Source of the DNA: a bacterium
GTDB lineage: Bacteria > Cyanobacteriota > Vampirovibrionia > Gastranaerophilales > Gastranaerophilaceae
Direction of reading: 5' to 3'
Assembly (NCBI GenBank): GCA_014803505.1
Contig: JAAVBM010000060.1
Span: forward strand, 1 to 64,000
DNA: 64,000 nt
Positions 1-64,000 of the stretch are shown piece by piece (position 1 is the first letter of the stretch; each line of letters starts with the position of its first letter). The position numbers and the translations under genes are program-made. Below the pieces are notes generated by a model. It was not told the origin of the DNA and ran no database searches. It worked only from the letters and a program-made list of their open reading frames with translations.

Positions 1-1
1 C

Positions 2-184
2 AAATTAGCTTTGTATGCAGGTGTTGATGGTGTTAGATTTAAAAATATTGTAAGACCTGGCGATAGATTCGATATGGAAATCGAATTGACAAAAATCAAA
101 GGTCCTATTTGTAAAGCTCACGGTATTGGTAGAGTTGACGGTAAAGTTTGTGTTGAAGCAGATATGACTTTTGCTTTAACATAA
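2..184 (+). CDS. fabZ: 3-hydroxyacyl-ACP dehydratase FabZ, C-terminal fragment (5' truncated by window edge)
   Basis: Translation KLALYAGVDGVRFKNIVRPGDRFDMEIELTKIKGPICKAHGIGRVDGKVCVEADMTFALT* matches the FabZ hotdog C-terminus (AGxDxxRF...PGD pattern). Confidence 0.85.
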   Translation, partial: KLALYAGVDGVRFKNIVRPGDRFDMEIELTKIKGPICKAHGIGRVDGKVCVEADMTFALT

Positions 185-200
185 TCAATATTTTATAGAT

Positions 201-236
201 AAAAAGCGGCAAAGATGTAATCTTTGCCGCTTTTTC
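201..236 (+). terminator. Rho-independent terminator after fabZ
   Basis: AAAAAGCGGCAAAGATGTAATCTTTGCCGCTTTTT, long perfect stem plus T-run. Confidence 0.85.
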
Positions 237-260
237 GTGATATATTCTGTAAACTTATTC

Positions 261-776
261 TTAGAATACACTATCAGGAAGTTCTTTATCTTTCCAAGTG
301 TATATTTTTGCGGTTTTATCGTCCATAATGTCTGTTAACATTTCGCTCTCTTGGAAAATCTTATCGTATACTTCAGGTCTCATTTTTGCTAAATCAGTTT
401 GTCTGTTTAGGACTTTATCTTCTTTATACTGTGGTTTAGGTATAGAGCCATCAAGTATATTTTTTAGTTTTGTTAGAATGTTTTCAATCGTTGTATCTGA
501 TGTACGTATAGCTTCTTCTTGTAAATATGCGCGGCTGTTTTTGCCTTTTATGAAGAAGTCACTTGTGGTGTCCATAAATCTTATATTAACACTACTAGCT
601 TTTTTGCCAGGTAATATATATACATCAATTCCGCGTTTTCCAGCATTTAAGTACTCATCAGAATAGGAAATTGCTCTTGCTATCGATTCGCTGATTCTTC
701 TCTGTGTTTGATTCATTTTTGATTTGTTTAAGTGTACTCCTGTAAATGAGTAATTTGATGTATTGTTTACTTCCAT
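261..776 (-). CDS. Hypothetical protein with N-terminal NYSFTG tag
   Basis: 171 aa ORF; N-terminus MEVNNTSNYSFTGVHL resembles the tags of the ORFs at 39.3-40.5 kb. Confidence 0.7.
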   Translation of the reverse strand: MEVNNTSNYSFTGVHLNKSKMNQTQRRISESIARAISYSDEYLNAGKRGIDVYILPGKKASSVNIRFMDTTSDFFIKGKNSRAYLQEEAIRTSDTTIENILTKLKNILDGSIPKPQYKEDKVLNRQTDLAKMRPEVYDKIFQESEMLTDIMDDKTAKIYTWKDKELPDSVF

Positions 777-1030
777 ATTTACCCCACGATATTTATATAT
801 GTTTTATAAATAATGGTAAATATTTTATATTGCCAAATACTTAAAATATATTTCGAATTGTAACAAAAATATGCCACCTTGAATTTGTATGTAAAATATA
901 TACTTTATATATATGTAAGCGTTAAATAAACACGAGAGATATTAAGAGAAAACAAAAAGAAGAGAGATTTAAATTCCGTTTAAAGATAAAGAGAGCAAAT
1001 TAATTCCTATTCCTAATTCCTAGAAAAATT

Positions 1031-1060
1031 TTAACCCCACATCAGTGGGGATTTTTTTTA
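1031..1060 (+). terminator. Rho-independent terminator with plus-strand T-run
   Basis: CCCCAC ATCA GTGGGG followed by ATTTTTTTT. Confidence 0.7.
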
Positions 1061-1080
1061 GTATAGAATGTTGTTTTGAA

Positions 1081-2463
1081 CTATCCTAAGTATTTTTGGA
1101 GAGTTTCACGGTTAAATACTTCTACACTATTTTTTGAATGTATGAATACCATTCCAGAAATGATAGATTTAAGTGTATCAAAATCGGAAAATGCCATTTT
1201 GTTACGTAAGTCTTCCATATTATTTGCAAGGAATTCCATAATTATTGTTTTTTCGTTGTAAACAAGGCTTGCATAATAATCAAAAGATTCTTTTGATTTG
1301 ATACCTTCAAGATAAATTATATCAGGAGATTGGAATTCAATAAATCTTGCCGCTTTATCCATGTTAAATCCAACATTCTCATTAAATTCACATTGATTAA
1401 CACCATTAAGTTCATATTTTGAGATACTTTCCAGTGTCATAATATTTTTTGAGCCGGATCTAGCTGCCTCAAGAAGCAGAGAATAAATAATATGAGTTTT
1501 TCCGCTTAAAGATGAGCCGCAAACAAGTATAATTCCAGGCTTTTCCAGAGAATTTCTAATTTCTGCAAGTTCAACTTTTGATGAAATTATTTGATCTAAT
1601 GCTTTTGGAGGTTTATAAATTTTTAGGAAAATCCTTTCGCCCATAATTGTTGGGAAGGTTGAAACGCTTGCAATAACAATTATGTTATCGACTTTAAAAC
1701 AAAGTTTTCCAAGTTGCGGAACTTCAGATACTGAAGGATCTAATTCTGATAAAGTTTTTAGTTTTGCAACAAATGATGATACTAATACTGTTGGAATAGA
1801 GCCTTTATTTGTGAGTTCTCCTTGTTTTTTAAAGTTCACGCCAAGTCCGTCGTCTTCACCTTGGAAAGTTACTTCATGAATTCCTTCTAAGATTGCTTGT
1901 TTTAAGATAGCACGAATTATTTTTTGGATATGATTGTCACTTAAGTCCTCTTTATGAAGCTCATCTTGCCAATCAAAACCTGTATTTGAATCAGTAGAAA
2001 TATTACCTACTGTAACGTCTATTTTGTAGTATTCGTCTATTTTCTTTAGAATACTTTCCTCTGATGACAGCACAGGATCAATTTCGCATTCTGCAGTTTC
2101 CATTATTTTATCAATTGCAAAAAGATCTCTTGGATCTGCCATTGCGACAGTAAGTGTGTTTTCAATTTTAAATAATGGTATAATTTTATATCTTCGTGCG
2201 TCTGAATAATTGATAAATTTTAAACAATTAGGATCCAGCTGGTAGTCATCCAGATTTACGTATGGAGTATGAAGTTTTGATTCCAGAAATTTAATAAGTT
2301 TTTCTTCTGACAAAAAACCAGAATTAATAAGAGCTTGACCAATATTTATATTTTGAGCATTTGCTATTTCTTCCGCTTGTTCAACAACTTCGTATTGAAC
2401 AAGACCTTCTCTTACTAAATCATATTTTAATGTTTCAAGTGTTTTGTTTGTAATAATATTCAT
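1081..2463 (-). CDS. Divergent GspE/PilB-family ATPase-like protein with MshEN/T2SSE N-domain
   Basis: 460 aa; N-terminal IGQALINSGFLSEEKLIKFLE...PYVNLDDYQLD (MshEN-type); Walker A GSSLSGKT; degenerate Walker B (SPDIIYLEGIKSKES) and His box; tetracysteine zinc region absent. Confidence 0.8.
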   Translation of the reverse strand: MNIITNKTLETLKYDLVREGLVQYEVVEQAEEIANAQNINIGQALINSGFLSEEKLIKFLESKLHTPYVNLDDYQLDPNCLKFINYSDARRYKIIPLFKIENTLTVAMADPRDLFAIDKIMETAECEIDPVLSSEESILKKIDEYYKIDVTVGNISTDSNTGFDWQDELHKEDLSDNHIQKIIRAILKQAILEGIHEVTFQGEDDGLGVNFKKQGELTNKGSIPTVLVSSFVAKLKTLSELDPSVSEVPQLGKLCFKVDNIIVIASVSTFPTIMGERIFLKIYKPPKALDQIISSKVELAEIRNSLEKPGIILVCGSSLSGKTHIIYSLLLEAARSGSKNIMTLESISKYELNGVNQCEFNENVGFNMDKAARFIEFQSPDIIYLEGIKSKESFDYYASLVYNEKTIIMEFLANNMEDLRNKMAFSDFDTLKSIISGMVFIHSKNSVEVFNRETLQKYLG

Positions 2464-2464
2464 C

Positions 2465-2836
2465 TTAATTATCTTGTTCCAAGTATTTTTGAACTATTTT
2501 AACTACATCATCAAGGTCAAACGGTTTGGTAATATATTCATCAGCTCCGGTTTCTTCTCCAATTAGTTTATCTTCTTCTTGGGTACGTGCTGTTACCATC
2601 AATATAGGAATATTTTTATATTTGTTGTCAAATTTAAGTAGACGGCTGATTTTGAAACCGTTGATTCTAGGCATCATTACGTCTAAAATTATCAAATCCG
2701 GAATAATTTCTCTTGCTAATTTTAAACCGTCTTCTCCATTGTAAGCACAGTAACAAGTATAATTGCAATTTTCTAGTACGAATTTTAAACTTTCAACAAT
2801 ATCTTGCTCATCGTCTACGATAAGAATTTTTTTCAT
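2465..2836 (-). CDS. Stand-alone response regulator receiver (CheY-like)
   Basis: 123 aa; KKILIVDDEQDIV, DLIILDVMMP, ILMVTA, ADEYITKPF; no output domain. Confidence 0.95.
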   Translation of the reverse strand: MKKILIVDDEQDIVESLKFVLENCNYTCYCAYNGEDGLKLAREIIPDLIILDVMMPRINGFKISRLLKFDNKYKNIPILMVTARTQEEDKLIGEETGADEYITKPFDLDDVVKIVQKYLEQDN

Positions 2837-2940
2837 TTTCTCCCCTAATCCATTTAAAATTTCTAATGTAATTACAGTATAACATATCTTTTAGCAAGGG
2901 TAAACCTTGTTAATATTAGTTACACATTATTATTATTTTT

Positions 2941-4071
2941 TTATCCTTTGATAATTTCGCGGGTTTTTGTACGAATTTCTGAGTCAATTTCAAATATCTC
3001 ATCGATATCTGGGGTTTTGACTACGTTATGTTTTTCCATCATTTTTTCGGTAATTTGATAAATGTCATATAATCTTATCTGATCATTCAAGAATGCAAAT
3101 ACTGCTTCTTCATTCGCTGCGTTTAAGCATACAGTAGCACTTCCGCCGGTTTTGCCTGCTTCATATGCGAGATTTAGTGACGGGAATTTATCAAAATCTG
3201 GTTTTTCAAAATCTAATCTTGCGATTTCTGAGAAACTAAAGCTTTTAGATTTAATGCCTTCAAAGCGTTCGGGGTATGTTATTGCATATTGAATCGGAAT
3301 ATGCATGCTAGGTAGTCCTATTTGAGCAATGACACTTCCGTCTTTGTATTCTATAGCTGAATGAACAATACTTTGAGGATGAACAACTACATCAATTTTT
3401 TCATATGGCATATTAAAAAGATGATGAGCTTCGATTATTTCAAGTCCTTTGTTCATTAGGGTTGCGCTGTCCACAGTTATTTTTCTGCCCATATTCCATC
3501 TTGGATGTGCTAAAGCTTGTGTTACTGTGGCGTTTTTCATATCTTCGATTGTTTTGTGTAAGAATGGACCGCCACTTGCTGTTATAATTAGTTTTTCTAC
3601 TTGTGAAATATTCTTGATACATTGATGTATTGCGCAGTGTTCGCTATCTACAGGAATTATATTTACCCCCGCTTCTTTAGCTTTTTTCATTACGATATCG
3701 CCAGCCATAACAAGAGTTTCTTTATTCGCAAGTGCAATATCAATTCCGCAATCTATAGCTTTTAGAGTTGGTTTTAGTCCTATTTTTCCGGATACCGCAA
3801 CTAATATTATATCGTTTTCTCTATTGGAACAGATATCTTCAAGTCCTTCGCTTCCTGTAAGTGAAGATATTCCGTTAATTTCAATTTTTTCATTTGCGCA
3901 TATATATTTTGGCCTAAACTTTAGGGCTTGTTGTTTTAACAGTTCAATATTGTTTCCGCCTGCAAGTGCAATGATTTCAAATTTATCTTGAAGTTTTTCA
4001 ATAACTTCAAGAGCTTGTGTTCCTATGGAGCCTGTTGAGCCTAGTATGCTTATTTTTCTTTTTTTGTTCAT
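2941..4071 (-). CDS. dxr: 1-deoxy-D-xylulose 5-phosphate reductoisomerase
   Basis: ILGSTGSIGTQ, VDSEHCAIHQ, ITASGGPF, TVDSATLMNKGLEIIEA, ALANKET. Confidence 0.98.
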   Translation of the reverse strand: MNKKRKISILGSTGSIGTQALEVIEKLQDKFEIIALAGGNNIELLKQQALKFRPKYICANEKIEINGISSLTGSEGLEDICSNRENDIILVAVSGKIGLKPTLKAIDCGIDIALANKETLVMAGDIVMKKAKEAGVNIIPVDSEHCAIHQCIKNISQVEKLIITASGGPFLHKTIEDMKNATVTQALAHPRWNMGRKITVDSATLMNKGLEIIEAHHLFNMPYEKIDVVVHPQSIVHSAIEYKDGSVIAQIGLPSMHIPIQYAITYPERFEGIKSKSFSFSEIARLDFEKPDFDKFPSLNLAYEAGKTGGSATVCLNAANEEAVFAFLNDQIRLYDIYQITEKMMEKHNVVKTPDIDEIFEIDSEIRTKTREIIKG

Positions 4072-4083
4072 AAGTAAATTATA

Positions 4084-5802
4084 TTATAAAAGTTCTTTTT
4101 GTATTGTACCGATTTCTATATTTTCTGTAGATACAGGAATTGCAAAATGGAAGCTTGAGCCGACATTTTCTTCGCTGTCACACCAGATAGAGCCTTTGTG
4201 AGCTTTTATAAGTTGTCTGGCTATAGGTAATCCTAATCCTGTACCTCCGACTTTTCGAGAAAGTGAATTTTCTATTTGAGTAAATTTATCAAAAGCTTTT
4301 AGAAGATTCTCGTTTTTAATTCCTATTCCTTCATCTATAACGCTGACAATTATATAATTTCCGCTAAGAGTTTTTATTTCGTTTTCGAAATACGGGTTAG
4401 AGTTGATGTTTTCCGCATTTTTTAACTCGGATTTTATTGTAATTGATTTTCCTTTAGGTGTGAATTTTATTGCATTAGAAACAAGGTTTGTTAATACTTG
4501 TCCTAATCTTTGTGAGTCTGCGTATATTTCAGGCAAGTTTTGTTGTTCGTCTGTTGTAAATATAATTTCGTGTTCTTTAGCAACGCAATCAAAGTTAGAT
4601 TTAACGTTTTCAATTACGGAATGAATATTGATATTTTTGTAGTTGAAATCCATTTTTCCGGCTTCGATTTTGTTTATATCAAGAATATCGTTAATTATAT
4701 TTGTAAGGTTTTCTGCATTACGTTTAGCCATATCTATAAATTTTATGGCATTTTCTCCGAGGTTTCCGCAACGTCCGCTTGCTAGTATTGATAAAGCATT
4801 TTTGATTGGTGTTAATGGAGTTCTTAGTTCGTGTGAAACGATTGATATAAATTCAGATTTAACACGTTCTAGTTTTTGTAGTTCTTCATTTTTTTCGATA
4901 ATTTCTTTATATAATCCTGCACTTTTGAGCGGTAGTGAAACCTGACGGATTATTGTTTGGAAATATGCAGCATCATCGGTTGAAAATGGGTTTTCTTTAA
5001 AAATTTCTATACAACCGAAAAATTTATCTCCAAGATCAATCGGTGCAAAAATATTATCAAATTGAAAAATCGAAAATGTGAATTTTTGATTTGGGTTTTT
5101 TATATTTTTAATTATTTTCAGATTAGTTTCATCAATCAAAAAAGGGAGATTTTCATTTGAAAATAATGATTTGTAGTTTAGTATTGTTCTGAGTTTTAAG
5201 GCGCTCATCAGTTCTTCTGAGATGTCGTAAAGTGCATTTATGATCAGGACCGGTTCTTGTTCAAAACCAAATGATAATGTGCAGGTTAAATCAAAACTTA
5301 ACGATTTATCTAAACCTTCAATCATGTAATTTAATAATTCTTTTGTATCAAGTGTTCCTGCAAATTGAGAACTTGTATTATAAAGCACATTTAGTCTATA
5401 TAAACTGTCTGCAAGGTCTTTATTTTTTTCTGAAAGTTTATCAAGATTTTCTTTTGTTTTTAGGTGGGTATTGATAGTAGAAATGATTAAGTTCTCGGAA
5501 TATGTTTTGAGTATAAAACCACTTACTATTTTTGAGATTTCATCATCAACATTATAACCATCAGTTAAAAGTAAAATCTGTGCTGTTTCCAGTCTCGTTT
5601 TGATTTTTTTTATAGTTAATTGAAGATTTAGAATTTCAATATTCTGGTCAATGATAAAAATGTCAGGCGACTCAACTTCGATTAAATCAAATATCGAAGT
5701 TTCAGTACATCTGGCATTGAAGTTGTAGAATTTGTTATCAAACAACTTTCGATAAGCCGATATTATAGAATCGTTTTCCGAAATTAGTAATATATTCCCC
5801 AT
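4084..5802 (-). CDS. Sensor histidine kinase with N-terminal receiver-like and GAF-like regions
   Basis: 572 aa; FISIVSHELRTPLTPI (HisKA), NLVSNAIKFTPKG, VIDEGIGI, GGTGLGLPIA. Confidence 0.95.
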   Translation of the reverse strand: MGNILLISENDSIISAYRKLFDNKFYNFNARCTETSIFDLIEVESPDIFIIDQNIEILNLQLTIKKIKTRLETAQILLLTDGYNVDDEISKIVSGFILKTYSENLIISTINTHLKTKENLDKLSEKNKDLADSLYRLNVLYNTSSQFAGTLDTKELLNYMIEGLDKSLSFDLTCTLSFGFEQEPVLIINALYDISEELMSALKLRTILNYKSLFSNENLPFLIDETNLKIIKNIKNPNQKFTFSIFQFDNIFAPIDLGDKFFGCIEIFKENPFSTDDAAYFQTIIRQVSLPLKSAGLYKEIIEKNEELQKLERVKSEFISIVSHELRTPLTPIKNALSILASGRCGNLGENAIKFIDMAKRNAENLTNIINDILDINKIEAGKMDFNYKNINIHSVIENVKSNFDCVAKEHEIIFTTDEQQNLPEIYADSQRLGQVLTNLVSNAIKFTPKGKSITIKSELKNAENINSNPYFENEIKTLSGNYIIVSVIDEGIGIKNENLLKAFDKFTQIENSLSRKVGGTGLGLPIARQLIKAHKGSIWCDSEENVGSSFHFAIPVSTENIEIGTIQKELL

Positions 5803-5957
5803 ACTTATATTTTAAACGGCAGATTTTATTTGGCAAGTTGGTAACATTCAGAAATACGGCATGGAAATTTCTGAAATAAAATTTTTTGAGTTTTTAGAAA
5901 AATTTTCAGCAAATTTTAAAAAGACTCTTTTATTTTAAGCTTTTCGCCAGTTGTCTA

Positions 5958-5973
5958 TCCGTATTTTTACGGA
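5958..5973. promoter_or_regulatory. Inverted repeat, candidate operator upstream of the phage cassette
   Basis: TCCGTA-TTTT-TACGGA perfect 6-bp inverted repeat, ~38 bp upstream of a TATACT -10-like box at 6011-6016. Confidence 0.4.
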
Positions 5974-6010
5974 CGTAAAATTGCGGACTTTATTTTTTTT
6001 GAAAAACCGT

Positions 6011-6016
6011 TATACT
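6011..6016 (+). promoter_or_regulatory. Putative -10 box of the phage cassette
   Basis: TATACT upstream of the structured leader; no convincing -35 at 17 bp. Confidence 0.35.
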
Positions 6017-6042
6017 AGAAATGTAATCGGTTAAGGCTCACG

Positions 6043-6104
6043 CTCGGGAGAATAAAAACTCCTAAAGATTATTAAATCTTTTGATAGCAAAGTTGTTTGC
6101 CGAG
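6043..6104 (+). ncRNA. Predicted cloverleaf/four-way-junction leader RNA element
   Basis: CTCG(6043-46)/CGAG(6101-04) closes three hairpins: GGAG-8nt-CTCC, AAAGATT-ATTA-AATCTTT, GCAAA-GTTG-TTTGC. Confidence 0.45.
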
Positions 6105-6130
6105 AGTTTCGATACAGGAAGAGTGTATTT

Positions 6131-6493
6131 ATGGGATATATTCATTGCTGTGGAGGACTTCGTAAAACTAAAAGTTTTGTGTTGTCTCCTACAGGTAATT
6201 TTGTTGTGTGTGAATTGGATTTTTTAACCAAGTGTCCGGTTTGCGGACATACAGTTCTACAACTAACAAGAATTGATGATAAAGACAATATTTCAACAAT
6301 CAGGTATGTTAACAAGTCTGCAAGAAAAAATTTTGAAAAGTTTAAATCAAAAATTTTATATGAAAGACGATACTATGATTATTCAAGATATAGTGGAGGA
6401 CGTTTTTATTTAAATTACAACGAGTTTGGTGTTAAGAAAAGATGCTATTCAAATTTGTCGACCTTGAAAATAGGTTTGTGTTCAAATTCCTAG
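6131..6493 (+). CDS. Hypothetical cysteine-containing protein, first gene of the phage-like cassette
   Basis: 120 aa with HCCGG and CPVCGH motifs; AGGAAG upstream. Confidence 0.6.
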   Translation: MGYIHCCGGLRKTKSFVLSPTGNFVVCELDFLTKCPVCGHTVLQLTRIDDKDNISTIRYVNKSARKNFEKFKSKILYERRYYDYSRYSGGRFYLNYNEFGVKKRCYSNLSTLKIGLCSNS

Positions 6494-6530
6494 GCTATTC
6501 AATTTGTATATTACTTACCCTAATTGCTAT

Positions 6531-6574
6531 TAAGAGGGGATTTTCTGTTAAACTCCTTTCCCCTCTTATTTTAT
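6531..6574 (+). terminator. Terminator-like hairpin inside phage-like cassette
   Basis: TAAGAGGGGA ... TCCCCTCTTA followed by TTTTATT. Confidence 0.6.
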
Positions 6575-6620
6575 TAAAACGGAGATATTATTAAATAATA
6601 GAAAGTAGGCTTAAGGTAAT

Positions 6621-6875
6621 ATGAGGTTAATTAAATTAGCGACAAAAGGAAGTTTGATGAAGCTATCTAGAAGAGAACATGACGTGTTAACTCTGATTGC
6701 ATGCGGGTTTACTGATAAAGAGGTTGCGTTAAAGCTTAAGATTTCCGTTAGAACTGTCCAAACGCATATTGAAACCGTTATATTGAAGCTTCAGGCTAGA
6801 AACAGAGTTAATGCAGTTGTAGTTTATATGAAAATAAATCCGAAATGGAAGATAGGAGAAAGGTATGTCTTATGA
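6621..6875 (+). CDS. LuxR/GerE-type HTH transcriptional regulator (small)
   Basis: LSRREHDVLTLIACGFTDKEVALKLKISVRTVQTHIETVILKLQARNRVNAVV, canonical GerE HTH; no receiver domain. Confidence 0.9.
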   Translation: MRLIKLATKGSLMKLSRREHDVLTLIACGFTDKEVALKLKISVRTVQTHIETVILKLQARNRVNAVVVYMKINPKWKIGERYVL

Positions 6876-7369
6876 AAAGGATTATTTTACATTGGACTGC
6901 TGGTCGGTATTATCCGACTCAGTTTGAAAAAAATTATTATCATTATTTAGTGGATAAAGATGGGCGTATTTATAATGGAATTTATACTCCAGAAGATAAT
7001 TCTAATTGTTCGGATGGGGTTTATGCAGCGCACACAGGTGGTGGAAATACCGGATCTATAGGAGTAGCTTTATGCGGGATGAACGGATTTAAGTCTGAAA
7101 AAGCCGTTGGTGATTTTCCTATAACTGCTGTCCAATTTGAAGCTTGTATGAAATTCTGTTCTGATTTGTGTCAAAAATATTCGATAAATATTGATTCTGA
7201 TTCTGTAATGACTCATTATGAATTTGGACAAAAAAATCCGAAAACTACCAGTTATGGAAAGATTGATATTATTTATTTACCTCCATATTCTTGGGTTAGC
7301 AAAAATGATATTGGCAGTTTTATCCGTTCAAAAATTCGATGGTATAAAGAAAAAAGTTTAAGAGGTTAG
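6872..7369 (+). CDS. N-acetylmuramoyl-L-alanine amidase (Amidase_2/PGRP-like endolysin)
   Basis: LHWTAG, AAHTGGGNTGSIGVALCG, VMTHYEFG; start at 6872 gives an ATGA overlap with the upstream regulator. Confidence 0.9.
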   Translation: MKRIILHWTAGRYYPTQFEKNYYHYLVDKDGRIYNGIYTPEDNSNCSDGVYAAHTGGGNTGSIGVALCGMNGFKSEKAVGDFPITAVQFEACMKFCSDLCQKYSINIDSDSVMTHYEFGQKNPKTTSYGKIDIIYLPPYSWVSKNDIGSFIRSKIRWYKEKSLRG

Positions 7370-7374
7370 ATTTT

Positions 7375-8895
7375 ATGGATGTAAATTATTTCAATTTATC
7401 CGGCGGGATAAATCAATCTTCAACTAAAACCGAATTGGGTGTAAATCCAAAAGTTATTTATTGGTCAGATTCTGAAAATATTGAAATTTATAATAATAAA
7501 GGATTGATTAAACAAAAAGGAAATACAATCTTATTACAGCTTCCGGAACAAGAATCTATTATTGGTTTGAGGGAAATGGAATCGGAAGATGCCCTAAAAT
7601 TGGTTATTGTTACCAAGTCAGGTAAAATTTATATTTATGCATTATCTTCAGGTACTTTAACTCTTTTAGATAAAACACTTTCAGGGAAAAATGTTCTTTT
7701 TGCAAATTTCTTGCGAGGTGTAGTTATTTCTACTGAATCTGACGAAATGTTTTATATTAAGGACAATGACTCCTACGATATAATTGATTGCAATTTGAAA
7801 GATCGTTTAGGTAAGGTTGTTTATCCTGATTGTATAAGTATTTATCGAGGCAGATTGTGGTGCGCCAAAGAGTCTACTGTTTATTATTCTGCTTTGGGTA
7901 CATATAATGAATTTACGTTGGAAAATGATGCAGGTTATATTAACGATTTTCATACGGATACTGCTGATATTACTGGCATGCAGAATTATAAGGAATATCT
8001 TGCTATTTATAAAAAAAATAGAGTATATTTGTTATCCGGTTCGAGTCCTGCAGACTTTTCTTTAACTCCATTTGCGGATAAAGGTTCTGTGGCAAAGAAT
8101 TCATTGATAAATGTTGATAATAAACAGTATTTTTTGAGTAATGGTATTTATGCTCTTGAACAGGTCGGGGAATTAAATCAAATTCGATTAGGTTCTGAAA
8201 TTTCTTTAAATATAAAAAATGAATTTGATAAGTTTGATACCTCAAGAATAAAAAATACAATTGCTCTTCATTATCAAAACAAAAGTCAAACTTGGTATTT
8301 CTTTCCTTATTTGGGTGATGATTATTTCCATACAATATGGATAAATGATTATCTTAATAGAGCTTGGTTTAAACGTGTATTGCCGCAAAATATAACAGCT
8401 GCTTGTAATTTTAATTCATATATTGTTACGGGTGATGATCAGGGAAGAATTTATTATGAAGATTATGGTACAACGTTTGATGGCAAAAGTATTAATTTTC
8501 TTTGGAAGTCCCCATTTTTGTCTTTAGGAAATGTGCATCATAGAAAATTAATTGATGAATTTTATTTTGTTTTGGATGATTTGCACGATAATAATTTTGA
8601 TTTTTCTGTATATAAGGATTATGACAGTAATTATTCTGAAGGTGCAGAATGTATTTGTTCCAGACATTTTAATCAGTTAATTTGGGCTGACGAATATTCT
8701 TCTGACTGTGAAGATTTTTGTTGGGCTGTTGATGATGCTGAAGTTCCAGTCTGGTCCATTGGAACTGATGTACTTGAAAAAGCTGAAATATTTGGCAGTT
8801 GTTATTCTGTCCAATTATGTATAGAAGGCAAAAATTTCGAGGACAATTGCGCTATTATCGGACTTCAATTCAGAGAAATTTATAACGATGACTAA
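7375..8895 (+). CDS. Phage tail hub / stabilization protein (P22 gp10-like), putative
   Basis: 506 aa; GGINQSS..., W-D-N-E-N/G-L-KQ-G pattern, repeated beta-rich blades, YYSALGTYNEFTLENDAGYI; cassette context. Confidence 0.6.
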   Translation: MDVNYFNLSGGINQSSTKTELGVNPKVIYWSDSENIEIYNNKGLIKQKGNTILLQLPEQESIIGLREMESEDALKLVIVTKSGKIYIYALSSGTLTLLDKTLSGKNVLFANFLRGVVISTESDEMFYIKDNDSYDIIDCNLKDRLGKVVYPDCISIYRGRLWCAKESTVYYSALGTYNEFTLENDAGYINDFHTDTADITGMQNYKEYLAIYKKNRVYLLSGSSPADFSLTPFADKGSVAKNSLINVDNKQYFLSNGIYALEQVGELNQIRLGSEISLNIKNEFDKFDTSRIKNTIALHYQNKSQTWYFFPYLGDDYFHTIWINDYLNRAWFKRVLPQNITAACNFNSYIVTGDDQGRIYYEDYGTTFDGKSINFLWKSPFLSLGNVHHRKLIDEFYFVLDDLHDNNFDFSVYKDYDSNYSEGAECICSRHFNQLIWADEYSSDCEDFCWAVDDAEVPVWSIGTDVLEKAEIFGSCYSVQLCIEGKNFEDNCAIIGLQFREIYNDD

Positions 8896-8953
8896 ATAGA
8901 ATTTACTCACCACTCATATATTTTGTAGAACTACTATTGTAAAACGAAAGGAA

Positions 8954-9844
8954 ATGGAAATGACAGATTTTACAACAACTTATGGTGCTTTTATTCCTGA
9001 ATTATGGAGTAAAAAACTTAACAGCATGTTAGAAAAAAACTGCGTGATGATGCAGTGTGTTAACAGAAATTGGGAAGGCGATATTAAACAGCAAGGTGAT
9101 ACAGTAAAAATTATTACTCCAGCAGATGTAACTGTTTCTACCTTAACTGGAGATAGTATTGCTTATTCTTCATTAACTCCAACTTCAATGGATTTGGAAA
9201 TCAATCAGAAAAAATTCTTTGCATTTAAGATTGATGATGTTGCGAAAGTTCAATCTAATGCAGATATTATGGAAGCTCATCTTAACAATGCTAAGAAAGC
9301 TATTGAAGAAGTTCAAGATTCTTATTTACTTGCAATGCATACAGATGTAGTTGAAGATAATACTGTAGGGACTGAAAGTTCACCTATCGTGCTAAATAAA
9401 TCAACAATTTATGAATATTTTGTTAAATTATCTCTTGCGTTAAAAAATTCTGATGCTGTATATGCTGGTGTTCGACCTTGGGTTGTTATCAATCCAAATA
9501 TTGAGGCTTATTTGTTACAAAGCCCTGAATTTATCAGTGCATACAAAGTTGCCGATGAAACTTTAAGAGAGGGGTCTATTGGTAGAATTGCCGGTATGGA
9601 CGTATTAGTTTCAACTAACTTAACTGCTGTAGATGGAAAATACTATGTTTTAGCAGGAACAAATGATGCAATTACATTTGCTTCTCAACTTGCTAAAATT
9701 GAAAGTCTAAGAGATAAAGACAGTTTTTCTGATTTAGTGAGAGGTTTATATTTGTATGGTGCGAAAACTGTTCAACCTAAAGCTCTTGCAAAAATGATTA
9801 TTTCTGCTGATTCAACTTCTTCTACACCTGAAATTTCTGAATAA
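8954..9844 (+). CDS. Major capsid protein (HK97-fold, P22-coat-like), putative
   Basis: 296 aa; MTDFTTTYGAFIPELWSKKLNSMLEKN..., GDTVKIITPADVTVS, GRIAGMDVLVSTNL, TFASQLAKIESLRDKDSFSDLVRGLYLYGAKTV. Confidence 0.85.
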   Translation: MEMTDFTTTYGAFIPELWSKKLNSMLEKNCVMMQCVNRNWEGDIKQQGDTVKIITPADVTVSTLTGDSIAYSSLTPTSMDLEINQKKFFAFKIDDVAKVQSNADIMEAHLNNAKKAIEEVQDSYLLAMHTDVVEDNTVGTESSPIVLNKSTIYEYFVKLSLALKNSDAVYAGVRPWVVINPNIEAYLLQSPEFISAYKVADETLREGSIGRIAGMDVLVSTNLTAVDGKYYVLAGTNDAITFASQLAKIESLRDKDSFSDLVRGLYLYGAKTVQPKALAKMIISADSTSSTPEISE

Positions 9845-9866
9845 GTATAGTGTAACGATATGTTTA

Positions 9867-9903
9867 TGTACTCTCTTCAAACAAGTTGAGAGTACATTTT
9901 CTT
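9867..9903 (+). terminator. Rho-independent terminator after the capsid gene
   Basis: TGTACTCTC-12nt-GAGAGTACA-TTTTCTT perfect 9-bp stem. Confidence 0.75.
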
Positions 9904-9918
9904 CAAGAAAAGGAGATT

Positions 9919-10170
9919 ATGATGTTCGTAAATCTAAAAACTAGAATACAAGAATTGGCAAGGAATGCTGTATTTGCAGCAGAAGCTGAGCTTGGAACCG
10001 GAAAAGGACAAGAAAAAAAGAAAATTGCGATTGAGTATGTTCTAAAAAATCTACGTTTACCGCAATTTGTAAAAACAATTATTTCTGTTCTGCTTTCCAG
10101 TTTTATTGATGATGCAGTTGAGCTTGCTGTAACTTATATGAATTCTTTGTCACAAAACAAGGAGAAATAA
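9919..10170 (+). CDS. Small protein resembling LLH-type phage holins, putative
   Basis: AVFAAEAELGTGKGQEKKKIAIEYVLKNL pattern; start taken at ATG 9919 after AAAGGAG. Confidence 0.45.
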   Translation: MMFVNLKTRIQELARNAVFAAEAELGTGKGQEKKKIAIEYVLKNLRLPQFVKTIISVLLSSFIDDAVELAVTYMNSLSQNKEK

Positions 10171-10174
10171 ACTT

Positions 10175-10837
10175 ATGCAAAATCAAATTAATAATGGACA
10201 ATTCCAAAATGGTATTTCATCGTCTGCCGTGATTCCACAGACGAATCTTACGACAAATTATGTCGATATAATTCAACAATTGCAAAGCGCAATTAAAACT
10301 GATGCACAAAGAGTACAGCTTCTTATGCAACAAGGTACAATTACTCAGGATCAAGGACAATTTCTAATGACCCAATTGGCTAAAAAATTGAATGAAATTA
10401 ACATGTGTAATAATGCTGTTCCTCAAGGTGTTCAGGCTCCTGCGTCTCAACCTATGGTTCAAACTATAAATCCTATGGATTTGTTTAACCAAGAAAATCC
10501 TAACTTTTTTGATAAAGAAGGTCGAGGAGATATCTTGAATTATATCAAGGATTTGGATATGGATAAAGATGAAATAACCAAAATTGCTAGAATGGTTGAA
10601 AATCTTGAAAATTCAGCTGTTAATAGTTATTTGAAAAAATCCGCTCATGAAAAATCATTGAATGACGAGAACTCTGTTGCAAAAAGTAAATTGACGGCAT
10701 ATGCCCAAAATGCTCAAAAAGACAACAATTTAGGAAAAATTTTCACTCGTGCGGATATCGGCAATATGAGTGGTGAAGAGTTTGATAAAAATGAAAAATT
10801 AATCATGGAACAAGTAAAACAAGGATTGATTAAGTAA
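10175..10837 (+). CDS. Putative scaffold-like phage protein
   Basis: 220 aa, Q/N-rich N-terminus, charged helical C-terminus, next to capsid gene. Confidence 0.4.
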   Translation: MQNQINNGQFQNGISSSAVIPQTNLTTNYVDIIQQLQSAIKTDAQRVQLLMQQGTITQDQGQFLMTQLAKKLNEINMCNNAVPQGVQAPASQPMVQTINPMDLFNQENPNFFDKEGRGDILNYIKDLDMDKDEITKIARMVENLENSAVNSYLKKSAHEKSLNDENSVAKSKLTAYAQNAQKDNNLGKIFTRADIGNMSGEEFDKNEKLIMEQVKQGLIK

Positions 10838-10868
10838 TTTTTTAATAATTCAAATACTCGAAAGGTTA

Positions 10869-10898
10869 GAATAGGGGGATTCCCCTATTCTTTCTTTT
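10869..10898 (+). terminator. Rho-independent terminator within phage-like cassette
   Basis: GAATAGGGG-GATT-CCCCTATTC-TTTCTTTT. Confidence 0.75.
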
Positions 10899-10917
10899 CA
10901 AAATGATAGGAGAAATT

Positions 10918-11556
10918 ATGAACTTTTTAGAACTTATAAATAAATGTTTGCTTGAATTGAATTATAAACAAGTAAATACTTTTTCAGAGTTAGTTAAGTA
11001 TGATCACAAAAAAATTCTGAGTATTTTAAACATAATTAACAAAGAAATTTGTAATATTGAAGGTTGGAATTTTTTGTTAAGACGTAAAAAATTAACATTG
11101 CCTAAAAATACTACTGAAATAAAAAACACTGTCCCAGGTAGAATCTGGTATTTGCTGATAGATGGAGAAAAATATAATTATACGTCGGATATCGAACCTT
11201 TTTTTACAGGTAAAGTTCGAGGAAAAAGTTTTTCACTTTATGCTGATAACTTACTATTTCCAAAGTTTGATTCCAAAAAGGAGATTGATGTAATTTATTA
11301 TACCAATAAATGTGTTACGGATTCTGAAGGGAATGAAAAAGTTGATTTGGAAGATGAAACTGATGAATCTTTGATTCCTTTGCCATTTGCAGAACAACTT
11401 TTAGTTTACGGTACTTGTTTACGTGTAAAAGCTAATCCTCAGCATATAAAATTTTCTTACTGGATGAGCATGTATAAAGAGGCATTGTTAAATCTTAAAT
11501 CTAAAAGCTCCGGATTTGTTACTGATGCTCCGGTAGTAAGACTTTTTAGAAAATAA
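10918..11556 (+). CDS. Putative head-tail adaptor / connector (P22 gp4-like)
   Basis: ~213-217 aa; LINKCLLELNY...INKEICNIEGWNFLLRRKKLTLP...PFAEQLLVYGTCLRVK, adaptor-like architecture; start at internal Met 10918. Confidence 0.5.
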   Translation: MNFLELINKCLLELNYKQVNTFSELVKYDHKKILSILNIINKEICNIEGWNFLLRRKKLTLPKNTTEIKNTVPGRIWYLLIDGEKYNYTSDIEPFFTGKVRGKSFSLYADNLLFPKFDSKKEIDVIYYTNKCVTDSEGNEKVDLEDETDESLIPLPFAEQLLVYGTCLRVKANPQHIKFSYWMSMYKEALLNLKSKSSGFVTDAPVVRLFRK

Positions 11557-11684
11557 TGGTAAAAAAAACAGGAAGTCCTTTTCATTCCCCCCTGTTAAGA
11601 TTTACACTAGCCGAAATATAAATAGCATGTATATTATACAAATTATTTGGTAAAAAAACAAATTTTGATAAGAAATGTAAAGAG

Positions 11685-12119
11685 ATGAAACAATTAACAA
11701 CACAACAAAAACTGTTTGTATTGGAATATATTAAAACCTTGGATGGAGAAAAAGCCCTTAAATCAGCAGGATATAAGGTTAAAAACCTTAAAGCTTTTGC
11801 TTCTGAACTATTATCTAAGGATTATATTATTCAGGAGATAAAAAATCAATTAAAGTTGCAAATAAATACGCTTAATGTCCAAAAAGGATATGTTATTCAA
11901 AAGCTGTTGCAGATTGCTGAATTTTCGCTTGCAGAAGAAGATATAACTGATAAAGATGGTAACTTTACAGGTAAGAAAAAGCTTCGTGATTCTTCTGCAG
12001 GATTAAAGGCGCTCGAAAGTTTGTGTAAATACCTTGGTTTTTCTTCTAATAATTCTGATACGGAATATCATGAAGCAAAAATTATAACTATTTCAAATCT
12101 TGATGATGAGAAAATATAG
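11685..12119 (+). CDS. Terminase small subunit
   Basis: LTTQQKLFVLEYIKTLDGEKALKSAGYKVKNLKAFASELLSKDYIIQEI (Terminase_2-like HTH); LRDSSAGLKALESLCKYLG. Confidence 0.85.
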   Translation: MKQLTTQQKLFVLEYIKTLDGEKALKSAGYKVKNLKAFASELLSKDYIIQEIKNQLKLQINTLNVQKGYVIQKLLQIAEFSLAEEDITDKDGNFTGKKKLRDSSAGLKALESLCKYLGFSSNNSDTEYHEAKIITISNLDDEKI

Positions 12120-12141
12120 AAATTTATGAAAGGTATTAAAT

Positions 12142-12492
12142 ATGAAAGAAGATAAAGAAATCGAAAAGCTTCTTTTAAATGATGAAGCTTATGAAAAATT
12201 TGTAAATGCAAAAATTGAAAAAGAATTTGAAAAAGAGCTTGATAATTTAGGAATCAAGAAAGAAAAATTTATAACTGATTTTAAACTTGTTCCTCGAGAA
12301 AAGCTTTTTTCAAAACAAGCAACTTATATTGTAATGAATAAAAAAAGTAAGACAAAATCTTTTATCAATGGAATGCAAGCTGAAAGTTTTTTAGGCTCTG
12401 AAAATTCTATAAGAGAAAAATTTGTATCAGGGCAGACGGATTCTTTTGTCAGCGGGGATAACTTTGTCAAATTTTATAAACTAAAAGTGTAG
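12142..12492 (+). CDS. Hypothetical phage-cassette protein
   Basis: 116 aa intact ORF between terS and GNAT. Confidence 0.6.
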   Translation: MKEDKEIEKLLLNDEAYEKFVNAKIEKEFEKELDNLGIKKEKFITDFKLVPREKLFSKQATYIVMNKKSKTKSFINGMQAESFLGSENSIREKFVSGQTDSFVSGDNFVKFYKLKV

Positions 12493-12495
12493 AAT

Positions 12496-13023
12496 ATGTG
12501 TAAATTCGTACAAGTTATATACAATCCTAATTTGGGACTATACGCGAATCTGGATTATATTTCAGATATTCAAAAATGTTATAGCCGATATGCTAAATAT
12601 CTCCAAGATGATTTTATGCATTTTGAAAATGATGTTTATTCTTTTTTAGCCCATACATATCCTTTCTTTTGGGCAATTCTGACCAGAGATGATGAATTTA
12701 TGGGATTTGTATTGTTGGACAATTTTATCGGAAATGATAATTGTCTGTATAGTGCAGAATTGACAACTTGTTTTAATAGACAAGCTTGGGGTGATTTTAC
12801 TAAATATTGCGCAAAGATTTTTTTGAAAAAATGTTTTGATGAACTTGGATTGTCGAAGATAAAAGCTCAAGTTTATCCTGATAATTTTAGAACAAAAATG
12901 CTGTTAAAATCGGCAGGCTTTGAGTATGAAACTACTTTGAAAGCTGAAACTTTGCGCAAAGGGAAACCTCAAGATTTGGATGTTTATGCTTTGTATCGAA
13001 CTTACTATTACAAAACGAGGTAA
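12496..13023 (+). CDS. GNAT-family acetyltransferase
   Basis: FDELGLSKIKAQVYPDNFRTKMLLKSAGFEYETTLKAETLRKGKPQDLDVYALYR, GNAT C-terminal half. Confidence 0.85.
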   Translation: MCKFVQVIYNPNLGLYANLDYISDIQKCYSRYAKYLQDDFMHFENDVYSFLAHTYPFFWAILTRDDEFMGFVLLDNFIGNDNCLYSAELTTCFNRQAWGDFTKYCAKIFLKKCFDELGLSKIKAQVYPDNFRTKMLLKSAGFEYETTLKAETLRKGKPQDLDVYALYRTYYYKTR

Positions 13024-13026
13024 ATT

Positions 13027-14724
13027 ATGATTGAAACTAAAGTTAAGTTATCATCAACAGCTGATAATGTCGATGAACAGCTTTTGATGAATAATATTGT
13101 AGAAAAATATGATTATTATGATGAACAACGTAGTTCTCAACTTTCTGATAACAGATTGGTAAGATATGCTATTTATAATTCGGATATTCCAAAAGTTAAC
13201 GGTTGGGATTGCCATATTCAGCTTCCGGAAATTTATGAATTAGCTCAAACGTTAAAATCTCATATTGTTCAGAATTTATATTCTCATCCTGATGGAATGT
13301 TTGATGTATCAGGTATTGATATAAAAACTCAAGAACTTGCAAACAAGCAAAAAGCTATGCTTGTTAATACTTTTGAGGCTATGAAAATTGAAGATGAGAT
13401 GGAGAAAATTATTGATTCTGTCGTTGAAACAGGTGAAGTTACACTGTTTGTCGGTTGGGAAACAAAAACACGCCAGATTCGCAGGCCAATTACATTAGAA
13501 GAACAAATTGCTTATAATACGGACTCTGCTTTTGTGATTGAAGATAAAGTTGTTTATGACAATGCGAAAGTTAAATTTATAAATTACGAAGATTTCGTTT
13601 TTGATAAAAACAGTGCAGATAATTGGGATACTTGTTCAAAAATATACAGATCGTATCAAACTTTTGATGAAATAAAATCAAATAGCGCGAATAATATGTT
13701 AAATGCAGAAAAACTGGAAGTCTTGAAAGGAGTGGTGGCTGGTAAAAAACATAAATATAATGAACAATCATCTAATCAAAAAATAGAAGTTTTAGAATTT
13801 TGGGGAGATGTAAATTTACCGTCTGGTGAAGTTCTAAAAAATAAACTTATTGTTGTGGCTGGAAGACGTGTGATTATAAGATATGAGGATAATCCTTTTG
13901 TTATAAATCCGTTTATTCATGCAAATATTATTGAATCTCCGACTACAGGTCGAGGTATTTCACCTTTACGAGTTGCTTTAATATTGAATAATATTTCTTC
14001 AACAATATTGAATAAACAATTAGACGCATTGGCTCTTATGATGAATCCTCCTTATTTGGCTCCAAAAGGTTGCTTTAAAGGACAGCAGGATGTTAGTCCG
14101 GGAAAAATCATTGAGTATGATGCTGCTTTAATGACAACTACTCCAACTCCTTTAGCTTTTGATAAGGCTATGACCGGATGGGATTTCTTGAATTATTTCA
14201 AAACAACTATTGAAAGTGCAACCGGTATTTTTAAAAATATGGCAGGAAATGTTCAGGCCGTTGATAGAACGGCAACAGAAATTAACTATTCTGTTAATGG
14301 ACAGGAAGCTCGTTTGAATATGATACTTGAAGCAATTAATCGTAAAGTTATTGTGCCAATGGTTGAAAAAACCGCAGAAATTATTGCAAATTTCAAATTA
14401 GGTAAAGAAACTATTATGATTAATGATAGAGGTTTAACAGCTTTCATTGATGTAGATGATAATGTCAGAAATTCTACATATATTTATAAATATGGTGATC
14501 GAAAAGCTACATTTGAGCGTAAATCAAAATTAAAAGAGTTGTTTGATGTTATCCAATCATTTGCAAAAGTTCAGGTCGTTTCGGAACGAATTGACTGGTT
14601 AGAATGTTTTAAATTTGCACTTGAACAATATGGTATCGAAAATGCTAATAATTTTTTGAGTGAAGAAAAGGTTCAAGATGGACAAAGTTCATTAAATCAA
14701 ACTCAAAAAACTTTGAAAAAATAG
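13027..14724 (+). CDS. Phage portal protein (podovirus type)
   Basis: 565 aa; head-tail connector-like layout, GRGISPLRVALILNNISSTILNKQLDALALMMNPP, ATEINYSVNGQEARLNMILEAINRKVIVPMVEK. Confidence 0.85.
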   Translation: MIETKVKLSSTADNVDEQLLMNNIVEKYDYYDEQRSSQLSDNRLVRYAIYNSDIPKVNGWDCHIQLPEIYELAQTLKSHIVQNLYSHPDGMFDVSGIDIKTQELANKQKAMLVNTFEAMKIEDEMEKIIDSVVETGEVTLFVGWETKTRQIRRPITLEEQIAYNTDSAFVIEDKVVYDNAKVKFINYEDFVFDKNSADNWDTCSKIYRSYQTFDEIKSNSANNMLNAEKLEVLKGVVAGKKHKYNEQSSNQKIEVLEFWGDVNLPSGEVLKNKLIVVAGRRVIIRYEDNPFVINPFIHANIIESPTTGRGISPLRVALILNNISSTILNKQLDALALMMNPPYLAPKGCFKGQQDVSPGKIIEYDAALMTTTPTPLAFDKAMTGWDFLNYFKTTIESATGIFKNMAGNVQAVDRTATEINYSVNGQEARLNMILEAINRKVIVPMVEKTAEIIANFKLGKETIMINDRGLTAFIDVDDNVRNSTYIYKYGDRKATFERKSKLKELFDVIQSFAKVQVVSERIDWLECFKFALEQYGIENANNFLSEEKVQDGQSSLNQTQKTLKK

Positions 14725-14743
14725 TTGTTTAGGAACATATTTT

Positions 14744-16033
14744 ATGAAATACAAATTACTGAATGCGCAACGAGAATTTTTAGAAATTCCTCATACATTT
14801 TCTCTTGATGTTGCAGTCTATCAAGGCGGGTATGGGTCCGGTAAAACTTTTGCCGGATCCTTACTTGGGATATTATTAGCTTTAAAATTCCCGGGGATTC
14901 GAGGGCTTGTTGGAGCTCAAACATATACACTAGTTCGGGATACAACTCTTCAGACTTATTATGAACATCTAGAAGGCATGAATTTTGTAGAGGGTGTTGA
15001 TTATAAGTGGGTAAGCGCTGAGCAAAAATTACTTTTTCGTAATGGTTCTGAAATCCTTTTTAGACATTTTGATGAGCCTAATAAGTTGAAATCTCTGAAC
15101 TTGGGGTTTGTCGAAATAGAAGAAATGTCTGATGTGCCTTATGATACTTTCAAGATGTTATTGGCTCGTATGCGTCAAAGGGTATCGTCAAAATGGAAAA
15201 ATTTCACTTATAGAATTTTCGGACATACAAACCCCGAAATTCAGAAAGGCTGGATTTATAAAACATTTTTTGAAAATCCACCTCCAAATTATAGGTTAAT
15301 TTGTGCGCCTACTACTCAAAATATTTATCTTCCGGAAGGTTTTTGTGAGGAACTAAAGAAGCTTTATGATAAAGAATATTATGAAACTTTTGTTCTGGGG
15401 AAAGTCGGTAATTATAATCAAAACTTAGTTGTAAAAGATTTTACTGATGAAAATGTAAGGGAAATTAAATATCAGCCGGATTTGGATGTTCATATAAGTT
15501 GTGACTTTAACGTGGATCCTATGGCTTGGGTTCTGGCACATAAGACAGAGGATAAAGTTTTTTATTTTGATGAATTGGTATTAGAAAATACTACAACATC
15601 TAAAACTTGTGATGAATTTTATCGCAGATATCCGAATCATAAAGGGAAAATTATTGTTAATGGTGATGCTTCCGGTGATAATAGAAGTTGTACCAGCGAA
15701 TATACTAACTATGTTATTATCAAAAAGAAGCTGGAATCTTTTGGGTATGAGGTTGATATTAAAATAAAAGCTTTCAATCCTCCTATAAAAAACAGAGTTG
15801 CGGCATTTAATGCAAAAGTGAAAAATGCAAAAGGAGAAATCGGTTTGTATATTTCTCCTAAATGCGAAAAGCTTTTATATAATATCTACAATTTACGTTA
15901 TGTAGAAGGGTCTTCAAAAATAAATGTTCCTACATATACACAGATAAAACAGACAAAAGAGTTAAAGTTTTTATCCCATCCTTTTGATGCGGCGTCTTAT
16001 CTGGTTGATTTTTATTGGCCTATTGTATTGTAG
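14744..16033 (+). CDS. Terminase large subunit
   Basis: Walker A GGYGSGKT, Walker B GFVEIEEMSD, nuclease-domain motifs CDFNVDPMAW and IVNGDASGDN, DAASYLVDF. Confidence 0.95.
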   Translation: MKYKLLNAQREFLEIPHTFSLDVAVYQGGYGSGKTFAGSLLGILLALKFPGIRGLVGAQTYTLVRDTTLQTYYEHLEGMNFVEGVDYKWVSAEQKLLFRNGSEILFRHFDEPNKLKSLNLGFVEIEEMSDVPYDTFKMLLARMRQRVSSKWKNFTYRIFGHTNPEIQKGWIYKTFFENPPPNYRLICAPTTQNIYLPEGFCEELKKLYDKEYYETFVLGKVGNYNQNLVVKDFTDENVREIKYQPDLDVHISCDFNVDPMAWVLAHKTEDKVFYFDELVLENTTTSKTCDEFYRRYPNHKGKIIVNGDASGDNRSCTSEYTNYVIIKKKLESFGYEVDIKIKAFNPPIKNRVAAFNAKVKNAKGEIGLYISPKCEKLLYNIYNLRYVEGSSKINVPTYTQIKQTKELKFLSHPFDAASYLVDFYWPIVL

Positions 16034-16051
16034 GGACGAGAAAGGTTAAAA

Positions 16052-16282
16052 ATGGATTCATTGTTATATTATTCTCCGGTTGTTATTGTAGTGCTTGTAT
16101 TTTTAATTCAGCAGAGAATTGTTGTTACTCCGGAACAACTGGAACGTAAGCACAGAGAGATTTTGTCTGATATTGAAAAAAGATTTGTTTCTCTTAATAG
16201 TTATAAAGATTTAAAATCTCAATTTTCTGAAATTAAAGATAAAATTGATAAAATATATGATTGTTTAATAATTTCAAAATAA
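16052..16282 (+). CDS. Small single-TM coiled-coil protein, last gene of cassette (holin/spanin-like, speculative)
   Basis: 76 aa: N-terminal TM (SPVVIVVLVFLI) then heptad-like coil. Confidence 0.5.
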   Translation: MDSLLYYSPVVIVVLVFLIQQRIVVTPEQLERKHREILSDIEKRFVSLNSYKDLKSQFSEIKDKIDKIYDCLIISK

Positions 16283-17626
16283 CTATAAATTTTCAAGAGC
16301 GGCAATTTTCATATCCTTAAAATCAGGGACTTTGCCGGTCCAAATTTGTTGAGAAGCAACAGCCTGACGGATTAGCATATCTATACCGTTAAGTGTGCGA
16401 TAACCGAGTTTTTTTGCAAGTTTAAGTAAAATAGTGTTTTTCGGATTATATATTACGTCATAAACAAGAGCGTGTTCAGGTAATGTTTTTAGTTCATTTT
16501 CTTCTACCGGAGTATAATCAGCAGCACGACCTTGCATACCTATTGGCGTAGCATTTACAAGTAAATCAATATCTGATAGATTTCTTATTCTTTCAATTTG
16601 ATAAGTGTTAAATTCTATAGATGGGAAAGTTTTTCTCAAGTAATTTAAAAGTTCAAGACTATTTGGTACATTTCTTGTAAATAATTTGATTTCTTTCATA
16701 TTACGTTGTGCCAGAGCAGTTATTGCGGCTCTGGCGGCACCGCCGGTACCAAGTATTCCGGCAACTTTTCCCGAAAGAGTAAAATCTTCAGGTATTGCAT
16801 TTATAAATCCTAATACATCTGTGTTATATCCTGTCATTTCTTTTGTTATAGGGTCTATAACTACAGTATTTACAGCATTTGCAATAGTAGCAGAATCATC
16901 AATTGAGTCTAAAAACATTGTAATCGGTAATTTTAGTGGTATTGTAACGTTAAAACCACTATAATTATTTGATTTTAAGTATTTAATTCTATCTACTAAA
17001 TTTTCAGGAGATGTTTCCAAAATTTCATAAGTTGCATCTTCATTGATACTTTTAAATCCTGCATTGTGAATATATTCTGACAAAGAATGCCCGAGAGGAT
17101 ATCCTATCAATGCAAATTTTTTAGTTTGAGATTTATCTGTATTTTGAGTTGGTATAGTTTGAATGTTACCTGCGTAAGGTTTATAATCATCTTGTAAACG
17201 CGGATGGTTATCGAGATTTCCTGTATATGGCTGTTGAGCCACAGGTGTTATTGGTGTTGAATCTGAATAACTTTCAGGTGTTAACTGTGCCGGAGTTGAT
17301 GAATAATATGTAGTATTCCAATCGGAAGAAGTAGTTGTTTGAGGTTCAGGTTCAATTGAATTTGTGTAATTTGAATGGCTAGGTGTATTATATTCGGATA
17401 TTTCGTTTGTATTATTTATGTTGGTTAAATTTGTTTGTGTATATTGATTATACTTGTTGGTCTCGTTAGTGTATGGCTCACTAACAGAAGTGTTTATTTT
17501 ATTTACCCCTTCATTTACCCCTTCATTTTCTTTTTCCATTTGAGCTTTAAGCTCAGCTAATGAAATATTTACACCTTGAGCTTTGAGTTCTTTGTAACGA
17601 GCAAGCAATTCTTTACTTACAGCCAT
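16283..17626 (-). CDS. aroE: Shikimate dehydrogenase with ~165-aa disordered N-terminal extension
   Basis: KKFALIGYPLGHSLSEYIHN, GFNVTIPLK, GILGTGGAARAA, LLVNATPIGM, YDVIYNP; N-terminal N/T/Y/Q/P-rich region; RBS GAGGT upstream of 17626. Confidence 0.95.
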   Translation of the reverse strand: MAVSKELLARYKELKAQGVNISLAELKAQMEKENEGVNEGVNKINTSVSEPYTNETNKYNQYTQTNLTNINNTNEISEYNTPSHSNYTNSIEPEPQTTTSSDWNTTYYSSTPAQLTPESYSDSTPITPVAQQPYTGNLDNHPRLQDDYKPYAGNIQTIPTQNTDKSQTKKFALIGYPLGHSLSEYIHNAGFKSINEDATYEILETSPENLVDRIKYLKSNNYSGFNVTIPLKLPITMFLDSIDDSATIANAVNTVVIDPITKEMTGYNTDVLGFINAIPEDFTLSGKVAGILGTGGAARAAITALAQRNMKEIKLFTRNVPNSLELLNYLRKTFPSIEFNTYQIERIRNLSDIDLLVNATPIGMQGRAADYTPVEENELKTLPEHALVYDVIYNPKNTILLKLAKKLGYRTLNGIDMLIRQAVASQQIWTGKVPDFKDMKIAALENL

Positions 17627-17629
17627 ATA

Positions 17630-19945
17630 TTAAACCTCTTGAGTTTCTTCAGTTTGATCAGCTTCTTTTTTGTATCCGCATTTCAGACTTGAACAAGATA
17701 TAACGGTACCTTTTTTCAATACTTTTTTGACTAGCAGACTGCCGCAAGTCGGGCATGTTTCGCCTGTTGGTTCGTTCCATAGTACAAAATCGCAATCAGG
17801 ATATTTGTCGCATCCGAAAAATACAGTGCCTCTTTTTGATTTTCTTTCTACAATAGTACCTTTTCCGCATTTTGGACAAGTTACACCTGTTGATTTTCTA
17901 TAAGGCTTACGGTGTTTGCATTCAGGATTTGTGCATTCCATATATTTGCCGTATGGACCTATTTTGAAAACCATTTCAGAACTACATTTTTCGCATTTTT
18001 CTTCGCAAACTTCTTGAGGTTTTTCTTGGCTACCTTCTTCATTTAGGCTTTCCATTTCTTGCATAACATTTAATGACATAGCTGTTTTGCATTCAGGATA
18101 ACCTGAGCATCCCAAGAATTGAGAGCCTGCTTTACTTGTTCTGAGAACCATTGGTTTTCCGCAATTTGGACAATTAATCTTTGTTTGGATAGTAACACGT
18201 TCTGCTGTTTTCATAACCGCATTTACTTCTTCCATAAACGGAGTGTAAAAATCTTGTAGGACTTTTACCCATACAGCTTCTTTTTCAGCAATTTTATCGA
18301 GTTTTTCTTCCATCCCTGCAGTAAATTTGTAGTCCATAATATCAGAGAACTGGGTTACAAGTTGTTTTGATACGGTTCTGCCTAATAATGTAGGATGTAA
18401 GGCTTTATCTTTTTTCTCAACATATTTTCTTGTTTGAATAACTGTGATAATTGTTGCATAAGTTGATGGACGACCGATTCCGTGTTCTTCCAAAGCTTTA
18501 ACCAGAGATGCTTCATTGTATCTTGGTGGCGGTTGAGTGAAATGTTGTTTTGGTAAAACTTTTTTACATACTACTTTATCGCCTTTTTCAAGATCAGGAA
18601 TTTTAGCATCTGATTCTTTTTCATCTTCTTCTGAATCGTTATATAGAGTCAAAAATCCGTCAAACATAATTTTACTGGTGCCGGCTTTTAAAGTGTAATC
18701 GCCTGAATTTATTTCAATTGATTTATTTGCAATTTCAGCCGGAGCCATTTGGGATGACATAAATTTTTCCCAAATAAGTTTGTATAATTTGTATTGGTCG
18801 TTATCTAAATATTTTTTTATACTTTCAGGTGTTCTTTCAGGATATGATGGACGAATGGCTTCGTGAGCATCCTGAACATTTTGTTTACCTTTTACATAAA
18901 TATTTGGTTCTTTTGGATAATATTTTTCACCATAATTTTCCAAAATAAAGTCGTGAGCCATATTTTGAGCATCATCAGAAACTCTGACAGAGTCTGTTCT
19001 CATATATGTAATCAAACCGACAGGAGTACCGTCAATTTCAATACCTTCATAGAGTTTTTGAGCAACCTGCATTGTTTTAGAAACTCCAAAACCGAGTTTT
19101 GAAGATGCTGCACGCTGCATTGTTGAAGTTATAAAAGGTGCTGTAGGTTTACGTTTTATTGTTTTTTTAGTTACTTTTGAAACTTCAAATTGACTTGATG
19201 GATTAGTAAGATAATCTACAATTTTTTGTGCTTCATCTTTATTTTTTATTGTTTTTTCAATATTTTTATTTTTAATTTTAGATAATTCTGCTTCAAAAGT
19301 TTTGCCATCTTTATCAAGATTAGCGTGAATAGACCAGTATTCTTGCGGAATGAATTTTTCTATTTCTTCTTCTCTCTCGCAAATCATACGTAGGGCAACA
19401 GACTGAACTCTTCCTGCTGAAAGATTTCGATTACCTATTTGTTTCCACAATACAGGACTTAATTTAAAGCCTACGAGTTTATCCAAAATTTGTCTTGTTT
19501 GTTGAGCTTGAACCATGTCCATATCGATAGAACGCGGATTTTCAACAGAATGCTTAACTGCTTTTGGTGTAATTTCGTTGAATACAATTCGGTAAATTTT
19601 TTCATCAGGCACTTTTAGAATTTGTCTTACGTGCCATGCAATAGCTTCTCCCTCACGGTCGGGGTCGGAAGCAAGATAGATTTTATCGGCTTTTTTAGCC
19701 ATATCATTGAGTTTTTTTACAACCTGTTGTTTGCCGGGGATAACTTCAAATTTTGGTTCGAAGTTATTGTTCACATCAAATCCCAGATTTTGTGTTGCAG
19801 AGTCTTTTGTTGGCAAGTTTCTGACGTGTCCGTAACTTGCTTCTATTTGAAAGCTGTCTCCAAGAATTTTCTTGATTGTTTTAGATTTTGCAGGAGACTC
19901 AACTATAACTAATGATTTTTCTTTTGTCTTGCTTGCAGTTGCCAT
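17630..19945 (-). CDS. topA: DNA topoisomerase I
   Basis: VIVESPAKSKTIKKIL, LASDPDREGEAIAWH, ITYMRTDS, four C-terminal zinc-ribbon repeats. Confidence 0.98.
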   Translation of the reverse strand: MATASKTKEKSLVIVESPAKSKTIKKILGDSFQIEASYGHVRNLPTKDSATQNLGFDVNNNFEPKFEVIPGKQQVVKKLNDMAKKADKIYLASDPDREGEAIAWHVRQILKVPDEKIYRIVFNEITPKAVKHSVENPRSIDMDMVQAQQTRQILDKLVGFKLSPVLWKQIGNRNLSAGRVQSVALRMICEREEEIEKFIPQEYWSIHANLDKDGKTFEAELSKIKNKNIEKTIKNKDEAQKIVDYLTNPSSQFEVSKVTKKTIKRKPTAPFITSTMQRAASSKLGFGVSKTMQVAQKLYEGIEIDGTPVGLITYMRTDSVRVSDDAQNMAHDFILENYGEKYYPKEPNIYVKGKQNVQDAHEAIRPSYPERTPESIKKYLDNDQYKLYKLIWEKFMSSQMAPAEIANKSIEINSGDYTLKAGTSKIMFDGFLTLYNDSEEDEKESDAKIPDLEKGDKVVCKKVLPKQHFTQPPPRYNEASLVKALEEHGIGRPSTYATIITVIQTRKYVEKKDKALHPTLLGRTVSKQLVTQFSDIMDYKFTAGMEEKLDKIAEKEAVWVKVLQDFYTPFMEEVNAVMKTAERVTIQTKINCPNCGKPMVLRTSKAGSQFLGCSGYPECKTAMSLNVMQEMESLNEEGSQEKPQEVCEEKCEKCSSEMVFKIGPYGKYMECTNPECKHRKPYRKSTGVTCPKCGKGTIVERKSKRGTVFFGCDKYPDCDFVLWNEPTGETCPTCGSLLVKKVLKKGTVISCSSLKCGYKKEADQTEETQEV

Positions 19946-19952
19946 TTATTTT

Positions 19953-21041
19953 CTATACCTTTTTGTATCTATCCCCGTTACATTGTTTTATTATGCCTTT
20001 AAGCTCCATTGTTGTCAAGTTCATGAGTAAATCATCAAGCCTTAAATTTGTAAGATTTAATAATTCATCGACTCCTTTTTCTTCTATTTCAAGAGCTTTA
20101 AAAATCTTTTCTTCTTCTTCTGTTAACATCGGAAGAGTTAATTGTTCACCTTTTCCTTCAGTTTGAATTTCCCAATTTAGAGCATTCAGAATATCTTCGC
20201 TTTCGGTGACTAGTGTTGCGCCATTTTTCAGAAGTTTATAAATACCTTGAGTATTTGGGTTTGAGATTTCTCCCGGTATACACATTAACTCTCTTCCCTG
20301 TTCTAGAGTAAGATTTGCAGTAATCAATGCACCGCTTTTTAATGAAGCTTCGGCAACAAGTGTTCCGTATGAAAGTCCTGAAACTATTCTATTTCTTTGC
20401 GGAAAACGAAATTTCACAGGTTCAAATGTTGGATAATATTCTGTTACGACAGCTCCGTAACCATTTTCTATATTATGGTAAAGAGTTTTGTTGCTTGCCG
20501 GATATGTGAAATCAAAACCGCTAGCGATAACTCCTATTGTTTTTATATTATTTTCTATTGCCGCAGAATGCGCAACGGTATCAATTCCTGAAGCTAGTCC
20601 AGAAACTATGCAGATATCTGTATTTTTTAATTCGGAAATTATTTTCTTTAGATTCTCTCTAGCATTAGAACTTGCTTTTCTTGAACCAACTACGGCTAAA
20701 GTTTTTTCTAAATTACATTCAAAAAGTTTGCCTTTATAATATAAAACCGCCGGAGGGTTTTCAATATTTTTGAGTAATGACGGGTAATTTTCATCTTCTA
20801 ATGTCAGAAAATTTATTCCTCGAGTTTCTACATTGGTAAATGTTCGGTCAATATCAACTTTATCTCTGAATTTGATAAAGTTTTCAGCTTTCTTTACGCT
20901 TAAACCATCAATATTTTTAAGTTCATCAATTGATGAATTAAAAGCCTTTTCAATATCTCCGAAATAATTGTAAAGTCTTTGAATAAACCTGCTATCTATT
21001 TGTTCTATTGAAGAAAATGCTATCCAGTATTTATTCTTCAT
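19953..21041 (-). CDS. dprA: DNA processing protein DprA
   Basis: LAVVGSRKASSNARENLKKI, IVSGLASGIDTVAHSAA, FPQRNRIVSGLS. Confidence 0.95.
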   Translation of the reverse strand: MKNKYWIAFSSIEQIDSRFIQRLYNYFGDIEKAFNSSIDELKNIDGLSVKKAENFIKFRDKVDIDRTFTNVETRGINFLTLEDENYPSLLKNIENPPAVLYYKGKLFECNLEKTLAVVGSRKASSNARENLKKIISELKNTDICIVSGLASGIDTVAHSAAIENNIKTIGVIASGFDFTYPASNKTLYHNIENGYGAVVTEYYPTFEPVKFRFPQRNRIVSGLSYGTLVAEASLKSGALITANLTLEQGRELMCIPGEISNPNTQGIYKLLKNGATLVTESEDILNALNWEIQTEGKGEQLTLPMLTEEEEKIFKALEIEEKGVDELLNLTNLRLDDLLMNLTTMELKGIIKQCNGDRYKKV

Positions 21042-21812
21042 TTATGCCTTCTTCTTTTTTATACTTTCAATTAGAGCAGCAGCTTTATCTTTTTCCTCTT
21101 GTGGAATATCAAAGTTTGAATAATCTTCAAGATATTCAATGGCATCATCGTAATCTCCGCGAGCCATGAATAGTATTGCAACCTTTTTATAAGGCATTGG
21201 AAATTTATTATTAGATGCAATTGATTTTAAGAAATTTGAAATGGCTTTATCAATTTCGTCATTTGCTTGATAAGCTTCTGCAAGATAATAATAAATCCAT
21301 TCGTTATCATCTTTGTATTCCAATACATTTTCAAAATTTTCGATTGCAGAATCATAATTACCCAGATCAAAATATATTTTTGCTAAATCATAATAAGCAT
21401 CGTAATTATCTGGCTGTCTGTCTAAGATAAATTCTAATTCATCAATAGCAAGATCGCGCTTTGTATCTTCCATATAGAATCTTGCAAGATAATGTCTGAA
21501 TATCAAATCATCAGGAAGCATATCAATAGCATAGGATAAAATATTTATCCCTTCGCCCAAACGTCCTTGTTTGTAATATATATCAACAAGATTGATAAAG
21601 CATTGTGGAATTTGAGGATTTAACTCTATACACTTGAGGTAGCTTTTTTCAGCTTTTTCATCATCTCCAAGGTTTGCATAGCATAAACCTAAATTGTTAT
21701 AAATTTCAGCATTGTCGGTTTCTACTTCCAATACTGCAGTGAATAAATCTATTGCACTGTTCCAATCTTTATTTTTAAAGCATTCAATGGCTTTGTCAAT
21801 TTTTTCTTTCAT
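21042..21812 (-). CDS. TPR-repeat protein
   Basis: Multiple TPRs (EIYNNLGLCYANLGDDEKAEKSYLKCIELNP). Confidence 0.9.
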   Translation of the reverse strand: MKEKIDKAIECFKNKDWNSAIDLFTAVLEVETDNAEIYNNLGLCYANLGDDEKAEKSYLKCIELNPQIPQCFINLVDIYYKQGRLGEGINILSYAIDMLPDDLIFRHYLARFYMEDTKRDLAIDELEFILDRQPDNYDAYYDLAKIYFDLGNYDSAIENFENVLEYKDDNEWIYYYLAEAYQANDEIDKAISNFLKSIASNNKFPMPYKKVAILFMARGDYDDAIEYLEDYSNFDIPQEEKDKAAALIESIKKKKA

Positions 21813-21832
21813 ATTTTAATGTCTCCGGCAGA

Positions 21833-22807
21833 TTATAATCCTAAAGTAACATTGTCATCTGAACCAGAACCAATGTTTCTAATAACAGTTCTTGTGTTTC
21901 CTTCAGCATTAAAGCTTTTTGGTTTCATTGTCATTTTTATTTTATCTGCGTAAATTGTTCTAACTCCCTGAGTAATACTTGAACGTCCTGTGAAATAAGC
22001 TTCGTTTGGCTTAGCTGAACCTTGGCTTGGATAAAGAGTTACTTTTGGACCTGCCGCATAGTAATCTTGGTACCAAATTCTTACATTACCGCTAGCATTG
22101 AATGTAGAACGTTTTTGATTATATTCTTGATAGTTTGATTTTAATGTTAATTTTGAGCCATCATCCATTGTAGAGTTAGATGTAGTGTTTCCATAAGCTG
22201 TTAAGTTTCCTGAAGCAGCTTCGTATACAAATTTATCAGCGTAAGATTCATTTTTTTCTTGTTTAACACGAGCATTTCCTGTTAATACAAGTTTTTTCAA
22301 ATCTCCATTTTTGTCTGTTGTAATTTGTGCTGAATTAGAGAAAGTTTCAATTTCTTTGTATAACATAGTTACCGCTCCGGTAGCTGTCATTACACCTGTT
22401 TTTGTATCATATTCTTGAACGTCTGCGTTTATTACTACAACAGGTTTTTTGCCTTCAAATACGATAGATTGCGTATCGCCTTCAGCTCTGATTATTTTAG
22501 TAATTAATGATACTTTTAAAATATTTGCTTTAACTTCTCTTTTTTTATTTTTTTTGATTTCAAACGCATAAGGTTTTTCGTAAAAAGTAGCAGTATCAAG
22601 TTTTTGATCTTTTGTAATATCAACATCGGCAGTTTCTCCGACAACTTTCAGGTCATCTACTGAAACTTTAACATTACCGTTAAATTTGATTTTATTATCT
22701 GCTTCATTAAAAGTTTGATTTTTTGATTCAATAATCAAATCTGAAGCTTGTACTGCTATTCCGCTTAATAATAAAACTGATATAAAAGCTGTTAATATTC
22801 TTTTCAT
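21833..22807 (-). CDS. lptA: OstA/LptA-like LPS transport periplasmic protein
   Basis: Signal peptide MKRILTAFISVLLLSGIAVQAS then repeated OstA motifs; start moved to 22807 to fit directly after the upstream gene. Confidence 0.75.
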   Translation of the reverse strand: MKRILTAFISVLLLSGIAVQASDLIIESKNQTFNEADNKIKFNGNVKVSVDDLKVVGETADVDITKDQKLDTATFYEKPYAFEIKKNKKREVKANILKVSLITKIIRAEGDTQSIVFEGKKPVVVINADVQEYDTKTGVMTATGAVTMLYKEIETFSNSAQITTDKNGDLKKLVLTGNARVKQEKNESYADKFVYEAASGNLTAYGNTTSNSTMDDGSKLTLKSNYQEYNQKRSTFNASGNVRIWYQDYYAAGPKVTLYPSQGSAKPNEAYFTGRSSITQGVRTIYADKIKMTMKPKSFNAEGNTRTVIRNIGSGSDDNVTLGL

Positions 22808-22808
22808 G

Positions 22809-23390
22809 CTACTTTTTATCCTCATAAACTTTTGAAACTGTGTTTCCGCTAATCTTAAAACTGTCATATGTTGGACTTATAACTATTTTGTCTGCTGTAG
22901 AAAGCAGTTCTTTTCCTTTTTTTATTTTTATATTGCCTTCTGCAACAATCGGAGAATGTGAATCAACCCATTTAAGTTTATCCGCATTCAACGTAATTCC
23001 GTCTTTAAGAACAATATAAGTGTCTTTGTAAAGTGTAATGGTTCCTTGCTTAGAGTTATAAGTACCTTTAGATGATTCAAAACTCATTGAAACCTCATTA
23101 TCTTTATAGAAGTTTCCAATAACTTTATTCAATTGAGCAATCCCGTTTTCGCTGTCCCATTTTCCGGTTTCGCCGTAAATTTCCCAATATTTCTGTTCAT
23201 CTTTTGTTTCAGTAAGAATTACACCATTAACAACAGCCTCTTGCTTATCTCCGCTATAAGCTGCTTGTTTCATGTTGTAATCATGAGTAATAATGCCTGC
23301 AGTAATAAAAGCCCATGCCAAAATTCCAACAAGAGCAAACAATACCGCTAAATATACCCTTTTCTTCTTTTGCAAATTTTTCCAGTTCAT
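22809..23390 (-). CDS. lptC: LptC-like LPS export protein
   Basis: N-terminal TM then LptC-like repeats; directly upstream of lptA. Confidence 0.75.
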   Translation of the reverse strand: MNWKNLQKKKRVYLAVLFALVGILAWAFITAGIITHDYNMKQAAYSGDKQEAVVNGVILTETKDEQKYWEIYGETGKWDSENGIAQLNKVIGNFYKDNEVSMSFESSKGTYNSKQGTITLYKDTYIVLKDGITLNADKLKWVDSHSPIVAEGNIKIKKGKELLSTADKIVISPTYDSFKISGNTVSKVYEDKK

Positions 23391-23562
23391 ACCTAAATTT
23401 TAGCACAAAAGATTTTAAATAGAAAATTAGTAAAATAAGTTAATACGTTTTGTTATCAGAGTTCAATTGTTATGTTTTTGACAAACTTCTTAATAATTAG
23501 GCAACAGATTATATTTGTAATATAATAAACTACATAACAGACGAGGGAAAGAGGGGAAAAAC

Positions 23563-24471
23563 ATGGTATTAAGATATGATTGTGGTGAAGTTATTACAGC
23601 TATGGTTACACCAATGGAGCGTTCCGGTGTTATTGATTATGATAAAGTAGAACTTCTAACAAAACATTTGATTGAAAATGGCAGTGACGCAATTCTTGTT
23701 GCTGGTACAACTGGAGAGTCTCCAACATTGACTAATGAAGAAGAAATTGAGCTTGTTAGTACTGTAAAAAGAGCTGCTGCTCATAAGGCTAAAATTATTT
23801 TAGGTGCAGGTTCTAATTCAACTGATTCTGCTATTGAGTATTCTAAATTTGCTCAAAAAGAAGAAGTTGATGCAATTCTATCGGTTGTTCCTTATTATAA
23901 TAAACCTAATCAACGTGGAATTATTGAACATTTTTCTGCTGTTGCGAAATCAACTGCATTGCCTATTATCTTGTACAATATTCCATCTAGAACCGGTGTG
24001 AATATGGAACCTCAAACAGTAGCTTATTTGGCTGAAAAATTTGAAAATATCGTAGGTGTTAAACAAAGTTTTGCTGATATGGATAAAGTGACTGAGTTAA
24101 AAATGTTATGCCCTGATGATTTTGCAATTTATTCGGGGGATGATAGTTTAACTCTTCCAATGATGGCTGTTGGTGCACATGGGGTAATTTCAGTGGCGTC
24201 TCATTTGTTTGGTTCTGAAATCAAGTCTATGATTAGAAATTTCAAAACCGGCAATTTGATTGCTTCAAGAAATATGCATAAAAAACTTTATCCGGTTTTC
24301 AAAAACTTATTTATGGCACCTAATCCAACTCCAGTAAAGGCAGCTTTATCTTATAAAGGTTTAATTGAAGAGCACGTAAGAAAACCATTAGTTCCATTGA
24401 CTGAAGATGAAAAAATTGCTCTATTCACTATAATCGACAGGGTAAAACAAGAATTAAGCGATGAGGGTTAG
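23563..24471 (+). CDS. dapA: 4-hydroxy-tetrahydrodipicolinate synthase
   Basis: EVITAMVTPM, VAGTTGESPTLTNEEE, VVPYYNKPNQRG, LYNIPSRTGVN, YSGDDSLTLPMMAVGAHGVISVASH. Confidence 0.97.
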   Translation: MVLRYDCGEVITAMVTPMERSGVIDYDKVELLTKHLIENGSDAILVAGTTGESPTLTNEEEIELVSTVKRAAAHKAKIILGAGSNSTDSAIEYSKFAQKEEVDAILSVVPYYNKPNQRGIIEHFSAVAKSTALPIILYNIPSRTGVNMEPQTVAYLAEKFENIVGVKQSFADMDKVTELKMLCPDDFAIYSGDDSLTLPMMAVGAHGVISVASHLFGSEIKSMIRNFKTGNLIASRNMHKKLYPVFKNLFMAPNPTPVKAALSYKGLIEEHVRKPLVPLTEDEKIALFTIIDRVKQELSDEG

Positions 24472-24549
24472 TTCTTTTTTGTTTGATTGATGTTATAAAT
24501 AATATAACTAAGTTTATTATCAGTAGTACATATATAAGAGGGTGAAAAA

Positions 24550-25881
24550 TTGAAAAACAAAATTATTATGTTTTGGGTAATTGTAGCAATTGTTATAACC
24601 TCAATTGTTGTAATTTACAAAAAACCTACAAAACTCGGACTAGATCTTGTTGGCGGTTCTAGAATTATGTTAGAAGCTCGTACAACAGATACAGTTAGAA
24701 AAATTACTCCAGAAGTAATGAGCCGTTTGCAATATGCGATTGAAAGTCGTGTAAACAAACTTGGGGTTTCAGAAACAAGTGTTGCTCAAATCGGTGACAA
24801 AAGATTACTTGTTGAAATTCCTAACGTAACTGATTTGAAAGAAGCAGAAGCATTTTTAGGTAAAACTGCTCAATTAGAATTCAAACAACCAGTTTTGGAT
24901 GAAAATAAACAACCAAAAAGAGATGACAATGGTCTTATGATGTGGGAACCTACAGGTTTGACCGGTGAAGATTTGAAATCTGCATCAATTGGTTCTGATC
25001 AAACAGGTCAATGGACTGTTTCTCTTGAATTCAATGGAAATGGTGCAACTAAATTTGCAGAGTTGACACAAAAACTTGTTGGTCAGCAAATGGCAATTTT
25101 CTTTGATAATGAAGAAATTTCTGCTCCAGTGATTCGTGAAGCAATTTTTGGTGGCAGAGCTGAAATTTCAGGCGGAAGTTCAGGATTCAAATATGAAGAA
25201 GCTGAAAAAATGGTTAACCTTTTGAATGCTGGTGCACTTCCTGTTCCATCTGATATTATTCAAGAAAATACAGTTGGACCAACTTTAGGTTCTGACAGTA
25301 TTGAAAAATCAAAAGTTGCAGGTATTATCGGTATCGGTTTCGTAATGTTATTTATGGTTTTTGCTTATCGTTTACCTGGTTTGATTGCAGATATTGCGTT
25401 AATAGTATATAGTTTAATCTTATTTGCTATGTTCAAAGCTATTCCTGTTACGCTTACACTTGCGGGTATTGCAGGTTTCATTCTTTCTGTTGGTATGGCA
25501 GTTGATGCTAATATTCTTATCTTTGAAAGAACTAAAGAAGAATTGAAAGCAGGTAGAAATTTATTTACAGCTATCAATTCAGGTTTTGACAGAGCATTTA
25601 CAAGTATTTTCGATTCAAATATGACAACAATTCTTACTTGCGTAATTTTGTATTTCTTAGGTACAAGTGTTGTTAAAGGTTTTGCTTTAACATTGGCTCT
25701 TGGGGTAATTGTTTCAATGTTTACAGCGATTACTGTTACTAAGAACTTTATGCACTTAATCTTTGGTACCGGTGAATTGAAATATCCGGCATTATTTGGC
25801 CTTTCTCATGATGATATTGGTCAAGCTTATGCGGCAACAGAAACCAAACGTGAAAAAGCTCGTTTTGGTATTTTAGACTAG
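24550..25881 (+). CDS. secD: Protein translocase subunit SecD
   Basis: LGLDLVGGSRIMLEA, GFILSVGMAVDANILIFERTKEEL. Confidence 0.97.
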   Translation: MKNKIIMFWVIVAIVITSIVVIYKKPTKLGLDLVGGSRIMLEARTTDTVRKITPEVMSRLQYAIESRVNKLGVSETSVAQIGDKRLLVEIPNVTDLKEAEAFLGKTAQLEFKQPVLDENKQPKRDDNGLMMWEPTGLTGEDLKSASIGSDQTGQWTVSLEFNGNGATKFAELTQKLVGQQMAIFFDNEEISAPVIREAIFGGRAEISGGSSGFKYEEAEKMVNLLNAGALPVPSDIIQENTVGPTLGSDSIEKSKVAGIIGIGFVMLFMVFAYRLPGLIADIALIVYSLILFAMFKAIPVTLTLAGIAGFILSVGMAVDANILIFERTKEELKAGRNLFTAINSGFDRAFTSIFDSNMTTILTCVILYFLGTSVVKGFALTLALGVIVSMFTAITVTKNFMHLIFGTGELKYPALFGLSHDDIGQAYAATETKREKARFGILD

Positions 25882-25903
25882 GAAAGTAAGAGGTAAATAT
25901 AAA

Positions 25904-26884
25904 ATGTTTAATTTTAAGAAAAATATGGTACATGTCGTAAAATATAGAGTTGTTTGGATGTGTTTATCAGCATTACTTCTGATACCTGGAATTATCGCAA
26001 TGATTTATTCTATGGTTACATATCCTACACATTCTCCTGTAAAAGTTGGTATTGATTATACTGGTGGTACTATTTTGCAGTACGGAACTCCGGAAGAAAT
26101 TTCAAGTGATAATTTAGCACAAACTCGTGATGCATTAGATAAAATTGGTGTATCAAATGCTTATTTGCAGGTTTTGAATGTTACACCTACTAAAGAAAAC
26201 AATAATATTAAATCAATTGTATCAATTAGAACCAAATTTATTGATGAAGGTTCTGATTTAGCATCTGATATTACAACTCAAATTCAAAAAGAATATAAAA
26301 ATGCTGAATTGATTCAAGTAACATCAGTTGGACCTACATTGGGTAAAGAATTATTTAAAATGTCTTTAATTGCATTAGGTCTTGCAATTTTAGGTATGAT
26401 AATTTATATTTCTATCAGATTTAAGTTAGAGTATGCAATTGCTGCTATTTTAGGTTTGGTGCATGACGTTTTATTTGTTGTCGGTATCTTTTCGATACTT
26501 GGATTATTCTGGAATGTTCAAGTTGACGGTTTATTCTTGACTGCGATTCTTACAGTAATTGGTTTTTCTATCAATGATACGATTGTTACATTTGACAGAA
26601 TTCGTGAAAACTTAAGATATTATGGTAAGAAAATGTCATATGGTGAAATTGTAGATGCTTCTGTAAATCAAACTTTAGCAAGAAGTGTTAATACATCATT
26701 AACAGCATTTATTACATTAGCTGCGTTGTATTTCTTTGGTGGTGTAACAACAAAAGATTTCGTTTTAGCAATGATGTTAGGTGTTGTTGTTGGTACATAT
26801 TCAAGTATTTTCTTCTGTTCAATGCTTGTTGATTTCTGGGAAGAAAGAAAAAATTCACCTAAAAAACCAGCTATAGAAGCTTAG
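25904..26884 (+). CDS. secF: Protein translocase subunit SecF
   Basis: VGIDYTGGTILQ, VGPTLGKEL, GFSINDTIVTFDRIREN. Confidence 0.97.
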   Translation: MFNFKKNMVHVVKYRVVWMCLSALLLIPGIIAMIYSMVTYPTHSPVKVGIDYTGGTILQYGTPEEISSDNLAQTRDALDKIGVSNAYLQVLNVTPTKENNNIKSIVSIRTKFIDEGSDLASDITTQIQKEYKNAELIQVTSVGPTLGKELFKMSLIALGLAILGMIIYISIRFKLEYAIAAILGLVHDVLFVVGIFSILGLFWNVQVDGLFLTAILTVIGFSINDTIVTFDRIRENLRYYGKKMSYGEIVDASVNQTLARSVNTSLTAFITLAALYFFGGVTTKDFVLAMMLGVVVGTYSSIFFCSMLVDFWEERKNSPKKPAIEA

Positions 26885-26898
26885 TTTTTATATAATAA

Positions 26899-26935
26899 AA
26901 AAGAGTGACTTAGTTTAGGCTAGGTCACTTTTTTA
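26899..26935 (+). terminator. Rho-independent terminator after secF
   Basis: AGTGACTTAG-TTTAGG-CTAGGTCACTTTTTT. Confidence 0.75.
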
Positions 26936-26991
26936 TTTACATAGTAATTATTATGAGCAAATATCTAATGCATATGGTAAAACTTTCTTTT

Positions 26992-27066
26992 GTCATTCCG
27001 GACTTGATCCGGAATCTATCAATGTCTATAAAATTGATAGATGCTGAATCAAGTTCAGCATGACAG
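26992..27066. repeat. Cloverleaf-forming intergenic repeat, copy A
   Basis: GTCATTCCGGACTTGATCCGGAATCTATCAATG...TTGATAGATGCTGAATCAAGTTCAGCATGACAG; homologous to 62351-62419. Confidence 0.75.
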
Positions 27067-27247
27067 TTAATGAAATATTCTTTTTAAACCAGCTTTTGTT
27101 CCTTCATTTCTTTTTCTTTGTTGCCACGTAAAGAGAAAAAACGCAAGCAAAGATAGGGAAACTGGCGGCCAAATAATACGAGTCAGCAGAAACTACTTTT
27201 CCGAACCGTCCTAAATGTTTCTGAATACCAATAATAATTATAATAAG

Positions 27248-29776
27248 CTAGAATTTTTTTAATTTGGCATATGCAGCATCCATAGCCTTTTTGCCTTGCT
27301 TGCCAAAGTCTATAGTATACATTACACTCTCTCCAATGTTCATAACATCAGTGATGTGCCCAATCCCCATCTGCTCATGAAATACTCGCTGACCAACTTC
27401 ATAAACATCATTTAAAGCTTGTGAAGCTTTTCTTTGTTCTTCTCGTTTTTCTGCTTCTTTTTGTTCTGCCGCAAGTCTTTGACGACGTTCTTCTGCCATT
27501 CTTTTAATGGCATTATCTTTAAAAAATGCAGCAATTTTTTCTTCTTCTCGTTTTTTGTTTATAGCAGATTTTACAATAATTGTTCTTTGTGGGGTTCTGT
27601 TAGATACAGGTTTTGAATATGTTGGTTTAGAACTGGTGTTGTTATCATAGTTTTTCTTACCGCCAGATGCAAGCCCTTTTCTTTGTGGGGCAACAAAATT
27701 AGCACCAAAACCTGTTGAAGGTTTTATATATCCGTAACTATCTGATTCTGCTTTATTTTCTCTTGCTTTAGATACTGCACTTCTGAATGTCGAACTGCTT
27801 CTTGATGTACCTTCTGATTCAGTTGATTCAATAAGATTTTGCGGAATCTCTTCGATAAATCTTGATGGATTGTAGTATCTGTATTCACCCCAAGTTTGAC
27901 GACGCTTAGCTGATATTAGGTATAATTTTTCTTCTGCTCTTGTTATACCGACATACATAAGTCTACGTTCTTCTTCAACTTCAGATGGAACTTGAAGAGT
28001 TCTTTGGCTTGGGAAAATTCCTTCATCCATCCCTGCAATAAATACGTGTGGAAATTCCAACCCTTTTGCTGCGTGAAGTGTCATCATTGTTACGTTATTA
28101 GCTTCTTCTTCCATTGAATCAAGATCTGAAACCAGTGCTACTTGTTGCAAAAATTCGCCAAGTATATTGTTATCTTCTTCCGGAACAAATTCTTCTGCAA
28201 CGTTAACAAGTTCTTGCAGGTTGTTTATATCATCCTGAAATTCAGGATCTGTTGCGGCTTTAGCTTGAAGTTCGGCAAGATATCCTGATTTTTCAATTAC
28301 TAATGTAACAAACTCTTTTAAAGTATAAGAATTTTGAGCATCTCTAAATTTTTGAATAAGAGTTGCAAAATCTTTCAATTTAGATTGAGTTTTTGCAGTA
28401 ATAGTTGATTCTTCACAAATTTTTATTGCTTCATACAGGCTTATATCTCTTTCGTTAGCAAAGTCTGAAAGGTTTTTTACTGTAGTATCGCCGATTCCAC
28501 GTTTTGGAATATTGATTACACGACGTAAACTTTGTGAATCATCAGTGTTGTTAATAAGCTTTAAGTAACACAATACTGTTTTTACTTCTGCACGGTCGTA
28601 GAATTTTGTTCCACCGTATATTTTATAAGGAACACCACAAGCCATACAAGCTTCTTCCAAAGCTCGGGATTGGTTGTTTGTTCTATAAAGAATTGCGAAT
28701 TTATTATAGTTACCACCTGCAGTTCTTCTAATATTGCTTACAATGTAATTAGCCTCGTCAGCTTCATCGTCTGCTATGTAGTAACTTAATTTATCCCCTT
28801 CACCTTTATTGGAATATAGAACTTTATCCAAACGTTCATCATTATTTTCAATAACAGCGTTTGCTGCATTAAGAATATGTGCTGTTGAACGATAATTTTG
28901 TTCAAGTTTAATCAATTTTGTTTTAGGGTAGTCTTTTTGGAAATTCATTATAATTGTGAAATCCGCACCACGCCAAGAATAAATTGATTGGTCGACATCA
29001 CCTACGACGCAGAGTGAACGTTCTTGTGGAATTTCTTGTTGTAAATTTGTATAAAGCATATTAACAAGCTTGTATTGAGCAAGGTTTGTATCCTGATACT
29101 CATCGACCATAATATGCTGGAATCTTTCATAATATTGCTTTCTAACATCTTCGTTTTGTTCTAATAGTTTAACCGTTAGCATAAGCATATCGTCAAAATC
29201 TATAGCATTGTTGTTATTTAGAGCTTTTTCGTATTCTTCATAAACAGCTGCAATTCTTTGAGATTTGAAATCTCTTGCAAATGTTGCGAATGCTGTTGCA
29301 TCTTGCATTTTGTTTTTTGCATTTGATATAACTGATTTTACAAGCTTTGTTGGGTAAACTTTATCATCAAGATTAAGTTTTTTTATAGCCCTTGTTATAA
29401 TTTGGTTAGTATCAGTATCGTCATATATTGTAAAATTTTTATCTAAATTTTTACCGGTTGCAGTGTTATATTTGTCAATATTTTCACGAAGGATTCTACC
29501 ACAGATACCGTGGAAAGTTCCAACCCACATGTATTTAACAGTATCTTCACCAATAATTTTACCGATACGTTCTTTCATTTCTTTTGCGGCTTTGTTGGTA
29601 AATGTTACGGCAAGTATACTTCTTGGCTTTGTCCCGTTCTTAATCATATATGCTATACGAGTGGTCAAAACCTTTGTTTTACCTGAACCTGCTCCGGCTA
29701 ATATAAGTAACGGACCTTGTGTTGTTTTTACAGCTTCAACTTGTTCCTTATTAAGATTTTCTAATAGATTTTCCAT
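27248..29776 (-). CDS. pcrA: ATP-dependent DNA helicase PcrA/UvrD
   Basis: LNKEQVEAVKTTQGPLLILAGAGSGKTKVL, DEYQDTN, VVGDVDQSIYSWRGAD, TLHAAKGLEFPHVFI, MYVGITRAEEKLYL; start at 29776 fits RBS. Confidence 0.97.
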   Translation of the reverse strand: MENLLENLNKEQVEAVKTTQGPLLILAGAGSGKTKVLTTRIAYMIKNGTKPRSILAVTFTNKAAKEMKERIGKIIGEDTVKYMWVGTFHGICGRILRENIDKYNTATGKNLDKNFTIYDDTDTNQIITRAIKKLNLDDKVYPTKLVKSVISNAKNKMQDATAFATFARDFKSQRIAAVYEEYEKALNNNNAIDFDDMLMLTVKLLEQNEDVRKQYYERFQHIMVDEYQDTNLAQYKLVNMLYTNLQQEIPQERSLCVVGDVDQSIYSWRGADFTIIMNFQKDYPKTKLIKLEQNYRSTAHILNAANAVIENNDERLDKVLYSNKGEGDKLSYYIADDEADEANYIVSNIRRTAGGNYNKFAILYRTNNQSRALEEACMACGVPYKIYGGTKFYDRAEVKTVLCYLKLINNTDDSQSLRRVINIPKRGIGDTTVKNLSDFANERDISLYEAIKICEESTITAKTQSKLKDFATLIQKFRDAQNSYTLKEFVTLVIEKSGYLAELQAKAATDPEFQDDINNLQELVNVAEEFVPEEDNNILGEFLQQVALVSDLDSMEEEANNVTMMTLHAAKGLEFPHVFIAGMDEGIFPSQRTLQVPSEVEEERRLMYVGITRAEEKLYLISAKRRQTWGEYRYYNPSRFIEEIPQNLIESTESEGTSRSSSTFRSAVSKARENKAESDSYGYIKPSTGFGANFVAPQRKGLASGGKKNYDNNTSSKPTYSKPVSNRTPQRTIIVKSAINKKREEEKIAAFFKDNAIKRMAEERRQRLAAEQKEAEKREEQRKASQALNDVYEVGQRVFHEQMGIGHITDVMNIGESVMYTIDFGKQGKKAMDAAYAKLKKF

Positions 29777-29861
29777 GACCTCTTCCCAAATAAAAAAAAA
29801 TATGCTATAATCTAGCATAATTGAAAAATGTTATTAATGCAATTAGAAGGTAAAAGAAGAA

Positions 29862-30461
29862 ATGACAGAAAGTGATATGGAAATTTTATTAAGTTCAGAC
29901 GATGCAAATGAAGATGCTCAAAAATCAATAGTTGTACCTATTGATGAAGATATGGATACAGTTAAAGCTGATTCTCCGAATACAGTTGACGAATTGGCAA
30001 TGGAACTTGCTACAATAAAACAATCTGCTAAAAAAATAGCAATTATTGGTAGTCGTAATCTTCCAATCACTCATCAACAAATGATTGAAACTCTTGCAAC
30101 AGCTCTTGTTATGCAAGGTAATACAATAATTACTTCAGGTGGTTCTTCTGGAACTAATGCTGCGGCTATTCGTGGTGCTATGAAAGCTAATCCTGAAAAA
30201 TTAAGTGTTGTTCTTCCTCAAACAATAGGTCAACAACCTTCTGATGTTCAAGATCAACTAATTGGTGTTCCAAATATTATTGAGCACGCAGATAGAGCTA
30301 TGATGACTTTGGCTGATGCTTCAAGAGTTTGTAACAGAGAAATTATTGATGAATGTAATCAATTGATTTGTTTCTTATCTCATACAAGTAAAACTCTTCA
30401 TAGTGCGGTTCAGTACGCTGAAGAAGGTCATAAAGTTATTACTGTATTTTACTTAGATTAA
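29862..30461 (+). CDS. Stand-alone DprA-like SLOG Rossmann-fold protein
   Basis: KKIAIIGSRNLPITHQQMIETLATALVMQGNTIITSGGSSGTNAAAIRGAM; ~65-aa acidic N-terminus. Confidence 0.8.
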   Translation: MTESDMEILLSSDDANEDAQKSIVVPIDEDMDTVKADSPNTVDELAMELATIKQSAKKIAIIGSRNLPITHQQMIETLATALVMQGNTIITSGGSSGTNAAAIRGAMKANPEKLSVVLPQTIGQQPSDVQDQLIGVPNIIEHADRAMMTLADASRVCNREIIDECNQLICFLSHTSKTLHSAVQYAEEGHKVITVFYLD

Positions 30462-30475
30462 TAAGGCTCTATATT

Positions 30476-31645
30476 ATGAGCGATAAATTGAAAAAATTAA
30501 CCGGTAAAAATCCTAAAGATTTTGAACCGATAGCTTTTAGTCTTATAAATGACTGTGATGTGGAACTTTTTTCTGAACTTGTGGAAAAAGATGATTTTTT
30601 GTTTGACTTTGTTAAACAAAACGTTTCTGACAGACTTTCAAAGGTTTGTAATGAGTCAAATTATTTAAATTTGATTCCGTTTTTGAAATTTTATTCTCCA
30701 TCGTATGAAGAGTTTATTGTGTCTACTCTTGTGCGTTTTGCTGATGAAGATTTGACCGATAAAATGTTAGAACTTTTTGAATCCGGTTCAGATAATGAAA
30801 AAGCTTATTGTGCGAAGTTTTTCTCTTATATTCAAGATCCGTTGGCAATTGACTTTTTAAAACAGAATGCTTATTCAGAAAATGTTTCATTGAGTACGAA
30901 TTGTGCGTCAACTTTAGCAGCAATTGGAGAAACTTCTTCTTATAATGAAGCGTTGACTAAACTTTGTTCTGGTGACGATTTTGAGAAGCTGGATGCGGTT
31001 AGATTTCTTGTGTCTTATGGTAACAAAGATGCAGTTTCTAATATTATTGAAGTGTTAAAGGTTTCTCCAATGGCAGAAAATATGGCAGGAGATTTGTTGT
31101 ATCTTTCTGATTGGTTCGAATTGAAAAATAATAATTTTTCTGATGCATTGTTTGTTTTAAATCTTGTTATTAATGGTTTAGGTGAAATTCTTGGTTTGGC
31201 TCAGGTTTTTGACTTTAGATTATATGATATTGTTGAGGCTTTGTTGAGCTCTGATATTTCATCGGAATCTGCAGTGGTATTACTTAACGCTAAAGATAAG
31301 TTTGAAACTCTAACAGAAAATGATGAATATTTATTTGATGAGCAAAAAGATGTTAAGCAGGAAGTTTATGATATTAAAGCACTTTTGGCTTCTATGTCTT
31401 TAGATTCGTTGCAAAATTTAGCCGATTCAGAATTGAGTGATAACAGCTTATTTGTTTATACAGCACTTGATTTATCATCAAATGTTCAAAAAATTAGAGA
31501 ACTTTTATCTTCAAATAATCAAACTCTTGTGTTGAAATCTTTAGAAGTTTTGAAAACAAGAAATTCATTAACCTGTGAAGATAAAACATTGGCACTGAAT
31601 TCTGTAACTGATGCCAATATCAAAAGTGTAATAATGGCTATATAG
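30476..31645 (+). CDS. HEAT-repeat-like protein
   Basis: 389 aa, helical repeat pattern (AKFFSYIQDPLAIDFLKQNAYSENVSLSTNCASTLAAIGE). Confidence 0.6.
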   Translation: MSDKLKKLTGKNPKDFEPIAFSLINDCDVELFSELVEKDDFLFDFVKQNVSDRLSKVCNESNYLNLIPFLKFYSPSYEEFIVSTLVRFADEDLTDKMLELFESGSDNEKAYCAKFFSYIQDPLAIDFLKQNAYSENVSLSTNCASTLAAIGETSSYNEALTKLCSGDDFEKLDAVRFLVSYGNKDAVSNIIEVLKVSPMAENMAGDLLYLSDWFELKNNNFSDALFVLNLVINGLGEILGLAQVFDFRLYDIVEALLSSDISSESAVVLLNAKDKFETLTENDEYLFDEQKDVKQEVYDIKALLASMSLDSLQNLADSELSDNSLFVYTALDLSSNVQKIRELLSSNNQTLVLKSLEVLKTRNSLTCEDKTLALNSVTDANIKSVIMAI

Positions 31646-31655
31646 GAGTAAGAAT

Positions 31656-31973
31656 ATGTTTGTATTTTTAGATAATGAAGCAAATCTACCGGAAGGTTAT
31701 CGTAGACTTTCATCTCAAGAAATAATGAATAATTACCTAAAAATGGATTTGAATAAGGATTATACTGTTTCTAAAAATGAGTGGATGTTTATGTTTATCA
31801 AATTATTAGAAAAAGATATTGATATTTTAGAAAAAGAAGGTCCTGATTCTATAATGAACAAAATACAGGAATTATCCGATGAATTTGACAGATATGATGT
31901 AAACGGCAATAAAAAATTAGATTATGAAGAATATAAATCAATCATAACTAATAGAGTTTATATTTCTGAATAG
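31656..31973 (+). CDS. EF-hand domain protein
   Basis: Two EF-hand loops: DLNKDYTVSKNEW and DVNGNKKLDYEEY. Confidence 0.8.
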   Translation: MFVFLDNEANLPEGYRRLSSQEIMNNYLKMDLNKDYTVSKNEWMFMFIKLLEKDIDILEKEGPDSIMNKIQELSDEFDRYDVNGNKKLDYEEYKSIITNRVYISE

Positions 31974-31975
31974 GA

Positions 31976-32245
31976 TTATTTTGTTAATTTAGATATAAAG
32001 TTTTCAATCCAATTGGATTTCATCCCCATAGCTTCTTCAAAGTCTTTTTTAGGTAATTTAGAAGCCATTTCGAATGAATCTATAGAAATATCACTTTCGA
32101 AAAGACTTTTAGTGTCTTTTTTTTCTTTTTTTCGTTGTCCACGCATCATAAATCCTGTATTACCACCGCTTCCGCCATCGTTATTCATGTTAGCTGCTGC
32201 TTTGATAACCGGTTGAGATCTTCCAACGTTTACATCGAAACTCAT
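31976..32245 (-). CDS. Hypothetical protein
   Basis: 89 aa intact ORF, convergent with EF-hand gene. Confidence 0.55.
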   Translation of the reverse strand: MSFDVNVGRSQPVIKAAANMNNDGGSGGNTGFMMRGQRKKEKKDTKSLFESDISIDSFEMASKLPKKDFEEAMGMKSNWIENFISKLTK

Positions 32246-32477
32246 TGTTCTAATCCTTATATTTTTCCCTTATATATATAAAGTATTGAAATCGTTAATT
32301 TTTATTACATGAGTAGTATAATTGTTACAAATCTTAATTTTTAAACAGGGTTAAAAGTGTTATAAATACGCTATTTAGGTCGTTTATTACTTTTTGTTAC
32401 AAATGTCGTGTAAGATTAAATTTTGTTTTTGATTATGCCGATAAAGTATAGGTAAGGAATTATCCTGAGGATTTGAC

Positions 32478-33383
32478 ATGTCTATCGCTATTAGTTCTAC
32501 ATTAGAATATTTGCAATCCAGACTTCAGATACCTGAAGCCAAGATGCAAATTTATGCTGAAAAATCTTTAGAAGAAATCCTTGAATTAGAAGCTGCGGAA
32601 GGTAATCAGGCTGCGATACAACTTGCTGCGGATATGTTTAGCGATCCGAATCAGCTTATTGAACTTTTTCAACTTGCAGATCCTGAAAATAAGTTAGTTA
32701 TATTACAATCAATGTCATCAGCTCAGTTAGAAAAATTAGTTCCAATGTTAGAAACTGATGATTTATTGCAAGGTCTTCAATTTTTTACTCAAGACGGGTT
32801 AATGGACTTGTTAAAGGATATTCCGCAAGAAGAGTTAGTTAAAACTGTTTTCCAAATGTTTTCAGAACAACAGATAATTGAATTTATGCCGGAAAAAGAA
32901 TTGGATAAACTTTTGACCGGTATTGATATGGATAAAGATGTTTTGTTAAATAATTTGAAATCAATACCTGAGATGTATTTGCAACAGATTATTGAGAGTG
33001 TTACAGGAGAAGAAGCTCAAGGTAACTCAGCTGAACTTATTAACCAAATAGGACAATTCGGCGATTTAGAATACAGAAATGCTATTTCAAATTTACAACT
33101 TGTTCAAAAGCAAGAATTAACTCTTTCTATAACAAGTGGTGACCCTAAATTGTATGAAAAATTTAGCGCTGATTCTTATGTGAATATTATTAGAAGAGAA
33201 AGAGAAAAAGACGAAACTATTAAATCAATGGCAGTTATCAAGCCTGAATATTTACAAAAAATGATGGATAAACTTCCTGATGATTTGTTGAATGTTGTTA
33301 TAACTCAAATTGATACAGAAAAATTTGCCGATGCGTTAATCAATACTTTCCCTGAAGTTTTGGCGAAATTTATTGCAGGGTAA
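32478..33383 (+). CDS. MgtE_N/FliG-like helical repeat protein
   Basis: 301 aa; tandem short helical repeats (DPENKLVILQSMSSAQLEKLVPMLETDDLLQGLQFF...LPDDLLNVVITQIDTEKFADALINTFPE); no TM region. Confidence 0.5.
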   Translation: MSIAISSTLEYLQSRLQIPEAKMQIYAEKSLEEILELEAAEGNQAAIQLAADMFSDPNQLIELFQLADPENKLVILQSMSSAQLEKLVPMLETDDLLQGLQFFTQDGLMDLLKDIPQEELVKTVFQMFSEQQIIEFMPEKELDKLLTGIDMDKDVLLNNLKSIPEMYLQQIIESVTGEEAQGNSAELINQIGQFGDLEYRNAISNLQLVQKQELTLSITSGDPKLYEKFSADSYVNIIRREREKDETIKSMAVIKPEYLQKMMDKLPDDLLNVVITQIDTEKFADALINTFPEVLAKFIAG

Positions 33384-33385
33384 AT

Positions 33386-33871
33386 TTAGATGCGGTCCCT
33401 TGTTAATGTGTCTATAGCAAGTTTTAAAGCTTCATCTGCGAAGTGCTCTTTCATTTCAATACGAGGAAGTTGTGGTGAAAGTTTGATTTCTTTAATTGTG
33501 ATAATATTATTGTATTTTACGGAGATATAAACTAAGCCTACAGGTTTAGTTTCGGAACCTCCGGTCGGACCAGCGATTCCTGTTGTACAAAGAGCGATAT
33601 CACAACCTGTAGCTTTGTGTAGCCCGTCAGCCATAGCTTCTGCGCATTCTTCACTTACTGCACCACAGGTATTTAGAATATCCCAACTTACGCCGAGAAT
33701 ATTATGTTTTGCTTCGTTTGCATAAGTGACAAAATTTAGTTTTACATAATCAGAACTTCCTGAAATGTCTGTTAGTCTTGAACTTACAAGCCCTCCAGTA
33801 CAGGATTCTGCAGTAGAAATTGTCAGGTTATTATCTAATAAAATTTTTCCGAGTTCTTCTTCTAGTTTCAT
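33386..33871 (-). CDS. pncC: CinA C-terminal / nicotinamide-nucleotide amidase
   Basis: TISTAESCTGGLVSSRLTDISGSSDY, GIAGPTGG, KPVGLVYI. Confidence 0.95.
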   Translation of the reverse strand: MKLEEELGKILLDNNLTISTAESCTGGLVSSRLTDISGSSDYVKLNFVTYANEAKHNILGVSWDILNTCGAVSEECAEAMADGLHKATGCDIALCTTGIAGPTGGSETKPVGLVYISVKYNNIITIKEIKLSPQLPRIEMKEHFADEALKLAIDTLTRDRI

Positions 33872-33872
33872 T

Positions 33873-35255
33873 TTAAACCTCTGTTGTTTGCGGGCTTATG
33901 CACGCTGTAATTGCGTCAATTAAGCGTTTTACTGGTACGATTTTGATTTTGTCGTGCTGAATATTTCTATTTGCAAATGGAATAATGGCTTTTTTAAATC
34001 CTGAAGTTACAGCTTCGTTAAGTCTTTTTTCGATATTGCTGACAGGGTGTATTTCTCCAGATAAACCAATTTCGCCGATAATAACTGTTTGCGGATCTAC
34101 AACTACATCTCTGGCGCAAGTTGCAATCGCAAGTGCGATACCTAAATCTGCACTTGGTTCATCGACATCCACACCGCCCATAACGTTGATATAGACATCT
34201 TGTTTTGAAAGATTCATACCTACTCTTTTTTCAAGTACTGCAAGAATTTGTAAAACTCTGCTTGTGTCAACCCCGTTAGTTACTCTGCGTGGAGTCGGGT
34301 AAGGAGTTGTTCCTACAAGAGCTTGGATTTCTACCAATAAAGGTCGTGTTCCTTCGTTTGTTACAATAATGGCACTTCCCGGGATAGCTTCTTGCGAACG
34401 TTCGTTTAAGAATAGTTCATTCGGATTTCTTATTTCAACTAATCCTTTTGTTTGCATTTCAAAAATTCCGACTTCTGAAGTGTTACCAAAACGGTTTTTC
34501 ATAGAACGAAGCATTCTGTATGATTTATATTTATCGCCTTCAAAATATATAACTGTATCAACCATATGTTCTAAAATCTTTGGTCCTGCGATGTTTCCAT
34601 CTTTTGTTACGTGACCTATGATGATAATTGTTATGTTTTTTGTTTTTGCAATTTGCATCAAGATATTACAACATTCTCGAATTTGAGAAACACTCCCTGC
34701 AGAGCTTGTAATTGTCTGCGAGTAAATAGCTTGAATACTGTCTATAACTATTGCATCAGGTTTTATTTCATCAATTTGTTGACGAATACTTTCTAAATTT
34801 GTTTGTGGGTAAATATATAAGTTTTCTGAATTTACTTCGAGTCTGTTTGCGCGAAGTTTTAGTTGACTTGCAGATTCTTCTGCTGATACATAAAGAATTC
34901 TTTGATTATTTTTTGCAAGTTCACCACTTGTTTGGAGTAAAATTGTAGATTTTCCAATCCCAGGATCTCCTGCAATCAAGACAAGTGAACCTTTTACAAG
35001 CCCTCCTCCCAGAATCCTGTCAAATTCTGAAATATTAGTACTTATGCGAACTTCTTCACCTATATGAATATCAGAAATCAATGAAGGTTTTGTGTCATTG
35101 ACAATACCTTGCGGAGATGTTGTTTGAGGCTTTAGATTTGACTGAACTTCTTCAGTAAAACTTCCCCACGAATTACATTCAGGACATTTGCCTAAGTATC
35201 CTGCTGTTTCGTATCCGCATTGTTGACATACCCATTTTGATTTTATTTTAACCAT
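33873..35255 (-). CDS. radA: DNA repair protein RadA
   Basis: CQQCGYETAGYLGKCPECNSWGSF zinc finger, GDPGIGKSTILLQ, KNRFGNTSEVGIFEM. Confidence 0.98.
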   Translation of the reverse strand: MVKIKSKWVCQQCGYETAGYLGKCPECNSWGSFTEEVQSNLKPQTTSPQGIVNDTKPSLISDIHIGEEVRISTNISEFDRILGGGLVKGSLVLIAGDPGIGKSTILLQTSGELAKNNQRILYVSAEESASQLKLRANRLEVNSENLYIYPQTNLESIRQQIDEIKPDAIVIDSIQAIYSQTITSSAGSVSQIRECCNILMQIAKTKNITIIIIGHVTKDGNIAGPKILEHMVDTVIYFEGDKYKSYRMLRSMKNRFGNTSEVGIFEMQTKGLVEIRNPNELFLNERSQEAIPGSAIIVTNEGTRPLLVEIQALVGTTPYPTPRRVTNGVDTSRVLQILAVLEKRVGMNLSKQDVYINVMGGVDVDEPSADLGIALAIATCARDVVVDPQTVIIGEIGLSGEIHPVSNIEKRLNEAVTSGFKKAIIPFANRNIQHDKIKIVPVKRLIDAITACISPQTTEV

Positions 35256-35309
35256 ATATATTATTTCCCTTAAATTTTTGTTTATTACATCCGCCGGATG
35301 TCTGCATTT

Positions 35310-35822
35310 TTATTTTAGTGTTTCTATAAGTTTATTTACTTTTGATACAAGAGTTTCATAATCAGAATTATTATCAATTATGTAATCCCAATCCTTTATG
35401 TGGTCAAGTCCGATTTCAGTAATATCATCTTCGCCAATTAAATCACCTCTTGATGAGCGAGTTTCACGAGTTGCTTCAACTCTAATTGAAATTGCACCTG
35501 CATTTTTGAAAACTTCATATTCGTGAGGAACTCTCACATCTGTAACCATTAAATTCCCATCTTGTTCAATGATCTTTTTTAGCCAATAATCCGGATCTTG
35601 TTCTCTTCCCCAGTTGCCTAGCTTTATTAAATCCGCTCTATAAGAGGCTTTATTTTGTTCAATTTCATCGTAAGTCAAACCTTTTTCTTTACCATAGGTT
35701 AGTTTTATTATATCACCCATAGCACAGCGTTTAAATTCAGGCATTTTTTCCAACATGATTTTAGCCACAGTATCTTTACCTGAATATTGTTTACCTGAAA
35801 ATATAATAATTTTGTTAGCCAT
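35310..35822 (-). CDS. P-loop (deoxy)nucleoside monophosphate kinase-like protein
   Basis: IIIFSGKQYSGKDTVAKIML Walker A, LMVTDVRVPHEYEVFKNAGAISIRVEA. Confidence 0.7.
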   Translation of the reverse strand: MANKIIIFSGKQYSGKDTVAKIMLEKMPEFKRCAMGDIIKLTYGKEKGLTYDEIEQNKASYRADLIKLGNWGREQDPDYWLKKIIEQDGNLMVTDVRVPHEYEVFKNAGAISIRVEATRETRSSRGDLIGEDDITEIGLDHIKDWDYIIDNNSDYETLVSKVNKLIETLK

Positions 35823-35843
35823 TGATGCTCCTCTGTTTATCTA

Positions 35844-35916
<73 letters not shown>

Positions 35917-35922
35917 AATTCT

Positions 35923-36846
35923 TTATGATTCTTCCAGTATGATTTTTTCAGTTATATCTGCTTTGTCATAAGGTGAATTTGGACGGTTTTTCCATAGCTT
36001 TATGTAGATTTCTCGATTGCTATGCAGATATTCTGTATTGTTTTCTTTGAATTCAAGAAATGATTGGCGAGGTGAACCATTGTTACACCCGCCTTCGACA
36101 CCGCAAGAACCTCCTACATGTATGTAGTTTTGAAATTCAATTACTTCATGTGAAAAGTTGTATTCGTTTGAAAAATCAACTTTATATGTAGATTTTGAGT
36201 TATCCAAATAAGCATATTGGTAGCCTAAATCTTTAGCATTTAATCCGTTAAAGATATAAAAGGTATGGTTTCCGTTTGTTGTGAATGGTAGTTTTTCATA
36301 AGTTACGGAGATTTCTTTTTTAGAACCGTCATAACTTATTTTTTTAGGAATTAAGTTTTCAATAGGACTCTTACACCAAGATAAACCTTCATCATTAAAA
36401 GAAAACGGATATTCTATAGCAACTAGCATTGCAGGGTTTAGAATAAATCTGGTTTCTTCTGAGGGACCTTCTATTGTGTAAGGATCATTTCTATCTTTAC
36501 ATACATCACATGCAATCCAAGGTTTGAAGTTTTCAATCTGTCCAAAAACATATTCGGAGGGTTCATAGTTTTGAGTTGCAAATATGGATTTTGCTACCGC
36601 CTCTTTTCGAACCTTGTAGACAAAAGATTTTGATTTATAGCTTAATGATATTGGCTGTGCTACAGGAATTTCAATAATAGAGTTTGTTTGTAAAGGTATA
36701 ATATTTGAATCTGCTGTTGTCTCAGGTTGTTCAATATGCGTTTTTGCTGTAAACATCTGAGAAATTTGAGTGTTGAAAATTACACAACAAACTGCCAATA
36801 TCAATAATAGTATTACCAAAATATTCTTGTTCATAAAACCGTTCAA
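35923..36846 (-). CDS. Membrane-anchored/exported hypothetical protein
   Basis: N-terminal TM (NILVILLLILAVCCVIF), paired Cys motifs CDVC and CGVEGGC. Confidence 0.6.
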   Translation of the reverse strand: MNGFMNKNILVILLLILAVCCVIFNTQISQMFTAKTHIEQPETTADSNIIPLQTNSIIEIPVAQPISLSYKSKSFVYKVRKEAVAKSIFATQNYEPSEYVFGQIENFKPWIACDVCKDRNDPYTIEGPSEETRFILNPAMLVAIEYPFSFNDEGLSWCKSPIENLIPKKISYDGSKKEISVTYEKLPFTTNGNHTFYIFNGLNAKDLGYQYAYLDNSKSTYKVDFSNEYNFSHEVIEFQNYIHVGGSCGVEGGCNNGSPRQSFLEFKENNTEYLHSNREIYIKLWKNRPNSPYDKADITEKIILEES

Positions 36847-36848
36847 AC

Positions 36849-37286
36849 TTATACTTCAATACTTCCAATAATTGCAAATATTATAACTGTTTTTAATGCT
36901 AATATTATACCTAATGCTAGGAGAATAAACCATAAACGAACCCAATTCTTTTGAACTTCGTTAAATCTTTCGGTACTGTCCCAGTTTTGAGATTCCCAAG
37001 CCCATTTGTTTCCTGCAAAACCAAACCATATTGAGATTGCAAGCGGGCCAATAATAGGGAGTAAGCAAGCCGGAAAATACAATAAAGTTATGTATTTCTT
37101 GTTCATAATACCCCAAATCCAATTTAGTAAGAATGCACCCCAATTAAAGTGCTGGATTTCTTTTGGTAGTGAATTATCATCTTTATTTATCCATTCTCCG
37201 CAAAATTTGCATTTTTTTGCGTCAACAGGAATTTCACCTCCGCAGAACGGGCAGTTTTTATTTTCAGTATTTTCCATAAACCTCAA
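36849..37286 (-). CDS. Zinc-ribbon membrane protein
   Basis: CPFCGGEIPVDAKKCKFCGEW then hydrophobic segments. Confidence 0.75.
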   Translation of the reverse strand: MRFMENTENKNCPFCGGEIPVDAKKCKFCGEWINKDDNSLPKEIQHFNWGAFLLNWIWGIMNKKYITLLYFPACLLPIIGPLAISIWFGFAGNKWAWESQNWDSTERFNEVQKNWVRLWFILLALGIILALKTVIIFAIIGSIEV

Positions 37287-37357
37287 TCTCCTTTTAGCTA
37301 AAGTCTTTACTAAATGATATAACTTTGAGGTTATGATGTCAATATTTAGAGGTTTAT

Positions 37358-37837
37358 TTATAATCCCAGTTTTAGTTTATTTAGGCTTGCTGTAATATTC
37401 ATTGCTGTAAAGATAGTGGATTGGTTTTTTGTTAATGATTCATAGTCGTTTTTTATGGAATTTAATTCATTTTCAAATTCTTTTCCATCTTTAGTTTTTT
37501 GAGTTTGAGAATTTAAAGCAGCTGTAAGTTTATCAATAATTTCTTTTGTGCCTGTTGAATTTGAAATACTTACTCCCATTTTTATTGCCAAATCTTTGGC
37601 TCTGTTTAATACTTCTAATTCTCCTGTACAAACATTTTTAGACGAAGTATTATTTACAGTTTGTTGAACTGCAAGTTTTTGTAATATTGATGCGATAAGA
37701 GCTTTTGCTTGAGCTTCAGACGAAACTGTGCTTGGATCAATACCAAGTTCACGTAATTTTTTCTTAGTTTCTTCGCTCAAGTTGGATTGGTTTAGAGGTA
37801 AAAACCATCCGGAGGAAGGTATTCCATTTATCGACAT
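37358..37837 (-). CDS. Hypothetical protein
   Basis: 159 aa intact helical ORF, LRELGIDPSTVSSEAQAKALIASIL. Confidence 0.6.
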   Translation of the reverse strand: MSINGIPSSGWFLPLNQSNLSEETKKKLRELGIDPSTVSSEAQAKALIASILQKLAVQQTVNNTSSKNVCTGELEVLNRAKDLAIKMGVSISNSTGTKEIIDKLTAALNSQTQKTKDGKEFENELNSIKNDYESLTKNQSTIFTAMNITASLNKLKLGL

Positions 37838-37986
37838 TTGATGCAGCCTTTCTGGTTTTTGTTTAATGTTTTTCTACCCTAAGTCAATATTTATATTATC
37901 GGTATTATTGTTTAAAACTTTAATGTTGTTTTAGATATATGTTTTTTGTAGAATAATCATGCGGTACTTTAAAAAAGGAGAGACTA

Positions 37987-39189
37987 ATGAAAAAATCTAT
38001 TAAAGATCTTGGTGATATCCAAGGTAAAAGAGCGTTAATCAGAGTTGATGTAAATGTTCCTCTTGATGCTGACAAAAATGTAACTGATGATACAAGAATT
38101 CAAGCAATTTTGCCTACTGTAAAATACTTGAAAGATAAAGGAGCTAAAATTATTTTAATGGCTCACCTTGGCAGACCAAAAGGTGAATGGAATTTAGAAT
38201 TTTCATTAGAGCCTGTTGCTAAATACTTATCAAAAGTTTTAGGTGAAGATGTATTATTTGTAAAATCTCCTGTTGGAGAAGGTGCAGATAAAGAATTAGA
38301 AGCATTAAAAGATGGCCAAGTTGCACTTTTGGAAAATATCAGATTCTATAAAGCTGAAGAAGCAAAAGATGACGATATGACTTTTGCTGAAGAACTTGCT
38401 AAACTTGGTGATTTTTATGTTAACGATGCGTTTGGTGCAGCTCACAGAAATCATACTTCAACTGCTAAAGTTGCTAAAATTGTTAAACCTGCAGTTTCTG
38501 GTCTTTTAATGGAAAAAGAATTAAGATGCTTATCCCAAGCTCTTGATAATCCAACCAGACCATTCACAGCTGTTGTTGGTGGTGCAAAAGTTTCTTCTAA
38601 AATCGGTGTTTTAGAAAACTTAATCGATAAAGTTGATAACCTAATTATCGGCGGTGGTATGGCTTATACTTTCGTAAAAGCTAACGGCGGTAAAATTGGT
38701 AACTCTATTTGCGAAGATGATCAAATGGATGTTGCTAAAGCTATCGAAGCTAAAGCTGCTGCTAAAGGTGTTAAATTAGTTATGGCAACAGATGTTTTGG
38801 TTACTGATGATTTCTCTGGTAACGGAACAAATAAATTTGTTGCAATCAACGAAATTCCTGACGGATTTGAAGGTGTTGATGCTGGCATGGATTCAAGAAA
38901 AGCATTTGCTGAAGTTCTTAAATCTTCAAAAACAATTCTTATGAACGGACCTGTAGGAGCTTTCGAAAATCCTGCATTTGCTGACGGTACAAAAGCTGTA
39001 TTAGAAGCTATTGTTGAAGCTACTAAAAATGGTGCCGTTTCTGTTATTGGTGGTGGTGATTCTGTTTCTGCCGCTAAGAAATTCTGTAAAGCTGAAGACT
39101 TTACTCATGTTTCTACTGGTGGCGGTGCTTCTTTAGAATTTATAGAAGGTAAAGTTTTACCTGGTGTTGCAGCATTAGATGAAGCTTAA
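37987..39189 (+). CDS. pgk: Phosphoglycerate kinase
   Basis: RALIRVDVNVPLD, LMAHLGRPKG, LLENIRFY, VVGGAKVSSKIGVLENL, NGPVGAFE, GGGDSVSAAKK. Confidence 0.99.
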   Translation: MKKSIKDLGDIQGKRALIRVDVNVPLDADKNVTDDTRIQAILPTVKYLKDKGAKIILMAHLGRPKGEWNLEFSLEPVAKYLSKVLGEDVLFVKSPVGEGADKELEALKDGQVALLENIRFYKAEEAKDDDMTFAEELAKLGDFYVNDAFGAAHRNHTSTAKVAKIVKPAVSGLLMEKELRCLSQALDNPTRPFTAVVGGAKVSSKIGVLENLIDKVDNLIIGGGMAYTFVKANGGKIGNSICEDDQMDVAKAIEAKAAAKGVKLVMATDVLVTDDFSGNGTNKFVAINEIPDGFEGVDAGMDSRKAFAEVLKSSKTILMNGPVGAFENPAFADGTKAVLEAIVEATKNGAVSVIGGGDSVSAAKKFCKAEDFTHVSTGGGASLEFIEGKVLPGVAALDEA

Positions 39190-39208
39190 TTGTAAATGTT
39201 TATAAAAG

Positions 39209-39243
39209 AAAAAGGCAGGATTTTATAAATCCTGCCTTTTTTA
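39209..39243 (+). terminator. Rho-independent terminator after pgk
   Basis: AAAGGCAGGATTTTATAAATCCTGCCTTTTTT. Confidence 0.85.
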
Positions 39244-39291
39244 TAGCAAAAATTTTTATTTTCCGATTTTTAATTGAAAAAAGGAAAAAAT

Positions 39292-39918
39292 ATGAATATA
39301 AATTTTACAGGTATAAATAATCCAGGGTTTTATTATTCTCAATTATATAAGGTTGTTGGACAAAATGAGAATGGTGAATATTTGTATGATCCAAATGAAA
39401 GTGTTAATGTATGTTATTTAAATACAGAATTGACAGATGATTTTAATGGTAAAGATTTGTCGAATTTTCGTAAAAGTCTTAAGGCTTCAAAGTTAGAAGA
39501 TGCTATTCATCCAATGAACTCGAATAGTTTAAACGTTGGTCTTTTAAAAGGTGAATTAAGTAATGACAATGGGCTATATTTATTTATCAATGGGAATTTG
39601 ATAAATATTGAAGATGAAAAATTACCTGTGATTTCATATGTAACTAAACTTTTGAAACAAATTGGAAATTCTTCTAAGGAAATAACTACGGATCCTTTAC
39701 ATTTTTTGTCTGATGAGGCTGCTAATTCTTTAGTTTTGGGTCAAGATGTAAGAGTGGATTTTTCGAAGGAAGAGGTTTTAGAATCTATGTACAATATGTA
39801 TTCTGAAGATAATGTTAGAAGTGGTTCAGATGAAATGTTTAATTTGTTAAATAAAAGAATGCTTGAATATTTTGATATTGATACTGGTAAGATACAAAAC
39901 TTTGATAGAAAGGCATAA
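39292..39918 (+). CDS. Hypothetical protein, MN[IV]NFTGI-tag family (paralog 1)
   Basis: Start at 39292 after AAAAAGGA; MNINFTGINNPG; aligns with the next ORF (ELTDDFNGKDLSNF / QLTDDFQGKDLTEF). Confidence 0.75.
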   Translation: MNINFTGINNPGFYYSQLYKVVGQNENGEYLYDPNESVNVCYLNTELTDDFNGKDLSNFRKSLKASKLEDAIHPMNSNSLNVGLLKGELSNDNGLYLFINGNLINIEDEKLPVISYVTKLLKQIGNSSKEITTDPLHFLSDEAANSLVLGQDVRVDFSKEEVLESMYNMYSEDNVRSGSDEMFNLLNKRMLEYFDIDTGKIQNFDRKA

Positions 39919-39923
39919 TAAAA

Positions 39924-40547
39924 ATGAATGTTAATTTTACAGGAATAAAAAATGTCGGTTATGAGTTTCGCAAATATAGAGAAGCTGTCTATGATGATGG
40001 TAGTTTTGAATTTCTTGATCCCGATGAAGATATGGATAAAGATGAATATGATGAAGATATTCAGGATCATTATTTGACAGTACAGTTAACAGATGATTTC
40101 CAAGGTAAAGATTTGACGGAGTTCCATAATTGTGCAAAAAGAAGTGGTTTAAAAGATTATTTGCATCCGGAAAACCCTGATTTGTTGTCCTTTTCAATTA
40201 CTAAAACAGATTTTACTGATGATTATTCTAAACCAGAGATTCTTTTTTATCTAAATGACTATTTGGAAGAGTTAGAGGTAAAAGATGAAAATATGCCAAT
40301 GTTTACTTTTCTTGCAAAAGTATTACAAAAAGTTGTAAATAAGAAAAATTCTGAATTTATTGTTGATAAATCTTATATAGATAATAAAGCTGCAACTTCT
40401 ATTATTCTGGGTGATGATTTAAGAGAAGGTTATGGAGATCAGTATAATAAAATTATGAAACAAGTACATTCTCCAGAAACTGTTAAATCAGGAGCTAATG
40501 AAATGTTAGATGTTTTAACAGATAGAATGATTGATTATTTTAGCTAA
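39924..40547 (+). CDS. Hypothetical protein, MN[IV]NFTGI-tag family (paralog 2)
   Basis: MNVNFTGIKNVG; paralogous blocks with 39292-39918. Confidence 0.75.
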   Translation: MNVNFTGIKNVGYEFRKYREAVYDDGSFEFLDPDEDMDKDEYDEDIQDHYLTVQLTDDFQGKDLTEFHNCAKRSGLKDYLHPENPDLLSFSITKTDFTDDYSKPEILFYLNDYLEELEVKDENMPMFTFLAKVLQKVVNKKNSEFIVDKSYIDNKAATSIILGDDLREGYGDQYNKIMKQVHSPETVKSGANEMLDVLTDRMIDYFS

Positions 40548-40590
40548 TTTTTTGATTGACCACTTTAGTTTTTAATGATTTAATAATTCT

Positions 40591-41184
40591 ATGAATTATA
40601 TATTTTATTTTCTAATTGTGTTTTCAATAATAGTTGGTGCAATTAACGGCAGATTGCAAGATGTTGTTAACTCTGTTATGACCGGAGCTGAATTGTCTGT
40701 AAAGGTTGCATTTTCTTTAATTGGGATTATGGCATTTTGGCTTGGAATTATGCGAATTGCAGAAAAATCAGGTTTGATTGCTTGGATTTCAAAGGTTTTA
40801 AAACCAATTATGAAAATATTATTTAATGAGCTTCCGGAAGATTCACCTGCTGTCGGTGACATTGCAATGAATTTTTCGGCGAATGCTTTTGGCTTGTCAA
40901 ATGCTGCAACTCCATTTGGTATTAAAGCAATGGAAGAACTTCAAAAAGTAAATGATAAAAAAGATACTGCAACAAACTCGATGTGTTTGTTTTTGGGGAT
41001 GAATACAGCCGGTTTTCAGCTAATTCCAACAACAGTTCTTGCAGTATTGGTTGGTATCGGATATAAAAATCCTACGGAAATTATTGCTCCTACGTTATTG
41101 GTAACCTCTATTGCGTTTGTTTCTGCAATTTTGTTATCAAAGCTTTTTCAGTTTTTAGGCAGTAGGGAGGGTAGAAATGAGTAG
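40591..41184 (+). CDS. spmA: Spore maturation protein A-like (GATE/nucleoside-recognition domain)
   Basis: AMNFSANAFGLSNAATPFGIKAMEELQ, SMCLFLGMNTAGFQLIPTTVLA. Confidence 0.9.
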   Translation: MNYIFYFLIVFSIIVGAINGRLQDVVNSVMTGAELSVKVAFSLIGIMAFWLGIMRIAEKSGLIAWISKVLKPIMKILFNELPEDSPAVGDIAMNFSANAFGLSNAATPFGIKAMEELQKVNDKKDTATNSMCLFLGMNTAGFQLIPTTVLAVLVGIGYKNPTEIIAPTLLVTSIAFVSAILLSKLFQFLGSREGRNE

Positions 41185-41710
41185 TGTTTTTAACCTGATT
41201 TCTTTATGGACTTTACCTGTATTATTAATGGTTGTTTTAACTCTTGGTATAGTTAAGAGAGTTTCGATTTATGAAGAATTTACTGATGGAGCCAAAGATG
41301 GTTTTAAAGTTGCGGTTAAGATTATTCCGTATTTGGTAGCTATAATTGTTGGTATTTCTATGTTTAGAGCCAGTGGAGCTATTGATATTATTGCAAATGT
41401 TTTATCTTCATTATTCGCAAAGTTTAATATCCCATCTGAAACTCTTCCATTAATGATTGTTCGTTCTTTGTCCGGCTCTGCAGCGTTGGGAGTTTTTTCT
41501 GATATTGCAAATAATTTAGGACCGGATTCTTATGCCACAAAGTTGGCTGCTGTAATGGTTGGTAGCAGCGAAACTACATTTTATGTTTTGGCTGTATATT
41601 TTGGGGCTGTTGGAATTTCTAAAGTTCGTTATGCACTTACTGTTGGTTTACTTGCAGATATTATTGGTATTATTTCAGCAATTTTGGTATGTAATTGGTT
41701 GTTTGCATAG
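41177..41710 (+). CDS. spmB: Spore maturation protein B-like
   Basis: EEFTDGAKDGFKVAVKIIPYLVAIIVGISMFRASGAID, RSLSGSAALGVFSD, SSETTFYVLAVYFGAV; overlaps spmA. Confidence 0.9.
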   Translation: MSSVFNLISLWTLPVLLMVVLTLGIVKRVSIYEEFTDGAKDGFKVAVKIIPYLVAIIVGISMFRASGAIDIIANVLSSLFAKFNIPSETLPLMIVRSLSGSAALGVFSDIANNLGPDSYATKLAAVMVGSSETTFYVLAVYFGAVGISKVRYALTVGLLADIIGIISAILVCNWLFA

Positions 41711-42044
41711 CTTGAACCCAGCTTTGGGTATATTCCGTAATTTCGTTTTGTACAATTTCACGTACTACGATAGCGTAGTTTATATTGACGCAATCAAGCT
41801 TTTCTATGCGTTCAACATAATATCCTTTTCCTCCGCAATTGTGACAAAAATTTTCTTCCGGTACAACTTCTCCGTTCCGAACTGTTGCAATTTCTTTCAT
41901 TCCACAGCAGGCACATCTAACCAAGTACCATTGATTTTCTATTAACTCTCCGCAATCCGGACAATAGTAGATATCTTGATCTAGTGGAACTTTGTTATGT
42001 GTACATTTTTTATTTAAATTAAAAATTTCACTCCATAGCATCAT
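41670..42044 (-). CDS. Zinc-ribbon hypothetical protein
   Basis: CPDCGEL, CACCGMKE, CHNCGGKGY; 3' overlap with spmB end. Confidence 0.65.
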   Translation of the reverse strand: MMLWSEIFNLNKKCTHNKVPLDQDIYYCPDCGELIENQWYLVRCACCGMKEIATVRNGEVVPEENFCHNCGGKGYYVERIEKLDCVNINYAIVVREIVQNEITEYTQSWVQAMQTTNYIPKLLK

Positions 42045-42245
42045 AGTACGGTTATAATTATATTTTTTATTTTGTCAAATATAATTATAATAGGTTTTGG
42101 AATTGTTGATTCGTGATATTTACCTAATTTTTCGCATTCTTGTTCTTATGTTAATAAATGTAACATAAATATCAAACTCTGAAATTTGATACTTTTTAGA
42201 TACTTTATATAATCAAGAGAGATTAAAAAAGAAGAGGTCAGAGTT

Positions 42246-42638
42246 ATGGCAATATCAAATTTACAAGAAAAGTTGTTATTTTACACACAACAAAAGAGTA
42301 GAATTACTCAAAAGTTATCTGATATTCAAATGCAGCAACTATCTGCATCAAAATCTATAGCAAAAGCACAACAAGAATTTAATAATCAATTGAGTGACTT
42401 ATATTATGATGAAGACTATGGTTATGGGACTGATGAATATGCTCAGATTCTATTAGAGCTTCAAAACGATCATGAATTTGAATTGGCAAGTATCAATTCT
42501 TGGGAGTCTGAATTGGAAATTCAAAAAGAAAATTATGAAACACAATTGAATGAAATTTCCGGTTATGAACAAGCATGGCAAAAATTGTTATCTACAAACA
42601 TAAAGAACGAGTTTACATATGGAGGCGGCGGCAAATAG
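42246..42638 (+). CDS. Coiled-coil hypothetical protein
   Basis: 130 aa, heptad-rich Q/K/E sequence, GGGGK C-terminus. Confidence 0.65.
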   Translation: MAISNLQEKLLFYTQQKSRITQKLSDIQMQQLSASKSIAKAQQEFNNQLSDLYYDEDYGYGTDEYAQILLELQNDHEFELASINSWESELEIQKENYETQLNEISGYEQAWQKLLSTNIKNEFTYGGGGK

Positions 42639-42668
42639 AGAGAAGTAAATTGAATAGTTATTTAAAAC

Positions 42669-42699
42669 AAAAACCCGATGTTATTAACATCGGGTTTTT
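42669..42699. terminator. Bidirectional Rho-independent terminator
   Basis: AAAACCCGATGTTATTAACATCGGGTTTTT between convergent genes. Confidence 0.85.
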
Positions 42700-42722
42700 G
42701 AATATTTGAAGTATTAACTAAA

Positions 42723-44813
42723 CTAAGCTTTAGCAGCTCCAGATTTAGAAATAATTTCATCTTCGATATTTTTAGGAACTTGTTCGTAGCATTTGAATTC
42801 CATAGAGAATGTACCACGACCTTGAGTATTAGATCTCAAGTCAGTTGCATAACCGAACATGTTAGCCAATGGAACAGTAGCTCTAACGATTACGTTACCA
42901 GTGTTACCAACAGGTTCTTGACCTTCTACTCTACCACGTCTTCTAGAAATATCACCAATGATTGTACCTGTGAATTCATCAGGGATTTCGATTTCAACTT
43001 TCATCATTGGTTCAAGGATACAAGGTTGAGCTTTTCTTGTACCTTCTTTGATTGCCATAGAACCGGCAATTTTAAATGCCATTTCAGAAGAGTCAACTTC
43101 GTGGTAAGATCCATCGTAAAGTTCAACTTTAACGTCGATCATAGGGTATCCAGCTAAGATACCGCCTTCAAGAGCTTCTTCCATACCTTTTCTTGCAGGT
43201 TCGATATATTCTTTAGGAATAGAACCACCAACGATTTTATTTTCGAATACAAATCCTGCATTTTCTTCAGCTGGAGAAATTCTGATTTTAACGTGTCCGT
43301 ATTGACCTTTACCACCTGATTGACGAGCGAATTTAGATTCTTGATCAGCGTTTCCGCGGATAGTTTCACGGTAAGCAACTTGTGGTTTACCGATGTTAGC
43401 TTCAACTTTGAATTCTCTCATCATACGGTCAACGATAATATCTAAGTGAAGTTCACCCATACCAGAGATGATTGTTTGACCTGTTTCTTCATCAGATTTA
43501 ACTCTGAATGATGGATCTTCTTCAGCAAGTTTTTGAAGAGCGATACCCATTTTATCTTGGTCAGCTTTTGTTTTTGGTTCAATAGCAACAGAGATAACAG
43601 GTTCTGGGAAAGTCATTCTTTCTAAGATGATAGGTGCTTTTTCATCACATAAAGTATCACCTGTAGTAGTATCTTTCAAACCAACTGCTGCACAGATATC
43701 ACCAGCGTAAACTTCAGATTCTTCGTGACGTTGGTCTGCATACATACGAACCAATCTTGAAATACGTTCTTTTTTACCGTTAGTAGAGTTCATAACGTAA
43801 GAACCAGAAGTGATTTTACCTGAGTAAACACGTAGGAAAGTTAAACGACCTACGAATGGGTCTGTCATAACTTTGAATGATAAAGCTGAGAATGGTTCAG
43901 AATCAGAAGAATGTCTTTCAGTTTTTGTACCATCTTCTAATTCGCCTTCGATAGCTTTAACGTCAACTGGTGATGGCATATAATCAACAACAGCGTTTAA
44001 TAATAATTGAACACCTTTGTTTTTGAATGCTGTACCACAAGTAACAGGAACAATTTTGTTATCACAAACAGCTTTTCTCAAGCCTGCTTTTAATTCATCA
44101 ATAGTGATTGAATCAGGATCTTCAAAGAATTTTTCCATCAAAGCATCATCTTCAGAAGCAATAGCTTCAACCATAGCATCATGGTATTCTTTAGCTTTTT
44201 CTGCCAATTCAGCAGGGATATCTTCTTCTTTAATATCAGTACCTAAATCGTTAGCATAGATTTCAGCTTTCATTGTCATAAGGTCAATCAAACCTGTGAA
44301 TTGATCTTCTGCACCGATAGGTAATTGGATAGGAACAGCGTTAGCACCTAATCTGTTTTGGATTTGGTCAACAACTCTGTAGAAGTCAGCACCTGTTCTG
44401 TCCATTTTGTTAACGAAAACCATACGAGGAACTTCGTATCTGTTAGCTTGTCTCCAAACTGTTTCTGATTGAGATTGAACACCGCCAACTGCGCAGAATA
44501 CAGCTACAACACCGTCTAATACACGAAGAGAACGTTCAACTTCAATTGTAAAGTCAACGTGCCCAGGGGTATCGATGATGTTGATTTGGTGGTTTTTCCA
44601 AGAAGCAGTAACCGCAGCAGATTGAATTGTGATACCACGTTCTTTTTCTTGTTCCATAAAGTCTGTTACAGCTGCACCATCGTGAGTTTCACCAATTTTG
44701 TGAGTTTTACCTGTGTAAAACAAGATACGTTCTGTAGTAGTTGTTTTACCGGCGTCGATGTGGGCTGCAATACCAATGTTTCTGATTTTTTCCAATGGAG
44801 TTAATCTTGCCAT
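42723..44813 (-). CDS. fusA: Translation elongation factor G
   Basis: [55 protein letters not shown]. Confidence 0.99.
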
Positions 44814-44970
44814 TTTTCTTTTTCCTTTTTCTATTTATATGTACATCGCTATTTTATATTTAGCCTCATTAAAATTATCCCATAAACATGTTATTTTTCA
44901 AATAATAACCGAGTTTTTATGAATGATTATTACATTTGGCAAAATTTATTTTTATTGGATTTATAATATT

Positions 44971-45783
44971 ATGCGAATTCAGTCTATAAATACTAATTTT
45001 TCATATATAGTATCAAAGAAAAATAGTCCTTCTTTCGGGTCCACTGATAGGTTTTATGTCCGAGAAGATGGGAAGGAAATTGGAAATAATACTTGGCTTT
45101 TTCGAGAAGATCTTCCTTGGCATGAGCTTGCAGAATTTGAAATAGGTCACTTTAAAGATAAAGAAAAAGTTAATATTATACAATTTGCATCTTCTGATGG
45201 TTCGGAAGGTTATACTAAAATTATTTCTTTATTGGAAAATCCAAAAAGAAAAAATGTAGATAAATTTTTTCCTATTCAGGCCTATGATATTGATAATTAT
45301 ATTGTTCACAAAGCGCAAGGTGGAGAAATTGCACTTTCAGAAAGAGATTTTTACAGATTAGCTAATAATTCGATAAGTCTTTCAAAATATTTTTCAAGGA
45401 TAGCTACTTCTTATGATGATTATTTATATGATGTTTACAGGCGTGATATTTTAAGTGAAAAACAAGCGGTAACTCTTCCTGGAAATTTTAATGTTTCAGA
45501 TAACTTAAGAGATAAAATAGTTTTTCAATTAGGTGATATGTTTGAAATTTTACCTAAAATTAAAGATAATTCTAATACGATTTTAATGTGCAGAAACATA
45601 TTAGGATATTTTGCTGATAACGATGCGAAAATTGAAGAATTTGTTCAAACTGCAGGCAAAGTTTTAAAAAGAGGTAGTTTGTTTACGATTGGTAAAATTG
45701 ACACAACATTTACAAATATAGAATCTTTATTGAATAAAAATAATTTCTTAAAGATGATGAATAATGTATTTTTAAAGATTTAA
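44971..45783 (+). CDS. CheR-like SAM-dependent methyltransferase-fold protein
   Basis: VNIIQFASSDGSEGYTKIISLLE, FPIQAYDIDNYIVHKAQGGEI, LRDKIVFQLGDMFEILP...TILMCRNILGYFADNDAKIEEFVQTAGKVLKRGSLFTIG align to CheR motifs. Confidence 0.7.
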   Translation: MRIQSINTNFSYIVSKKNSPSFGSTDRFYVREDGKEIGNNTWLFREDLPWHELAEFEIGHFKDKEKVNIIQFASSDGSEGYTKIISLLENPKRKNVDKFFPIQAYDIDNYIVHKAQGGEIALSERDFYRLANNSISLSKYFSRIATSYDDYLYDVYRRDILSEKQAVTLPGNFNVSDNLRDKIVFQLGDMFEILPKIKDNSNTILMCRNILGYFADNDAKIEEFVQTAGKVLKRGSLFTIGKIDTTFTNIESLLNKNNFLKMMNNVFLKI

Positions 45784-45808
45784 TTTAGTTTAATTATGAA
45801 TTATGCTT

Positions 45809-46516
45809 CTATATTCCGACGCTCAAACCTGCGCAAAGGTTTATTGATTGCCCGGTTATACCTTTTGCGTCATTAGAAATTAAATATTTTACAAGTCCGG
45901 CAACCTCTTCAGGCGCGACAAAACGTCGTTGAGGAATACATTCTAAAATTTCTTGTTCTGAAAATTCGCTATCTTCTATCGAATTTTTGCCCAAGTCTGT
46001 ATCAACCCAACCGGGGTTGATTGTGTTTACGGTGATTCCGTATTCCGCAAGTTCTAATCCTGTCGCTTTTGACAGTCCGATTAGTCCTGATTTTGTTGCA
46101 GAATAAAGGCTTGCATAGGCTTCTCCCATCACTCCTGATATTGACCCTATATTTATAATTCTTCCGAATTTATTAGCTTTCATATGTAGTACTGCTCGGG
46201 ATATTAAATATATTGGGGCTTTAAAATTAACAGCAATTATATGGTTTAGTTTAGAAATTTCGGTTTCATCTATAGCATTATAAATATATTCTCCCGCATT
46301 ATTTATAAGAATATCTATATTTTTATCTTCAATAAAATCTCCGAGTTTTATTAAATCTTCTTCTGATGAAAGATCACATATACAATAACCTGCATTATTA
46401 AAACTTTTTAAAGCCTTTTCATTGCGTGCAGTTACATAAACATTGCCAATGTCTTTTAAGTTTTCTGCTATAGTTTTGCCAATTCCTTTTGATGCTCCAG
46501 TTACTAAAATATTCAT
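45809..46516 (-). CDS. Short-chain dehydrogenase/reductase
   Basis: ILVTGASKGIGKTIAENL, ILINNAGEY, YSATKSGLIGLSKATGLELAEYGITVNTINPGWVDTD. Confidence 0.95.
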   Translation of the reverse strand: MNILVTGASKGIGKTIAENLKDIGNVYVTARNEKALKSFNNAGYCICDLSSEEDLIKLGDFIEDKNIDILINNAGEYIYNAIDETEISKLNHIIAVNFKAPIYLISRAVLHMKANKFGRIINIGSISGVMGEAYASLYSATKSGLIGLSKATGLELAEYGITVNTINPGWVDTDLGKNSIEDSEFSEQEILECIPQRRFVAPEEVAGLVKYLISNDAKGITGQSINLCAGLSVGI

Positions 46517-47277
46517 TATTTATAATCCTTTAAGAAACTTTGTACGATATAATATGCCATATAAATCCCTGCGGTTGAAGCAACGAAAGGGGTTGATGAT
46601 GGTGTTATTTTGTTGAATTCAATTTCTAAGCCGTTTTTAGTTGTTATTTGTTCCAATTCACTTAATTTTTCTTGAACAAAAGGCTTTTCTCTGCTTGTTA
46701 CAACCGTTATACCTTCTGTAATTCCGAGTTTTTTAAGTTGATAAATTACGTTAGATACAAATGGTGCATTTTTATTTTCAATATCTTTTAAATCTGAAAT
46801 ATATAGTTGTGTAGGATCAATTCTATTTCCTGCACCCATTGAGCAAATAATTGGAATATTATTTTGATAGCAGGAGTTTATTAAATGGATTTTGGAACGC
46901 ATTGTATCGATTGCATCTGCAACATAATCATATTTTTCTTTTGAAAAATCGATAGCAAGTTCTTCGTCGTTATAAAAATCATCAATAATTTTTATATTAA
47001 TTTCGGGATTGATATCTTTTAGCCTTTTTTCAAAGAGAGCTGTTTTTTTCTCACCGATAGTTGAGTTTAGCGCAATAATTTGTCTGTTGATATTTGACTG
47101 CGAAACTGTATCAAAATCAATAATAGTAAGGTTGCCAATACCGGTTCTGGCTAAAGCTTCGGCACAAAAGCCTCCAACTCCGCCCAGTCCAAAGACTGCT
47201 ACATTTTTGGTTGACAGTATCTTTTGATTATTTTCTCCCCAGAAAAGAGAATTTCTTTCAAATGTTTTAATATTCAT
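46516..47277 (-). CDS. tcdA: ThiF/E1-like protein, tRNA threonylcarbamoyladenosine dehydratase (TcdA)
   Basis: VAVFGLGGVGGFCAEALARTGIGNLTIIDFDTVSQSNINRQIIALNSTIGEKK, VADAIDTMRSK. Confidence 0.9.
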   Translation of the reverse strand: MNIKTFERNSLFWGENNQKILSTKNVAVFGLGGVGGFCAEALARTGIGNLTIIDFDTVSQSNINRQIIALNSTIGEKKTALFEKRLKDINPEINIKIIDDFYNDEELAIDFSKEKYDYVADAIDTMRSKIHLINSCYQNNIPIICSMGAGNRIDPTQLYISDLKDIENKNAPFVSNVIYQLKKLGITEGITVVTSREKPFVQEKLSELEQITTKNGLEIEFNKITPSSTPFVASTAGIYMAYYIVQSFLKDYK

Positions 47278-47310
47278 AATTTAATTTTAAAACAAAAATA
47301 GTTATTTTAG

Positions 47311-47505
47311 TTATTTATATTCAGTATTTTTTATTTGCTGACAGATTTTTTCGTGATTGGCTCTTAATGTTAAAGAGTCTAGAGAATTTTTTTGTGGATT
47401 ATTTTTATTTCGCATTTTTCGGCCTGTTATTCCCAAGCCTACAGAACCGGCACTAACCAGTGTTCCTGTTAAAACTATTCCACATATAAGAGCTCTGACT
47501 TTCAT
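47311..47505 (-). CDS. Small hypothetical protein with N-terminal TM/signal
   Basis: 64 aa, MKVRALICGIVLTGTLVSAGSVGLGITG. Confidence 0.45.
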   Translation of the reverse strand: MKVRALICGIVLTGTLVSAGSVGLGITGRKMRNKNNPQKNSLDSLTLRANHEKICQQIKNTEYK

Positions 47506-47519
47506 ATCTTCCTTAAAAA

Positions 47520-47553
47520 TTAAAAAATCCCCAAAGTTTGTTTGGGGATTTTA
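47520..47553. terminator. Rho-independent terminator
   Basis: AAAAATCCCCAAAGTTTGTTTGGGGATTTT. Confidence 0.75.
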
Positions 47554-47576
47554 GTATTAAAATTTTAATTATACTT

Positions 47577-47801
47577 TTATTTTATGATTCCAAATCCAAT
47601 TAAAAATGTTGAAAGAATAAATATAGCACAAATAATTCCTGTTAATTTATTCAAACCTTTTTCAGCACTTTTTTGAGATGCAAATACTTGAGATGCTCCT
47701 CCGATTCCTCCAATACCGTCACCTTTTGGCGAATGTAAAAGAATTAAAATTATTAAAAGTACTGCTGAAATTGTTTCTATTGCCCAAAATATATTAGCCA
47801 T
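47577..47801 (-). CDS. secG: Protein translocase subunit SecG
   Basis: LLIILILLHSPKGDGIGGIGGASQVFASQKSAEKGLNKLT. Confidence 0.92.
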   Translation of the reverse strand: MANIFWAIETISAVLLIILILLHSPKGDGIGGIGGASQVFASQKSAEKGLNKLTGIICAIFILSTFLIGFGIIK

Positions 47802-48481
47802 TATTTATTTTTCTCCTTTTTTATAAAGTGTGCTCTTTTAGAGTTTAATTCAATATTTTCAAAAGTATATAGCCTTGCAGGACGTTTTGAAGAGGATTTA
47901 GTATATTCTTCCAACTCAATCAATCCGTTAGTAGCAAGAGCTTTCTTTCTGAAGTTACGTTTATCCAGTTTTTTCTGCATAATAAGTTCATAAGACTTCT
48001 GCATTTCAGTTAGAGTGAATTTTTGTGGAAGTAACTGATATGCTACCGGACAAAGTTCAAGTCTTTCTCTGGTTCTTTTTAGAGAATATTGAATAATTTC
48101 TTTGTGGTCAAATGCTAAAGCTGGTAAATCGCTGATTTTGTGCCAACCAAGTTCAGGAGAAGATATGATTTTCAAATCTTCAGATCTAACTAATGCGAAA
48201 TATGCACAAGTGATTACACGAGCGTTAGGGTGACGTAATGGGTCGCCGAAGGTATATAATTGTTCAAGATAAATGTTATCTACTGCAGTTTTTTCTTTTA
48301 AAACGCGTAAAGCCGCATCATCAAGGTTTTCAGATAGTCTTACGTAACCTCCAGGGATTGCCCATTTACCCTTGAATGGTTCATTCGCACGTTTTACAAG
48401 TAAAACTTGCAGTGCATTATTTTTTATAGTCAAAATTACAACGTCGACTGTAATTTCGTGGGTTTTGGTTTCGTTAAACAT
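47801..48481 (-). CDS. NUDIX-wHTH regulator/hydrolase (NrtR-like)
   Basis: VDVVILTIKNNALQVLLVKRANEPFKGKWAIPGGYVRLSENLDDAALRVLKEKT...; C-terminal winged-helix region. Confidence 0.85.
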   Translation of the reverse strand: MFNETKTHEITVDVVILTIKNNALQVLLVKRANEPFKGKWAIPGGYVRLSENLDDAALRVLKEKTAVDNIYLEQLYTFGDPLRHPNARVITCAYFALVRSEDLKIISSPELGWHKISDLPALAFDHKEIIQYSLKRTRERLELCPVAYQLLPQKFTLTEMQKSYELIMQKKLDKRNFRKKALATNGLIELEEYTKSSSKRPARLYTFENIELNSKRAHFIKKEKNK

Positions 48482-48655
48482 TCTTTTTATCCTTCGCCAT
48501 TTAATTATAAATATATAATAAACATAGTTATTTCAATTAATCAATTTATTAAAATTGTTAATATTTATTTACAAACTTCGTTATTTTATGCAATTCGTAT
48601 ATATTTTTTATCTTTATATATATACAGGGGAAATCACAATAAAAAGTCGGGGAAC

Positions 48656-49462
48656 ATGTACTATCCAATATTTAATTGTAATATGAATTATCACAGCAAT
48701 CCCTTTGCTAGAGGATGTTTTGGCTTGAATAATCAAATGAGTTATTTGGCCGGAATGAATTTTGGTTCAGCCTTGTTGTCTGGAATTTCTCTTTTCTCTA
48801 ATAGAGGAACAGGATATTATCCACAAACTTTTAATCCTTATTCTCAGTTTGCATTAAATAATCCTTTTATAAGTGGGGCAATATTTAATACACCTATATA
48901 TTCAACTCCAAGTTATAGAAGTCCGATAGTTTATCCATATTTTTCCGGTGAAGGATATGGAGCATTGGCATCATCATTTGATTATAATTCCAAGAAATCA
49001 AATGATAGTAGTAAAAGCTTTAATACTAGTGGTAACGGCTATAAGCTTGGAACATCAAAAATTAAACCAGGATTGTTAAAAGGCAATCTTGTTGGTAAAG
49101 AAGATTTGATTGTAGAACTCTGTAAAAAATATAATGTTGATGTTGCACTTGTCGTTACTATAATAGGACAAGAATCAGGTTTTGGAACAAGCAATCTTGC
49201 CAAACATAATAATTTTATGGGGTATAAAGCTTCAGGTGATTTAGGGAAAAATCCAAAAGGTTTTGGGTATTTTTCAACTGTAGAAAAAGGTTTAGATACA
49301 GCGATAAAGAATCTTTCTAAATATCCCAAAAGATATGCTTCTGTAAAAAAAGCTGATATGAATAATATTGATGCTATTGGTAAAATTTATTGTGAAGGCA
49401 GTTCATATTCTGCTGCTGTGAAAAATTTATATAATACTACCGTTAAAAGTTATTTAGCTTAA
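48656..49462 (+). CDS. Glucosaminidase-domain (FlgJ/LytG-like) protein with low-complexity N-terminus
   Basis: NVDVALVVTIIGQESGFGTSNLAKHNNFMGYKASGD...GFGYFSTVEKGLDTAIKNLSKYPKRY; start at ATG 48656. Confidence 0.8.
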   Translation: MYYPIFNCNMNYHSNPFARGCFGLNNQMSYLAGMNFGSALLSGISLFSNRGTGYYPQTFNPYSQFALNNPFISGAIFNTPIYSTPSYRSPIVYPYFSGEGYGALASSFDYNSKKSNDSSKSFNTSGNGYKLGTSKIKPGLLKGNLVGKEDLIVELCKKYNVDVALVVTIIGQESGFGTSNLAKHNNFMGYKASGDLGKNPKGFGYFSTVEKGLDTAIKNLSKYPKRYASVKKADMNNIDAIGKIYCEGSSYSAAVKNLYNTTVKSYLA

Positions 49463-49562
49463 ATCCATTAATATTTAATTACAAAAAGTACATATTTTCT
49501 TGAAGTCTTATATTTTTTTGTGTACTCTTATTGCATGTAACCGAGTTTTTGGAAAGGGAAAA

Positions 49563-50426
49563 ATGGATAAGGGATATATTGAAAACGGCTTTATCGTTGA
49601 CTTAACCGCAACTAAAAAGGTTTCTGATGTGATTTATGAACTCTCAAGAGTTATGGACATGCCTGAATCAAAAGGTAAATGTATGTGTTTGAAGTTAGGG
49701 GCTATAGTTCTTAATCAGAATGAGTTAACAAGTATTAAAGCACTTATTGAATTGATGGGTGCGCAGCTTTCTTTTATAAGCACAAGTTCAACTGAAACTT
49801 TGGAAGCTGCAACAACTTTGGAAATTAAAGTTTCTGAATTTACTAATGAAATTGAAGCGCCATCATTTGATAAAAAAAGCTTGACAGAAGAAGAAGTTTC
49901 ACAGGCTTTGGATAGTGTTTTTGGAGAAAAAGTTGATGTAAACGAATCTTCAGATGATGAGATTTCACCTATTGTTCAAAGTAATGAAGTTATTGAGGTG
50001 GATGTAGAATATCAAGAATCTAAAGAAAGAAAAGATGAAGAGCTTACTGCGTTGAAAAACGAAGCGGAAACTCTTCCTACTCTTTATATAAGAAGAACAA
50101 TACGTTCAGGACAAAGTATTTCTTCTGATGGAAATATTATTGTTATAGGAGATGTAAATCCGGGGTCCGAAATTATTGCAAAAGGTGATATTACAGTTTG
50201 GGGAATCCTTGGTGGTATAGCTCATGCTGGTTCTGAAGGTAATAACTATGCAAGAATAAGAGCTCTAAAACTTAATCCTGTTCAAATCAGAATAGGTGAA
50301 GTTTTTGCAAGACGTCCGGATACTGTAAATCTTCCTTATATTCAAAAAACAAGTGAATATATTCCGGAAGAAGCATTTACATATAGAGGCAGTATTGTTA
50401 TAAGAAAAATACATGAAGGTAATTAA
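49563..50426 (+). CDS. minC: Septum site-determining protein MinC
   Basis: IRRTIRSGQSISSDGNIIVIGDVNPGSEIIAKGDITVWGILGGIAHAGSEGN; upstream of minDE; start at ATG 49563. Confidence 0.96.
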   Translation: MDKGYIENGFIVDLTATKKVSDVIYELSRVMDMPESKGKCMCLKLGAIVLNQNELTSIKALIELMGAQLSFISTSSTETLEAATTLEIKVSEFTNEIEAPSFDKKSLTEEEVSQALDSVFGEKVDVNESSDDEISPIVQSNEVIEVDVEYQESKERKDEELTALKNEAETLPTLYIRRTIRSGQSISSDGNIIVIGDVNPGSEIIAKGDITVWGILGGIAHAGSEGNNYARIRALKLNPVQIRIGEVFARRPDTVNLPYIQKTSEYIPEEAFTYRGSIVIRKIHEGN

Positions 50427-50436
50427 GGAGAAATAA

Positions 50437-51252
50437 ATGAGTGGTAGAGTAATAGTAATTACATCCGGTAAAGGCGGCGTTGGTAAAACTACTACTAATG
50501 CTAATATCGGTACCGCCCTTGCTAGAGCAGGTAACAAGGTTGTTATGATTGATACTGACCTTGGTCTTAGAAATTTGGATCTGCTTTTGGGTTTGGAAAA
50601 TAGAATAGTTTATACAATTGTTGATGTTGTGGAAGAACGTTGTAAATTGAAACAAGCTCTTGTTAAGGATAAGAAAAATCCGAATCTTTGTTTGCTTGCA
50701 GCAGCTCAAACCAGAGATAAAACTGCAGTTACAGAAGAACAATTGAAAGATATTTGTGATAAGTTAAAAGAAGACTTTGACTATATTCTTGTTGACTGTC
50801 CTGCTGGTATTGAACAAGGGTTCCAAAATGCAGTTGCCGGAGCAACAGAAGCTATTGTTGTTACGACTCCCGAAATGTCAGCTGTTCGTGACGCTGATCG
50901 AATTATCGGACTTCTTGAAGCTAAAGAAGAAATTACATCTTATAAATTACTTCTAAACAGAGTTCGACCAAACTTGATTAAATCTAATGATATGATGAGT
51001 GTAGAAGATGTTGTTGAAATCCTTTCTGCGGATCTTATTGGTATTATTCCTGAGGATACAGGTATTATTACTTCAACAAATAAAGGCGAACCGATTGTTA
51101 ATGATGAAAAATCTTTAGCTGGTACAGCTTATAGAAATGTTGCACAACGTATTATGGGTAATGATGTTCCTTTCTTAAATTTAGAAGATGAGACAAGTGT
51201 TCTTGCTAAAGTTAAGAAATTCTTATCTAACCTTGTAGGTAAGGAGAAGTAA
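50437..51252 (+). CDS. minD: Septum site-determining protein MinD
   Basis: VIVITSGKGGVGKTTTNANIGTALARAG, LGLRNLDLLLGLENRIVYTIVDV. Confidence 0.99.
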   Translation: MSGRVIVITSGKGGVGKTTTNANIGTALARAGNKVVMIDTDLGLRNLDLLLGLENRIVYTIVDVVEERCKLKQALVKDKKNPNLCLLAAAQTRDKTAVTEEQLKDICDKLKEDFDYILVDCPAGIEQGFQNAVAGATEAIVVTTPEMSAVRDADRIIGLLEAKEEITSYKLLLNRVRPNLIKSNDMMSVEDVVEILSADLIGIIPEDTGIITSTNKGEPIVNDEKSLAGTAYRNVAQRIMGNDVPFLNLEDETSVLAKVKKFLSNLVGKEK

Positions 51253-51253
51253 G

Positions 51254-51760
51254 ATGAGCGAAAATATATTTACCGAATTATATAACCGAGTTTTGAGTCT
51301 ATTTGGTCAATCAGAATCAAAAGAGGAAAATGCAAAAAGTGTTGCTTGCAATAGATTAAGAGTTGTTCTAATGCAAGATAGAACTAATCTTACACCTGAA
51401 CTTTTACAACGTATGAGAAGAGAATTAGTTGAATTACTTTCAAAATATGTTGAAATGGATAAAGAAGCTCTTGAACTTAATTTTGAACAAGAAGGTGAAC
51501 AGATGGCATTGATGCTTTCTATCCCTGTTGTGAGAGCAAAAGATGAGGCTGAAATCGAAGAAGCTCTTAAGGTTGAAGATGAAGCAAGTATAACCGATGA
51601 AGATGAAATTTCTGAAGAGTTAGAAGATGTTGATGTTAACTCTGAAGAAGCTGATTCTGAGGTTGAAGAAGATATTGAAATCAAAGAAGAAACTGAAGAA
51701 GAAACTGAAGAAGAAACTGAAGAAGAAACTGTTTCTGAATCAGAAGAAAAATCTGAATAA
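51254..51760 (+). CDS. minE: Cell division topological specificity factor MinE with acidic C-terminal extension
   Basis: AKSVACNRLRVVLMQDRTNLTPELLQRMRRELVELLSKYVEMDKEALELNF; Glu-rich tail EETEEETEEETEEET. Confidence 0.93.
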   Translation: MSENIFTELYNRVLSLFGQSESKEENAKSVACNRLRVVLMQDRTNLTPELLQRMRRELVELLSKYVEMDKEALELNFEQEGEQMALMLSIPVVRAKDEAEIEEALKVEDEASITDEDEISEELEDVDVNSEEADSEVEEDIEIKEETEEETEEETEEETVSESEEKSE

Positions 51761-51777
51761 TATTTAAAGATAAAAAT

Positions 51778-51811
51778 AAAAACGACTGCTTTTTTGGCAG
51801 TCGTTTTTTTA
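51778..51811 (+). terminator. Rho-independent terminator after minCDE
   Basis: AAAACGACTGCTTTTTTGGCAGTCGTTTTTTT. Confidence 0.85.
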
Positions 51812-51838
51812 TTGCTTAAATGCTGTTAATTTTAAGTG

Positions 51839-52765
51839 TTAAATATTACCTGTTGAACTATTTCTATCATCTTCCAATTGTTTAATATCGATGTTTTGCG
51901 AATCTTCTTCCGCATAATTATTTATTGCAGGAACATCAATTTCAACATTGACATCAGCATCAACCATTTCAATATCATTCTTATCAAATTCTTTTGTTTT
52001 GCCATCTTCCATTTTAACTGCAACTTTTCCACTCATAAATTGAAGATAACAAACTTTTCCTAAGCCTTCAGTTGTCATAACAGACGAGCCAATAGGAGGC
52101 ATACCTTTTGCTGCATCAATGTAATTTGAATATTCATATGTCAAACAGCATAATAGGCGTCCGCAAGTTCCTGAAATTTTACCTGGAGCTATTGGCATTC
52201 CTTGATCTTTTGCAAGTTTTACGTTGATTGTTGCAAATTTTCTTAGGAAGCTTGAACAGCAGAATGGTTGTCCACAAATTCCAACTCCTTCTAATATTGA
52301 GGTTTCATCTCTAACTCCAATATGTCTAAGATCGATTCTAACTCTTGTGAATGTTTGAGTTAAATCTTTCAATAATGCTCTAAAATCAACTCTTTCCGGA
52401 GCTGTATAGTAAAAAGTAATTTTACGTCTATCGAAAGTTATTCTACATTGTACAAGATTCATTCCAAGTTTATGCTGTTTTACTAAAGCTTGACATTTAA
52501 AAAATGCTTCGACTTCCTCTTTTTTTATTTCTTCAAGAGTTTGTAAATCGCGCTGAGAAAGTGTTCTGATTACAGGAATTGGCTCAGGTTTATTTTTAGC
52601 ATTATCCCAAATTTTTTGAATTTCAGAGTTTACTAAAAATACTTTTAAGGCTTCGTCGCCTTTTTCTGTTCTTGCAATAATCATTTGACCGTCTTCAAGA
52701 TGAATATTTTCAGGAACATTCAGCGGATAATATGTATTTTTTAAATATCTTACAGCAAATTTCAT
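51839..52765 (-). CDS. PSP1-domain protein (RicT/YaaT-like)
   Basis: LVKQHKLGMNLVQCRITFDRRKITFYYTAPERVDFRALLKDL, IGVRDETSILEGVGICGQPFCCSSFL, SGTCGRLLCCLTYE. Confidence 0.93.
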   Translation of the reverse strand: MKFAVRYLKNTYYPLNVPENIHLEDGQMIIARTEKGDEALKVFLVNSEIQKIWDNAKNKPEPIPVIRTLSQRDLQTLEEIKKEEVEAFFKCQALVKQHKLGMNLVQCRITFDRRKITFYYTAPERVDFRALLKDLTQTFTRVRIDLRHIGVRDETSILEGVGICGQPFCCSSFLRKFATINVKLAKDQGMPIAPGKISGTCGRLLCCLTYEYSNYIDAAKGMPPIGSSVMTTEGLGKVCYLQFMSGKVAVKMEDGKTKEFDKNDIEMVDADVNVEIDVPAINNYAEEDSQNIDIKQLEDDRNSSTGNI

Positions 52766-53766
52766 TATACGTATCTTTCTTCTTCTTTTAATTTTCTGTT
52801 CATTAATTTTGATAAAAGTTCTTCCGGTGTAATATCAGTATAAACGGCTTCGTATATAGCGTTAGAAACAGGAACTTCTATATCCAATTTTTTTGCTAAT
52901 TCGCAAATAGCTTTTGAGGTTTTTACACCTTCTGCGACAGAACCAAGTTCTGATAGAATATCGTTGATTTTTTTACCTTTTGCAAGCATTGAACCTACTG
53001 TATAATTTCTAGACATTGGAGAAGAACAAGTTGCAATTAAATCGCCCATACCTGATAAACCGTAAAGTGTAGAAGGATTAGCACCAAGTTGAATACTTAC
53101 ACGAACGATTTCAGCCATTCCACGAGTTAATAGTGTTCCTGAGCAATTATCGCCAAGTCCCATTGTATGAGCAAATCCTGAAGCTATAGCTATAACGTTT
53201 TTCAAGCTACCTCCAAGTTCTACTCCAATTACGTCACTGTTTGTGTATAATCTGAATTTGTTTGGAACATTGCAAGCTTTTTGTACTATTTCTGCGGTTT
53301 CAATATCTTCGCAAGCAACACAGGCTGCTGTAGGTTTTCCTTGAAGAACTTCTTTTGCTAAAGTTGGACCTGATAAAATTACTAATTTTTGTTCAGGTAA
53401 CACATCTTTTATAACTTCAGACATTCTCATTAGTGATGGAAGCTCAATACCTTTTGAAGCGTTAACAAGAATTTGATTAGAACTTATACCTGCTTTTTTT
53501 AAGTTTTCGCAAACATCACGAGTTCCTGAAGTTGCAACTACAGATAGGATTATATCAGCATTAGATATTGCATTGGATAAATCTGAAGTGATTTCTATTT
53601 TGTTATCTAATTGTATTTCAAGAGGTTTTGAACAATGTTTATTTTCTATTAAGTCTTGTGATAAATCTTGTTCTCTACCCCAAACAGTGATTTGTTCAAA
53701 ATTGTCTGTTAAAAGCCAAGCTAAAGTTAATCCCCAACATCCTGCTCCAAGAACTGTTAATTTCAT
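52765..53766 (-). CDS. gpsA: Glycerol-3-phosphate dehydrogenase [NAD(P)+]
   Basis: LTVLGAGCWGLTLAWLL, LSGPTLAKEV, GVELGGSLKNVIAIASG, GLSGMGDLIATCSSPMSRNY. Confidence 0.97.
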   Translation of the reverse strand: MKLTVLGAGCWGLTLAWLLTDNFEQITVWGREQDLSQDLIENKHCSKPLEIQLDNKIEITSDLSNAISNADIILSVVATSGTRDVCENLKKAGISSNQILVNASKGIELPSLMRMSEVIKDVLPEQKLVILSGPTLAKEVLQGKPTAACVACEDIETAEIVQKACNVPNKFRLYTNSDVIGVELGGSLKNVIAIASGFAHTMGLGDNCSGTLLTRGMAEIVRVSIQLGANPSTLYGLSGMGDLIATCSSPMSRNYTVGSMLAKGKKINDILSELGSVAEGVKTSKAICELAKKLDIEVPVSNAIYEAVYTDITPEELLSKLMNRKLKEEERYV

Positions 53767-53777
53767 TATATCTCCTC

Positions 53778-54671
53778 CTATACTGCGGTTTCTTTGTTAA
53801 AAACTCTTCTAAGAACTCCGCCGTATTTTTTTAATTCTAATCTAGCATTATCTACATCTGTATTCATTTGATTCATTATAATTGCTGTTTTTATTTCCCA
53901 ATTGCATTTTAGCAAAGCCGAAAGAGCATCGCTGTGAGATACTCCTGCAATTTGAGAAACAATTCTAATTGCACGATCTTTTAGTTTTTCGTTAACAGCT
54001 TTTAAATCAATCATAAAGTTTTCGTAAGTTTTGCCAATTTTAATCATTGCGCCGGTTGAAAGCATGTTTAGAATCATTTTTTGAGCTGTTCCAGCTTTCA
54101 ATCTGCTGGAACCTGCAATAACTTCCGGGCCAACTTCAGCACAAATTACGTGTCCTGCTTCTTCAGCAATTTTACCTTTAGAGTTGCAAGTTATAGCTAT
54201 TGTTGCAGCACCGATTTGGTCAGCTTTTTCAAGAACTCCAAGTAAGTATTTAGGATTTCCGCTAGCAGAGATTACTACACAAACATCTTTATCAGTTAGA
54301 ACGCTTGCATCTTTTAAGCCTTCATTAAAGTTATCTTCTGCACCTTCTACGGCATTAATAATTGCAGAAGGACCACCTGCGATTATTCCTTGAACCATTG
54401 TTGGCTCAACACTGAAAGTCGGAGGACATTCAGAAGCGTCTAATATACCAAGCCTGCCGGAGGTTCCAGCTCCAAAATAAAATAAACGTCCGCCTTTGTG
54501 GAAAGATTTAGCTATCATATCAATTGCAGAAGCTATATTTGGAGCTTCATCTCTTACAACTTTTGCAACAATAAGATCTTCTTCATTCATTTTGCGAACC
54601 ATATCGATAGTTGATAATAAATCAATATCTTTGGTGTTCTCATTTCTGTACTCGGTGATTACTTCCGCCAT
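53778..54671 (-). CDS. murQ: N-acetylmuramic acid 6-phosphate etherase
   Basis: GGRLFYFGAGTSGRLGILDASECPPTFSVEP, SGNPKYLLG, SSRLKAGTAQKMILNMLSTGAMIKIGKTYEN. Confidence 0.97.
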   Translation of the reverse strand: MAEVITEYRNENTKDIDLLSTIDMVRKMNEEDLIVAKVVRDEAPNIASAIDMIAKSFHKGGRLFYFGAGTSGRLGILDASECPPTFSVEPTMVQGIIAGGPSAIINAVEGAEDNFNEGLKDASVLTDKDVCVVISASGNPKYLLGVLEKADQIGAATIAITCNSKGKIAEEAGHVICAEVGPEVIAGSSRLKAGTAQKMILNMLSTGAMIKIGKTYENFMIDLKAVNEKLKDRAIRIVSQIAGVSHSDALSALLKCNWEIKTAIIMNQMNTDVDNARLELKKYGGVLRRVFNKETAV

Positions 54672-54715
54672 ATCCGTCTCCTTCCCAAAAATTCAGTTGA
54701 AACTGATTTTAAGAA

Positions 54716-55180
54716 CTACACTAATTTAACCAAATTTGCCATTTCAATTGCAGTTTTCGCAGCGTCTGCGCCTTTGTTTCCGGCTTTTGTACCGGCTCTT
54801 TCAATTGCTTGTTCAATATTATCTGTTGTAAGAACTCCAAATATAACAGGAATACCTGTTTGTAAGCTTACTTGAGCTGTACCTTTTGATACTTCTGCAG
54901 AAACATATTCAAAGTGAGGTGTTGAACCTTTTATTACAGCGCCAAGAGTAATAATTGCATTATATTTTTTTGATTGAGCGCATTTTAGGGCTATCACAGG
55001 AATTTCAAAAGCTCCAGGAACTTTAACAATATCAATGTTATCAGGATTTACACCGTGTCTTTTTAATTCATCAACAGCACCTGATAATAATTTTGCACCA
55101 ATAAAATCATTAAATCTTGAAATGATTATACAAAATTTATCTTCACTGTTTGTTGTTAATTGCCCTTCAATAGTTCTCAT
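54716..55180 (-). CDS. ribH: 6,7-dimethyl-8-ribityllumazine synthase
   Basis: [52 protein letters not shown]. Confidence 0.97.
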
Positions 55181-55215
55181 TATACCTACTCCTTAAAAAT
55201 ATCCGAATATATTAT

Positions 55216-55259
55216 GGGAGTAAACCCTGAGGATACTGTTACCTTCAGTTTTTACTCCC
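55216..55259. repeat. Long intergenic stem-loop (inverted repeat)
   Basis: GGGAGTAAA(55216-24)/TTTACTCCC(55251-59) plus inner CTGAGG/CCTTCAG. Confidence 0.65.
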
Positions 55260-55281
55260 TTATAATATACAATATAATTGG

Positions 55282-55980
55282 TTATTTTACAAGGATTCCG
55301 CCAAAAATCTTATAAAAAATATATAATGAAACCAGAATTAATAATATTCCGCTGAATTTTAATATTTTTTCTGAAAGTTGATAGAATTTTTCGCTTGTTT
55401 TAATTTTTGAAGTCACAAAACCTGCAATTATTAAGATTAATCCTTGACCTATAGAAAATAAAAACAGCATAATTATTGCATTGCTGATTTTAGCAGAAAT
55501 AGATGCAAATGCCATAATGCTAGCTAAAATTGGAGTAGAACAAGGTGTTCCGATAAGTGCAAAAACAGCCCCTAAAAGTAATGGGTATAAAAAATCGTTT
55601 TGCATTTTGTTTTGCGGAATTTCTTTAATCATTACAGGTAATACAAATTCTATCACGCCTACTATTTTTAAGCCCATTATCATAATGACGGATGCAACAA
55701 TTAATGCAAAATAAGGATTTCCTATGAATATTTTTCCGGTAATTGCACAAATTGCTCCGATAACGGCGAATACTAAACCTGTTCCTATAACAAATACAAT
55801 CATTTGTAATAGAGTTTTCAAAGGTTTTTCATTCGAATATCCGCCAATATAGCCTATGATTAATGGAAGCATTGATAGTGAACAGGGTGAGATTGATGAT
55901 ATTAAACCGCCTAAAAATGCTGCTCCAAATAATAAATAAATGCTGCTTTGTGTTGAAAAAACTTGAGTTAAATTTTCCAT
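55282..55980 (-). CDS. CcdA/DsbD-like cytochrome c biogenesis membrane protein
   Basis: GAAFLGGLISSISPCSLSMLPLIIGYIGG, LIGTPCSTPILASIMAFAS; multiple TM. Confidence 0.9.
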   Translation of the reverse strand: MENLTQVFSTQSSIYLLFGAAFLGGLISSISPCSLSMLPLIIGYIGGYSNEKPLKTLLQMIVFVIGTGLVFAVIGAICAITGKIFIGNPYFALIVASVIMIMGLKIVGVIEFVLPVMIKEIPQNKMQNDFLYPLLLGAVFALIGTPCSTPILASIMAFASISAKISNAIIMLFLFSIGQGLILIIAGFVTSKIKTSEKFYQLSEKILKFSGILLILVSLYIFYKIFGGILVK

Positions 55981-56369
55981 TATCTTAGACCTTCAATATA
56001 GTTTTCAAGTTGTTCTTTTGGTAGTGATGATTCAATTCTTTTATATTGGGTTCCGTCTGAGTTTAACATAATAATTGTTGGAACAAGTTTTACATTATAT
56101 TTTTTTATCATATTATTTTTCATATCGTTACGGCTGTCTACGATGATTTCGGTATAAGCTATGCTGTCACCGTATTTAGGAAGAACTTCTTTAAATACTT
56201 TTTCAACTTCTTGGCATTCAAGGCACATAGTTGATGAAAATTTAATAATCTGAGGTTTCCCTTTTGCTTCTGCGATAGTAGAAGTATCTTTATGGAAAGT
56301 TAAGCCCCAAAATGCAAGAATTGGTAAAATTAGAATTGCTAAAATTGATATAATGGATTTTTTGTTCAT
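55980..56369 (-). CDS. Thioredoxin-like protein
   Basis: IIKFSSTMCLECQEVEKVFKEV, YNVKLVPTIIMLNSDG; CxxC is CLEC. Confidence 0.85.
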   Translation of the reverse strand: MNKKSIISILAILILPILAFWGLTFHKDTSTIAEAKGKPQIIKFSSTMCLECQEVEKVFKEVLPKYGDSIAYTEIIVDSRNDMKNNMIKKYNVKLVPTIIMLNSDGTQYKRIESSLPKEQLENYIEGLR

Positions 56370-56457
56370 GATAAATCTCCCTTTTACTTATACCATATTA
56401 TTACAAATAAGGTAAAATTTTTGCAATATACACTTGAGTAATCTTTATACATAAATA

Positions 56458-56484
56458 AATCCGTGAAGTTTATTCACGGATTTA
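56458..56484. terminator. Terminator hairpin
   Basis: AAATCCGTGAAGTTTATTCACGGATTT. Confidence 0.7.
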
Positions 56485-56507
56485 TAGTCTAATTTAAATT
56501 TTTAAAA

Positions 56508-56882
56508 TTACTGGAATGAACAAATCATAACAAGTTCTTTGTCGTTATCACGAGCTTCTTGAACAGCTGCTGCTGTAGACATTTCGTTAATAGTGTTTCC
56601 GTCAAGAACTCCTTGAATAGAACATTTTAATTTATTATCATCGTTTGATAGATTATCTACGCGTTCTGATAATTCGTTTATTCTTATAGATAAACGTTCC
56701 AATTGAGCGGTGTTTCCGTAAGAAGCTGCGTTAGATGTATTATTTCTTGGAGTATCAGTTTTTTCCAGTTTATTTTTGCTTTTCGCTGCATCTTTTGTGT
56801 TTGAATATATTGCAGCAACAATAAATATAAACATTAAGATGAATGCTACTGTTAATACCTTAAATTTGTTAAGTCCTTCCAT
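56508..56882 (-). CDS. Hypothetical single-TM protein
   Basis: 124 aa; N-terminal TM FKVLTVAFILMFIFIVAAIY, coiled-coil segment. Confidence 0.6.
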   Translation of the reverse strand: MEGLNKFKVLTVAFILMFIFIVAAIYSNTKDAAKSKNKLEKTDTPRNNTSNAASYGNTAQLERLSIRINELSERVDNLSNDDNKLKCSIQGVLDGNTINEMSTAAAVQEARDNDKELVMICSFQ

Positions 56883-56955
56883 TTTTCTCTCCTCCCGAAG
56901 TAAACTTTTAAGAGCATTTTATCATAAAATTGACAAGTGGGCTAGTATTTAAAAT

Positions 56956-56990
56956 AAAAAAGGATGGATAAATTTTACCCATCCTTTTTA
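56956..56990. terminator. Rho-independent terminator
   Basis: AAAAAAGGATGG ATAAATTTTA CCCATCCTTTTT. Confidence 0.8.
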
Positions 56991-57011
56991 AGTTAGTTAT
57001 TCAATTTGAAA

Positions 57012-58673
57012 CTAAACTGAAGCTAAGGCTGTAGCTTCTTTAACAACAGCTTCAAGTGCTTCAAGAGCGTCAGCAGGAAGTTTATCGATACCCGCTTTTT
57101 CAGTTTCTCTAGATTTTACGAAGTTGATTCTATCATTCATACGAGCAACGAATTCGTTAGCGTATTCTTTGTTAGAGAATGAAGCGTCAAAACCTTCGAT
57201 ATCCATGATTTGAATATCTGAGAAGTTTTCCCATTTATGGAAGTTCGCAGTACCTTCAACGATAGCTTCGATGATACCTAAAGTGTGTTTAGGTTGTACT
57301 TTTGTACCCATAAATTCGCCAGTATTCAAGATATAGCAATCAACACCGTGAGCGATTAATTCTTTGAATCTTTCGTAATCCATTGATAGAGGGTAAACTC
57401 TGAATGGGTTAGCGTAAGGTTCAACAACTAAAGCATTAGGGTCAACGCCTGCAGCAAGTCTTTCAGCTGAAGAACGTTTAGTTGCTAATGTAGCACCCAT
57501 AGCTGATCCTAATGAAGCACCTGACAATTTCAATACAGGAGGAATTGTAGGGTCTTTCATTAACCAGAAAATAGCGTTGATAGGTTCGTTGATTCTATCA
57601 ACTCTGTTAGGTGACCATAATTTAGATTTAACAGCACGTCCGTTACCGTTTCTGATATCTTCAGTAACTGAAACAACTTTACCATCAGCTAAAGCGATAG
57701 CACCAGCGTTTTGTTGAGTTAAGATATATTTGTTATCTTCGCATCCGATTGGATAATCTGCTGTTTTATCGAAGTAAGCAGGTTCTAATGCGATAGTATA
57801 TTTGTCTTGCATATTGATAACGAATGCGTCATCGTGAAGAACTGTGATGTTGTATTTGTTATTGTGTTTTGCGTGAGTAATTGTAGATTTACCTGAACCA
57901 GATAGACCAAATACTGCAACTTGGAAAGATTTTCCACCTTCAAGGTTATAACGTTTCATACCACCGTGGCAAGAAGCGAAACCATTACGAGCAGCACAAC
58001 CCCAAGCAAGAGTCAATGTACCTTTTTTGTGCTCACCGAAGTATCTCATACCTAAGATACAAGCACAGTTGTGTTCAGGATCAAAGAATGTCAAACCATA
58101 TGGGAAGTCAGGGTGTGTCCAATCAGGATCTGAGAATACGAAGATATCTCCTTCCGGATATTCTTTTGATTCTGCGTACATTTCAGCGTAAGCTTCACTG
58201 ATGTATTGGAAGTTTAACATCCAAGAATACATAATATTTTCGAAACCTTCTGGAATCATCAAGTGAGCTTTAATCATGAAGTCGTTATCTAAACCAACAA
58301 CTGCTTCAGTTTTATACATTAATTTATCACGAGTACCGTAAATAGCTTCACGAATGATTGGTAATAAATATTTCATATCGCAGTTAGGTTCACCAACGAT
58401 TTTTCTAGCTGCAGCACAACGTCCTACAACAGTACCATCGTTGAATAGTAATTGGTTTGCACCTTGAGGTAAACCTAATTTTTCAGGTTTGTAAACTGGC
58501 ATGCCAGTTAATTCAATAGTACCTGATGATGATTTAGCTAACTTGTAAGCTTCTGATACAGACTTAACTTCTTCAACATTGTTGCCAAAGAAAGGAGCTG
58601 TAATAGTAGCACGTGCTGCTGACATCAATTTTTTTAATTCTTCTGAATTTGTAAAGAATTCTTTTGTTGTCAT
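57012..58673 (-). CDS. pckA: Phosphoenolpyruvate carboxykinase (ATP-type)
   Basis: VAVFGLSGSGKSTITHAKHN, VLHDDAFVIN, NPFRVYPLSMDYERFK, YILNTGEFMGTKV. Confidence 0.93.
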   Translation of the reverse strand: MTTKEFFTNSEELKKLMSAARATITAPFFGNNVEEVKSVSEAYKLAKSSSGTIELTGMPVYKPEKLGLPQGANQLLFNDGTVVGRCAAARKIVGEPNCDMKYLLPIIREAIYGTRDKLMYKTEAVVGLDNDFMIKAHLMIPEGFENIMYSWMLNFQYISEAYAEMYAESKEYPEGDIFVFSDPDWTHPDFPYGLTFFDPEHNCACILGMRYFGEHKKGTLTLAWGCAARNGFASCHGGMKRYNLEGGKSFQVAVFGLSGSGKSTITHAKHNNKYNITVLHDDAFVINMQDKYTIALEPAYFDKTADYPIGCEDNKYILTQQNAGAIALADGKVVSVTEDIRNGNGRAVKSKLWSPNRVDRINEPINAIFWLMKDPTIPPVLKLSGASLGSAMGATLATKRSSAERLAAGVDPNALVVEPYANPFRVYPLSMDYERFKELIAHGVDCYILNTGEFMGTKVQPKHTLGIIEAIVEGTANFHKWENFSDIQIMDIEGFDASFSNKEYANEFVARMNDRINFVKSRETEKAGIDKLPADALEALEAVVKEATALASV

Positions 58674-58945
58674 AATCTTTCTCCTTTTTTACCGAATTAT
58701 ATATCAAGTGTAACAAATACATTTAACCTATATATAGTCACTTTACTACAAATAAAAAAAGTAAACAAGGGGGTAAATTGGATACCAGCATTGTTATATT
58801 CTATAATTTTTTTAGTAAGTAGGATGGACAATAATATAGTTGTTAAATTTATCCAGGGCGGGTGGCTGAGTAGTTATAGCTTTAAGTTACCCTTTTTATA
58901 TGATGTAAAATGAACAAATTTATTATTTAATCGTTGTATAAATGT

Positions 58946-60415
58946 ATGAGGATTTATACGTTGAAATCAATAAAAAAAATTACGCTAATATTAATGATGG
59001 CAATAGCATTAACTTCATGTAAGGCTGTTGCTATTGATGATATTAAAGTTGAGCAAGGTTCTATATTAAGTCTTAATGACTGTATTTCTATTGCCTTAAA
59101 TAATAACCCTGCAATAAAAAATGCTCGTTATAATTATGGTATTTCAAAAACTAATGTTGGAGTTGCTCGTTCTGAATTTTTTCCAACAATTGGTGTTGGT
59201 ACGGGTTACAATTTGAGTGATACAAGCTCTAAAAAAGTTTCAGGCAGTTCAAATGCTTATTCGGTTGAAGCAACTTTGAATCAGTTAATCTGGAATTTTG
59301 GCAGAACTAATGCTCATATTAAAATGCAAAAATTTTATTTGATTGCTGATGAATATTTGTTTGATAATACTGTTAGAGAAACTACTTTCGCTGTTAAACA
59401 AAAATATTATGAAGTTCTTGCAGCAAGAGCTACTGTATTGATAAATAAAGCTTATGTTGAAATTAATGAACGAAATTATCAGAGAACAAAAGCTTATTAT
59501 GATGAAGGAATTAAGTCTAAAATAGATTTGGTAAATGCAGAAGTTACTTTAAGTGATTCGAAAATTTCTCTTATCAAATCCGAAAATGCTTATAAAAATT
59601 CTCTTGTTAATTTGAATAATGCAATGTATTTATCTAATGCTCCTACATATTCAATTGCAGGAACTGAAGGTTTTAATATTCAAGATAATGTAGCACCTGT
59701 TGATTTGGCTCATATTACAAAACCTTCAGAAGATGAAACAAGCCATTTACCGGTAAGTGTTAATGACGCAAAACTGGTTACGTCTGTAGAAAAATTAGAA
59801 GTTTTAACTGATTATAAAGTTTCAGAATTTCCATATACTTTTGAAGAATGTATGAATATGGCTTATAAAAATAGAGCGGATTTAAAGGCTTATAATTCAA
59901 CTTTGGATGCAGTTAAAGAAAATTTAGTTTACGTGAAACGTAATTATTACCCTTCAATTTCTGCAAATGCCGGTTATGGGTTCAGGGATACAAATAGCAC
60001 AAATTCGTTTAATGTTGGTTTGAATCTTTCCAGCTCGTTGAATATTATGAATCAAAAATATCGCGTTGATGCTGCCAAGTATCAAGTTGATATTGCAGAA
60101 AATTCGTTAAATCAGCTAAACCAAGATATATATTTTCAAGTTCAGAATGCGTACATAAATATGATTGAATTGGAAAAACAGATACCGCTTTTGGCTGTGA
60201 AAGTTCGTCAAACTCTTGAAAATTATGAACTGGCAGAAGGTAGATATTATGTAGGACTTGGTGATTATATACAATTGCAGGATGCTAAAGTTAATTATAA
60301 TAATGCGCAGTGTTCTTATATAGAAACAATTTACAAATATAATGTAGCAAGAGCTGATTTGGAAAGTGTAATTGCTTTTCCTCAGCAAGTTACGGTAACC
60401 TTAGAAGGAAAATAA
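58946..60415 (+). CDS. TolC-family outer membrane efflux protein (lipobox-containing)
   Basis: LNDCISIALNNNPAIKNARYNY..., two OEP repeats; LTSC lipobox in signal peptide. Confidence 0.92.
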   Translation: MRIYTLKSIKKITLILMMAIALTSCKAVAIDDIKVEQGSILSLNDCISIALNNNPAIKNARYNYGISKTNVGVARSEFFPTIGVGTGYNLSDTSSKKVSGSSNAYSVEATLNQLIWNFGRTNAHIKMQKFYLIADEYLFDNTVRETTFAVKQKYYEVLAARATVLINKAYVEINERNYQRTKAYYDEGIKSKIDLVNAEVTLSDSKISLIKSENAYKNSLVNLNNAMYLSNAPTYSIAGTEGFNIQDNVAPVDLAHITKPSEDETSHLPVSVNDAKLVTSVEKLEVLTDYKVSEFPYTFEECMNMAYKNRADLKAYNSTLDAVKENLVYVKRNYYPSISANAGYGFRDTNSTNSFNVGLNLSSSLNIMNQKYRVDAAKYQVDIAENSLNQLNQDIYFQVQNAYINMIELEKQIPLLAVKVRQTLENYELAEGRYYVGLGDYIQLQDAKVNYNNAQCSYIETIYKYNVARADLESVIAFPQQVTVTLEGK

Positions 60416-60416
60416 T

Positions 60417-61616
60417 ATGCAAAAAAATGATATAATAACAAAATTTGCAAAAAAAAGAGTGATTATTCCATTGGCAATAGCATTGGTTGCTGCCGGCATG
60501 TATGGATATTCTCTTAAATCAAATAAAGTTCAATATCAAACTCAAAAGCTTGAAAAATGTACTATTACTCAAGTTGTTGAGGCGTCAGGAACAATAAATC
60601 CTGTTAATATTGTTAGTGTCGGTTCAACAGTTTCAGGTTTGATGAAAGAGATATATGTTGATTTTAATTCTGAGGTTAAGAAAGGGCAGTTGTTGGCGCA
60701 GATTGACCCTGCAAACTTTCAAGCTTCGGTAGATCAAAATAGAGCTCAGATAAATAATGCAGAGGCAAATCTTGCTAAGTTGAATGCTCAAATGGTTATG
60801 GCTGAAAAAACTTATAACAGATATAAAAATCTTTATTCAAAGAATTTTATAGCAAAGAGTGAATTGGATCAGGCAGAAAGTGATTATCTTGCACAACGGG
60901 CTTCTGTTGGAGCTCAGAAGGCTTCGATTCAGCAGGCAAGAGCTACTTATAATACTGCCATGACAAATCTTAGTTATACAAGAATAATTGCGCCTGTAGA
61001 TGGAACAATTATTTCCAGAGATATTGATGTAGGACAGCCGGTTGCTGCGAGTTTTCAAGCTCCTGAACTTTTCAAAATTGCTCAGGATTTAACAAAAATG
61101 CAGATAGAAGTGAATGTTTCTGAAGCTGATATTGGCAAGGTTAAAGAAGGGCAAGAAGTTGAGTACACACTTGACGGTTATCCTGATAGTACATTCTATG
61201 GTACCGTAACTCAGGTAAGACTTGATTCTACAGTTACCTCTAATGTTGTAACTTATACTGTTATTGTTAGTGTAAGTAATGAAGATTTAAAACTAAAACC
61301 TGGTATGACAGCGAATGTTTCAATCATAACAAGTCGTAATAAAGATATTATGTGCGCACCGAGTGTTGCTTTAAAATATACACCGGAAGCCGGTGGGCAA
61401 AAATATAAGCAGCAAGGTATCTGGATTCTAGAAGACGGAAAACCTTCACGAATTGATATTAAACAAGGTGTAAGTGATGATGCTAATGTTCAGATAATTT
61501 CGCAAAAAGTAAAAATTGGTGATGAAGTAATTGTCGGTTCTATAGGTGGCAACAAAGGTTCAAAACAAAATATGCAAGGCGGACGTCGAGGCGGACCTCC
61601 TGGAATGTTTAGATAA
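60417..61616 (+). CDS. MacA/HlyD-type periplasmic adaptor
   Basis: VEASGTINPVNIVSVGSTVSGLMKEIYVDFNSEVKKGQLLAQIDP, YTRIIAPVDGTIISRDIDVGQPVAASFQAPELFKIA. Confidence 0.95.
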   Translation: MQKNDIITKFAKKRVIIPLAIALVAAGMYGYSLKSNKVQYQTQKLEKCTITQVVEASGTINPVNIVSVGSTVSGLMKEIYVDFNSEVKKGQLLAQIDPANFQASVDQNRAQINNAEANLAKLNAQMVMAEKTYNRYKNLYSKNFIAKSELDQAESDYLAQRASVGAQKASIQQARATYNTAMTNLSYTRIIAPVDGTIISRDIDVGQPVAASFQAPELFKIAQDLTKMQIEVNVSEADIGKVKEGQEVEYTLDGYPDSTFYGTVTQVRLDSTVTSNVVTYTVIVSVSNEDLKLKPGMTANVSIITSRNKDIMCAPSVALKYTPEAGGQKYKQQGIWILEDGKPSRIDIKQGVSDDANVQIISQKVKIGDEVIVGSIGGNKGSKQNMQGGRRGGPPGMFR

Positions 61617-61631
61617 TAACAGGATTGTATA

Positions 61632-62348
61632 ATGGATTTGATAGAAGTAAAGCATGCAATAAAAACTTATCAAACAGGCGAGGATTCATTTAATGCCTTA
61701 GATGATGTTTCATTGAATATTAAAAAGGGCGAATTTGTTGCTATTATGGGAACTTCAGGCTCAGGCAAATCAACATTTATGAATATGCTCGGAACTCTGG
61801 ATAAACCTAATTCAGGTTCATATTTTCTTGATGGAGAAGATATGTTGAATCTTGATAGTGACAGATTGGCAATGGTTCGTTGTCAAAAAATGGGGTTTGT
61901 ATTTCAGGGTTTTAACTTGATATCAAGAACTTCTGCATTAGATAATGTATCTCTTCCTATGATCTATAAAGGGATTCCAGAAGAAGAACGAATTGAGCGT
62001 GCTAAATGGGCTTTGAATATCGTCGGGTTAAAAAATCGCGAAGATCATATGCCAAATCAAATGTCCGGAGGACAGCAACAGCGTGTTGCAATTGCCAGAG
62101 CACTTGTTAATGATGCTCCGCTTATTTTAGCCGATGAACCTACAGGTAATCTTGATACAAAAACAAGTATCGAAGTTATGGAATTTTTTGTAAGACTTAA
62201 CGAAGAGATGGGAAAAACTATAGTACTTGTTACTCATGAACCCGATATTGCTGAATATACCAAGCGTATAGTAAAGTTTAAAGATGGAAACATTGTTCTT
62301 GATGAACCTAGAGATAAATGGCTTGCTCATCGCACCAGAACAACGTAA
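61632..62348 (+). CDS. ABC transporter ATP-binding protein (MacB/LolD type)
   Basis: [41 protein letters not shown]. Confidence 0.97.
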
Positions 62349-62350
62349 AA

Positions 62351-62419
62351 TCATTCCGATTAGATTCGGAATTTATTCCTATATAATTGATAGACCCTGA
62401 ATCCAGTTCGGGGTGGCAG
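62351..62419. repeat. Cloverleaf-forming intergenic repeat, copy B
   Basis: TCATTCCGATTAGATTCGGAATTTATTCCTATATAATTGATAGACCCTGAATCCAGTTCGGGGTGGCAG aligns with 26992-27066. Confidence 0.7.
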
Positions 62420-62439
62420 AGAATAAGAGGTAATATTCA

Positions 62440-63669
62440 ATGTTAGATTTTAAATCAATACTAAAAATGGCGACGGTATCGTTAAAGATAAATAAAATGA
62501 GATCAATGCTTACAAGTCTTGGTATCATTATAGGTGTAAGTGCTGTGATTATAATGCTTGCTGTAGGATCCGGTGCGAGTAAAAAAATTGCAAAAGATAT
62601 GGAATCTATGGGCAGTAATCTTTTGATGATACGTTCAGCTTCTGCAAAGTCCGGCGGTGTTCGTATGGGTTCAGGTACAAGACCAACCCTTACAATGAAG
62701 GATGCAGCTGCAATTGAAGCAAAATCAAGAGGAATTCTGGCAATAGCACCATATTCATCTGAAGGTAAACAAATTACTTATGGTAACCAAAACTGGTCAA
62801 CAACTGTTGGTGGAACAACAATGCCTTATTTTATGATTAGAAATTATGAAATAGAGTCAGGTAGAGGTTTTTTACCTGAAGATAATAAAAATAGTACAAA
62901 AGTTGCAATCCTTGGACAAACTGTTTCTACTGAACTGTTTGGAGATGTAGAGCCGATTGGTAAAACTATTCGTATTGGGAATGTTCCTTTTAAAGTTGTG
63001 GGATTGTTAAAGGCAAAAGGTTCCAGTGGAATGGGACAGGATCAGGATGATATGGTTTTTATTCCTATTACGACGGCGCAAAGGAAAGTTTTTGGTACAG
63101 ATTTCCCAGGAACTGTTAGTATGATTGCTGTGCAAGCCCAGAATGATGAAGTTATAAGCCTTGCGGAAGAGGATATAACTGAGATTTTAAAAGAACGTCA
63201 TCATATTGGTAAAAATCAAGAAAATGATTTTGAGATTCGTAATCTTGCTGAAATGCAAGAAACTATCAAGTCTGCAACAAAAACTATGTCTTTATTGTTA
63301 GGCGCGATTGCAGGTGTTTCCTTGATTGTTGGCGGTATCGGAATCATGAATATTATGCTTGTTTCTGTTACAGAACGTACAAAAGAAATTGGTATTCGTA
63401 TGGCTATCGGTGCTAAAGGATCAGATATTCGTTTTCAATTTTTAATTGAATCATTTTTGCTTTCTATGGCTGGGGGCTTGATAGGCGTATTTGTTGGTGT
63501 TGTCGGAGCTCTACTAATGCAAAAATTTGCAGGCATGAATATTGCCATAACTTTAGAATCTATATTATTGTCTATGGGATTCTCCGCTGCTATAGGGATA
63601 GGATTTGGATATTATCCTGCTTATAAGGCTTCATTACTTAATCCTATTGATGCTTTGCGTTATGAATAA
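62440..63669 (+). CDS. MacB-like ABC transporter permease (FtsX domain)
   Basis: KMRSMLTSLGIIIGVSAVIIMLAVGSGA, GGIGIMNIMLVSVTERTKEIGIRMAIGAKGSDIRFQFLIES, PAYKASLLNPIDALRYE. Confidence 0.97.
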   Translation: MLDFKSILKMATVSLKINKMRSMLTSLGIIIGVSAVIIMLAVGSGASKKIAKDMESMGSNLLMIRSASAKSGGVRMGSGTRPTLTMKDAAAIEAKSRGILAIAPYSSEGKQITYGNQNWSTTVGGTTMPYFMIRNYEIESGRGFLPEDNKNSTKVAILGQTVSTELFGDVEPIGKTIRIGNVPFKVVGLLKAKGSSGMGQDQDDMVFIPITTAQRKVFGTDFPGTVSMIAVQAQNDEVISLAEEDITEILKERHHIGKNQENDFEIRNLAEMQETIKSATKTMSLLLGAIAGVSLIVGGIGIMNIMLVSVTERTKEIGIRMAIGAKGSDIRFQFLIESFLLSMAGGLIGVFVGVVGALLMQKFAGMNIAITLESILLSMGFSAAIGIGFGYYPAYKASLLNPIDALRYE

Positions 63670-64000
63670 TTTTTGCCAAAAAGTTTTTCTAATTCTTTAA
63701 AGCCGCCTATTGATATTTCGCTATCTACATCATCAAAGTACGTGATGTTTTTGATATCGTTTTTGTTATAAGTTCCGTGTAGATGATAATGAGAATTTTC
63801 AGGAGCCCAAGCTGTTATTCGTCCGCTATTTATAAAACTGTTGTTCTCATTATTAAATTCTACTTTAAATTTTCCAACTTTTGGAATTTTGCTGTAATAC
63901 GGATTAGTAGTTATATCCGTGAATTCTCCGTTGTAACTTGTACGATTACTTTTAACTGATTGCCCTTTTAGTAATTTTGCAAGTTCATTGCTATCTATTA
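63660..64000 (-). CDS. Hypothetical protein, C-terminal part (5' end outside window)
   Basis: Open minus-strand frame ...DSNELAKLLKGQSVKSNRTSYNGEFTDITTNPYYSKIPKVGKFKVEF...SEISIGGFKELEKLFGKNYS*; absent from ORF track. Confidence 0.65.
   Translation of the reverse strand, partial: IDSNELAKLLKGQSVKSNRTSYNGEFTDITTNPYYSKIPKVGKFKVEFNNENNSFINSGRITAWAPENSHYHLHGTYNKNDIKNITYFDDVDSEISIGGFKELEKLFGKNYS

What the first reader, a model, noticed from the sequence alone, without database searches (positions are those of the whole stretch)
6011..16282. Minimal podovirus-type capsid/packaging cassette embedded in housekeeping DNA: candidate domesticated (GTA-like) particle system
Seen: 12-13 intact, same-strand ORFs including HTH regulator, amidase, tail-hub-like protein, major capsid, scaffold-like and adaptor-like proteins, TerS, GNAT, portal, TerL with intact Walker and nuclease motifs, and a small TM protein. 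No recognisable integrase, excisionase, repressor, DNA replication gene, tape measure, tail tube or receptor-binding protein, and no decay. Established: autonomous tailed phages need replication and receptor-binding functions; GTAs keep head/packaging genes in a compact host-controlled cluster. Inference: ~10.2 kb is enough for a particle that packages DNA but seems too little for an independent phage. Alternatives are a satellite, a defective remnant, or a virulent-phage fragment.
Basis: partly seen in the sequence, partly recalled or inferred. Interest (0 to 1): 0.92.

Follow-up and report, generated by a model that had tools for sequence, protein, structure and literature searches.

The report
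Tamed virus particle carrying bacterial weapons
A group of gut bacteria related to cyanobacteria has kept one set of short-tailed-virus shell and DNA-packing genes through the splitting of many genera, and the same genomes carry families of toxin-like enzymes that bear a copy of the shell scaffold's end-tag, which suggests a host-owned particle that may move DNA and be loaded with weapons.

Summary
In detail: 13-14 intact same-strand genes (6131-16282) encode the head, packaging motor, short tail nozzle and lysis genes of a podovirus-like particle. No integrase, repressor, replication or tail-fibre gene was recognised. The reading as domesticated is supported. Its TerL is in 45/46 genomes of the genus and in many genera of the family, with gene order kept (79/80 named Candidatus Gastranaerophilales loci). 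The cluster tree matches the host tree as well as housekeeping genes match each other (r 0.84 vs 0.83). All genes are under purifying selection (dN/dS 0.02-0.28). DNA transfer itself is untested.

They are lipase-, lysozyme-, MuF-, DUF6973- and nuclease-like, have no detected export signal, and often sit beside small membrane proteins (immunity-like). In true phages the tag-bearing protein lies between portal and capsid genes, where scaffolds lie. Fusing cargo to the equivalent part of P22 scaffold loads it into capsids. Best reading: a podovirus-type gene transfer agent that also packages polymorphic effectors. Loading and transfer remain to be shown.

The parts
6011..6016 (+). conserved -10-like box TATACT upstream of the first cluster ORF
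   Evidence: TATACT in 45/50 upstream regions of this gene vs 8% of background upstream regions; position read
6131..6493 (+). small zinc-ribbon-like protein (g01), frequent but not universal first gene
   Evidence: no Pfam/PHROG hit; found in 17 of 26 clusters
6621..6875 (+). LuxR/GerE-type HTH protein, presumed regulator (start codon uncertain)
   Evidence: PF00196 5e-16; dN/dS 0.05-0.14 where computable
6845..7369 (+). N-acetylmuramoyl-L-alanine amidase (endolysin)
   Evidence: PF01510 6e-17, phrog_5867 endolysin 5e-34
7375..8895 (+). short-tail nozzle / hub (T7 gp12, P22 gp10 fold)
   Evidence: AlphaFold pTM 0.79; Foldseek Pa223 tail 7e-18, P22 gp10 3e-16, SU10, T7 gp12
8954..9844 (+). major capsid protein
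   Evidence: phrog_267 4e-52; 44% identical to a Microcystis phage protein
9886..10170 (+). Holin_LLH-like small protein (ATG at 9919 likely; the TM-bearing N-terminal third of the family appears absent)
   Evidence: PF09682 3e-5, profile 36-100 only
10175..10837 (+). scaffolding protein; C-terminal ~35 aa (about residues 188-220) = tag shared with effectors
   Evidence: long helices plus C-terminal short-helix bundle; phage homologues lie between portal and MCP
10903..11556 (+). head-to-tail adaptor / tail-tubular-like protein
   Evidence: phrog_446/6013 tail protein ~1e-4 to 4e-5; precedes nozzle in phage relative L403
11685..12119 (+). terminase small subunit, matched from the start of the family profile (N-terminal part kept)
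   Evidence: PF03592 4e-16, profile 1-130
12142..12492 (+). conserved small protein; phage homologues follow MCP
   Evidence: no family hit
12496..13023 (+). GNAT acetyltransferase-like protein; phage homologues follow the nozzle gene
   Evidence: PF13302 9e-10
13027..14724 (+). portal protein
   Evidence: PF23899 SU10_portal 8e-18; nearest phages mostly cyanophages at ~20%
14744..16033 (+). terminase large subunit with intact ATPase and nuclease motifs
   Evidence: PF04466 8e-20; motifs
16052..16282 (+). 76-aa protein with one N-terminal TM helix and a predicted coiled coil, strongly conserved
   Evidence: 75-80 aa in 26/26 clusters, dN/dS 0.02-0.09

Best explanation
The cluster is a podovirus head, packaging and short-tail module captured by an ancestor of this Candidatus Gastranaerophilales family and since inherited as part of the host genome: a gene-transfer-agent-like (GTA-like) particle system. 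Steps shown here by sequence: universality in the genus, conserved order, host-congruent tree, purifying selection, intact motor and nozzle fold, no recognised autonomous-phage functions. Steps inferred: expression builds a short-tailed capsid that TerS/TerL fill with host DNA, and the amidase and holin-like proteins release it by lysis. The same particle is probably loaded with effector proteins. Many enzymes encoded in these genomes carry the coat-binding C-terminal helical tag of the cluster's own scaffolding protein, so they would enter the procapsid like scaffold subunits. Some also or instead carry MuF domains. Small membrane or signal-peptide proteins beside them would protect kin. The particle would thus carry DNA, and toxins active on the envelope or RNA, to neighbouring cells.
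For: Domestication: distribution; order, lengths, intact ORFs; cluster-host distance correlation 0.84 vs TopA-RpoB 0.83; Mantel 0.77, 0/5000; dN/dS; shared flanks; 35 IMG/VR hits show the same cluster, no added phage genes seen. Packaging kept. Short tail. Effector tag: dozens of tagged proteins with unrelated N-terminal domains; 0 decoy hits vs 106; DUF6973, Lipase_3, PBECR1 nuclease, GH108, lysozyme, MuF-M23; polytopic neighbour 31/52 vs 12/147, p 3e-13; 0/78 effectors with an N-terminal hydrophobic segment; co-occurrence with the cluster, OR 8.8. Tag = scaffold C-terminus. P22 scaffold HTH 268-303 and fusion loading: PMC9962691.
Against: No particle, packaged DNA or transfer has been observed. 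Effector tags do not track the scaffold of their own genus, so tag-capsid specificity is not shown. Genus g6 and a few others carry tagged effectors without this cluster; in three g6 loci and one g20 locus these sit inside another phage-like cluster. Foldseek did not match the scaffold to a solved scaffold. Some well-supported splits of a two-marker host tree conflict with the cluster tree.
Confidence: 0.6

Rival explanations
1. A domesticated GTA-like particle that transfers DNA only. The tagged proteins are a separate polymorphic-toxin family whose tag merely derives from an old scaffold gene and does not mediate loading.
For: All domestication evidence holds without the effectors. The effector tags do not co-vary with the scaffold of the same genus, and most effectors are unlinked to the cluster.
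Against: Co-occurrence with the cluster, effectors inserted inside or beside the cluster in several genomes, tag homology to the scaffold C-terminus in true phages, no export signal on the effectors.
Confidence: 0.2
2. The particle is mainly a weapon (a capsid-borne bacteriocin) and DNA packaging serves only to pressurise or mature the head.
For: Up to about ten tagged proteins per genome with immunity-like neighbours; many are predicted to act on envelope targets.
Against: TerS, TerL and portal are under strong constraint (dN/dS 0.03-0.12), and a GTA-type system explains motor retention more simply.
Confidence: 0.1
3. The tagged proteins are anti-phage guards: the scaffold-like tag senses newly made capsid protein of an infecting phage and releases a toxin (abortive infection).
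For: Related true phages carry a scaffold with the same tag, so a tag could bind incoming capsids.
Against: Lysozyme-, lipase- and M23-like domains without signal peptides should not kill from the cytoplasm, and the neighbours look like envelope immunity proteins. No PADLOC match for seven effectors.
Confidence: 0.06
4. A satellite, defective prophage remnant or virulent-phage fragment.
For: Only about 10 kb, no recognised replication or fibre genes.
Against: Present in 45/46 species of the genus and across many genera with conserved order and host-like phylogeny; low dN/dS and constant gene lengths exclude decay; no phage-type extension seen in IMG/VR contigs.
Confidence: 0.04

Closest known systems
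FpGTA of Faecalibacterium (PMC12946183)
   [quoted passage not shown] gut bacteria
   Different: Firmicute host; the paper names no Gastranaerophilales or Cyanobacteria (word search); has a second operon with tail fibre, RBP, holin and endolysin; its TerS lacks an obvious DNA-binding domain, whereas here TerS matches its family from the start; sections read mention no tagged effectors; particles were seen there, not here
RcGTA-type gene transfer agents of Alphaproteobacteria (known from memory and as cited in PMC12946183)
   Same: Vertically inherited, constrained phage-derived head/packaging cluster without recognised replication genes
   Different: Those have long siphovirus-like tails; this is a short-tail nozzle type with no detectable sequence link tested
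MuF polymorphic toxins of temperate phages (PMC5576092)
   Same: Toxin domains joined to a phage head protein; some effectors here carry MuF domains too
   Different: Most effectors here use a scaffold C-terminal tag instead of MuF, are scattered in host genomes, and co-occur with a domesticated capsid cluster
Engineered P22 capsids loaded through scaffold fusions (PMC9962691)
   Different: Engineered and laboratory-made; here the fusions are natural and the loading is inferred
Encapsulins and extracellular contractile injection systems (from memory)
   Same: Virus-derived host particles with protein cargo
   Different: Here portal, terminase and a tail nozzle are retained, so DNA packaging and ejection remain possible

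Membership tests
Gene transfer agent | Phage-derived structural and packaging genes in a host-inherited cluster | tested here: met
Gene transfer agent | Vertical inheritance and purifying selection over long times | tested here: met
   r 0.84 with host tree; dN/dS 0.02-0.28
Gene transfer agent | No autonomous replication, integration or excision genes | tested here: met
   none recognised in the cluster or its flanks by family scans and ORF reading; 79/80 loci with conserved core order
Gene transfer agent | Packages mostly random host DNA, not its own genes | not testable with these tools
   no virome reads at hand
Gene transfer agent | Particles deliver DNA to recipients | not testable with these tools
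   needs culture work
Capsid-forming phage satellite (cfPICI-like) | Integrase and attachment sites, mobile and sporadic | tested here: not met
   no integrase recognised; universal in the genus
Prophage or remnant | Sporadic presence or decay | tested here: not met
Polymorphic toxin system (tagged effectors) | Shared trafficking module joined to diverse toxin domains | tested here: met
   one tag module with lipase, lysozyme, GH108, DUF6973, PBECR1 and MuF-linked domains; nearly identical modules shared between effectors of one genome
Polymorphic toxin system (tagged effectors) | Adjacent immunity gene | tested here: met
   polytopic neighbour 31/52 vs 12/147 background; the immunity function itself untested
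Polymorphic toxin system (tagged effectors) | Toxicity to neighbours, delivered by the particle | not testable with these tools
   needs experiments

The most novel reading that the evidence does not exclude
A bacterial lineage has turned a podovirus into a host-owned particle that both moves DNA and delivers a genome-wide, modular arsenal of toxins. The toxins enter the capsid through a copied scaffolding-protein tail, a protein-delivery route distinct from the secretion systems, tailocins and contractile injection systems known to me. A second, unrelated phage-derived head cluster (genera g6, g20) appears to host the same kind of tagged effectors.
Probability: 0.45. Interest if true: 0.97.

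Novelty: new variant of a known kind. Interest (0 to 1): 0.9.

Why it matters
It would place a GTA-like system in the non-photosynthetic relatives of Cyanobacteria, a group for which the paper searches found none, as a second short-tailed example after the Faecalibacterium one, and with a much wider host spread. It would also answer how host-kept capsids can pay their way: by carrying weapons as well as DNA. The scaffold tag is a short, portable signal, so the loading idea is directly testable, and if true it is a natural form of a loading method that engineers built for P22.

Tried and rejected
A first host tree was wrong because loci were read in one orientation only; redone. Tag-scaffold co-evolution within genera: tested and not seen. 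Shared promoter motif between cluster and effectors: none convincing. Rfam: only sub-threshold hits. Foldseek of the scaffold model: no significant match. PADLOC: no effector matched a known defence family. Literature searches for Gastranaerophilales or Melainabacteria GTAs and for scaffold-tag toxins: nothing found among the listed papers. The co-occurrence count was recomputed after removing weak matches that may be the scaffold itself. GC and skew profiles: the cluster's skew reflects gene strand; composition gives no sign of recent entry.
Full report
WHAT IS THERE. The window holds a compact same-strand cluster at 6131-16282 between a histidine kinase gene (with dxr beyond it) and aroE. 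Family scans name LuxR-type HTH, Amidase_2, MCP, holin-like, TerS, GNAT, SU10-type portal and TerL. The 506-aa protein is not a head protein: its AlphaFold model (pTM 0.79) matches podoviral tail nozzles and hubs (Pa223 7e-18, P22 gp10, SU10, T7 gp12). So the particle would have portal, adaptor and nozzle, with no recognised fibre. The TerL motifs are intact.

WHERE IT OCCURS. TerL is found in 45 of 46 genomes of the genus, mostly as a single copy at 79-90% identity, in 177 of 289 sampled genomes of the family at any identity, and when the phylum is sampled almost all of the 119 genomes with a match lie in that family. At >=75% identity it is in many genera, with the same gene order. A named scan gives Candidatus Gastranaerophilales / Melainabacteria MAGs, many from animal guts (160 relatives, 80 kept), with order conserved in 79/80. 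Two genera (g37, g38) have a rearranged version. IMG/VR holds 35 contigs with close MCP relatives; read with cluster profiles they show the same cluster with no added phage genes, so this collection seems to list pieces of it as viral.

DESCENT. On 24 genomes the distances of six cluster proteins correlate with three host markers at 0.84, as TopA does with RpoB (0.83), and share 10 of about 21 splits with them (TopA-RpoB 9; Mantel without the outgroup 0.77, 0/5000). Some splits conflict in a two-marker tree, so occasional transfer or recombination is not excluded. dN/dS is 0.02-0.28 in every gene and pair where it could be computed (synonymous sites are near saturation in some pairs). Gene lengths are nearly constant (TerL 429-434, TerS 142-145, TM protein 75-80). 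In the genus the 5' flank is dxr/kinase. In other genera it is often zupT/radical-SAM with a hook-like protein and SecA on the 3' side; the aroE junction was seen only in this genome. Full-length prophages with 57-63% TerL occur sporadically and look different.

THE TAG. Profile searches showed that the last ~35-48 residues of the scaffold recur in non-scaffold proteins. Decoys gave 0 hits against 106 real ones, the scaffolds themselves included. Every genome of the genus has at least one match, though in a few the only match is weak enough to be the scaffold itself; several genomes have 8-11. This genome has at least five besides the scaffold. Read in context they are a DUF6973 protein beside a 3-TM ORF, a lipase-like protein, a lysozyme-like protein (phrog_27932) beside a signal-peptide protein, and a tag-MuF fragment near a MuF-M23 protein; a fifth match lies at a contig end. 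Elsewhere PBECR1 nuclease and GH108 domains occur. Effectors of one genome share nearly identical tag modules on different toxin domains, as in polymorphic toxins. Small polytopic neighbours are enriched (31/52 vs 12/147), and no tagged effector has an N-terminal hydrophobic segment. Some lie inside or beside the cluster. Presence per genome associates with TerL (125/52/24/88, OR 8.8, weak tags removed), with the caveat that related genomes are not independent. Genus g6 is the main exception; in three loci there and one in g20 the effectors lie inside a different head cluster with its own PF05065 capsid.

WHY SCAFFOLD. True phage contigs carry TerL-portal-[this protein]-MCP (for example L401, L403), the scaffold's canonical place. 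Their ~290-aa version ends in the same tag, and in L403 it has an acidic N-terminus. The window protein is predicted as long helices ending in short helices at the tag, although Foldseek found no solved match. [quoted passage not shown] Loading of the tagged effectors is therefore a strong inference, not a result. Effector tags did not follow the scaffold of their own genus.

MECHANISM AND STATUS. Shown by sequence: a domesticated, constrained, packaging-competent-looking short-tailed particle cluster, and a tag-linked polymorphic effector family in the same genomes. Inferred: particle formation, host DNA packaging, lysis release, effector loading and delivery. Confidence that it is domesticated and host-inherited: about 0.93; that it packages DNA: about 0.7; that tagged effectors are loaded: about 0.6.

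COMPARISON. [quoted passage not shown] MuF toxins (PMC5576092) are the nearest toxin parallel. No paper in the searched library was found to join GTAs with this lineage, or a scaffold tag with toxins; subscription papers and preprints are mostly not held there.

Noticed in passing
L260-L262 (genus g6), L264 (g20): A second phage-like head cluster (PF05065 capsid, PF06810 scaffold-like, Terminase_6N) holds tagged DUF6973 or lipase effectors between its genes; possibly another domesticated particle.
   Followed up: partly
genera g25, g30, g35, g41 (L078-L082): TerL at 56-59% identity in most sampled members, in a larger podovirus-like gene set; could be a further domesticated element or a very common prophage.
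   Followed up: partly
L382 (IMG/VR): Contig with portal, MCP, nozzle, scaffold, TerL and GNAT in yet another order, possibly a third version of the cluster.
   Followed up: no
L246:1140-2108 and 3210-3542 (own genome): MuF-M23 peptidase protein near a short tag-MuF protein: two head-targeting modules meet in one small locus.
   Followed up: partly
L062, L067, L069, L173, L174, L182 (between g12 and GNAT); L074, L075 (between ADAP and GNAT): Opposite-strand 2-3 TM ORF beside the GNAT gene in several deeper-branching genera.
   Followed up: no
window 16283-17626: Shikimate dehydrogenase gene encodes a long N-terminal extension rich in N, T and S before the enzyme domain.
   Followed up: no
window 6011-6130: Conserved leader upstream of the first cluster gene (TATACT, GGTTAAGG) that may hold a regulatory element.
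   Followed up: partly
MW495066 (Microcystis phage MaAM05, 274 kb): Closest described phage by MCP (44%) and portal (23%), although it is far larger than a podovirus.
   Followed up: no
L269:3857-4072: LuxR-type HTH ORF similar to the cluster regulator lies near a tagged GH108 effector.
   Followed up: no
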